A stretch of DNA of 40,822 bases from Bacteroidota bacterium (lineage in GTDB: Bacteria; Bacteroidota; Ignavibacteria; UBA10030; UBA8401), in NCBI GenBank assembly GCA_019455105.1, contig JACFMZ010000009.1:1-40822 (forward strand), given 5' to 3'. Positions 1-40,822 of this stretch are shown here, one piece after another; the first letter of the stretch is position 1; every line of letters begins with the position of its first letter. Below the pieces are notes generated by a model. That model worked only from the letters and a program-made list of their open reading frames with translations. It had not been told where the DNA came from and searched no databases. The translations under genes were made by a program, and so were the position numbers.

Positions 1-122
1 AAAGAGCGTTTTAAATATATTGTGTGACATACTCTCTCGCTCCTTGCGGTATAACTAGTTATTATGTCTACTGAGTGGACAATTTCTGCGCTAATGAGTA
101 TATTGTCTACCAGCGTTAATTA

Positions 123-142
123 AATTCTTATTCGTAAGAATT
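123..142. promoter_or_regulatory. 8-bp inverted repeat in the intI leader
   Basis: AATTCTTA and TAAGAATT flank a TTCG tetraloop-like centre, ending 19 bp before the integrase ATG. It could be a repressor operator or a hairpin in the integrase leader. Upstream, TGTCTAC occurs twice in direct orientation (65-71 and 104-110). Both are seen directly; their function is unknown, and I found no LexA-type CTGT-N8-ACAG box. Confidence 0.4.
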
Positions 143-161
143 ACGTTAGAAAGGTAATGCT

Positions 162-1121
162 ATGGCAGAATCAAAGTTGATTGACAATGTTCGCGAATGT
201 ATGCGGCTGAAACATCTCAGCATTCGAACCGAAGAAGCCTACATTTATTGGATACGCGAGTACATCCTCTTTCACCAAAAACGCCACCCGCAATCCCTCA
301 CCGAGCAGGATATCCGTGCATTCCTTTCGTACCTTGCCCGTGTGAAAAATGTATCTTCTTCTACTCAAAATCAAGCACTAAATGCATTAATTTTTTTGTA
401 TGAAAGTGTTTTAAAAATTCCGCTGGCAAAGATTGAAGATGTAGAACGCGCGCATCGCACCAAACGGCTTCCCGTAGTATTTTCTCCCAATGAAGTCCAA
501 AAGATCCTTTCACACTTGCAGGGAACGAACAAGCTCATCGTCTCTCTTCTCTACGGCGCCGGACTCCGTTTATTGGAAGCGCTCCGTCTTCGCATTCACG
601 ATCTCGATTTCGATCAAAAGATAATTACGGTGCGCCGGGGAAAAGGGGACAAAGACAGAGTAACAACACTTCCGGAAACATTGATTGAGCCGTTACAATT
701 GCAGATTCAAAAAGTTATGCTTCAGCATAAAGAAGATTGTGCGAACGGATACGGCGAAGTGTATCTGCCCGATGCGTACGCCGCAAAGAATCCTTCCGCC
801 GCCACACAGCTCGGATGGCAGTATCTTTTTCCATCGTCGAAACTTTCCAAAGATCCGCGCACGGGAAAAATAATGCGTCATCATCTGCACGATACCTACA
901 TTCAGCGCATTGTGAATGAAACAATTCAGAAAGTGGGAATCACAAAAAAAGGATCGTGTCATTCATTCCGTCATTCCTTTGCAACGCACTTGCTTGAAAA
1001 TCATTACGATATCCGCACCGTGCAGGAACTTCTCGGACATTCCGATGTTCGCACCACCATGATCTACACGCACGTACTCAACAACGGCGGCATTTCCGTA
1101 AAATCTCCGTTGGATAGGTAA
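162..1121 (+). CDS. intI: Integron integrase (IntI-family tyrosine recombinase)
   Basis: A 319-aa site-specific recombinase that would join attC cassettes at an attI site. It has an N-terminal SAM-like core-binding domain (about residues 5-95) and a C-terminal catalytic domain. Catalytic residues are visible: R136 in GAGLR, H267-x-x-R270, H293 in LLGH and nucleophile Y302 in IYTH. The family-defining insertion absent from XerC/D is present at about residues 201-250 (LPDAYAAKNP ... WQYLFPS ... DPRTGK ... RHHLHDTYIQR), and the C-terminus HVLNNGG..SVKSPLD is typical of IntI. The start has an AAAGG Shine-Dalgarno 7 nt upstream. The gene looks intact, at the usual length (about 320 aa). Most integrons have attI upstream of a divergent intI, so an array would be expected left of position 1; no attC-like pair is visible downstream. 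Identification as IntI is firm; whether an active array exists cannot be seen. Confidence 0.93.
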   Translation: MAESKLIDNVRECMRLKHLSIRTEEAYIYWIREYILFHQKRHPQSLTEQDIRAFLSYLARVKNVSSSTQNQALNALIFLYESVLKIPLAKIEDVERAHRTKRLPVVFSPNEVQKILSHLQGTNKLIVSLLYGAGLRLLEALRLRIHDLDFDQKIITVRRGKGDKDRVTTLPETLIEPLQLQIQKVMLQHKEDCANGYGEVYLPDAYAAKNPSAATQLGWQYLFPSSKLSKDPRTGKIMRHHLHDTYIQRIVNETIQKVGITKKGSCHSFRHSFATHLLENHYDIRTVQELLGHSDVRTTMIYTHVLNNGGISVKSPLDR

Positions 1122-1127
1122 TCGCAG

Positions 1128-1424
1128 TCATGCTGAGCAATTCATCCGGCGCTTCATCGTGCCAACGGGATGCTCCACCAACTGTTTTTTCTGTCTTGCT
1201 TTCTGCGTATAGTCTTTCATTCGCGCTTGGATTATTTCAATCACCGATTCACCAACCCGCCGATAGATACAACGACCATTGGTGCGGCTTCGTGTGCATA
1301 CAGAACGAAGCAAACACTGCTTGAACGCCGATGCTGCATACACTCGTATCCGTTTACTTCGTTTCAGTGTCTCACACGAAAATGTCAATTGTTCTTTTGC
1401 CGGACACAGACAGTCAGAGATATT
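1128..1424 (-). pseudogene. IS1182-like DDE transposase fragment
   Basis: The minus-strand reading frame resembles the C-terminal part of an IS1182/IS4-type transposase: a DCLCPAKEQLTF start, a C..RSVCTRS cysteine-containing stretch, an IYRRV..SVIE helix, and the QKKQLVEHPVGTMKRRM block that matches the family's RKxLVEHPFGTIKRWM signature. The fragment is missing the N-terminal two thirds, including the first acidic residues of the DDE triad, and stops abruptly after KRRMNCSA, before the family's usual last helices. There is no convincing start codon. It is therefore a relic of an insertion next to the integrase. Family assignment is from motif recall; I could not align it. Confidence 0.65.
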
Positions 1425-1477
1425 GGGAATGAGAGAAAAAAGTAAGTTTGTGTAAAGAGAGAGCCCCCTGCTTTAAA

Positions 1478-1515
1478 ACAATAAAGCCGCACAGCATTCT
1501 GCGCGGCTTTATTGT
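1478..1515 (-). terminator. Rho-independent terminator of the phosphorelay operon
   Basis: A perfect 13-bp stem (ACAATAAAGCCGC / GCGGCTTTATTGT) with a 12-nt loop lies 15 bp past the stop codon of the leftward kinase gene. On the minus strand it is followed by TTTAAAG. It may also stop rightward transcription from the integrase side. Confidence 0.85.
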
Positions 1516-1530
1516 ACAGGCATATTTTTT

Positions 1531-2655
1531 CTACCCGGCGTTTGAAACAGGCATGGCAACGGTAAAAGTTGAACCTTTTCCTTCTTCGCTTACAACGGAG
1601 ATAGTTCCGCCGTGCGCCGTAACAATAAGTTTACATATCGCTAATCCGAGTCCTGTCCCTTTTTCTTTTGTCTTTTCCGAAGAAGAAACCTGGCGGTAAT
1701 GTTCAAACAGATAGGTTAACTCTTCCGGTTTCATCCCCACGCCGTTATCCGTTACCTCAATATGAACATGTTTCCCCGGCGAATCACATTTTGCGCTCAC
1801 CGTTACCGTTCCTCCCTTCGGCGTAAATTTTAACGCATTGCCGAGCAGGTTGGAAATGACCTGTTCAAATTTTTTCGCATCAATATTAATCGGCGGAAGG
1901 TTCGGTTCAATGGATGTTTCTAACTGTATCTGTTTCCGTTTAAACTGCAGCTTTACAAGATGAAGCGAACGGGAAAGAAAATCCTGCACGAACATCGGTT
2001 TTTTCTCCAGTGTAATTTGTCCGGCTTCATACTTTGAAAGGTCAAGCAGCTCATTTACCAGATTAATCATGCCGGAGGTTGAATTCATCATCCGCACTAA
2101 AATATCCTTCGCATCCTGATCTAACGGCTGGTGGTCTTCGGCAACGCCTAAAATATAATCCACTCCGCCGAGAATAACGGTCAGCGGCGTGCGCAGGTCG
2201 TGCACGAGCATTGCCATAAACTGCGAGCGAAGTTTTTGCAGTTCCCGTTCGGTTGCCGTTACTTTATAGATAGAACGGACACGCGCAATCAATTCATCAA
2301 CATCAATCGGCTTGGTGAGATATTCTTCGGCGCCGGCAAGAATTCCCTGGGCAATGCTCTGCGGATCTTTTTTTGCGGCGGTTAAAAAGATAACCGGAAT
2401 TTTTGCCGTGCGCGGATCGGCGCGAAGCCGTTCCATTGTTTGAAAGCCGTCCATTTCAGGCATTTGAATATCCAGCAGAATAATATCCGGCTGTTCGCGC
2501 AGAGCAATTTCCAGACATTCCATTCCGCTGGAAGCGCGGAGCATGTGTATCGGTTTTTTCTTCAGCGCAAATTCCAGCAAATCGAGATTATCTTCTGTGT
2601 CATCAACCACCAGAAGTGTGGGAATTTGTTTTATGTTGGATTCAAAATCTGCCAT
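1531..2655 (-). CDS. Cytosolic receiver-histidine kinase (REC-HisKA-HATPase)
   Basis: A 374-aa hybrid in which the receiver comes first. REC domain, about residues 10-130: acidic pair DD18-19, phosphoacceptor D62 in LLDIQMPEMDG, T of FLTAA, K of LTKP. HisKA domain: H152 in MLVHDLRTPLT. HATPase_c: N-box NLLGNALKFTPKGG (about 269), G1 box DNGVGM (303-308), G2 box GTGLGLAI (333-340). No membrane segment. It is the last gene of a leftward set, 13 bp after the membrane hybrid kinase and before a strong terminator. The architecture suggests that phosphorylation of the receiver controls the attached kinase, probably by the upstream hybrid kinase or receiver; that routing is inference. All key phosphorelay residues are present, so it should be active. 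Confidence 0.93.
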   Translation of the reverse strand: MADFESNIKQIPTLLVVDDTEDNLDLLEFALKKKPIHMLRASSGMECLEIALREQPDIILLDIQMPEMDGFQTMERLRADPRTAKIPVIFLTAAKKDPQSIAQGILAGAEEYLTKPIDVDELIARVRSIYKVTATERELQKLRSQFMAMLVHDLRTPLTVILGGVDYILGVAEDHQPLDQDAKDILVRMMNSTSGMINLVNELLDLSKYEAGQITLEKKPMFVQDFLSRSLHLVKLQFKRKQIQLETSIEPNLPPINIDAKKFEQVISNLLGNALKFTPKGGTVTVSAKCDSPGKHVHIEVTDNGVGMKPEELTYLFEHYRQVSSSEKTKEKGTGLGLAICKLIVTAHGGTISVVSEEGKGSTFTVAMPVSNAG

Positions 2656-2668
2656 GCATACACAATGT

Positions 2669-5626
2669 TTAGTTGGGGGTTAACGAACGTTTAATTAATT
2701 GTGAAAGCGACTCCATGGTATAATCTGCTTTCCGCAAGAAGTTAATGGTCTTGCTTTCAATCTCATCCCGCTGCTCGGTGTTTAATTCCATTCCGGTAAT
2801 GATGATTACGGGAATCATCTGCCATTTCGGGTTTTCTTTTAAATGCCGCATCACTTCAAAGCCGTCCATCACCGGCATTTTCAAATCCAGCAAAATCAGC
2901 GCCGGAATATTTTGCTGCACTTTATCAATAGCTTCTTTTCCGTTCAGCGCATAATCAACGGAGTAGCCGGCATCCTTCAAAAATTTTTGAATTAAGATAC
3001 TATAATCAATTTCATCTTCCACAACAAGAATATAGTTATCGGTAGAAGTAATGGCTTTCTTTACCAGGCGGATAACTACCGAAGCATCCGCCGGCTTCGG
3101 CATATAGTCCACCGCGCCGAGCGAAAATGCCAGCGGTTTATTTTCTACAATAGAATGAATCAGCACGGGAATATCTCTGGTAAACGGATTGGCTTTTAAT
3201 TCGCGCAGAACCTGCCAGCCGTCTTTTTCCGGCATTTGAATATCGAGCGTGATAACATTCGGCTGAAGTTTTTCCGCAAGTTTCAATCCGTCAAATCCGT
3301 TGTTAGCGGAAAACACCGTATATCCTTCCGGCGTAAGATAGTTACGTAAAATTTCTATTACATCCGGCTCATCATCAATACACAACACTTTTGCTCCGGC
3401 ATGCGAAGAGGGTTCAATGGAAGGAGTAATTTCCTGACTCTTCAAAGCGGAAAGCATTTCTACCGGCTGTTTCTGTACGGAAGGGAGATCTGCCGGCGCA
3501 GCGGGAATTACTTTCGGCGGCATCGGTAACGGCGCCGGTGCGGGCGCAGGAATTGCTTTTTCACTTTTTTGTTCCGTTCCCTCCGCTGAAGATTTCGGAA
3601 GCTCCGGCGGTACGGATAAAATAAATGTTGAACCTTTTCCGATTTCGCTTTCTACAACCAAATCGCCTCCGAGCAGGCGCGCCAATCTTCGCGCAATGGG
3701 AAGTCCGAGTCCTGTTCCTTTATATTTTCGGGAGTGGCTTGTATCAATCTGCTGAAATTCTTCAAAAATTTTATCAATATTTTGCGGCTCAATGCCGATT
3801 CCTGAATCTTTTACGGAAATGTACACCAATCCTTTATCCTGCCAGGCGCGCACTTCAATCACTCCTTGATCCGTAAATTTTGACGCGTTGCTGAGCAGGT
3901 TGACGATGATTTGTTTTACTTTCAGCACGTCCGTTCGGAAGAGAGGAAGATTCTGCGCAAGAATATCTTTTAATTCAAGATTCTTCTGCCGGATTAAATG
4001 TTCCGTTGTCATAATAGCGCCGGCAACAACGCTCTCCACCGATTCCGTTTCAATGCTGATGTGCATTCTTCCCGATTCAATTTTTGAGAAGTCGAGAATA
4101 TCATTAATCAGCTGCAGCAGATGCCGTCCGTTCTTTAAAACTTTTTCCAGCGCTTTCCGCTGATCCGAAGTAAGCGGATCGCCGTGTTCGCCTAACAGAA
4201 TAGAAGTAAAACCAATAATGGAATTTAACGGCGTGCGAAGTTCGTGCGACATGTTGGAAAGAAAGTCGGATTTTACGCGATACGCTTTCTCTAATTCCTG
4301 TGTCTTTACGTTTAACTCTGCATGCTTCTGGGAAATTTCGCACGAAAGCTGCTGCGTCTGTTCAAGATTTTGCGCATTGGTAATGGCAACGCCGATCTGC
4401 GGAATAACGCTTTCAATTAATCCTTTCGTTATATCGCCGAAACGGTACGTGGAACCGAAGATAATGACGCCGATTAAATTTTCCTGAAAGATAATCGGGA
4501 AGGCATAAATATATTTCGGAACAATTGCCTGCACGCCGGTTTCAACCGTAAAATTAGCGGTCGACGCTTCATCGATAATTTCAATTGGTTTTTTCAGCCG
4601 CGCACATTCTCCGGGAATCCCTTCGCCGAGTTTATACGTAACGTTCGCCTCTTTTTCGTTCATCATTGCAAATCCGCTGGCTCGGGATAAACGTTCTTCC
4701 TGCTCATTGTAAATATAGAGTGCGCCGATTCCTGCACGAGACTGTTGACAGAGTAGTTCAAGCGATTCCGAAACAACGCCGGTTAATGTTTCATTCTGAT
4801 TTAAAGTCGTCATAATATCGGAATAGGCTTTAATGCGGGAATAATTTTCCTGCAGCATTTCCGCCATGCGGTTGAAGTCGCGCGCCAGCTCGCCGAATTC
4901 ATCGCTGCGGTTCACGTTAATGGAAATAAATTTCGATTCCATAATGCTGCGCGTTCCTTCACGAAGAAGTTCCAGCGGCTTGGTAATATTCCGTGTAAGA
5001 AAAAATCCGAGCGCGACCGCAAAAATAGCAAAAAGAATATTCACTAAAAGAATAAAGCGGGAAACATCCGTGCCTAAGGTGCTGGCATTTTGAATGCGCC
5101 GTTCCTGCGTAGAAAGTAATTTTTGATACACCGATGAAACTAATGAACGGCACGTAGTGAGATAATGTTCGCGAACTTCAAGAGTATCAAGCGCTGCCGA
5201 TTCTATTTCTGCAGAATCGAACGTTGAATTTATTTGCGCAAGGGCAATGCGTTTTTCCGCAACGGCTATCACCCATTCATGAAAAATTGTTTCTACCTGA
5301 TAGATTGTTTGCTGAACAATTGTGTCTTGCGGAATGGCTTTCAGTTCTTCCAGCGATTTTGTAAAATCGTTTAAGCTGGTAAGAAAAATTGCTTTATATT
5401 CCGGCGCTTTAGTTTTTTGATAGAAGTCCAGATACTCCGGAATATCTTCAAGGTTCGTGCGAAGATGTTCTATCTTACCGAGGTATTCAACATCCAAAGC
5501 GGCGTATTGATAATGGCTTTCCATTTGATGAAGAACATTCGTCACCAAAACGGTCATCGCAATAAGGATGACAATTAACAAGCCGAAATTTCCGAGAACT
5601 TTTTGATAGACACGCGAACGGAGCAT
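2669..5626 (-). CDS. Membrane hybrid histidine kinase (4-helix sensor-HAMP-GAF-kinase-REC-REC)
   Basis: A 985-aa inner-membrane kinase. TM1 is at about residues 13-32 and TM2 at about 190-211, bracketing a helical periplasmic sensor of about 155 residues. A HAMP domain (about 211-265), a GAF domain (about 280-418) and a coiled coil lead into HisKA with H461 (MSHELRTPLNS) and HATPase_c (NLLSNASKF, DSGIGI, GTGLGL). A proline/alanine-rich linker (about 690-715) precedes two receivers with phosphoacceptors D795 and D914. The chosen ATG has AGGAAA upstream; the longer open frame would run into the preceding receiver gene and its extra 35 residues look non-coding. It lies between a stand-alone receiver and a REC-kinase, so the three genes probably form one relay. 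The signal sensed is unknown. Confidence 0.93.
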   Translation of the reverse strand: MLRSRVYQKVLGNFGLLIVILIAMTVLVTNVLHQMESHYQYAALDVEYLGKIEHLRTNLEDIPEYLDFYQKTKAPEYKAIFLTSLNDFTKSLEELKAIPQDTIVQQTIYQVETIFHEWVIAVAEKRIALAQINSTFDSAEIESAALDTLEVREHYLTTCRSLVSSVYQKLLSTQERRIQNASTLGTDVSRFILLVNILFAIFAVALGFFLTRNITKPLELLREGTRSIMESKFISINVNRSDEFGELARDFNRMAEMLQENYSRIKAYSDIMTTLNQNETLTGVVSESLELLCQQSRAGIGALYIYNEQEERLSRASGFAMMNEKEANVTYKLGEGIPGECARLKKPIEIIDEASTANFTVETGVQAIVPKYIYAFPIIFQENLIGVIIFGSTYRFGDITKGLIESVIPQIGVAITNAQNLEQTQQLSCEISQKHAELNVKTQELEKAYRVKSDFLSNMSHELRTPLNSIIGFTSILLGEHGDPLTSDQRKALEKVLKNGRHLLQLINDILDFSKIESGRMHISIETESVESVVAGAIMTTEHLIRQKNLELKDILAQNLPLFRTDVLKVKQIIVNLLSNASKFTDQGVIEVRAWQDKGLVYISVKDSGIGIEPQNIDKIFEEFQQIDTSHSRKYKGTGLGLPIARRLARLLGGDLVVESEIGKGSTFILSVPPELPKSSAEGTEQKSEKAIPAPAPAPLPMPPKVIPAAPADLPSVQKQPVEMLSALKSQEITPSIEPSSHAGAKVLCIDDEPDVIEILRNYLTPEGYTVFSANNGFDGLKLAEKLQPNVITLDIQMPEKDGWQVLRELKANPFTRDIPVLIHSIVENKPLAFSLGAVDYMPKPADASVVIRLVKKAITSTDNYILVVEDEIDYSILIQKFLKDAGYSVDYALNGKEAIDKVQQNIPALILLDLKMPVMDGFEVMRHLKENPKWQMIPVIIITGMELNTEQRDEIESKTINFLRKADYTMESLSQLIKRSLTPN

Positions 5627-5655
5627 AATTAGGTTTCCTGCAATATCGTTGCGAA

Positions 5656-6030
5656 TTAAAGATTGGTAAATTTTCGAATAAGTTTCAGCAGCTCTTCCGG
5701 GTCCATCGGTTTGGTATAATGTTCCGCACATCCGATGGAGCGCGTTAGTTCTCTGTCTTCAGAACGCGCCTGCGCGGTAAAGGCAATGATTGGAATTGAG
5801 CGGGTTAACGAATCGCCCTTAATTTTTTTAACGGCTTCATAGCCGTCCATCACCGGCATCTGCATATCCATTAAAATCAAATCCGGAAGTTCTAACTTTG
5901 CAAGCTGTACTGCTTCAGCGCCGTTTTCGGCAACAACCAGCCGGAGATCTAACTTGCTGCGCTCTATCATAAAGATCATTAAATCTCGATTGTCTTCATC
6001 ATCTTCAGCAATAAGCAGGCATTTCGACAT
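5656..6030 (-). CDS. Single-domain response regulator (CheY-like)
   Basis: A 124-aa receiver with no output domain. The start at MSKCLLIAEDDED was chosen because a receiver begins there; the 37 residues upstream in the open frame do not resemble anything. Acidic cluster EDDED, phosphoacceptor D55 in LMDMQMPVMDG, T of AFTA and K of YTKP are all present. It is the first gene of the leftward phosphorelay set, 29 bp before the membrane hybrid kinase. Such proteins usually act as phosphate shuttles or through protein contacts rather than on DNA. No strong Shine-Dalgarno sequence is visible. A weak promoter candidate (TTGCAT, 17 bp, TACCTT) lies in the 86-bp gap behind the preceding terminator. Confidence 0.9.
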   Translation of the reverse strand: MSKCLLIAEDDEDNRDLMIFMIERSKLDLRLVVAENGAEAVQLAKLELPDLILMDMQMPVMDGYEAVKKIKGDSLTRSIPIIAFTAQARSEDRELTRSIGCAEHYTKPMDPEELLKLIRKFTNL

Positions 6031-6116
6031 AGGCTTCAAATATGGAAACGGATATTCATGTTTGCATAAGGTAGAAACTGTTCTCTTGAGATGCAACATT
6101 GTAACCAAAAAGTAAC

Positions 6117-6150
6117 AAAAAAAACGGTGCAGATTTTTCAATCTGCACCG
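6117..6150 (-). terminator. Rho-independent terminator
   Basis: An 11-bp stem (CGGTGCAGATT / AATCTGCACCG, 6125-6150) has a tight 4-nt loop. On the minus strand it is followed by eight T residues. It closes the transcript of the leftward secreted-protein gene ending at 6177 and separates it from the phosphorelay genes. Confidence 0.9.
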
Positions 6151-6176
6151 CCTGAAAATACCTCTTTCTTTTATTG

Positions 6177-9100
6177 CTACTTCAGCAGCATCATTTTTTT
6201 CGTTGAAACAAACGAGCCTGACTGAATTCGGTAAATATAGATACCGGAAGCGACCTGCGAACCGAAGTTATTTTTTCCATCCCAGGTTTTTTCATAAGTA
6301 CCGGCATTGAGTGTTTCGTTTACCAGAGTGCGAACTTCGCGCCCAAGCAAGTCGTAAATTACCAATGTTGTCGGACCCTGCTGTAAGATTGAGTAACGAA
6401 TATTTGTTGTCGGGTTGAACGGATTCGGATAGTTCTGATGCAATGCATATTCTGTCGGCAGTTGCGCGGCTTCTACAACACCGGTCATCGGCTGCAATGC
6501 AATTGTTTTGAACGAGCTTCCCCATTCACTTCCCCACCATGATTTATAGTAGCTGCCTCGCGCGCTGTCCCATTGACTCATACCATACGGCCAAGGAAGA
6601 GTAGAATTAAATTGGAAGCCATCCGGATCAAAGATAACCATTGAAACCGGAACAGCCTTATCTCCATCTGCATAACCGAGTGAGGCGAGTTTAATTTTTA
6701 ATTCAGCGGTAAAACCATTATCAACATTTGTGGTATCATTAACGGTTGATCCGGCTCCCAACACTCCTGCACCGGCACCGGAATTCAACACGCTTTCTTC
6801 ATACCGAATGGTATTTGCCGTTGAATCAATATTTTGATAATACAATTTGTATTCTTTTGTTTCGCCGGTTTTGTTCTTAATTTGAACAAAAATTCCGTCG
6901 GCTTCCCAATCGAATTTACAAATTGATTTATCGGGTGATTGAATGCCAATGTATAAATCACTGCCGTATTGCAGGAACTTCACTTTGGTATAGCTGGTAT
7001 CTTTGTACGGAATGTGATAAGTAACGCCGCCGACATCAAACGATGCTTTAATATCAAAGCCGCCGGTTACAGTCTTTTCATTTCCGGATTTTGGTGCATC
7101 AGAGGGTCCGAAAATCAGCGTGCTGGCATTTGCCCATTCCGGTTCATCCAGCTTACCATCGAGTGTTACTTTTGCCGTTATGGTATGAACTGTATCAGGA
7201 TTGTCAAACGGAACAGAACCGGAGATCATTGTTCTTGCCGGCATTGCATACGGTGAACCTTCATTGTACTGTCCGTTAAATCCTACATATCCTTCTCCGG
7301 CGTTTTTAATTTTCAGCGTAAAGGTAAACAACGCACCGGAATCTTTTAGCGCTGTCGAACCGGAAGCTGCCACTCGCAGCATTGCGCCGTTAATCTGGTT
7401 CACGGCGAAGGTAAAGCCCGAGCTGATTGTTCCGTTATTTGTTGCGCTGACATATTGCAATTTCGTCGAATCGAACATGATATTAAATTGATACGAAGAA
7501 ATATTAAACGTATCAACTTTCATTCCTGTTACTGCAGAAAGAGTAACTTCCGCACCAACATCTCCGCTGCCGGTAGTTATAGACATCGGAACTTCAGGAA
7601 TAATATCATCAACTTGTCGCATAATTATTTGATAGCCGGAAGTAAACGGTGAAGAGTTATCAAATTGACCGGCAACACCAACGACGGTGAACGGCTGTGT
7701 AAGGGGCGGAACACCGTTTGCCGAGCTTAACGCCGGAACACGGAGCGTTAAAGAATCAGTACCGTTATCGGTAATAGTAATATTTGTTCCCGGTGCACCG
7801 GCATTGGGCCATTTTAATGAACCCGGTGTTAAGCGTGCATTGTGAATCATAATAACGGAGTTTTCTAATTTTTCTCCGAGTTTGTCAAACGATAAATCTG
7901 CAATGGTAACTTCTTTGGGCTTCGGTTCTACACCTGGTCCGTCATCAATTACTTCTATATGTAATCCGGTACCCGGAATTGCAATTTGAATTTTACCGTT
8001 ATATTGATCTACTTTACCGGCGGCATAATAGACATTTCCGCGTTTCATTCGCCATGGCGGAGCAACGCCGCTGACGGCAAATTCCACAATATCCACAGCA
8101 CCGGAATCATCTTGAATTATCACATCGTGACGGCTGGTCGGAATGGCAATTAAGCTGTCTTCCTGTACACAAACGCCTTTAAAGCGCGCCGCAAATCCTT
8201 TATAAAGCATTACACCGTTTTCATCAATAGCGCGAACAGTAGAAAGAGCCATTGGGGTTACGCCGGCAAAATATTTTTCGGTTGCCGTTACAACGCGCGC
8301 ACCGCGGTCATCAGCAACGGTAACGTAATACTCAATACGGTTTCCGTTCAAATTATTCGCCGCGGCAAGTATTCCACGATAGGTACCGTTGGTTGAGTCA
8401 CCGGAAACGAGCGACATAACAACCTTACCATTGACTGTACCGTTAATAGTATAAGAAATCCATACGCTGTCTTTCGGTATATATCCGTCATCCCGCACAT
8501 CTATATAAACCGTATCAGGCTGGTTGTTAAACGGAACATATTGTGTTCTTCGGAAATTAGCAGCCAGAGGATTTAAGTTCTGAAGAAGAACATTTCCTGT
8601 TTTCCAGGCGCCGAATGCGTTATTATCCGCAAGCATATAAATGATAAACGTGCTGTCTGCATCGTTATATTGTAAATCAATATCAGAGCCGATTCCCGTT
8701 GCACCAGTTGTTCCTAAAATCGGTGTTTCACCAACTCTTACCGCATTAGCGAAACCGTACGTAACGTTTAACAATACTCCTTTTCTGTTATGACCAGCGG
8801 TAATTGCGCTTTCAGCAAGAGCTACCCACTTTCTTCCGGCGGCTTCACGATACGCAATATCTACAGAAAGCGGCGCCGTCTTCGTCGGCACAGACTCAAC
8901 AATTCCTCCGGTAGTATTATATAAACGAAGCGCGGCGGCACCCTGCTGAGCTGCCAGGAAATTTCCGCCGGGAGTAATCTGAGCTATTCCCACAGCTGCT
9001 TGGTTTCCGGTTACTTTTCTATATCCGGTGTTGTGAAAATTAATACCATCAGTTGTTGTGAAGACCATTACGGAATCCGTTGCGGCATTATTTCCGCCGA

Positions 9101-9599
9101 CATAAATAACGGTATTAACTCCAGTACCGGCAACATCAAAGGCATCACCATAACGTCCATTGACATCTAACAATGAGCCTTCAAACGCAACCGTTGGAAT
9201 AGTTGTACTGCTATCATCTTTCCAGCGATAAATTTTAAATGCTGCCGGACTTGTAACAAGATTTGTGGCGTACACAACACCATCTTCTGTTACCTCAATA
9301 TCCACAATTGACAATGTCCCGCCCGAAATTCCCGTTGTGTTTAATGAATCTAACAATACTCCTGTGGCCGCATTATAGACATAAATTTTCGGCGGAGCGG
9401 TTGCTTTGCTGGCAATAAGATAATGTCCTGTTGCTCTGTTTAATGCTGCACCGCGTACATTATCTCCCGATGCTGCAAATTGAGGCGTTGTTCCGCCCAC
9501 AACTTTCCACACTTCAGTGAACTGCGCAAACGCTGATCCGGAAAAGACCATCATCATCAGCGACAACGCAACACCAAGAAATGTAATTTTCTTTTTCAT
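6177..9599 (-). CDS. T9SS-secreted multidomain protein with cohesin-like and CBM9-like domains
   Basis: A 1140-aa exported protein. The start MKKKITFLG has AGGAAACACT upstream; a 25-residue signal peptide ends at SAFA. Domains in order: an N-terminal propeller resembling DUF4623 (about 25-320), an Ig-like segment, an OB-like DUF5689-type segment (about 440-540), a cohesin-like beta-sandwich (about 690-810, starting MSITTGSGDVGAEVTLSAV and containing FNIMFDSTKLQYVSA), a CBM9/DOMON-like sandwich (about 812-1045, TAKVTLDGKLDEPEW) and the type A T9SS sorting domain (last 92 residues, QNYPNPFNPTTNIRYS ... KKMMLLK). Known T9SS cargo crosses the outer membrane and is released or anchored at the surface. 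Domain names other than the sorting domain come from motif recall and carry moderate certainty. Its neighbour is a second T9SS cargo, but each has its own terminator. Confidence 0.85.
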   Translation of the reverse strand: MKKKITFLGVALSLMMMVFSGSAFAQFTEVWKVVGGTTPQFAASGDNVRGAALNRATGHYLIASKATAPPKIYVYNAATGVLLDSLNTTGISGGTLSIVDIEVTEDGVVYATNLVTSPAAFKIYRWKDDSSTTIPTVAFEGSLLDVNGRYGDAFDVAGTGVNTVIYVGGNNAATDSVMVFTTTDGINFHNTGYRKVTGNQAAVGIAQITPGGNFLAAQQGAAALRLYNTTGGIVESVPTKTAPLSVDIAYREAAGRKWVALAESAITAGHNRKGVLLNVTYGFANAVRVGETPILGTTGATGIGSDIDLQYNDADSTFIIYMLADNNAFGAWKTGNVLLQNLNPLAANFRRTQYVPFNNQPDTVYIDVRDDGYIPKDSVWISYTINGTVNGKVVMSLVSGDSTNGTYRGILAAANNLNGNRIEYYVTVADDRGARVVTATEKYFAGVTPMALSTVRAIDENGVMLYKGFAARFKGVCVQEDSLIAIPTSRHDVIIQDDSGAVDIVEFAVSGVAPPWRMKRGNVYYAAGKVDQYNGKIQIAIPGTGLHIEVIDDGPGVEPKPKEVTIADLSFDKLGEKLENSVIMIHNARLTPGSLKWPNAGAPGTNITITDNGTDSLTLRVPALSSANGVPPLTQPFTVVGVAGQFDNSSPFTSGYQIIMRQVDDIIPEVPMSITTGSGDVGAEVTLSAVTGMKVDTFNISSYQFNIMFDSTKLQYVSATNNGTISSGFTFAVNQINGAMLRVAASGSTALKDSGALFTFTLKIKNAGEGYVGFNGQYNEGSPYAMPARTMISGSVPFDNPDTVHTITAKVTLDGKLDEPEWANASTLIFGPSDAPKSGNEKTVTGGFDIKASFDVGGVTYHIPYKDTSYTKVKFLQYGSDLYIGIQSPDKSICKFDWEADGIFVQIKNKTGETKEYKLYYQNIDSTANTIRYEESVLNSGAGAGVLGAGSTVNDTTNVDNGFTAELKIKLASLGYADGDKAVPVSMVIFDPDGFQFNSTLPWPYGMSQWDSARGSYYKSWWGSEWGSSFKTIALQPMTGVVEAAQLPTEYALHQNYPNPFNPTTNIRYSILQQGPTTLVIYDLLGREVRTLVNETLNAGTYEKTWDGKNNFGSQVASGIYIYRIQSGSFVSTKKMMLLK

Positions 9600-9656
9600 A
9601 GTGTTTCCTTTTTTTGTTAGTGAATCCATTGTGTTATAATGTGTAATAAAAAATAT

Positions 9657-9695
9657 TTTGCGGCAGCGAATGATATTTTCATTCTCTGCCGCAAA
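9657..9695 (-). terminator. Rho-independent terminator between the two secreted-protein genes
   Basis: A long hairpin: TTTGCGGCAG pairs with CTGCCGCAAA, continuing inward through GAATGA / TCATTC around a short TATTT loop. On the minus strand it is followed by TATTTTTTATT. It lies 7 bp past the stop of the dockerin-bearing gene, so the two secreted-protein genes are probably separate transcripts. Confidence 0.88.
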
Positions 9696-9701
9696 AAAAT
9701 A

Positions 9702-12515
9702 TTACTTCAAGAGCATCATCTTTTTAATCTGGCTGAAGCTGCCGGATGTTAACCGGTAGAAATACACACCGGATGCAACTTTGCTTCCCTGTACGTCGGT
9801 AGCATTCCACTGCACGCGATACGAACCGGCATTTTGTACTTCATTAATTAACGTTGCAACTTCACGTCCGGCAATATCATAGATCTTTAACTGCACCAAA
9901 CCATTTTGCGGTAATTGGTATTCAATGGTTGTTGAAGGGTTAAACGGATTCGGATAATTCTGTGAAAGCGTATAGGTTGACGGGACTTCAATTTTTCCCG
10001 CACCAACGCTGGTTACAGAACTAATCCGCGTATCGTTAAACTTCACATCTTCAGCTTGGATGGTAATATTATCCGACGCTTTCAACACTTCAGCTTCAAC
10101 AATAAACAGCTGACCGCCTTCGTCAAGAGCATCGCCATTTGCCATAGCAACATTTACATATCCGCTTTGTATGTTAGAAGCAATGGTAAAGGTTTTTGTA
10201 AGATCAGTTTTTTTAATGTTTTTAATTTTTATTGCAGAGCTGTTGTATAACAGTTTCATTTCTGCTGAACGAATTCCTGCCAAATCGGTTGGAATGGCAA
10301 CAGGAATTTCGACTGTTTGTCCGGCATTTCCTCTTGCGTTGTAAATAGTCATCGCAAGCTGTGCCGGTTCGTTTTTCTTAATGCTTCTGAATGGTGCTAA
10401 CGGTTGTGTCCACGGCAGATACGGAATTTTTCCGACAACAAAACCAAGAATTAAGCTTGCATCAACAGCATCGACTGAGGTTCCTTCAGCGGAAAGATTA
10501 ACATCGCCGATTTTTGTTTGATCATCCGTTAATGTTATTGTTCCAACAACAGATTGGAGAATCAATGAAGCGTCTAAGGCAGAGGCGCTTCCATCTCCGG
10601 TTATATCGCCGACACCTGCAGTAATGCCAATTGTTCCATACGGATTGTAAGAAACATCATCAATATTTAAAGTCCACGGTGATGTTCCTCCCGGCGCCCA
10701 AATTTTTAATCCGTCTATAGAAATACGCGAACCGGACATTGCCTTTTTCGCCGGAGATCCTGCTAACGCGCCAATCCATTGGCTTTCATCTTCTAAATTC
10801 CATTGATAAAGATGCCATTCGCCGTCGTTAATAACCGGAAGTCCGATTGAGGTTTTTGATGCGGCGCCTCCGTCTCCCGGATCATCCATATAAATTGCAA
10901 ACACAGCACCCGCTGGAGCGGTAGAAGTGCGCGCCCAATAACCAATATATCCGTACGGAGCTAAAGAATCGTTGTTTGCAGGCGTGCCGATTCCTGAGAG
11001 CATTCGTACCGTAAACGCTCCGCCGGCGCCGGTGAGAGAGAGTTCCAATGCAGAACCTGCACCATTACCATGGTTTCGTGATGCCGTTCTTATTGCTGAA
11101 CTTGAACTAAGTCCCGCGGTTGTTCCGGAAAAAGATGGAGCAATTGGGTTTACTGAATTTATTGGATTTCCAAAGTGTCCGGCATTGACATTAAAGTTAT
11201 CAAGAATTTTTGTGCCAATTGTACCAACAACAATAACAGCGCTGCTTGTCCATTTTGTCGGAGCGGTCATCGGCGGCACATACATTCTTACCCATTCGGT
11301 CGACGGGTTGGCAAAATAAATATTTCCTAAAATGTCTGTAGCAATAGCATGATATGCTGATGTTGAAGAAACCGGCATAAATAATTTTGTGAAAGCTTTT
11401 CCATCCAAATCAACTTTAAATACTCCTCCGTTTGCGCCTAATACTCTTGCATATAAAATATCATCGGCATTTGAATTTTTATTTGTGCCGCGAAAGACAT
11501 TTAAATGCGTTACGCGTTCGGGAAAAGTAAGAGTATCAAGTACGGTAAATGTACCAGAAATAAATTTTGCCCGTCCAAGCTTTGAGTATGTAGTCGATGA
11601 AGCACCGAATGAAAAATAGACATAACCGGAATCATCAACAGCCACATCACGGAGATATCCTGCTGCTTCAGCTGTTGTAAATAACGTATCGGCAACACCG
11701 TTCGGCGTGCGGCGGATAAGTTTATTTGCATAGGCAATTAATAATGTCGGACTTCCTGAGCCAAATGCGGCTATACCACGGGGCATTGGAAATGCCGCCG
11801 TATCTTCTATTGTTTGCGTGAGAACGCCGTTATGAAACACCCGAATATTTCCCAAACTTCCAGTTGTTCCTTGCTGAGCCGCAACATACAAATCACCGTT
11901 CGGCGCAAAAGTCATATACCAAGGATCAGTTCCATTTGGAGGTGTTACATAATATTCGCTTCCAAAATCTGAAATTTCCGAGCCGGCGCTTGAGGCAACT
12001 AAAAGGCGTGCGTGTCCGCCGCCGCTTTCCGATAAAATAATATTTCCAAACATCGGGCTTGCGGGATCATTCACAACTTCAATATCTCTACTTGATAGTC
12101 CCGAACCTTCTTTCCGAACTGCACTCTGCCATCCTTGTACCCAGTTAGATGTTGAATTACCGGTATCTGAGGTAAAGACTTCTACAACATATCTGCCCAT
12201 CGGAACTAATTTGTTGTCGTTTCCTTTTCCATCCCATTCCATGTTATGCGTACCTGCAGCAAGATTTAAAATCGGATCGAATGATCGTACAACGTTATTT
12301 CCGCTTTTAATTCTTACAACAACAGTATCGGCATTGCCGTTAATCGTAAACCAAAGTCGTGCCCCCGTCCCGTCTTGGAATTGTCCGTCAAATGCCGTCG
12401 AATCCGGATTGGTAATTTTTAACCCGGTGGCATAAGTACCGGCATACGATACATTCCAACTACCCATCAGCAGCATAAAAAATGCCGCCAAACAAATTTT
12501 AACAGATTGTCTCAT
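9702..12515 (-). CDS. T9SS-secreted protein with dockerin and cohesin-like domains
   Basis: A 937-aa exported protein. The start MRQSVKICL has AGGAGAA upstream, and the signal peptide ends near VSYA. Domains in order: a FlgD-Ig-like segment (about 40-110, NMEWDGKGNDNK), an NHL/SMP30-like propeller (about 120-430), a beta-sandwich with a concanavalin-like look (about 440-625), a type I dockerin pair (about 635-705: GDITGDGSASALDASLIL and GDVNLSAEGTSVDAVDASL, both with calcium-loop Asp/Asn spacing), a cohesin-like domain (about 720-838, AEMKLLYNSSAIKIKNIK) and a C-terminal sorting domain (NYPNPFNPSTTIEY ... KKMMLLK). Dockerins bind cohesins and the neighbouring secreted protein also carries a cohesin-like domain, so pairing at the cell surface is a reasonable inference. 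No catalytic domain was recognised. Confidence 0.87.
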   Translation of the reverse strand: MRQSVKICLAAFFMLLMGSWNVSYAGTYATGLKITNPDSTAFDGQFQDGTGARLWFTINGNADTVVVRIKSGNNVVRSFDPILNLAAGTHNMEWDGKGNDNKLVPMGRYVVEVFTSDTGNSTSNWVQGWQSAVRKEGSGLSSRDIEVVNDPASPMFGNIILSESGGGHARLLVASSAGSEISDFGSEYYVTPPNGTDPWYMTFAPNGDLYVAAQQGTTGSLGNIRVFHNGVLTQTIEDTAAFPMPRGIAAFGSGSPTLLIAYANKLIRRTPNGVADTLFTTAEAAGYLRDVAVDDSGYVYFSFGASSTTYSKLGRAKFISGTFTVLDTLTFPERVTHLNVFRGTNKNSNADDILYARVLGANGGVFKVDLDGKAFTKLFMPVSSTSAYHAIATDILGNIYFANPSTEWVRMYVPPMTAPTKWTSSAVIVVGTIGTKILDNFNVNAGHFGNPINSVNPIAPSFSGTTAGLSSSSAIRTASRNHGNGAGSALELSLTGAGGAFTVRMLSGIGTPANNDSLAPYGYIGYWARTSTAPAGAVFAIYMDDPGDGGAASKTSIGLPVINDGEWHLYQWNLEDESQWIGALAGSPAKKAMSGSRISIDGLKIWAPGGTSPWTLNIDDVSYNPYGTIGITAGVGDITGDGSASALDASLILQSVVGTITLTDDQTKIGDVNLSAEGTSVDAVDASLILGFVVGKIPYLPWTQPLAPFRSIKKNEPAQLAMTIYNARGNAGQTVEIPVAIPTDLAGIRSAEMKLLYNSSAIKIKNIKKTDLTKTFTIASNIQSGYVNVAMANGDALDEGGQLFIVEAEVLKASDNITIQAEDVKFNDTRISSVTSVGAGKIEVPSTYTLSQNYPNPFNPSTTIEYQLPQNGLVQLKIYDIAGREVATLINEVQNAGSYRVQWNATDVQGSKVASGVYFYRLTSGSFSQIKKMMLLK

Positions 12516-12853
12516 AGAAGATTCTCCTCTATTGTTGTGTGTTGTGGTGAAGTAGGTGTGATTGTGAGTTTTTGAAGCAATGCGATGTAAAATTATTTCT
12601 AACATAAGACACAGGTTCCTTACACGTAAGAATTTTTCAACAGTGTATAAGCAATAAGTTCAGTTTATGGACGAAAGATTATTTTACCGAAATGAAAGGC
12701 GTATCAATTAACTATAATATATTTCTCTTTTTTTAGATAAAATGTATAAAAATATATTCTCTTACTGCATGGAATATGTATAATCATATCTTAACATGCA
12801 ATAAATAATTTACCGCTAAATCCTTATTGTGATATTTTATAATTTTTAAAGTA
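12516..12853. other. AT-rich divergent intergenic region
   Basis: About 340 bp between the leftward secreted-protein gene and the ssb promoter. It is AT-rich and should hold the leftward promoter, but I see no clear gene, RNA or repeat in it. Confidence 0.5.
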
Positions 12854-12882
12854 TTGACAAAATAAAACAAAAATTGTATGTT
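12854..12882 (+). promoter_or_regulatory. Candidate ssb promoter
   Basis: TTGACA (12854-12859), a 17-bp spacer and TATGTT (12877-12882) lie 32 bp before the ssb start codon. The -35 box matches the sigma-70 consensus exactly. Confidence 0.6.
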
Positions 12883-12914
12883 CTCACACACAATATTAAT
12901 AACATGGAGGTGAT

Positions 12915-13331
12915 ATGTCTAAAAGCTTAAACAAAGTTATGCTGATTGGAAATTTAGGGAAAGACCCTGAATTGAAATACACTCCCAGCGGAATTGCCGT
13001 TGCAACATTTTCCATCGCTACCTCTGAATCGTGGAAAGATCAGGATGGGAATCAGCAGGAAAAAACAGAATGGCACAATATTGTTGTCTGGCGGAAACTT
13101 GCTGAAATTGCCGGTGAATACTTAAAAAAGGGGAAAAAAATCTACCTTGAAGGAAAACTGCAAACCCGAAATTATGAAAAAGACGGCGTAAAACGCTATA
13201 TCACCGAAATTGTTGCCGATAGTTTTATTATGCTCGACAGCGCAGGAAAACAAAACGGCGGTTCAGCCGATGCCGAAACATTCTCGGCTCCCGTCGATAC
13301 TGCGGCAAAAGATGATGATCTCCCATTCTAA
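12915..13331 (+). CDS. ssb: Single-stranded DNA-binding protein
   Basis: A 138-aa OB-fold protein that coats single-stranded DNA in replication, repair and recombination. It begins [23 protein letters not shown], the standard SSB opening, has [15 protein letters not shown] in the core and a [23 protein letters not shown] strand pair, followed by a short acidic tail ending DDDLPF, the motif that recruits partner proteins. Length is normal for the short form. A strong GGAGGTGAT ribosome-binding site precedes the ATG, and a consensus-like promoter lies just upstream. A hairpin terminator follows. Identification is certain. Confidence 0.97.
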
Positions 13332-13358
13332 ATACTATAACGTTTAATTTTTTAATTA

Positions 13359-13390
13359 CAGCCCCGAAAATACGGGGCTGAATTTTTTTA
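13359..13390 (+). terminator. Rho-independent terminator after ssb
   Basis: CAGCCCCG / CGGGGCTG with a 6-nt loop, followed by AATTTTTTTA. It separates ssb from the downstream gamma-glutamyltransferase gene, whose Shine-Dalgarno overlaps the end of the T tract, so some read-through is possible. Confidence 0.85.
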
Positions 13391-13400
13391 AGGATTTACA

Positions 13401-15092
13401 ATGAAAAAAATATCTCTGCTTCTTATAATTTTTCTCTTTCTTCATCCGTCATTATTCAGCGCATCAAAAAAGCCGGTTCGCGGAAAACACGGAATGGTGG
13501 TTGCCGCTGATCCTCTTGCCGCTCAAGCAGGGCTGGAAATTCTTAAAGCCGGCGGAAATGCTGTAGATGCTGCGGTCGCAGTCGGCTTTGCACTTGCAGT
13601 AACATATCCCGCTGCAGGAAATATCGGCGGCGGCGGGTTTATGAATATCCGGTTGGCGGACGGAACATCCATCACTATTGATTATCGCGAGAAAGCTCCC
13701 GGTAAAGCATTTCGCGATATGTATCTCGATTCGGCAGGAAATTTTCTTCCGCAGAAAAGCCAGTACGGTCATCTTGCTTCCGGCGTTCCCGGATCCGTTG
13801 CCGGGATGCTTTTAGGGTTGGAAAAGTTCGGAACGATGAATCGTAAGCAGGTTATTTCTCCCGCGTATAAACTTGCCAACGATGGTTTTCCGCTGCTGCG
13901 AGAATTAGCAGAAGATATAAAATACTCTATTAAAGAATTCTTGCCGTTTCCCGGCTCCATGAAGTCATTCACCAAAAACGGAAAACCGTACGAAGAAGGA
14001 GAAATCTGGAAACAACCCGACCTTGCAAAAACATTACAGCGGATTATTGAAAAGGGACGCGACGGATTCTACAAGGGCGAAACGGCAAAATTAATTGTGG
14101 AAGAGATGAAACGAGGCGGCGGATTAATTTCATTGGAAGATCTTGCCAATTATCACGCCGCGCTTCGCAAACCGGTGAGCGGAACATACCGCGGCTACGA
14201 AATTATTTCCATGCCGCCGCCAAGTTCCGGCGGAATTGCCCTCATTCAGCTTTTAAATATTCTTGAAGGCTATCCTTTAAAAAACTACGGCGCCAACTCC
14301 GCAAACACTCTTCAGCGGTACATTGAAGCAATGCGCCGCGTGTACGCAGACCGCGCGGAATTTCTCGGCGATCCCGATTTTTACAAAGTTCCTTCAACGT
14401 GGCTTACATCAAAAGATTATGCCGCTCTTCGCCGCGCAACAATTGATACCCTTCACGCAACGCCGAGTTCAGAAGTTTCTCACGGAACAAAACCGCCGCA
14501 CGAGCCGGATGAAACTACGCATTATTCCGTTGTGGATAAATGGGGAAACTGCGTGAGTGTTACCACCACCATTAACGGCGGTTTCGGTTCATGCGTTGTG
14601 GTTGACGGTGCAGGATTTTTATTAAATAATGAAATGGATGATTTCAGCGCTAAGCCGGGTGTTCCCAATATGTTCGGCGCGCTCGGAAATGTTGCCAACG
14701 AAATTCAGCCGAACAAACGAATGCTTTCTTCCATGACGCCGACAATTGTTTTAAAGGATGGAAAGCCCTTTATGGTTATCGGCACTCCCGGCGGCACCAC
14801 AATTATTACAACTGTTATGCAGGTTATCTGCAACGTCATCGATTTCGGCATAAACATTCAAGAAGCGATTGACGCGCCCCGCATTCACCAGCAATGGTTC
14901 CCCGATTCAACATTCTTTGAAAAGCGCGGACTCTCATTCGACACACTGGAAAAATTAAAAGCAATGGGACAAACAATGATTGAGCGGCGTGGAAATTCCG
15001 GACTTGCCGAAGGAATTATAATAGACAGTGAACGAAATATTTATTACGGCGCCACCGACCCGCGCGGCTACGGCGCGGCTGTGGGATATTAA
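13401..15092 (+). CDS. ggt: Gamma-glutamyltransferase (glutathione hydrolase)
   Basis: A 563-aa periplasmic Ntn-hydrolase that cleaves or transfers the gamma-glutamyl group of glutathione and related peptides. A signal peptide (MKKISLLLIIFLFLHPSLFSA) is followed by the AADPLAAQAGLEILKAGGNAVDAAVA opening. Self-cleavage is expected before T372 in ETTHYSVVD, giving the catalytic N-terminal threonine of the small subunit. Substrate-site motifs LLNNEMDDFS, MLSSMTPTIVLKDGKP and GTPGGTTIITTV are intact, as is the closing YGATDPRGYGAAVGY. Length is normal. The start has AAGGATTT upstream, 10 bp after the ssb terminator, so it may be read partly from ssb. It probably serves glutathione salvage. Confidence 0.95.
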   Translation: MKKISLLLIIFLFLHPSLFSASKKPVRGKHGMVVAADPLAAQAGLEILKAGGNAVDAAVAVGFALAVTYPAAGNIGGGGFMNIRLADGTSITIDYREKAPGKAFRDMYLDSAGNFLPQKSQYGHLASGVPGSVAGMLLGLEKFGTMNRKQVISPAYKLANDGFPLLRELAEDIKYSIKEFLPFPGSMKSFTKNGKPYEEGEIWKQPDLAKTLQRIIEKGRDGFYKGETAKLIVEEMKRGGGLISLEDLANYHAALRKPVSGTYRGYEIISMPPPSSGGIALIQLLNILEGYPLKNYGANSANTLQRYIEAMRRVYADRAEFLGDPDFYKVPSTWLTSKDYAALRRATIDTLHATPSSEVSHGTKPPHEPDETTHYSVVDKWGNCVSVTTTINGGFGSCVVVDGAGFLLNNEMDDFSAKPGVPNMFGALGNVANEIQPNKRMLSSMTPTIVLKDGKPFMVIGTPGGTTIITTVMQVICNVIDFGINIQEAIDAPRIHQQWFPDSTFFEKRGLSFDTLEKLKAMGQTMIERRGNSGLAEGIIIDSERNIYYGATDPRGYGAAVGY

Positions 15093-15122
15093 TTATTCGC
15101 TCACAGCATATTTTTTTTTCTT

Positions 15123-15158
15123 TGTCATTCCGAGGAGCAGCGCGACGAGGAATCTCAC
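15123..15158. repeat. Dispersed palindromic repeat (TGTCATTCCGAG type)
   Basis: TGTCATTCCGAG and GAGGAATCTCAC surround a short GC-rich centre. The same family recurs near 16463, 17464 and at the right edge of the window. It lies between ggt and the lipoprotein gene, outside any gene. Confidence 0.65.
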
Positions 15159-15246
15159 TTTTGCTTTTAAGTGTAAGTTAAGGTTCCTCATCACTTTTCC
15201 GTTTTAATTCTCCGATGAATAAAAATTCTTAAAGGAAGCAAGACCT

Positions 15247-16209
15247 ATGAATCCTCAATCTCTTCGAATAATTTTCGTTGTAATGCTGCCGTTATTCATA
15301 CTTAGCATTGATTGTAAAAAAGACGGCGGCACAATAATACCGCCCGACCCACCACCGCCAGGCGAAGACACAACCGCTAACCCGCGTAAATTAATTGACA
15401 ACGCGGGTTATCCCGATTGGTCTCCCACAGGAGAACGCATTGCGTTTGTGCGCAACGACAGCATACGATTATGGTATTTTGCCGATAAACACGAAGAGTT
15501 TATTACCACAGGCACAGAGCCAAATTTCTCTCCCGACGGCAAAAAAATTACGTTTGAGCGTGACAAAAAAATTTATTGGATTGATGTAGAGACAAAACAA
15601 GAAACTTACCTTACTGACGGCATAACGCCAAACTGGAGTGCAAACGGCAAATGGATTGCATTTGCCAACAAAACCGCCTCACGCTTATTAACCGACGGTA
15701 CGATTATTTATGGCGAGCCATCGCCCGACAGCAGTATTTATTATTACGATTTAGACAGCAATAAAATTAACCGGGTTGTAATTACTAATTACGACTCGCT
15801 GTATATTGGCGATAAACTTTCTTTGTTTTTTCCGACGTGGGGAATGAATGATTCTATTTTGTTTTTTTCTTCGGAGATAGGAATTCGTCAAGTAAAAATT
15901 ACTGGTGGTATAGCAGTTTTATTTTGGTTTCCATTGCCTAATACAACAGAAGGATTAAGCAAAAAAAATAAGATTACTGCAATAGGTAGCAGTGGTCAAC
16001 AACGCTGGAATGAAGTGACAAACAGACTAGTATATTGGGGTTTATTAAACACGGGGTTTAATCAATATACACCAGCATCTATGATTTATAATTTTAACAC
16101 AGGATTTCAAGATGGTGGAATATATGAAGCAACTGATCCATGTTGGGAGCCAGACGGATTGCGTTTTTGCTACCACTATCAAAATTCTGTTTGGATTTAC
16201 AAACCATAA
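15247..16209 (+). CDS. Lipoprotein with TolB/PD40-like beta-propeller
   Basis: A 320-aa predicted lipoprotein. The signal peptide ends in a lipobox-like LSID-C (Cys about residue 23), followed by a polar, proline-rich linker (PPDPPPPG). The rest is a chain of PD40/WD40-like blades: YPDWSPTGERIAFVRND, PNFSPDGKKITFER, PNWSANGKWIAFAN, and a last WEPDGLRFCYHYQ. The family includes TolB-like periplasmic propellers, but TolB itself is longer and lacks a lipobox. AAGGAAG precedes the ATG. Codon use in the later part is more AT-rich than the first half. A specific partner cannot be named. Confidence 0.75.
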   Translation: MNPQSLRIIFVVMLPLFILSIDCKKDGGTIIPPDPPPPGEDTTANPRKLIDNAGYPDWSPTGERIAFVRNDSIRLWYFADKHEEFITTGTEPNFSPDGKKITFERDKKIYWIDVETKQETYLTDGITPNWSANGKWIAFANKTASRLLTDGTIIYGEPSPDSSIYYYDLDSNKINRVVITNYDSLYIGDKLSLFFPTWGMNDSILFFSSEIGIRQVKITGGIAVLFWFPLPNTTEGLSKKNKITAIGSSGQQRWNEVTNRLVYWGLLNTGFNQYTPASMIYNFNTGFQDGGIYEATDPCWEPDGLRFCYHYQNSVWIYKP

Positions 16210-16231
16210 CAATGTAAAAAGAAAGGAGAAA

Positions 16232-16273
16232 ATGATTATGTGTGCAAAAGAAAACGCCCGCATTGTGCGTTAA
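16232..16273 (+). CDS. Possible 13-residue leader peptide
   Basis: A very strong Shine-Dalgarno (AAAGGAG) is followed by ATG and 13 codons ending in TAA (MIMCAKENARIVR). The end overlaps a small AACGC/GCGTT inverted repeat. It may be a leader peptide or a truncated gene start. No homologue is known to me, and the only evidence is the ribosome-binding site. Confidence 0.25.
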   Translation: MIMCAKENARIVR

Positions 16274-16350
16274 CACAAATACAGGTGCAACAAAAACAAA
16301 CGAAGAGAGTTCCGTCAATATTTTTTTCCTCGTTCTAAAAACAATATTTG

Positions 16351-16400
16351 GGAAAAAGAAAAAATGAAACGGTTTTCTTTTTCCTTCTTTTTTTTTGTAT
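16351..16400 (+). terminator. Terminator-like hairpin upstream of the DUF1385 gene
   Basis: A perfect 12-bp inverted repeat (GGAAAAAGAAAA / TTTTCTTTTTCC) with a 10-nt loop is followed by a run of nine T residues. The stem is A/T-rich, so it would be weak. The T run merges into TTTGTATATTTT, a promoter-like stretch for the next genes. Confidence 0.5.
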
Positions 16401-16413
16401 ATTTTCACCATCG

Positions 16414-16451
16414 AAACCTGTGGAAACAATTCACAGGTTTTTATTTTTATT
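16414..16451 (+). terminator. Terminator or attenuator hairpin before the DUF1385 gene
   Basis: AAACCTGTG / CACAGGTTT with a 9-nt loop is followed by TTATTTTTATT. If the TTTGTATATTTT stretch just upstream is a promoter, this hairpin lies in the 5' leader of the DUF1385 and prfA genes and could attenuate them; otherwise it is a second stop for the lipoprotein gene. Confidence 0.6.
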
Positions 16452-16462
16452 AACGAAAGAAC

Positions 16463-16509
16463 TTGTCATTCCGCCTACTGGTGCCGAAGGCAATCCTTCT
16501 CTGCGACAA
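16463..16509. repeat. Dispersed palindromic repeat copy
   Basis: TTGTCATTCCGCC at the left and GCGACAA at the right form an imperfect inverted repeat with GTGCCGAAGGCAATCC inside. It belongs to the same GTCATTCC family as those at 15123 and 17464 and ends 9 bp before the DUF1385 start codon. Confidence 0.55.
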
Positions 16510-16517
16510 AAAAATTT

Positions 16518-17450
16518 ATGTCAGAACAACAATACGATCCTAACAATCCCATTCAAGTCGGCGGGCAAGCCGTCATTGAAGGAGTAATGATGCGTGCCAA
16601 AGGAATGATTGCCACGGCGGTTCGCCGCTCTAACGGCGAAATTGTTATTAAACGTCAGCCATTTACCTCTATTATAGAGAAATATCCAAAACTCAACATC
16701 CCGATTCTTCGCGGCGCAATCGGGCTGATTGAAATGATGTACATCGGCATCAGCACGCTGAACTATTCCGCTGAAATTGCAATAGAAGACGAAAACAAAA
16801 AGAAAAAAGAACAGTCAAAATTTGCACTGGCGGTAACGCTTCTCTTTTCACTTGCGGTCGGCATCGGAATTTTCTTTTTGCTTCCGCTCTATACCGCAAC
16901 ACAGTTCTTTACCATTGAACAAAAACCGATCGCCTTCAATCTTGTTGCCGGAGCAATCCGCATTCTTCTGCTACTTGCTTATTTGTACGCAATTTCTAAA
17001 ATGAAAGACGTGCATCGGCTTTTTCAATATCACGGTGCGGAACACAAAGCCGTGTTCGCGTTTGAACAAAAAGCGCCGCTGGAAATTTCCGAAGCAATGA
17101 AATACACCCGCTTTCATCCCCGCTGCGGAACAAGTTTTGTTCTGCAAGTAATGTTAATTGCAATTATTTTATTCGCCGTAATGGATACAATTCTTCTGCA
17201 ATTTATTGATTCCATTTCTCTGCCGATTCGTCTTGCAACGCATATTCCGTTCATTCCCGTCCTCGGCGGAATCAGTTACGAATTTTTGAAATTTTCCGCG
17301 AAGCACAGCAATTCAACAATCGGAAAAATTTTTGTCGCACCCGGATTGTGGCTGCAAAAAATCACCACGCAAGAACCAGATGAATCTATGATGGACGTTT
17401 CGCTTGCAGCAATTAAAGCCGCCTTGCAGATTGATGGTGCGAAACAATAA
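16518..17450 (+). CDS. DUF1385 (YqhQ-like) membrane protein
   Basis: A 310-aa integral membrane protein of unknown biochemical function. It starts MSEQQYDPNNPIQVGGQAVIEGVMMR, the diagnostic DUF1385 opening, has hydrophobic segments at about 105-130, 150-175 and 205-260, and conserved HGAEHK and HPRCGTSF motifs in between. The 41 extra residues possible upstream include terminator and repeat sequence, so the later ATG is preferred although its Shine-Dalgarno is poor. In many bacteria this family sits directly before prfA; here the same order holds, but a repeat and a GIY-YIG gene have come between them. Confidence 0.85.
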   Translation: MSEQQYDPNNPIQVGGQAVIEGVMMRAKGMIATAVRRSNGEIVIKRQPFTSIIEKYPKLNIPILRGAIGLIEMMYIGISTLNYSAEIAIEDENKKKKEQSKFALAVTLLFSLAVGIGIFFLLPLYTATQFFTIEQKPIAFNLVAGAIRILLLLAYLYAISKMKDVHRLFQYHGAEHKAVFAFEQKAPLEISEAMKYTRFHPRCGTSFVLQVMLIAIILFAVMDTILLQFIDSISLPIRLATHIPFIPVLGGISYEFLKFSAKHSNSTIGKIFVAPGLWLQKITTQEPDESMMDVSLAAIKAALQIDGAKQ

Positions 17451-17463
17451 AAATACCACAATC

Positions 17464-17517
17464 CGTCATTCCCGTTCCAAAGGAATCCCTTCGGGACATG
17501 CTTCTGGCGGGAATCTA
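17464..17517. repeat. Palindromic repeat joined to the GIY-YIG gene
   Basis: CGTCATTCCCG at the left and CGGGAATCTA at the right bracket a centre with CCCTTCGGG. The repeat ends 8 bp before the ATG of the GIY-YIG gene and lies in the gap of the otherwise usual DUF1385-prfA pair. It looks like part of one inserted unit. Confidence 0.65.
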
Positions 17518-17525
17518 ATGTTGTA

Positions 17526-17816
17526 ATGAAATCGTACATTTACATATTAGCAAGTAAAAAAGATGGCGTGTTGTATATCGGTGTTACCGCCGAACTTAAA
17601 CGCCGTGTAATCCAACACAAAGAATCATTGATTCCAGGTTTTACACAAAAATATAAAGTGTCAATGTTGGTATATTTTGAAGAATATTCAGACATTCAAG
17701 ATGCAATCGTAAGAGAAAAACAATTGAAAAAATGGAATCGCACATGGAAAATACGATTAATCGAAAAGATGAATCCGGAATGGAAAGATTTATTTTTTGA
17801 ATTGTTTGAGTTTTAA
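17526..17816 (+). CDS. Small GIY-YIG nuclease-superfamily protein
   Basis: A 96-aa single-domain GIY-YIG protein (YhbQ/UPF0213-like). The signature is visible: YIYIL at 4-8, YIG at 17-19, the conserved Arg at 26 in ELKRR, and the catalytic Glu at 64 in REKQLKKW. Members of the superfamily cut DNA in repair, restriction or homing; the target of this small type is not established. There is no linker or DNA-binding domain. The ATG is 8 bp past a GTCATTCC palindrome and no Shine-Dalgarno is obvious. After the stop a hairpin (ATGCCCGA / TCGGGCAT, 17820-17844) precedes prfA. Its position between DUF1385 and prfA, with the repeat, suggests insertion as a unit. Confidence 0.85.
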   Translation: MKSYIYILASKKDGVLYIGVTAELKRRVIQHKESLIPGFTQKYKVSMLVYFEEYSDIQDAIVREKQLKKWNRTWKIRLIEKMNPEWKDLFFELFEF

Positions 17817-17871
17817 TAGATGCCCGACTAAAACGTTCGGGCATGATGTGCCCTCTTTATAGAAAAAATAT

Positions 17872-18960
17872 ATGAGCCAATTAGTTGAAAAATTAGAAAC
17901 AATAAAAAAACGCTTTGCGGAAATTCAAGAATTAATGTCGTCGCAAGCGGTTCTTTCCGACCAGAAACGAAGCAAAGAACTCGGAAAAGAATTCCGCAAT
18001 CTTGAACCGATTGTTCAAAAAGCCAACGAGTATCTGAAAACGTATAATGATCTTGAAGGAAGCAAATCCGTTTTAAATAACAGCGGTGATGCCGAATTAA
18101 AAGAACTCGCCCTGCTGGAAATTGAAGAACTAAAACCGAAACTGGAAACGCTGGAAGAAGAAGTAAAAGAATTATTGCTTCCCAAAGATCCGAACGACGA
18201 CAAGAACGTAATTATGGAAATTCGCGGCGGAACAGGCGGCGAAGAAGCCGCGCTTTTTGCGTCCGATTTATACAGAATGTATGTGCGTTTTGGCGAACGA
18301 ATGAAATGGCGCATTGATACGCTGGATTGGAACGAAACGGACAAAGGCGGATTCAAAGAAATTACGTTGAGCATTCAAGGAACAGACGTGTACGGAACGC
18401 TTAAATTTGAAAGCGGCGTGCATCGCGTGCAGCGCGTTCCGGAAACGGAAGCACAGGGAAGAGTGCATACTTCCGCTGCCACCGTTGCCGTTATGCCGGA
18501 AGTAGAAGATGTCGGCGAAGTGGAAATCAATCCTGCCGATCTTGAACTGGCAACGTATCGCTCAGGCGGAAAAGGGGGACAGAATGTAAATAAAGTAGAA
18601 ACCGCAGTGCGCATTACGCACAAACCATCCGGAATTGTTGTTGCGTGTCAGCAGGAACGCTCGCAGTTACAAAATCGTGAACGCGCAATGAAAATGCTCC
18701 GCTCAAAATTATATGAATTGGAATTGCAGAAGCAACAAGCGGCGCAAGCGGCGGCACGAAAATCTATGGTAGGCAGCGGCGACCGGAGCGATAAAATCCG
18801 CACGTATAATTTTCCGCAAAATCGCGTCACTGACCATCGCATCGGAATGACAATTTATAATTTAGATAAATTTATTGACGGCGATCTTGATGAAATGATT
18901 GAAGGATTGCGCATTGCAGAAAAAGCGGAACGGCTCAAAGAAGGAACAGGAGGTAATTAA
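17872..18960 (+). CDS. prfA: Peptide chain release factor 1
   Basis: A 362-aa class I release factor that reads UAA/UAG and triggers peptide release on the ribosome. The [12 protein letters not shown] segment of domain 2, the PxT-type stop-codon reading motif in [15 protein letters not shown], and the catalytic GGQ (235-237, in [13 protein letters not shown]) are all intact; PET rather than SPF marks it as RF1 rather than RF2. The closing [11 protein letters not shown] and [16 protein letters not shown] are standard. Length is normal. No prmC methyltransferase follows. The next gene is convergent, with only 39 bp between, which contain a 10-bp direct repeat AATTATGAAT. Confidence 0.97.
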
Positions 18961-18999
18961 AATTATGAATTAGAAATTATGAATGATAAATTTATTCGG

Positions 19000-19473
19000 T
19001 TACTTCGCGCTCTTCGCGGATAAAATTCTCTTCTTCTCAAAAAATTCTTTCACAATCAAACCACACTCATTATCCAGCACTCCGCCGATAACATGCACGG
19101 AGTGGTTAAACTTTTTATTCTCCGTAATATTTACAGCGCTTCCGCAGGCTCCCATTTTTGCGTCATAACATCCGAACACTATTACCGGAATGCGTGAAAG
19201 AACAATTGCGCCGGCGCACATCGGGCACGGCTCCATGGTTACGTAGAGCGTACATTCTTTTAAAAATTTATTTTCCAGATGAGCAGCGGCGGCTGTCAGC
19301 GCAATCATTTCCGCATGTGCCGTCGGGTCGCGCATCATTTCAATCTGATTATATCCTTTGGCAATAATCGTATTATTATACACAACAACCGCACCCACCG
19401 GAACTTCATCATTACGGAATGCGCGCTCTGCTTCTTTCAGCGCTGATTTCATCCAGCGTTCGTGCGTCGTCAT
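19000..19473 (-). CDS. tadA: tRNA-specific adenosine deaminase
   Basis: A 157-aa zinc deaminase that converts A34 to inosine in tRNA-Arg(ACG), allowing it to read CGU, CGC and CGA. The catalytic HAE (in PTAHAEMIAL) and the zinc ligands PCPMC (MEPCPMCAGAIVLSRI) are present, with the substrate-side PVGAVVVYNN at the start. The C-terminus ends FFEKKRILSAKSAK. Its ATG overlaps the stop of the upstream DHp-only gene by 4 bp, so the two are translationally coupled. The expected substrate tRNA lies about 1.9 kb upstream on the same strand. Family assignment is firm. Confidence 0.95.
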   Translation of the reverse strand: MTTHERWMKSALKEAERAFRNDEVPVGAVVVYNNTIIAKGYNQIEMMRDPTAHAEMIALTAAAAHLENKFLKECTLYVTMEPCPMCAGAIVLSRIPVIVFGCYDAKMGACGSAVNITENKKFNHSVHVIGGVLDNECGLIVKEFFEKKRILSAKSAK

Positions 19474-20036
19474 TGCGCCGGCGGCTCCGATGAAGCATCG
19501 GGGGTGTGTTGAGCGCGTTCAACCATTTTTCCCACGGGTGCAGAAGTTGTTTGGTAGGTTTTCATTTCCGCCAGTTCGCTTAATGCACTGTTAATCCGAA
19601 GCGAAGCGGTTTCAATTTCATTTAATTTTTTCATCATATCTTCATCAAGAATTTTTTTCTTCATCAGTTGTACATATCCTAAAATAATTGCCAGCGGATT
19701 ATTAATTTCATGTTTTAACGTGCCGATGACTTCATGAAGTGTTGTAATTTGTGTCTCCTGCAGTTTCAGGGAATTTTCGTGCGAGGTAATTTCATTTTCC
19801 TTAAAGTGTAATTTTTCTCGAAGTCCAATCACTTTAATCATTGCATACGCCAGTATCCACATCCAAAACAACGTATCAAAATGCTGAAGTGCTTCGCTGG
19901 CACTGAAATGTTTCCGCTTAAACTTTATATAAAAATCCATTGTGCTGATAAAATAATAGCTGTAAATAAAATACGCCGCCAGCACGGCAGGATATTTCAG
20001 GATAAATTTTTTTACGACTTCATATATTGATTTCAT
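19470..20036 (-). CDS. Membrane protein with a lone HisKA/DHp domain (no ATPase domain)
   Basis: A 188-aa protein with two predicted membrane helices (about 12-32 and 54-71), a coiled-coil stretch (about 72-102) and a histidine-kinase dimerisation helix pair with H109 in TLKHEINNPLAIILGYVQLM. After the second helix the protein runs into a polar tail (TTSAPVGKMVERAQHTPDASSEPPAQ) and ends, so the HATPase_c domain that supplies phosphate is missing. No frameshift remnant of an ATPase domain appears downstream, because tadA begins at once with a 4-bp overlap. It may be a truncated kinase that has been kept, a phosphotransfer protein, or a dimerising modulator of another kinase. Confidence 0.8.
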   Translation of the reverse strand: MKSIYEVVKKFILKYPAVLAAYFIYSYYFISTMDFYIKFKRKHFSASEALQHFDTLFWMWILAYAMIKVIGLREKLHFKENEITSHENSLKLQETQITTLHEVIGTLKHEINNPLAIILGYVQLMKKKILDEDMMKKLNEIETASLRINSALSELAEMKTYQTTSAPVGKMVERAQHTPDASSEPPAQ

Positions 20037-20072
20037 ACAATCAATTCACAAGAATAAATATTTTTTATCTCA

Positions 20073-21299
20073 TTATTCCGGAATGGTAACATAAAAAAAC
20101 GATGCTTCATCAGCCGCCGAAAGAACAACTTCATTTGTTATTGAAGGAAGTAAATACGCCTCTCCTTTTTTACCTACTAAAGATTTTTTTTCTCCTTCTC
20201 CGTTCCACTGAATTTCAATTTTCCCGCTCATCATTAACAGCACTACCGGCTTTTCTTTGGTTTTAAATAACCGGGTAAATTTATTCTCAACAGAAAACTT
20301 CGTTATAACAAATTCTTCAGCAGCAGTGATGTATTGAACGTCATCGTTCTTCTGTTCCTCATTAATAATTTCATAGTTCGAAAAATCCGCACGAAGAATC
20401 TGAAGCAGCGTTTCAACATCTTTATATTTCGGAGTCAATCCTGCGCGAACGACATTATCGGAATTTGCCATACATTCCACAATCGTTCCGGATAAATACG
20501 CATGCGGAACGCCTGCCGGCGTAAAAATTGCCTGACCGGAACGTAACTGAATGAAATTAAAAAAGAAAAATGAAAATAACCCGACATCATATCCGTAAAT
20601 TCCGAACTGCATAATAAAATAATCTTCTTCCCGTGTAATATCTCTAATGGAAGCAAGCTGTTGAAGAACGGCATCAATCACTTCTTTTAAAAGCTCTTTC
20701 TTTTCTGCGGAACGCATAATGGATGCATAGAATTTTACCAGAAGTTTTTTTCTCTCATCTTCCTCTTTTTCTTTTATCAATCGTTGAATAATACCTTCGT
20801 TATCGAATTTTCGAAGCGCGGAAAACTGCATAATAAACCGCACAATCTCATCTGCGGGGCGAAATCCGGCAATGGCAAGAAGCGAATCAACGGCAACGGC
20901 AATTTCCGGTTTATGATTATCGTCCGGATAATGCTGCGGATAGTTTTGGTGAAGAAGCGCCGCCTGCTCTTTCGTCGGATGAGTTTGAATTGAAAGCGCC
21001 TGCGATGCCGAAAGAATTTTCAACAAAAAAGGAAATGTATTATTAAATTTTTTTGCGGTGCGTTCGCCGAGAATTTCAGCCGGATACTGCCGGACAAGTT
21101 CAAACAAACTCGTGCGCGTTCCATTCGCTTCAACTTCCGAAGAAGCGCTCGGATGAGCGCCGATCCATAGCTCTGCATACGGCACATCGGCTTCCGGCGC
21201 TATTCCAAGAAATTTCGGAATAAAGGCATCGGCATTTTTTGTTCCCCAGGAATAATGTTGAATTTTATTATAGAGCTTGTATGGTTTCGGCAAAAGCAT
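20073..21299 (-). CDS. manA: Mannose-6-phosphate isomerase, class I
   Basis: A 408-aa zinc-dependent cupin enzyme that interconverts mannose-6-phosphate and fructose-6-phosphate. The opening [14 protein letters not shown], the metal-site segments [11 protein letters not shown] and [11 protein letters not shown], and the active-site block [34 protein letters not shown] are all present. Length is normal for the family. The gene precedes the DHp-only gene by 36 bp and follows the terminator of tRNA-Arg. A promoter-like TTTTGTATATT sits about 25-35 bp before the ATG. It probably feeds mannose into or out of glycolysis for sugar-nucleotide synthesis. Confidence 0.95.
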
Positions 21300-21360
21300 A
21301 AAACGATATTCAAATTTTTTCTTTAATATACAAAAGAATACGGAATCAAAAAGTGGTTTA

Positions 21361-21393
21361 AAAAAGAAAATGTCCCGTTCATTGGGACATTTT
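21361..21393 (-). terminator. Rho-independent terminator of tRNA-Arg
   Basis: AAAATGTCCC / GGGACATTTT with a 7-nt loop directly follows the encoded CCA end of the tRNA on the minus strand, then TTTTCTTTTT. The tRNA transcript ends here and does not run into manA. Confidence 0.9.
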
Positions 21394-21394
21394 T

Positions 21395-21471
21395 TGGTAC
21401 ACCCGACAGGAGTCGAACCTGTAACCCCCAGCTTCGTAGGCTGGTGCTCTATCCAGTTGAGCTACGGGTGC
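21395..21471 (-). tRNA. tRNA-Arg (anticodon ACG)
   Basis: A complete 77-nt cloverleaf on the minus strand: acceptor GCACCCG paired with CGGGTGT (one G-U), D-arm GCTCAACTGGATAGAGC, anticodon arm CCAGC-CTACGAA-GCTGG giving ACG, a T-arm ACAGG-TTCGACT-CCTGT, discriminator A and encoded CCA. A34 is the established TadA target, and tadA is close by. A terminator follows immediately. Upstream of the 5' end is an array of partial copies of the tRNA start. Confidence 0.97.
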
Positions 21472-21472
21472 A

Positions 21473-21692
21473 TATGAAACTTTAACTACTTTTGATAGCG
21501 AAACCCCTTTGGGGTTGAGCTACGGGTGCATGTGAATTTTTATCTTCTCTCGATAGCGAAATCCCTTTGGGATTGAGCTACGGGTGCATGTGAAGTTTTA
21601 CCTTCTCTCGATAGCGAAATCCCTTTGGGATTGAGCTACGGGTGCATGTAAAATTTTATCTACCCTTGAACAGCGAACTCCGCAAAGATTGA
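21473..21692. repeat. 58-bp tandem array carrying the 5' end of tRNA-Arg
   Basis: Directly upstream of the tRNA, the unit repeats with an exact 58-bp period: units at 21473-21530, 21531-21588 and 21589-21646, then a decayed partial copy to about 21692. Each full unit ends with the same 16 bp as the tRNA 5' end (TTGAGCTACGGGTGCA on the plus strand at 21457, 21515, 21573 and 21631), so on the transcribed strand each reads TGCACCCGTAGCTCAA followed by a small hairpin such as ATCCCAAAGGGAT. The copies next to the tRNA are nearly identical, pointing to recent expansion. No spacer diversity is present, so this is not a CRISPR array. Confidence 0.9.
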
Positions 21693-21800
21693 TTAAGTCG
21701 TTATGGGAATTTCACTTACAATGCACACCAATATACGATTCTTTGATTTTCTTTCCAATAAAAATATTTGCGCGGCTGATTGGCGAGAGAAATATTGTAT

Positions 21801-22901
21801 TTAAAATTTCACATTCTCATTATAGCGGATCTCAAGCACTTCCAGTTTCAACCACATCCAATCTCCCTCTTCAAGTTTCCATGTCGCCCTCATATTCGAC
21901 GGAACAGTTATTCCTTCAAAAGTTTTATAATCATCAATGGACATTATCCATTCATATTTTTTTGCCTGCGCATCATTTTCTTTATACCGCAGCGCAGAAT
22001 ATTTATGTACCATACCGTTGCTGCTAAAGAAAAATGTTCCGGTCCCTTCCGTTCCGTTATAGGTAATCGTTGCCTGCGCAGTAGTATCATTTATTTTTTC
22101 CCAGTGAATGTACGGGCTTAATGCTAAGGAAGGGAACCACACCATTTCTCCCAGATATCTTTGTATTGTTCCTTCATCTAATTTTTTCCCCCGTTCGTTG
22201 ACGACGGGAATTAAGGAATTTATTGTTATCAACATTTCTCCTTCTCCGTTTTCAAATTTATCTCTTCCTTGGAAACTTAGCAGACTATTCATTGAGGCAT
22301 CAACCGTCCAGAGAAATGCAGGAGGCTCCATGACGGTGTATTGAACCGCCGAAGCGCGCATCCAGTTTTCAGCATCGGGTTTCATCTGCATTTCTGCTTT
22401 CTGCACAACGTTACCGATACGGATGTACGGTTTTCCGACAATGCCTGAATGATACAACCATTGCTGAACCGGTTTCGGTAAATCTTTTAACTCCTCTGCA
22501 GTAACAATGCTGTCTTTGCTCATTTTATTTTGGCGCAGCAACTGTATTGTTTCTTTCTGAATACGCTGATGAAAAGTATACATGCCGAATAAAAAAATTG
22601 ATACAAGAAGAATAATTCCGTTCGCTATGGTTCCGTATTTTGTCTCTTTCCAAAATTGGATAATAAGAATTTGAGAGAGCAGTACGGCGGTAAATCCGGC
22701 TATCCAGGAAAAGTCGGAATGATTGAAATACAAAATAACAAACAGGGAAAAGAAAAGCGCCGACAGCAGCCAAAGAATTCCTATCGGCTTTGAAATCGGA
22801 CGAGCTATCTGTGTAAACGTTTTTATGTTAAACGCTTTTAAAAATCCGATGATATGAATTATCCCATGAAGCAGTACGAAGATACCGAAGAATATTTTCA
22901 T
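21801..22901 (-). CDS. DUF6544-type membrane-anchored protein
   Basis: A 366-aa protein. The ATG at MKIFFGIFVLLHGIIHIIGFLKAF has AAAGGAG 11 nt upstream; the longer frame would need a TTG start placed at the ribosome-binding site. Four hydrophobic segments occupy the first 115 or so residues, followed by a soluble domain opening with ELKDLPKPVQQWLYHSGIVGKP and containing a repeated beta-rich pattern (WTVDASMNSLLSFQGRDKFENGEGEMLI, SLIPVVNERGKKLDEGTIQRYLGEMVWFP). This matches what I remember of the DUF6544 (formerly DUF6920) family; no biochemical function is known to me. It is transcribed towards the tRNA array. Confidence 0.7.
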   Translation of the reverse strand: MKIFFGIFVLLHGIIHIIGFLKAFNIKTFTQIARPISKPIGILWLLSALFFSLFVILYFNHSDFSWIAGFTAVLLSQILIIQFWKETKYGTIANGIILLVSIFLFGMYTFHQRIQKETIQLLRQNKMSKDSIVTAEELKDLPKPVQQWLYHSGIVGKPYIRIGNVVQKAEMQMKPDAENWMRASAVQYTVMEPPAFLWTVDASMNSLLSFQGRDKFENGEGEMLITINSLIPVVNERGKKLDEGTIQRYLGEMVWFPSLALSPYIHWEKINDTTAQATITYNGTEGTGTFFFSSNGMVHKYSALRYKENDAQAKKYEWIMSIDDYKTFEGITVPSNMRATWKLEEGDWMWLKLEVLEIRYNENVKF

Positions 22902-22962
22902 TGGAGTGCGGGCTCCTTTCAATATTTTTTAGCAGAAAAACATTACAGCGTTTTGTATTTTT

Positions 22963-23883
22963 TTAGGATTGCGGATTAAGAATATTTTCTAATGCCGATG
23001 TAATTTCCGGAAAGGAAAAAGAAAATCCTGCGTGCAATAACTTTTCCGGAACGGCATGCTGGCTTGAAACAATTGCCTCGGCGGCTTCGCCGAATAAAAT
23101 TTTTAATGCCGCTTTCGGTACAGGCAGCCGAGAAGGTCGGTGAAGAATTTTTCCGAAGATTTTGGAAAATTCTTTCATCGTAACGGCATTGGGGGCGGTA
23201 AGATTATACACTCCCGAGAAGTTTTTATTTTCTATCGGAAATATTATTCCGCGTACCACATCGGCCATATGAATCCATGAAAGAATTTGTTCTCCGCTTC
23301 CAATCGGTCCGCCGGCACACAATTTAAAAGGTAGAAGCATGCGTTCAATAATTCCGCCGGATTTCTCCAGCACCAGTCCGATGCGGGGAGTTGCAACCCG
23401 AACGCCGGCTTGTTCGGCATTGAAGGCTTCTTTTTCCCAAGCAGCAACGAGATTTGCTAAAAAATCATTTCCTGTCGAAGATTGTTCGTTCAACAATTCA
23501 CTGCCTCGATTGCCGTACACGCCGACCGCCGAGGCGGAAATAAGCAGCTCCGGTTTATGCCGCGCCGATTGAACAGCTTCAACAAGTTTTTTGGTTGCGA
23601 GGATTCTGCTGTTCCAAATTTCTTTTTTTATTTTTTTATTCCAGCGGTGTTCAAAAAGATTTTTCCCGGCAAGATTAATAACAACCGACGCTCCCTCAAT
23701 CTCATTTTGCCATTCTCCTTCTTCGCCGGCGTTCCATTGAACATACCGCACAACTGCCTGCTGAAGTTTTTTCTTCGGGTGGATTGATCGCGAGAAAAGC
23801 ACAAGCTCATGAGCTTCTCTCGATATCAGATTACATAATGCTGTTCCGATAAATCCCGTTCCGCCGGTAATAATTATTTTCAT
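22963..23883 (-). CDS. TIGR01777-family NAD(P)-dependent epimerase
   Basis: A 306-aa extended-SDR protein (YfcH-like). The Rossmann motif ITGGTGFIGTAL is at the N-terminus; VVINLAGKNLFEHRWNKKIKKEIWNSRI and LISASAVGVYGNRG are typical of the family. The C-terminal DUF1731-like part (SRLPVPKAALKILFGEAAEAIVSSQHAVPEKLLHAGFSF) completes it. The substrate of the family is not known. Its ATG overlaps the stop of the upstream hybrid kinase by 4 bp, so it is translated as part of that transcript, an unusual pairing. Confidence 0.92.
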   Translation of the reverse strand: MKIIITGGTGFIGTALCNLISREAHELVLFSRSIHPKKKLQQAVVRYVQWNAGEEGEWQNEIEGASVVINLAGKNLFEHRWNKKIKKEIWNSRILATKKLVEAVQSARHKPELLISASAVGVYGNRGSELLNEQSSTGNDFLANLVAAWEKEAFNAEQAGVRVATPRIGLVLEKSGGIIERMLLPFKLCAGGPIGSGEQILSWIHMADVVRGIIFPIENKNFSGVYNLTAPNAVTMKEFSKIFGKILHRPSRLPVPKAALKILFGEAAEAIVSSQHAVPEKLLHAGFSFSFPEITSALENILNPQS

Positions 23884-26800
23884 GACGAGCCTTCATTCAG
23901 AATTGTCCGGAGCAGTTCCAAAATATCCTCTAATTTATACGGTTTGGTAATTACCTCGCGCACGCCTAAATCATATAATTTTTTTCGCGCCTGCATTTCC
24001 AAATATCCTGATGAGATAATAACATTAACGTTTGGATCAATGCTGATGAGATTTCTAAACAATTCATAGCCGTTCATAATCGGCATATCAAGATCGGAAA
24101 TGATAATGTGAATATCTTCGGAACGAGCCTGAAATATTTTTAAAGCTTCGTATCCATCCGAAGCGGAAAAAACATTGTAGCCGACCTCTTCTAAACTTTC
24201 TTTTAAAATTTCTCGAATCATTTCCTCATCATCAACAATAAGAATTGATTCGAAATGTTTTTCCGTTGAACCGGAAGGGATTTTCCCAGGAACTTCCGGC
24301 TCTACTTGCACCAGTGGAAAATAGAGATAAAAAGTCGTCCCTTCATTCGGCTGACTTTTTACATCCACCAATCCTTTATGTAATTTTACCACTCCGTGAA
24401 CGATTGATAGACCGAGCCCTGTTCCTTTTCCCCGCTCTTTTGTGGAAAAGAACGGCTCGAAAATTCTGCGCCGAACCGCATCCGGCATGCCGATTCCGGT
24501 ATCGCTGATGCTGATTCGAACATAGTCTATCTCTTCGGCGTGCGGAATAAATTTTCGTATCTCCGTTCCTTTTTTTCTCTTTGCACCGATAAACAGCGTT
24601 CCGGTATTCTGCATGGCGTCTCGGGCGTTAATGGCAAGATTCAAAAAGACTTGATGAAGCTGTCCGTCATCTCCCATAATGGTTAAATGATCTTCATGGA
24701 TTTGATAATCCACAACGATAGATTTGGGAAGGAAGTGTGAAAAGAATTCGCAAATATCTTTTACGAAACTGTTGATGACAATCGGTTTTAGCTCCGCCTG
24801 CTCGGGGCGGGCAAAGAGAAGCAGTTGTTTTGAAATTGATGCGCCCCGCTGCGATGCTTCGATAATTTTCTGCACATAGGTTGAAATTTTTCCTTCCGCC
24901 GGAATTTGTTTTTTAATTAATTCCGCCGTGCCGAGAACCATTGAGAGCAGATTATTAAAATCGTGTGCAATGCCGCCGGCAAGCGTCCCGATTCCTTCCA
25001 GCTTCTGCGATTGAATTAACTGCTCTTCAAGTAATTTTTTCTCCGTAATATCTCGCTGCGTTCCCCACACACCGGTCCACATTCCATCTTCCATTATTCC
25101 AATGCCGTTGTTGAGAAAATATTTCGGCTCGCCGGCTTTATCCTGCTCGCGGGATTCGTAATCGAAAATACGATAGCCGTTGGAAATAAATTTTCTCATA
25201 AAGTCTAAATTGCCTTGGTCGTCTTCCAGCAGTAAAGAGCTCACGCGCGTACCGATGACTTCTTGTATTGTTTCAACGCCGTACATTTTTGCAAAAACAA
25301 CGTTGCACTCGGCGATATACGAATATTTATACATCAGGCGAATTTGTTCGTCTATTTCCAGCGTTGTCGGAATCGGCTGATCGAACGCCGTGCGGTAAAT
25401 TCCTTCTGAACTCTGTTCCACGAACGCTCGGTAGCGTTCTTCTTTTTCCCGCAGCTCCTGTTCGGCTTTTTTCCGCTCGGTGATATCGCGGAAAATTCCC
25501 TGTACCACAATTCTGTTCTCATCTAAACGAATAGCGCTGGCATTTATTTCTACGGGAACAACAACGCCGTCCGAACGAAGAATCTCAAATTCCACCGCGC
25601 TTTTTTCCAGCACCAATAACGATTCTTGAAAAATATTCGACGCTTCTTCCGCAAGTTCCGGCGGATGAAGTTCGGTTTGATGCATACCGATAATTTCTTC
25701 CCGAGTGCGCCGCAGAAGCAGTTCCGCTTCTCTGTTCGCATCAATAATTTTTCCGGTTTTCGGATCAGAAATAAAGACGGCATCTTTTGCATCTTCAAAT
25801 AATGTGCGGAAGCGAACTTCGGATTCCTGCAGCGCTTCTTCCGAAATTTTTCTATCCGTGATATCGCGGAGCGTAACAATAACGCCGATAATCTTTCCCT
25901 CAAAATTTCTATGCGGCGCGTAGGTTGAACTCAGCCATTTTGAACGGATAGTACCGGGAACAAAGTGAGAGACATCTTCTGAGGTAACGACCTCGCCCGA
26001 AAGCGCGCGCGCAATCAATTTGTCCACTCCTTCGGCAAGTAAATGCGGAAACATTTCAAAAACATTTTTCCCAAGCAGCGAATCCTGCATAATTCCCGTC
26101 AGCCGCTCCATATAATTATTCCACAATTTATACCGGTACTCGCGGTCATACACAATAATTCCTTCGCCGGCATTGGAAATTATTTCGTTGGTAAACTGCA
26201 CCGCTTCACGCAGCTGCAAATCATTTTCTCTCTGTTTGGAAATATCCCTGACAATAATCTGCGCGGCAGGCTCCCCGTTATACACAAACGATATCGACGA
26301 TAATTCAACATCTATTTCTTTGCCGTCTAATCGAATCCATTTTTGTTCAAAATTTATCGCACTGCTTCCGCCGTACACTTTTTCAATACGCCGCTTCGAT
26401 TCTTTTTTATAGGCGGGGTGTAAAAATTCAAAAATATTTTTTCCGATAACCTCCTCTTTTGCCGACGCGCCGATCAGCCGCATGCCGGCTTCGTTGACAA
26501 ATTTTACAATGCCGTTTTGATGAACGGCAATCGCCATTGGAGAAAATTCCACCAGCGAGCGGTAGCGTTCTTCACTCTCGCGCAGATAAATTTCCGCCTG
26601 CTCGCGCACCTGAATTTCTTGCTGCAGTAATTCATTCTGATTTTTTATTTCTTTAAACAACCGATTGTTGGCAATAACCATCGCCATGTGGTTGGCAATA
26701 ATCTGAAGATGCTCAAGATCGGCTCCAGAAAATTCCCGCAGAACGCTTTTGGTGTACACCGCCAGCGTGCCGATGGTGCTGCTGCCGATAAGAAGAGGAG

Positions 26801-27941
26801 CGCCGGCGCACGAAACAAACATCCCTTTTGTTTTATCTTCAACATACAGCCCTGACGGATAAAGCACATCTTGAATCTCTGTAATATCATTTATTGCCAG
26901 TGCGCGCTTACTATTGAGTATTCTGCCGGTAATTCCGTGGATTGAAGGAAGATCGGCGGTGACTTCATAGTCCGGCAATCCGGCTACGGAAATTAGTTTT
27001 GCGCTGCTGTTTTCCAGAATTCGGACAATAACCACATCAATCGCAAACGCCGTTTGTATCAGTTCAGAAATTGTGTGCATTTGCCGCTGAATCGATTGCG
27101 AGCCGACCACTTCACCGGTCACCCGCGCAATAAGATTCAGCCGAACAACCGCGCGCTCCAGCGCTTCAGCGGTGTTCACTTGATCCGTAACATCCCGCAG
27201 GGTAATAACACTGCCGATGTTTTTCTTCTTCTCGTCATATATCGGCGCGGAAAATATTTCGATAAACAATTCCTTCTCTTCTCTTGAATGAAGAATTACG
27301 CGCGCAGGACGATTTATATTTTCCGCGCGGCGGGATGGATTCAACTCCTCCAATGAAAATCGATTTCCTGTTTTTTTATCAACAAGGCGGAAAATTTCAT
27401 CTGCCGGTTTCCCGACGGATTCTTCTTCCTTCCAGCCGCATAAGTGTTCGGCGCGATTATTCATAAAAAGAATTCTGCCGTTTTCATCAATTGCAGCAAC
27501 CGCATCGCCGACGGCATTAAGTGTAGCAGCGAGTCTCTGTTTGCTGCGCTGCATTTCCTGTTCAGCTTGAACTTGCTGCATCACCGAATCCAGCGCAAAA
27601 AGAATTTCCTTCCCGCGAAACGGTTTTGTAATAAATCCGTGCGGTCGAAGACTTTTTGCATGTTCAATTTTTTCTTTCTCGGTGCCGTCAACAAGAAAAA
27701 GAAAAGGAATGTCGTATTCTTGTTTTATTTTTTTTGCCGTTTCAATGCTTTCTTGAAAATTCAAATCAATAAGTACAAGATCCGGAAAGTGTTCGGCAAT
27801 ATAGTTAATGGTTTTTTTTTCGTCCGGCGTTTCGCCGATGATGTGATAGTCAGAAATATCAAGAACGGCGTGCAATTCTTGGAATGAGGAGGTACTGCAT
27901 TCTACAAGAAGAACTGTTTTTTTATTTTTGGGGGCTGTCAT
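23880..27941 (-). CDS. Soluble hybrid histidine kinase (REC-PAS-GAF-multiPAS-kinase-REC)
   Basis: A 1353-aa cytosolic kinase with receivers at both ends. N-terminal REC (about 8-130) with phosphoacceptor D59 in [11 protein letters not shown] (about 140-255); GAF (about 285-430); then four PAS units (about 455-960), several closed by the RDI(T/S)E/K..  PAC pattern; HisKA with H993 in [11 protein letters not shown]; HATPase_c with DTGIGMPD and GTGLGLS; C-terminal REC with D1283 in [12 protein letters not shown]. No membrane helices, so it should sense cytosolic ligands or redox through PAS/GAF. Length, kinase type and position of the last Asp closely match the 1352-aa kinase on the other strand, suggesting paralogy. 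The downstream epimerase overlaps by 4 bp. Confidence 0.92.
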
Positions 27942-28204
27942 GAAATATTTTGAGTTTACGGCAAATTCATTGCTGCGAAATTCCGGTTAACTGTATTTTC
28001 CCGAACTGCGGTGAGAGAAGAAGCCGCCGGCGAAAGAGCGAATCTTTGAACAGACATATCGACAAAGCGCACTGCTGTAATAAACAATTTCTTTAACGGA
28101 ATAAGGAACTAAAAGTTTAAATATTTTTTTCTCCCCGGTAATAACAAGGTAGAGAAGCGGGTTTTAATATTCAAATACAATTTCATAATTACGGTTAACA
28201 CTAA
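27942..28204. other. Leader region of the soluble hybrid kinase
   Basis: About 260 bp between the RNA unit's terminator and the kinase ATG. It must hold the kinase promoter, but I see no clear box, and the short open frames in it lack ribosome-binding sites. Nothing else is recognisable. Confidence 0.4.
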
Positions 28205-28241
28205 ATAAAAAAGCGCATTCTGCAGATTGCAAAATGCGCTT
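28205..28241 (-). terminator. Rho-independent terminator of the candidate RNA
   Basis: AAGCGCATT (28211-28219) pairs with AATGCGCTT (28233-28241); on the minus strand the stem is followed by TTTTTATTTAG. It also closes any read-through from the metal-efflux operon and isolates the RNA unit from the kinase gene. Confidence 0.82.
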
Positions 28242-28337
28242 GTCAATTCTCACCTCACGACTTCATAGCTGCACCCCCCAAGTGTGCAGCACACGAGTGT
28301 AGATGTGAGGTGAAGAATACTTCCTCCCGTACACTCG
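28205..28337 (-). ncRNA. Candidate structured RNA with a pseudoknot and intrinsic terminator
   Basis: On the minus strand three perfect helices can be drawn: P1 pairs 28330-28337 with 28294-28301 (CGAGTGTA / TACACTCG); P2 pairs 28305-28313 with 28250-28258 (TCACCTCAC / GTGAGGTGA), extended by four more pairs around one bulged base (28315-28318 with 28246-28249); P3 is a hairpin, 28284-28290 with 28268-28274 (GCTGCAC / GTGCAGC). P1 and P2 cross, giving an H-type pseudoknot with P3 in its third loop, or alternatively two competing folds. A terminator follows at 28205-28241. The 5' end is uncertain. I do not recognise the RNA class. A 41-codon frame without a Shine-Dalgarno (28255-28380) is the alternative reading. 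Confidence 0.55.
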
Positions 28338-28381
28338 CATGAAATATACTATGAATTCTTAAAAGAGAAAGAGCGTTCATA

Positions 28382-28437
28382 ATTAGAAATTTCTAATACT
28401 GCGCTTTTTAATAAAATTTGCATTAGAAATTTCTAAT
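28382..28437. promoter_or_regulatory. Two identical 16-bp palindromic operators
   Basis: The perfect palindrome ATTAGAAATTTCTAAT occurs at 28382-28397 and 28422-28437, centres exactly 40 bp apart, close to four helical turns. The right copy overlaps the -10 box of the minus-strand promoter, as repressor sites often do. No regulator for this sequence is known to me. Confidence 0.75.
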
Positions 28438-28465
28438 ATAACCGCCCTTCGATAGGCAGTGTCAA
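28435..28465 (-). promoter_or_regulatory. Candidate promoter of the RNA unit
   Basis: On the minus strand a perfect -35 TTGACA (28460-28465) and TATATT (28435-28440) are separated by 19 bp (18 if TTATAT is used). It lies right after the stop of the CDF transporter gene and fires leftwards into the structured RNA. The palindrome overlaps the -10 box. Confidence 0.6.
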
Positions 28466-28486
28466 TGTATTTTTCCTTCTCCATTG

Positions 28487-29404
28487 TTACGCATTTCCAA
28501 CTTCACATTTTTTTTCATGAGTGTATTTTTCAATCTGAATAGTTGCATGTCCGATATTATAGAGCGCGTGAAGCTGCGAGCAGAGTTCTTCTAAAAACTT
28601 ATCGCTCTTTTGTTCATTCGGAATAACCAAATGAACGGTAAGAGCCGTTTCGGTTGTGCTCATTGCCCAAATATGAAGATCATGCACTTCCGAAACGCCT
28701 TGTATCGTTTCCAAATAACTTTTCACCTCGTTCAAATCAATATGCGGCGGAACGGCATCCATAGAAAGCTCAAACGAATCCCGCAGCAAACTCCACGTGC
28801 CGTAGGTAATAACGATAACAATACATACGCTGATGACCGGATCGAGAATGAAGAGACCGGTAATATTAATCAGCAGCCCTGTAACAACAACGCCGAGAGA
28901 AATACCGGCATCTGCCGCCATATGAAGAAACGCCCCCTTGATATTGATATCGCGCTCTTTTCCTTTTACAAAAAGCATTGCCGTTGCGCCGTTTACTATA
29001 AATCCGATTCCGGCAACAATCATCATCGTTGTTCCGCCGATCGGTTCGGGTGAAATGATTTTATGAATTGATTCAATCAGTATGGCGCCGACCGCAATAA
29101 GTAAAATTACCGCATTAAAAAATGCCGCAAGAATTGTGGACTTGCGCAGTCCGTAGGTTCGCTTTTCGGAAGGGAGCGTTTTGGCTAGATAAGCAGCTCC
29201 CCAGGCAAGCAGCAATCCCAACACATCGGAAAAATTATGTCCCGCATCCGCAACCAGCGCCATTGAATTGGCTGCAATGCCGTAAAAAATTTCGATAGCA
29301 ATAAAAATTACATTAAGCGAAATTCCGATTGCAAACGCTTTGTTATGATTTAAAGGTTCGTGATGATGCGCGCCGTGACTATGGCTGTGGCTGTGATGTT
29401 CCAT
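28487..29404 (-). CDS. czcD: Cation diffusion facilitator (CzcD/ZitB-like)
   Basis: A 305-aa inner-membrane proton antiporter that moves divalent metals (usually Zn, Cd, Co) from cytosol to periplasm. The N-terminus is histidine-rich (HHSHSHSHGAHHHE). The two transport-site HxxxD motifs are HNFSD and HMAAD, in helices 2 and 5 of six. The C-terminal cytosolic metallochaperone-like domain carries VSEVHDLHIWAMS. It is the last gene of the leftward efflux operon, 66 bp after the RND pump; a TATATTTTG element in that gap may give it an extra promoter. Metal choice cannot be read from the sequence. Confidence 0.93.
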   Translation of the reverse strand: MEHHSHSHSHGAHHHEPLNHNKAFAIGISLNVIFIAIEIFYGIAANSMALVADAGHNFSDVLGLLLAWGAAYLAKTLPSEKRTYGLRKSTILAAFFNAVILLIAVGAILIESIHKIISPEPIGGTTMMIVAGIGFIVNGATAMLFVKGKERDINIKGAFLHMAADAGISLGVVVTGLLINITGLFILDPVISVCIVIVITYGTWSLLRDSFELSMDAVPPHIDLNEVKSYLETIQGVSEVHDLHIWAMSTTETALTVHLVIPNEQKSDKFLEELCSQLHALYNIGHATIQIEKYTHEKKCEVGNA

Positions 29405-29470
29405 TTTTTCACCAAATGCAAAATATATTTACTTAGACGAAATCTACGCAAAAAAAAGTAATATAAAATT

Positions 29471-32400
29471 TTAAAAATTAATTTTTCTTTCGGAATCAAC
29501 CGGAGTTTTTCCAAACAACGCATACAAGACAGGAAGAACAAGAAGCGTCATGACTGTTGATGTTACTAAACCTCCTACTACAACAACAGCAAGCGGCTTT
29601 TGAACTTCAGAACCGGTGCCGGAAGCAAACATCAGCGGAAGTAATCCTAACGCGGCGGCAAGCGCCGTCATTAAAATAGGACGCAGACGTAATTCGCATC
29701 CTTTCAGAATCGCTTCGACAATATCGACGCCTTTGGAAGATATGTTATTGATATATGAAACAAGCACAAGTCCGTTCAACACGGCAACACCGAACAATGC
29801 AATAAATCCGACCGATGCCGGAACGCTGAGATACAATCCGGACAAATACAATGCCGAAATTCCTCCGATAATGGAAAACGGAAGATTGGTAATTACCAGC
29901 AGCGCCTGCCGCAGTGAATTGAAACTCGAATAGAGCAGAAAGAAAATTAAGGCAATGGTCACCGGAACAATAATAATTAATGTCTTCATTGCGCGCTGCT
30001 GATTTTCAAATGCGCCGCCCCACGTAAGATAGTATGCCGAAGGGAGCGGTACCTGTTCTTCTATTTTTTTCTGTGCTTCGGCAACAAAACTTCCGATATC
30101 TCTTCCCTTCACATTGCATTCAATCACAATCCGGCGTTTGGCATCTTCACGGCTTATTTGCACCGGGCCTTCGGCAAGAGAAATTGACGCCAGCTGCGAA
30201 AGCGGAATGCGGGCGCCGTTTGATGCGCTGACTAAAATATTTCCGATAGCGACTGGGCTGTTTCGTTTCTCTTCCGGAAATCGTACCACGGCAGAAAAGC
30301 GGCGCTCGCCTTCATACACTTCCGTTGCCGATTTTCCGCCGACGGCTGTTTCGATAATTTCCTGAACATCGGAAACATTAATTCCGTAGCGGGCAATTTT
30401 TGCGCGATCAATTTCAATAGCTACAGAGGGCTGTCCGCCGACCTGTTCTACCTGCAGATCGGCAGCGCCGCTGACTGTTGAAAGAACTTTTGCAATTTCA
30501 TCGGCTTTCAATTTCAGCACGTCCATATTTTCGCCGAAAAGCTTTACCGCAATTTGAGATTTTACGCCGGAAATAAGTTCATCCACACGAAGGGCAATCG
30601 GCTGCGTAATATTTAAACCGATTCCCGGAATTTTTTCAAGCTCAGCACGAATTTTTTCAATAAGCTCTTCTTTTGTTTTTGCCGTTTTCCATTCCCTCTG
30701 CGGTTTTAAAATAATAATCGGATCACTCACGTTCGGTCCCATCGGATCAGTGGCAATTTCCGCCGTTCCGATTTTTGAGACAACGGTCTGTACTTCCGGA
30801 AATTTCATTAGCGCTTTCTGCACCTGCAGTTCTATATCAATTGATTTTTCTAATGAAATACTCGGCAGACGAATAATTTGCGTCGTCAGCGCTCCTTCAT
30901 CAAGAACAGGAATAAATTCTGTTCCGATAAACGGAAGAAGAGCTGCACTGCCGAGCAGCAAAAGAATTGCAGAGATTAATGTAATTTTTTTATGCACCAG
31001 CACACGCTTTAAAATTGGCAGATAGATTTTTTTAATGGAACGCATAACAATATTCTCTTCTTCTTTTCCTCCCTTTAAAAAGAAATACGACAAGACGGGC
31101 GAAAGAAAGAGTGAAAAAATCAGCGAACCAAACAGCGCAATGCTGATAGTGAACGCCATCGGCGCAAACATTTTTCCTTCCATTCCTTCCAGCGTGAAGA
31201 GAGGAAGAAAGACAATAATGATAATCAAAATTCCGAACACCATCGGGTTGGCAACTTCTTTAGCAGCGTTAAAAATAATTGAACGTTTCGAATCATGAGA
31301 ATTTCGCTGTTCGGAAAGATGACGGTAAATATTTTCGACCATCACAACAGAGCCGTCCACCATCATGCCGATGGCAATGGCAAGTCCGCCGAGCGACATA
31401 AGATTTGCGGAGAGATTCACCGCCGGAAGGCGCATAATGATAAAGGCAAAGAGAACCGAAAGAGGAAGCGTCACCGCAACAATAAGCGCGCTGCGCACAT
31501 TGCCGAGAAAAAGAAAGAGAATAACAACCACCAAAATTCCTCCTTCTTCAAGAGCTGAAGTAATGGTTGCGATAGCGGCGTTTACCAAATCCGTTCTGTC
31601 GTAAAACGGCTTTACTTTTATCTTGCCGGGAAGAAGGCGGGAAGAATTTATTTCATGAATTTTTTCTTTTACTTTGGCAGCAACTTCTTTTCCGCTTGCG
31701 CCGCGAATCATCATCACAATTCCGGCAACAGCTTCGCCGTGAGCATCCTTCACAACAGCCCCCTGCCGGGTTTCCGCGCCGAACGTTACATCGGCAACAT
31801 CTTTCACATACAGCGGAACGCCTTCATGTTCCGTAACGACAATATTTTTTATATCATCCAGCGATTGAAGAAGACCGACGCTGCGAACAAGATATTGTTC
31901 CGATGAATGAACGAGAATTCCGCCGCCGGTATTTTCATTATTGTTTGCAACAGCTTCAAAAACTTCCCGCATGGTTAATTGATATTTGAGAAGTAAATCC
32001 GGATGAACAAGAATTTGATACTGCTTCACATATCCGCCGAACGCATTCACATCCGCGACGCCGGGAATTGTTTTAAGAAGCGGGCGTATCACCCAATCCT
32101 GCAGTGTGCGAAGTTCCATTAACCGGTGAACAGAATCCGGTGCTGCCGGCGTATCCGGATCTTCAAGAGTATATTGATAAATTTCTCCAAGTCCGGTAGA
32201 AATTGGACCGAGACTTACTTCAACGCCGGCCGGAAGATTTTCTTTTACCTGCATCAAGCGCTCCAGCACAAGCTGCCGGGCAAAATAAATATCAACATCA
32301 TCATCAAAAACAATAGTAACGAGTGAAAGTCCGAACTTTGAAAGAGAGCGAAGCTCCTGAAGTTTCGGCAAACCTCCCATTGCCGTTTCAATCGGATAGG

Positions 32401-32599
32401 TAGTAAATTTTTCTACTTCAACCGGAGATCGTCCGGGAGCTTCCGCAATAACCTGAACCTGCACATTTGTAACATCGGGAAACGCATCAATAGGAATGGT
32501 ACGAAAGGCGTTAATTCCTAAACCGACAACAATAATAGTACAGAGAAGTATCAGCAGGCGGTTGTGCAGCGCAAAATTGATAAGTTTTTCAATCATCAT
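29471..32599 (-). CDS. Heavy-metal efflux RND transporter (CzcA/CusA family)
   Basis: A 1042-aa inner-membrane pump that drives metal export through a tripartite complex using the proton gradient. It starts MIEKLINFALHNRLLILL, has the porter-domain signatures IDAFPDVTNVQVQV and PGRSPVEVEKFTTYPIE, and twelve helices in two halves. The helix-4 motif is GGLAIAIGMMVDGSVVMVEN, so the charged relay residues are present but the DFG of classical CzcA is replaced by GG. Start and stop overlap with the adaptor gene (TAATG). Length is normal. It should export a divalent or monovalent heavy metal; a Czc name would overstate what is visible. Confidence 0.93.
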   Translation of the reverse strand: MMIEKLINFALHNRLLILLCTIIVVGLGINAFRTIPIDAFPDVTNVQVQVIAEAPGRSPVEVEKFTTYPIETAMGGLPKLQELRSLSKFGLSLVTIVFDDDVDIYFARQLVLERLMQVKENLPAGVEVSLGPISTGLGEIYQYTLEDPDTPAAPDSVHRLMELRTLQDWVIRPLLKTIPGVADVNAFGGYVKQYQILVHPDLLLKYQLTMREVFEAVANNNENTGGGILVHSSEQYLVRSVGLLQSLDDIKNIVVTEHEGVPLYVKDVADVTFGAETRQGAVVKDAHGEAVAGIVMMIRGASGKEVAAKVKEKIHEINSSRLLPGKIKVKPFYDRTDLVNAAIATITSALEEGGILVVVILFLFLGNVRSALIVAVTLPLSVLFAFIIMRLPAVNLSANLMSLGGLAIAIGMMVDGSVVMVENIYRHLSEQRNSHDSKRSIIFNAAKEVANPMVFGILIIIIVFLPLFTLEGMEGKMFAPMAFTISIALFGSLIFSLFLSPVLSYFFLKGGKEEENIVMRSIKKIYLPILKRVLVHKKITLISAILLLLGSAALLPFIGTEFIPVLDEGALTTQIIRLPSISLEKSIDIELQVQKALMKFPEVQTVVSKIGTAEIATDPMGPNVSDPIIILKPQREWKTAKTKEELIEKIRAELEKIPGIGLNITQPIALRVDELISGVKSQIAVKLFGENMDVLKLKADEIAKVLSTVSGAADLQVEQVGGQPSVAIEIDRAKIARYGINVSDVQEIIETAVGGKSATEVYEGERRFSAVVRFPEEKRNSPVAIGNILVSASNGARIPLSQLASISLAEGPVQISREDAKRRIVIECNVKGRDIGSFVAEAQKKIEEQVPLPSAYYLTWGGAFENQQRAMKTLIIIVPVTIALIFFLLYSSFNSLRQALLVITNLPFSIIGGISALYLSGLYLSVPASVGFIALFGVAVLNGLVLVSYINNISSKGVDIVEAILKGCELRLRPILMTALAAALGLLPLMFASGTGSEVQKPLAVVVVGGLVTSTVMTLLVLPVLYALFGKTPVDSERKINF

Positions 32600-33699
32600 T
32601 ATTCTCCCGATAATTCAGATTTTTGAAATTCGGATTTTATTGTAAACGCACCTTCGGTAACAACGGTATCGCCGGCATGAAGTCCTTCTGTTATTTCAAT
32701 ATTCTTTCCCAGCTCTCTGCCTGTTTTTACAATTTGTTTTGTAAAGATATTATTTGCACCGGCAACAAAAACAATTTGTTCGTTTCCTTCAAGCTGTACC
32801 GCCTCTTTCGGAATCATCAGTGCGCGTGTTCCTTCTTCCAGCGCAAGCGTTACCGAGGCAAACATCTGCGGTTTTAATTTTCCCTGCAAATTTTTCGCTT
32901 CAATCCGCACTTTAACGGTGTGTGTTTTTTCATCCAGCACATCAAAGATTCTCGTAACGCGTCCTTCAAACAGTTCGCCGGGGTATGCGGAAACTTCCAC
33001 GGAAGCATGCAGCCCGGTTTTTAATTGTGCAATATCTTTTTCATTAACATCGGCGATAATCCACACCGTTGAAAGATTGGCGATATGAAAAAGATTCGTG
33101 CCGACTTCTACAAAGTGTCCGAGAATTTCATTGGCATCAATAACGGAGCCGTTAAACGGAGAGCGTATTTCGAGCATTGTCTTTTGTGTTTGAGTCTGTT
33201 CCAATTCCGCAATTTCATTTTGCGAAACGCCGAGAACAATAAGTTTTTGTCGTGCAGATTCAAAAATTGCACGCGCCGTCTGAATTTCTCCGGTATCATT
33301 TTTCATTTCAATATGCGCAAGGCGCTGTTTTGCCTGAAGAAATTCCGACTGCGCCGCAAGATACTGCTGGCTGTAAATAGTTGCCAGCACTTCATTTGCC
33401 TGCACTCTGTCGCCGGCAAAGGCAAATACTGCTTCTACTCTACCTGATACGCGCGCGGTAATATGCGCAAGCTGCTGCTGATTAAAATCAATCCGCCCCG
33501 GTATTTGCAATGTTCCGCTGAATGTTTGAATTGCTGCCGGCGCCGTTGCTATCTTTGCCTGCGCGCGCTGTTCTGCCGTAAGTTGAATGGTAAGTTCGCT
33601 TTCATTCTTTTCCGCGTATTCTTCTTTTTTCTGTTCCGTGCTGTTGTTTCCGCATCCAAAAAGAAAAGCGAGCATCATCATAATTACAAAACTTCTCAT
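32599..33699 (-). CDS. Efflux RND periplasmic adaptor subunit (CzcB/CusB-like lipoprotein)
   Basis: A 366-aa membrane-fusion protein linking the pump to the outer-membrane channel. The start MRSFVIMMM has GGAG 6 nt upstream; the signal sequence ends in a lipobox (AFLFG-C), then a charged linker (STEQKKEEYAEKNE). The biotinyl-lipoyl-like domain (VSGRVEAVFAFAGDRVQANEVLATIYSQ), an alpha-helical hairpin (about 120-175), the beta-barrel (EILGHFVEVGTNLFHIANLSTVWIIADVNE) and the membrane-proximal domain (LEGNEQIVFVAGANNIFTKQIVKTG) are in the normal order. The stop codon overlaps the pump's start. Only one short His-poor N-terminus is present, unlike metal-binding CusB tails. Confidence 0.92.
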   Translation of the reverse strand: MRSFVIMMMLAFLFGCGNNSTEQKKEEYAEKNESELTIQLTAEQRAQAKIATAPAAIQTFSGTLQIPGRIDFNQQQLAHITARVSGRVEAVFAFAGDRVQANEVLATIYSQQYLAAQSEFLQAKQRLAHIEMKNDTGEIQTARAIFESARQKLIVLGVSQNEIAELEQTQTQKTMLEIRSPFNGSVIDANEILGHFVEVGTNLFHIANLSTVWIIADVNEKDIAQLKTGLHASVEVSAYPGELFEGRVTRIFDVLDEKTHTVKVRIEAKNLQGKLKPQMFASVTLALEEGTRALMIPKEAVQLEGNEQIVFVAGANNIFTKQIVKTGRELGKNIEITEGLHAGDTVVTEGAFTIKSEFQKSELSGE

Positions 33700-33717
33700 T
33701 GTCTTCTCCAAAATTTT

Positions 33718-34974
33718 TTATTCCGGTTCTATGTCATTTGCGGCCGCTTCCAGCTCGGTTACGGCAAGAAAATAATTTGCAATGGTGCGCGTATATTCAT
33801 TTTTCGACGCGCGATACGTTCGATAAACATCGAACAGCGTTACCAGATCGGTCTGATTGTTTCGGTACTGTGAAATTACCGTTGCAAAAATATCTTCGGA
33901 ATCTCTTAACAGCGAAGAATTAAAAACAGCAATTTGAGACTGCACCGCTTCCACGGCATCAACGGCGTTGTTTACGGCAATGCGGATTTTTCGTTCAACG
34001 GATTCCTGCTGAATCACCGCCACATCGAGCCGTGCAGAGGCATCTTGTTCTATCCCTTTCGGCTCCTGCCAAAACCAAAGCGGAACGGAAACATTCACTT
34101 CAATTCCCCACAGTCCGTTGTTGTAACCGCCGGATTCCACGCGGCGCTGCTGCGCCAGTGAAATTTTGAAATCCGGCAGATAATTTGCGCCGCTTGCCGA
34201 AAGAATATTCTGCCGGTATGCTTTTTCTTTTTCAGCAATGCGAAGCGAAATGCTTTGCGAAAGCATTTCGGCAATCAGCGAATCTCGATTCAACGGCAAT
34301 TCATGGTACGAAAGCGTATCGCCGATATCATACACCGTTTCGCCCGGCGCTCCGACGGCGAGATTCAACTCGTTTAATTTTCTTTTTACTTCACGCTCTG
34401 CTTCGGTGCGGTCGTTATTCAACCGGGCAATTTCCACTTTCATGCGGAGAACATCCACATAATTACCTGCCTGCGAGGTAAAACGATCCGTTATAACCCG
34501 CTCAAGATCTTCCAGCATTTTTTTTTGTTCAAGAAGATTGGCAAGAACTGTTTTTGCAAGAAGCGCCGAAAAATACGCCTGCTTTACGCGCACTGCAACG
34601 CGTTTCTTCATTCGTTCCACGCGAAGTTCAGTAATGGATTTTTCAAGCTGGGCATTTTGTATTCGAAAAGAACGCTTGGACGGATATTCAATCTCTTGGG
34701 AAATTCCAATATCCCGCTCGCCGGCGCTGCCGAGATTCAATGAGGAAATTTCATTCCATGTTATGCCGAATTCAGGATTCGGAATTTTTCCTGCCTGTAA
34801 AATGCCTCCTTCCGCCGCTGCAACTTCTTTCTGCGCAGCGCGAATTTCCGGATTCTCTTTGAGGGCAAGCGCCACGGCTTCCTGCAGTGTCAGCGCGCCG
34901 GTTTGCCGGTGTGTTTGGCTGTTCAAAGATGCAACTGAAAAAATCAGCACAAACAAAAAATACTTTTTGTTCAT
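33718..34974 (-). CDS. TolC-family outer-membrane efflux protein (CzcC-like)
   Basis: A 418-aa outer-membrane channel protein. A signal peptide (MNKKYFLFVLIFSVASLNSQ) precedes the TolC repeats: LTLQEAVALALKENPEIRAAQKEVAAAEGGILQAGKIPNPE in the first and SGANYLPDFKISLAQQRR in the second, with long coiled-coil helices between. It opens the pump part of the operon, 18 bp before the adaptor gene, and gives the exit duct through the outer membrane. The substrate is set by the pump. Confidence 0.92.
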   Translation of the reverse strand: MNKKYFLFVLIFSVASLNSQTHRQTGALTLQEAVALALKENPEIRAAQKEVAAAEGGILQAGKIPNPEFGITWNEISSLNLGSAGERDIGISQEIEYPSKRSFRIQNAQLEKSITELRVERMKKRVAVRVKQAYFSALLAKTVLANLLEQKKMLEDLERVITDRFTSQAGNYVDVLRMKVEIARLNNDRTEAEREVKRKLNELNLAVGAPGETVYDIGDTLSYHELPLNRDSLIAEMLSQSISLRIAEKEKAYRQNILSASGANYLPDFKISLAQQRRVESGGYNNGLWGIEVNVSVPLWFWQEPKGIEQDASARLDVAVIQQESVERKIRIAVNNAVDAVEAVQSQIAVFNSSLLRDSEDIFATVISQYRNNQTDLVTLFDVYRTYRASKNEYTRTIANYFLAVTELEAAANDIEPE

Positions 34975-35056
34975 TCAGTATTCCGTTATTGTTGAAAATA
35001 AAAATGAGAGCGTTTCCTTGAATAAGGAAACCAAGTGAAAAGACTATTCTATCGGT

Positions 35057-35404
35057 TTAAATAAGAAATGCGCGCTGCGTCAGGTAAATTTCTGCGAGAG
35101 AGAGTGAAGAGAGATAATCAGCCCGGGCATGCTGTAAGCCGGTTCGCTGAAGCTGAAGCGAAAACTCACGAACAGAGTGAAAGCAAATTTCAGCAACGGC
35201 AATCTTTTTTTCAACCGTTAAATGCGTTGTTTTCTGAATCTGGTTCGTGGCGCCGTCTAAAATTCTGCAATATTCATCGGAAAGAATATGCGTATGATGT
35301 TCGGGAATAAACATTCCCAGTTCGGAATGGACAAATGCCAGCGCAATAATAACAATGACTATCGCGGAACAGAATTTTAATATGTTACGTGTAAAAAATC
35401 TCAT
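35057..35404 (-). CDS. Small exported or membrane-anchored protein at the CzcI position
   Basis: A 115-aa protein with one N-terminal hydrophobic segment (about 9-26, FCSAIVIVIIALAFVHSE), which may be a signal peptide or anchor. The rest is helical and has scattered possible metal ligands: EHHTH (about 34-38), EYC, and CFH. The order small protein, czcC, czcB, czcA, czcD is the same as in the czcICBAD operons of Cupriavidus, where CzcI is also about this size, so a regulatory or metal-buffering role is possible. That comparison is by position only; I see no sequence signature. The ATG was chosen over an in-frame GTG; the ribosome-binding site is weak. Confidence 0.6.
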   Translation of the reverse strand: MRFFTRNILKFCSAIVIVIIALAFVHSELGMFIPEHHTHILSDEYCRILDGATNQIQKTTHLTVEKKIAVAEICFHSVREFSLQLQRTGLQHARADYLSSLSLAEIYLTQRAFLI

Positions 35405-35487
35405 CACTAAAAATATAAGGATAAAACTCTCATGAACAAAATTTTTTATTTTCTTCCGGTGTTATTTTTTTAAAATCTATTGCCTTT

Positions 35488-35527
35488 TGTTTAACAGGTT
35501 TCTACCTTTCTTACAGGTGTTTAACAG
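35488..35527. promoter_or_regulatory. Repeated 10-bp element in the divergent promoter region
   Basis: TGTTTAACAG occurs at 35488-35497 and 35518-35527, 30 bp apart in the same orientation. The core TGTTTAACA is itself a palindrome, and a related CTGTTAAC lies nearer to the kinase gene. They sit between the metal-efflux operon and the divergent sensor kinase, so they could be operators for either. The rest of this gap (35405-35601) shows no other feature. Confidence 0.5.
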
Positions 35528-35601
35528 AAAAAATTAAACATTAAGCAATTCAGCGGTTCCCACCCTCAAAAAAACTGTTAACCCATAATTTTTTAAACGG
35601 C

Positions 35602-38600
35602 ATGAAAAATTTTTTACAAAAATATGCCTCGTTCAAAATTGTAATCCTCTATGCGGTTCTTGCCGGGTTATGGATTTTCTTTTCCGATAATGCCATAAAT
35701 CTGTTGTTTGATAATAAAGAACTGGTGGTAAAATTTTCTCTTTACAAAGGATTCTTCTTTGTTACGGTTACCAGTCTTCTTCTTTATCTGTTGGTTTCCA
35801 AAGAATTGGCACGACATAAAAAGAGCGAAACGGCGTTAAGAGAAAATGAATTTCTTTTAAAACAATTAATTGACGAATCGCCGATTGCCATAATTCTTTC
35901 AGATGGCAGAACAAAAACAACAACGCTTAACCGGCAATTTACAAATCTTTTAGGATATACTATTGACGATATTCCCGGAATTGAAGAATGGTGGAAACTG
36001 GCTTATCCGGATGAGAAATATCGAAGTAAAATTATTGCGGAGTGGAGTGCTTTAACCGAAGAAGCACGGAACAACAAAGAAACCAATCCTTCACTGCTTG
36101 TTAATGTTACTTGTAAGAGCGGCAGAACGAAAATTATTAAATTTTATTTTGCTCAAATCGGTGCTATGCATGTCGCCGCATTAATCGACCAGACCGAGCA
36201 AAGTGAAAATGAATCCGCGCTTATTGAACGGGAAGAAAAATACCGCACGCTGTTTGATTCTATGGCGCAGGGAGTTTTTTATCAGAGCGCAGAAGGCAGT
36301 TACATTGATGTTAATACTGCTGCTTTAAATATTTTTGGTTTATCGCGGGAGGAATTTCTTTCCCGTTCCTCTTTTACGAAGGAATGGAAATTTATAAATG
36401 AATACGGAACAAAAATTACTCCCGAACAACTTCCCGGCATTCGTGCGCTGATGACCGGAACAGTAATACAAAATTCCATTCTTGGTATTTTTAATAAAAC
36501 TCTCAATAATTATCTCTGGGTAAATATTACTGCCTATCCGAAATTTAAAGAAGGCGAATCGCAGCCGTATCAAGTCTTTGTTATTTTAGATGATATTACG
36601 GCGCAGCGTTCTTCCATTAATGCTCTGCGTGAAAGCGAAGAAAAATATAAAAGTCTTGTCGAAAATTCTCCCGATGCCATCGGCGTTTACCATAACAACC
36701 GAATGCTGTATTTAAATAATTCCGGCATTAAAATAATCGGCGCAAAAAATTTCGATGAACTTCGCGAAATCCCTGTTTCAGATTTTATTCATCCTGATTA
36801 TCGCGAAGCGGCAAATGAACGAATGAAAAGCGTCTTGCTCAAAAACGTACTGTTTCCGCTTGTGGAAGAAAAGCTCATCCGTATGGACGGAACGGTTATT
36901 GATGTTGAAGTTCAAACTATGTCGTCGGTCTTTCAAGGAAAAAAAGTTGCCCAATTCATTATCCGCGATATTTCCGAACGAAAAAAAGTAACGGCAGAAT
37001 TACGGCTCTTAGCGCAGGCAGTTTCTTCCATTAAAGACTGCGTGAGTATCACCGACTTTAACAACAATCTTATTTTCGTTAATGATGCCTTTCTTAAACT
37101 TTACGGATATGAACGTGAAGAACTTATCGGGAGAAATATTTCTGCCGTAATCAGCTCACCGGATCCTTCAAAGATTATTCCCGATGTTTTGGAAAAAACT
37201 TATAATGGAGGCTGGTACGGCGAAATAGAAAACCGGAAAAAAGACGGCACGAAATTTCCGATTGAACTCTGGACTTCGCTGATTTATGATGATTCCAAAA
37301 AACCGATTGCGATGATTGGTGTTGCACGGGATGTTACCGAAAGAAAATTTGCCGAGCTTTCTTTACAGCACAGTCTTGAACGGAATAATGCCATTATTAA
37401 CGCTGTTCCCGATCTTCTGTTTGAAATTACCGACGACGGATATATTCTGAATTATAAAGGTCTCAATACCGAAGATTTATATGTTCCGCCGGAGCAATTC
37501 CTCGGAAAGAAAATTGAAATGGTACTGCCTTCTGAGGTGGCAGAAAAAACTCATTCTGCAATAAAAAATGCTTTACAAAACTCTACCGTTGAAATTTTTG
37601 AATATACTTTAATAATAAAAAATAAACTGCTTTTCTTTGAAGATCGGATTGCTCCGCTTTCCGATAAAAAGGTTCTTTCAATTATTCGCAATATTACCGA
37701 GCGAAAACATTTTGAAGAAGAACTCCGTATTAACGAAAGACGCTTAAAAAAAGCACAGGCGATGGCTCACGTTGGAAATTGGGAGATAAATATTGCCTCA
37801 CAGACAGCGTGGGCTTCCGAAGAGGCGCTGAGTATTTACGGTTACGACCCCGCCAGCAACGCCATACCGATGGAAGTTGTTAAATCTTCACGGCTGCCTC
37901 AATATAATTCCATACTGGATGAAGCGATGAAAAATCTTATTGAAAAAGATGAGCCGTATAATGTGCAGTATGAAATTCGCCGGCAGAATGACGGCGAAAT
38001 CCGTTCTATCAGCTCACGGGCAGAGCTTGTGCGGGATAAAAACGGAGCGCCTCTTTTAGTACAGGGAGTTCTTCAGGATATTACCGAAATGCGAAAAGCC
38101 GAATTAGCCGCACTTACCAGCGAAACAAATTTCCGTGCAATTTTTAACAGCGTTAACGACGGTGTTTTTCTACACGATATTAAAACGTATAAAATACTTT
38201 CCGTGAACGAACGAATGCTGGAAATGTTCGGCTACACCGAAGAAGAAGCCCGCACCATTACCGTTCAGGATATCAGCGCCGGCACTTCTCCGTATTCAAT
38301 AAAAGAAGCCATACAGCTTCTCCGCACCGCCGCAACGGGAAAGCCGGTTATTACGGAATGGCAAGCAAAACACAAAAGCGGAAAATTATTTTGGGCGGAA
38401 ATAAGCATTAAAAAAGCGGCAATCGGCGGCGCAGAAAATATTCTTGTGCTGGTTCGTGATATTCAAGAACGAAAGGAAGCGGAAGAAGAGAAACAAAAAC
38501 TGCAGGAACAGCTTTTCCAAATTCACAAGGCAGAATCCATCGGCACGCTTGCCGCCGGCATTGCGCACGACTTTAATAATCTTCTGAATATTATTTTAGC

Positions 38601-39660
38601 CAATGCCGAATTATTGGCAACAAAATACGAAACAAATTCAAGCGCGCTGAAATATATTACCTCAATCGCTAAAAGCACGGAGCGCGGCGCAAAACTTGTA
38701 CGCCAGCTGTTAACCTATGCGCGCAAAAGCGAAATTCAACATACCTCCGTTCACATTAATGAAATAATTCAGGACATTGAAAAAATTATTCACGAAACAT
38801 TTCCAAAATCTATTTCTCTTGCCGTGCACTTACAGCAAAATCTTCCGGTGATTTTTGCCGATACGACACAGCTTCATCAAGTGTTGCTGAATCTCTGTAT
38901 TAATGCCCGCGATGCGATGGATGAAAACGGAACCATAGAAATTTCCACAGCGCTGAAAGAGCATGCATTTGTACGGCAGTTGTTTCCCCAAGCCTCTGAA
39001 CCGCAGTATATTCTTATTTCCATTACCGATAACGGTATCGGCATAGAGAAAGAACGGTTAAGCCGTATCTTTGAACCGTTCTTTACAACAAAAGCTCCGG
39101 GCAAGGGAACCGGTCTCGGCTTATCGGTGGTCTTCGGAATTGTAAAATCTCATAAAGGATTTGTAACGGTGGAAAGTGAAGTCGGCAAGGGAACGACATT
39201 TTATGTTTATTTTCCTGTTCACAATGTTATGCCGGCTGCCGAAACCGTTGAAGAACGCCAGGAGCAGAGCGCCGTTCCGAAAGGAAAAAATGAAACAGTG
39301 TTAATTGTTGAAGATGAAGAACTGCTGGTTGAACTTATCCGCTCTATGTTAGAAGCCAACGGATATTCTGTTCTCAGCGCCGCCAACGGCGAAGAAGGAA
39401 TAGAAACATTTATTCGGGAACAGCAGAATATTTCTCTTGTCATTTCCGATCTTGGACTGCCGAAAGCCAACGGCATTACAGTGTTGAAAGAGATTAAAAA
39501 GATTTCTCCGAAGATGAAATTTATTCTGGCAAGCGGATTTATTGAGCCGAGTGAACGCGCCGTTATTCTTGAACTGGGCGCCGATCTAATTATTAACAAA
39601 CCGTACGATTTACAAAGTCTCTTACGAAAAGTCCGTTCGCTGCTTGATAAAAAAGCGTAA
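35602..39660 (+). CDS. Membrane-anchored hybrid histidine kinase with many PAS domains
   Basis: A 1352-aa kinase. Two hydrophobic helices (about 12-30 and 45-65) with almost no periplasmic loop anchor it. Then about seven PAS units fill residues 75-965, including clear cores such as YRTLFDSMAQGVFYQS, YKSLVENSPDAIGVYH and FRAIFNSVNDGVFLHD, each followed by the DI(T/S)ER-type PAC end. HisKA H989 is in [11 protein letters not shown]; HATPase_c has DNGIGI and GTGLGLS; a C-terminal receiver has D1283 in VISDLGLPKANG. It is divergent from the efflux operon, which could make it a metal or envelope sensor, but nothing in the PAS domains shows this. No output domain. No clear Shine-Dalgarno is seen before the ATG. 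Confidence 0.92.
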   Translation: MKNFLQKYASFKIVILYAVLAGLWIFFSDNAINLLFDNKELVVKFSLYKGFFFVTVTSLLLYLLVSKELARHKKSETALRENEFLLKQLIDESPIAIILSDGRTKTTTLNRQFTNLLGYTIDDIPGIEEWWKLAYPDEKYRSKIIAEWSALTEEARNNKETNPSLLVNVTCKSGRTKIIKFYFAQIGAMHVAALIDQTEQSENESALIEREEKYRTLFDSMAQGVFYQSAEGSYIDVNTAALNIFGLSREEFLSRSSFTKEWKFINEYGTKITPEQLPGIRALMTGTVIQNSILGIFNKTLNNYLWVNITAYPKFKEGESQPYQVFVILDDITAQRSSINALRESEEKYKSLVENSPDAIGVYHNNRMLYLNNSGIKIIGAKNFDELREIPVSDFIHPDYREAANERMKSVLLKNVLFPLVEEKLIRMDGTVIDVEVQTMSSVFQGKKVAQFIIRDISERKKVTAELRLLAQAVSSIKDCVSITDFNNNLIFVNDAFLKLYGYEREELIGRNISAVISSPDPSKIIPDVLEKTYNGGWYGEIENRKKDGTKFPIELWTSLIYDDSKKPIAMIGVARDVTERKFAELSLQHSLERNNAIINAVPDLLFEITDDGYILNYKGLNTEDLYVPPEQFLGKKIEMVLPSEVAEKTHSAIKNALQNSTVEIFEYTLIIKNKLLFFEDRIAPLSDKKVLSIIRNITERKHFEEELRINERRLKKAQAMAHVGNWEINIASQTAWASEEALSIYGYDPASNAIPMEVVKSSRLPQYNSILDEAMKNLIEKDEPYNVQYEIRRQNDGEIRSISSRAELVRDKNGAPLLVQGVLQDITEMRKAELAALTSETNFRAIFNSVNDGVFLHDIKTYKILSVNERMLEMFGYTEEEARTITVQDISAGTSPYSIKEAIQLLRTAATGKPVITEWQAKHKSGKLFWAEISIKKAAIGGAENILVLVRDIQERKEAEEEKQKLQEQLFQIHKAESIGTLAAGIAHDFNNLLNIILANAELLATKYETNSSALKYITSIAKSTERGAKLVRQLLTYARKSEIQHTSVHINEIIQDIEKIIHETFPKSISLAVHLQQNLPVIFADTTQLHQVLLNLCINARDAMDENGTIEISTALKEHAFVRQLFPQASEPQYILISITDNGIGIEKERLSRIFEPFFTTKAPGKGTGLGLSVVFGIVKSHKGFVTVESEVGKGTTFYVYFPVHNVMPAAETVEERQEQSAVPKGKNETVLIVEDEELLVELIRSMLEANGYSVLSAANGEEGIETFIREQQNISLVISDLGLPKANGITVLKEIKKISPKMKFILASGFIEPSERAVILELGADLIINKPYDLQSLLRKVRSLLDKKA

Positions 39661-39710
39661 CATAAAATTCCGCTGAAGATTTTTTCTTACCGAAATTTTC
39701 AAGAGTAATT

Positions 39711-40502
39711 TTACAACACACTTTTAATGATGCCTCCATCTACCTGCAGCGACGCTCCGGTAATATAGGAAGCCGCCGGCGAAAGCAGAAAGATCGCCGC
39801 CCGCGCGAATTCCTCCGGTTCGCCGTACCGCCCCATGGGAATTGCCGCCGTCATTTGCCGGCTCTGTTCTTCGGGAGAAATATTTTTTCTTTCGGCATTA
39901 AACGCATCCAGTTCGCGAATGCGGTCGGTATTAATTCTCCCCGGCAGAATATGATTGACACGGATATTGTCTTTAACCAATTCTAACGAAAGGGACTTGG
40001 CAAGCGCCGCCACCGCCGGACGAATAACATTCGAGAGAATAAGATTGTTGATCGGTTCTTTTACGGAAACCGATGTCGAGAACAGAATGCTTCCGCTCTT
40101 TTGCTTTTGCATTACCGGCAGCACTGCCCGGACAAGACGAACAGCGCTTAACAATTGCAAATCAATTGCCTCCTGCCATTGCTCATCGGTAAACGAAGCA
40201 AAGCTCCCTGACGGCGGTCCGCCGGAATTGACCAAGAGAAAATCCACCCGGCCGAAAGATTTTACCGTTTCCTCTTTCCAGAACATAATTTCTTCACTGC
40301 GGGTTAAATCTGCCGGTACGGTAAGCACAGTACCCCGCGCCGCTGCTTCAATTTTTCTTTTTGCTTCGGAAAGATTTTCAGGATTGCGCGATGCAAGAGA
40401 AACATTCGCCCCTTCTTCCGCAAGAATTTTTGCTGCGGCAAATCCCAGTCCCTTGCTTCCGCCGGCTACCATTGCCGTTGTATGTTGTAGCTGCAAGTCC
40501 AT
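39711..40502 (-). CDS. Atypical SDR, FabG-like but without the usual catalytic residues
   Basis: A 263-aa Rossmann-fold short-chain dehydrogenase-like protein. The cofactor loop reads AGGSKGLG (residues 13-20), the usual NNAG is NSGG (92-95), and the Ser motif is FSTSVS (141-146). Where the catalytic Tyr-x-x-x-Lys should follow (about 154-160) the sequence is LILSNVI, with neither Tyr nor Lys. The C-terminal IRVNHILPGRINTDRI and YITGASLQVDGG are normal. This fits the known subgroup of 3-oxoacyl-ACP-reductase-like proteins that depart from the SDR catalytic tetrad. Function is unknown. It is convergent with the kinase and the 50-bp gap shows no terminator. Confidence 0.85.
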   Translation of the reverse strand: MDLQLQHTTAMVAGGSKGLGFAAAKILAEEGANVSLASRNPENLSEAKRKIEAAARGTVLTVPADLTRSEEIMFWKEETVKSFGRVDFLLVNSGGPPSGSFASFTDEQWQEAIDLQLLSAVRLVRAVLPVMQKQKSGSILFSTSVSVKEPINNLILSNVIRPAVAALAKSLSLELVKDNIRVNHILPGRINTDRIRELDAFNAERKNISPEEQSRQMTAAIPMGRYGEPEEFARAAIFLLSPAASYITGASLQVDGGIIKSVL

Positions 40503-40633
40503 TGTTATTTTTATTTTATAGTATGGTTTAATAATTTGAATGGATAAAACATCTAAAAAATTAAATTGAAAAACAAACCGGTTAACGGCAAAGTATCACT
40601 TTGAGGATCGAAGCATAAACAACCAGTCATGTG
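40503..40633. other. Intergenic region upstream of the SDR gene
   Basis: About 130 bp of AT-rich sequence that should contain the leftward SDR promoter. No gene or clear signal is visible before the repeats begin. Confidence 0.4.
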
Positions 40634-40822
40634 CCGAAGGAGGTGAGAAATCTCAAATGCGAATAATAATCACCTGCAGATTCCTCACTACGTTCGGAAT
40701 GACAAAGAAGTGAAAAAAAACAGGCAACACTGTCATTCCGAGTCCCGAAGGGATGCCTTCGGCATCTCCGAAGGAGGTGAGAAATCTCAAATGCGAATAA
40801 TAATCACCTGCAGATTCCTCAC
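40634..40822. repeat. Direct 55-bp repeat with GTCATTCC palindromes at the right edge
   Basis: An identical 55-bp sequence begins CCGAAGGAGGTGAG at 40634-40688 and again at 40768, running to the window edge. Within each copy GTGAGAAATCT and AGATTCCTCAC form a near-perfect inverted repeat around ATGCGAATAATAATCACC. Between the copies are TTCGGAATGACA and TGTCATTCCGAG, members of the same dispersed family found at 15123, 16463 and 17464. The second copy may continue beyond the window. Confidence 0.85.

Follow-up and report, generated by a model that had tools for sequence, protein, structure and literature searches.

A candidate pseudoknotted small RNA that shares the promoter layout of a MerR/B12-type regulator in a member of the Ignavibacteria

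Positions 28205-28337, on the minus strand of the window (the whole 40,822-nucleotide stretch of DNA that was analysed), raise the question of whether a set of crossing helices belongs to an RNA and, if so, whether this RNA is a riboswitch, the end of a messenger or a gene of its own. A sequence-only reading had described three perfect helices of 8, 9 (13 with a bulge) and 7 bp, an H-type pseudoknot with a hairpin in its third loop, and an intrinsic terminator less than 10 nt past the last pair. All three helices were located on the minus strand, and the crossing of P1 and P2, with P3 inside the third loop, could be drawn as claimed. The stem of the terminator starts at 28241, 8 nt beyond the 9-bp P2. 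The features of the element are the following.

28330-28337, minus strand: 5' arm of P1, CGAGTGTA, partner of TACACTCG
28319-28329, minus strand: loop 1, CGGGAGGAAGT, exposed in the predicted pseudoknot
28305-28318, minus strand: 5' arm of P2, including a 4-bp extension and a one-base bulge at 28314
28313-28305 with 28258-28250, minus strand: 9-bp core of P2, TCACCTCAC with GTGAGGTGA
28294-28301, minus strand: 3' arm of P1, TACACTCG
28268-28290, minus strand: P3 hairpin of 7 bp with the loop ACTTGGGGG, in loop 3
28246-28258, minus strand: 3' arm of P2 including the extension; holds the Shine-Dalgarno-like GAGGTGA
28203-28241, minus strand: intrinsic terminator, 14-bp stem and T-run (TTTTTTATTT)

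ATTC (28318-28315) pairs with GAAT (28249-28246) across the bulge at 28314 and brings P2 to 13 pairs, and P3 consists of GCTGCAC (28290-28284) with GTGCAGC (28274-28268). Loop 1 is 11-15 nt long, loop 2 is 3 nt, and loop 3 has 12 nt besides the P3 hairpin. These lengths look adequate, and in the model the pseudoknot is structurally plausible. Counted in Watson-Crick pairs only, the crossing helices and the loop-3 hairpin together comprise 24 pairs. Neither 24 such pairs in the same arrangement nor a crossing-pair sum of 17 was reached in any of 3000 dinucleotide shuffles. When 105-nt segments were taken every 20 bases on both strands of 415 kb of the same genome, the element ranked first of 41,300 for pseudoknot pairs, and the next four had 21-23, the two highest of them 23 and 22. 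A wider segment folded with a z-score of -7.7, to which the terminator and two palindromes described below contribute part. The computed minimum for the first 97 nt was a nested fold of P2 and P3 without P1, at -36.1 kcal/mol. By a rough estimate the energy of the pseudoknot is about the same as that of the nested fold, and this was counted against the pseudoknot reading. In computed folding of growing transcripts P1 was dominant until the 3' arm of P2 emerged, so a path from P1 to the pseudoknot is plausible. The pseudoknot may form in the cell. Loop 1 with the Shine-Dalgarno-like CGGGAGGAAGU, the P3 loop ACUUGGGGG, and UAUGAAGUC would be exposed. Shine-Dalgarno motifs are used by this genome, in 65 of 256 starts compared to 6 in a control interval.

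Between the element and the CDF gene upstream of it lie two perfect 16-bp palindromes, 40 bp apart from proximal to distal, and a promoter-like sequence.

28422-28437, no strand assigned: distal operator-like palindrome ATTAGAAATTTCTAAT, centre at about -93, exact ATTAGA-N4-TCTAAT
28382-28397, no strand assigned: proximal operator-like palindrome ATTAGAAATTTCTAAT, centre at about -53, same motif
28366-28371, minus strand: CTTTCT at the -35 position of the fixed layout, a poor match
28343-28348, minus strand: -10 box TATATT, in the layout common to the regulator promoters
28205-28337, minus strand: putative small RNA, about 132 nt, deduced from the promoter layout together with the pseudoknot and the terminator

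The spacing of this promoter (site 28397-28382, N10, CTTTCT, N17, TATATT 28348-28343) is exactly that of a regulator gene on C54, and its proximal palindrome and -10 box are as far apart as those of the regulator promoter. Across the regulator promoters the layout reads proximal site, N10, -35 box (often TTGCNN), N17, TANNTT. Perfect matches to the whole layout were found exactly twice in the 3.03-Mb genome, at the regulator promoter and at the RNA promoter. With up to one mismatch, 37 matches were found in the family compared to 12 in the control (summed). The layout agrees with the general promoter type of the genome, TTGA-N17-TA, and a Bacteroides-type promoter box was not enriched in this genome. 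By this layout transcription would start at about 28338-28335, on the opening bases of P1. With such a start the RNA would stand alone, with a length of about 132 nt, and the start of a 41-codon reading frame would fall outside the transcript. This meeting of the predicted start with P1 is the strongest argument for a real RNA gene at 28205-28337. The element appears to have two features of a stand-alone small RNA, a promoter of its own, for which the evidence is in the sequence, and a Rho-independent terminator of its own. The sequence AACGCTC, between the proximal site and the -35 position of the RNA promoter, is related to G..AAACCGCTCA, which is conserved after the -10 box in 5' leaders of the regulator genes (C54 ~945-960; L163, L164, L165, L167, L171; L050-region).

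The exact motif ATTAGA-N4-TCTAAT occurs five times in the 3.03 Mb, where 0.1-0.6 occurrences are expected. Two of the sites are at the RNA, two are upstream of the C54 regulator gene, with an additional one-mismatch site beside them, and one, on C25, is apparently intragenic. In 22 genomes of the family 29 exact sites were found compared to 0 for a reversed-pattern control. The regulator gene (G000:C54:981-1901) encodes a MerR/BldC-like helix-turn-helix and a B12-binding-like domain. Its product scored 30.7 bits with the NCBIfam CarH model, for which the cut-off is 400, and 54.1 with BldC, below the cut-off of 77. The cobalamin motif ExHxxG is present in the regulator of this species and absent from the aligned relatives. 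With up to one mismatch, the palindrome was also found upstream of the regulator genes of at least seven relatives, in G008, G002 (two genes), G021, G010, G020, G016 and G012. This association of motif and gene suggests that the motif is the binding site of the regulator itself. Upstream of the orthologous regulators of three genera (L166, L168-L170, L172) the motif was absent, which was counted against the model. Clusters of ATTAGA-N4-TCTAAT lie upstream of the orthologues' own genes at L164, L165, L167, L173-L175, L185 and L188. A metal-responsive operator, suggested by the efflux genes nearby, was given up once the motif turned up at the MerR/B12-type regulator instead. The same palindrome also occurs as pairs spaced by just 20 bp before response-regulator/NtrC-like genes (L192, L204, L205, L200). 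Such pairs, found in G013, G006 and G010, perhaps belong to a different regulator.

Behind the C54 regulator gene, on its strand, comes a series of large genes of surface type (DUF11, a weak beta-barrel match, fn3 and G8 domains), and the same promoter layout is found before a family of short membrane/pilin-like proteins in G002, G016, G018 and G019. Since the layout precedes surface-type and membrane/pilin-like genes, the regulon seems to concern the cell surface. The RNA, with a promoter built like that of the regulator, is the other clear member of the regulon in this genome and may help to tune the cell surface. Several copies of a short membrane/pilin-like protein (MGSSKVIMLSGVYLI...) in genus g3 are preceded by the layout as well (L199, L201, L203, L237, L239, L242, L248).

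The sequence-only reading had recognized no known RNA class, and comparison with Rfam 15 agreed, as no family reached the gathering threshold over the element. The sole match at threshold in the whole window was a tRNA. Sub-threshold matches were due to chance (miRNA-like, on the palindromes) or covered the terminator only, and the RydC model of Rfam gave no match to the element even at E-values up to 10. Homologues of the element were absent by BLASTN from 60 relatives, 98 genomes of the order and 391 of the class, and from plasmids and phages; a search of viral contigs with one exact 21-mer of it gave nothing above chance level. A covariance model built from the single sequence found no homologue in 120 genomes, and only chance-level matches in the surroundings of CDF orthologues and operator sites. 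The best match, 28 bases at 93% in G286, was rejected as it looks like a piece of a protein-coding gene. A back-to-back site in G021, considered as a similar RNA, was AT-rich, weakly folded and without a model match. A mobile element or repeat was rejected as well, the element being single-copy in the genome. The element thus appears, as found so far, to be confined to one bacterial species, and the absence of homologues was counted against a small RNA gene. At the contig start the window carries an integron integrase (162-1121, plus strand; 450 bits with NCBIfam integrase_gron, cut-off 265), and an attC array, if any, would fall beyond the contig end. A cluster of short GTGTG/CACAC palindromic repeats (CACACTAGTGTGCAACACACCAAGTGTGC...) was seen at L051 ~1480-1540 in G357.

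The best explanation, to which we give about an even chance, is a stand-alone, species-specific and regulator-controlled gene for a pseudoknotted small RNA, RydC-like in design. In the proposed mechanism the C54 MerR/BldC-type regulator with its B12-binding-like domain would bind the palindromes near -53 and -93. Because a poor -35 box follows closely on the proximal site, activation is suggested, and the regulator probably activates this promoter. Transcription would run from the first bases of P1 to the terminator, over about 132 nt. P1 would fold first during transcription, and the 3' arm of P2 would then pair into the P1 loop, resulting in a pseudoknot that is compact and has its ends paired. 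The RNA would most likely act in trans, as a regulatory small RNA in the circuit of the regulator, the other member of which would be the regulator with its surface-protein genes. It could do so by base pairing, through the loops left exposed, or by attaching to a protein. The least certain parts of the model are trans action and the target. When 293 gene starts were scanned for duplexes, no target emerged, and the regulator ranked 291 and the DUF11 gene 81 of the 293.

An alternative explanation, which we regard as rather unlikely, is that the element is the structured 3' end of a metal-efflux operon (TolC-like, RND adaptor, CzcA-like RND and CDF genes), where it would stabilize the end of the mRNA or be cut out of it as a small RNA. 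It comes immediately after the CDF gene and has the same orientation, and no other convincing terminator was found from the CDF stop to 28241. However, a complete promoter of the regulator layout stands between the CDF gene and the element, and nothing similar was found by synteny behind the CDF orthologues of relatives. The closest relatives of the CDF protein are from Ignavibacteria MAGs. A role as the 3'UTR of the efflux mRNA is possible, and it is compatible with an internal promoter.

Regulation in cis was also considered. preQ1-II and other pseudoknotted riboswitches are built as an H-type pseudoknot with a hairpin in the third loop. This topology, taken as a lead only, is the likeness to the element; the helices of the element are much longer, it has no Rfam match, and no gene is within reach before the terminator. 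As a riboswitch or attenuator the element would be the leader of the next gene downstream, a hybrid histidine kinase (23880-27941), with P1 and P2 as alternative folds that decide termination. The kinase gene is on the same strand, and crossing helices followed by a terminator do precede it. Against this, the 14-bp stem of the terminator faces no strong antiterminator in the helix list of the element, the kinase start codon lies about 264 nt past the terminator, and a promoter-like TTGAAT-N17-TACCTT from 28174 stands between the two. Nor was there a second copy, as expected of a conserved aptamer before related genes, in relatives, class, order, plasmids or phages. A leader of the kinase gene is thus improbable, and the analysis gave no support to a riboswitch. 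The first proposal, a structured RNA not described before that ends at a terminator of its own, was supported and gained a predicted promoter, while the likeness to small-molecule riboswitches found no support.

An RNA gene repressed by the palindromes was given an equally low probability. It would start at about 28425, inside the distal palindrome, from a second promoter-like sequence upstream, TTGACA-N19-TATATT, the presence of which was counted against the best explanation. TTGACA is a good -35 box, and proteins of the LitR/CarH type are commonly repressors (PMC9758184). The spacer is 19, however, where the genome prefers 17, and the layout common to the sister promoters indicates the other -10 box. 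We see little chance of a structure without function; it would fit a single species, the lack of conservation and the segments with nearly as many pairs elsewhere in the genome, but not a promoter layout, a pseudoknot and a terminator in register within 200 bases. A small protein gene is hardly credible, for although GAGGTGA is well spaced before TTG 28246 in a genome that uses such motifs, and would be held in P2, the 45-codon frame that it would serve (28246-28109) crosses the terminator, the 41-codon frame (28380-28255) starts about 43 bases upstream of the predicted RNA start and would not be intact on the transcript, and neither a Pfam match nor a homologue was found.

RydC of E. coli and Salmonella, which acts on membrane and biofilm genes and owes its stability to a pseudoknot (PMC4337610), is the closest design to the preferred reading, a stand-alone small RNA gene. 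The element, known from sequence alone, resembles RydC in the stand-alone design, the pseudoknot and the 3' intrinsic terminator with a U-tail. RydC has a free 5' seed and requires Hfq (PMC4337610), whereas the 5' end of the element is inside P1; the element also has longer helices and a third hairpin in loop 3. The presumed controlling protein resembles LitR, CarH and MlrA in its MerR-like helix-turn-helix and B12-binding-like domain, but ATTAGA-N4-TCTAAT differs from the class II LitR site, TGTACA-N12-TGTACA (PMC9758184, PMC3509220). MlrA controls the curli regulator CsgD and thereby the cell surface (PMC3509220). By analogy with MlrA/csgD (PMC3509220) and RydC (PMC4337610), a trans-acting regulator is the most likely role of the RNA.

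Regulatory pseudoknotted small RNAs are a known kind, and the mechanism is not new. Unusual here is that one RNA, from a single species, unites a strong pseudoknot with a promoter common to one regulator only. A literature search found no paper on small RNAs in Ignavibacteria. Tentatively, the RNA may represent a class unrelated to any known, forming a two-promoter regulon with the MerR/B12 regulator and its surface-protein genes, that is, a transcription factor-small RNA loop for the cell surface in Ignavibacteria. The sites seen across many relatives also define which motif an uncharacterized MerR/BldC-B12-domain regulator of surface proteins is likely to bind, and the likely layout of its promoters. 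If the model is true, one lineage gave rise to a structured small RNA of complex fold, which joined an existing regulon by carrying the promoter layout of that regulon.
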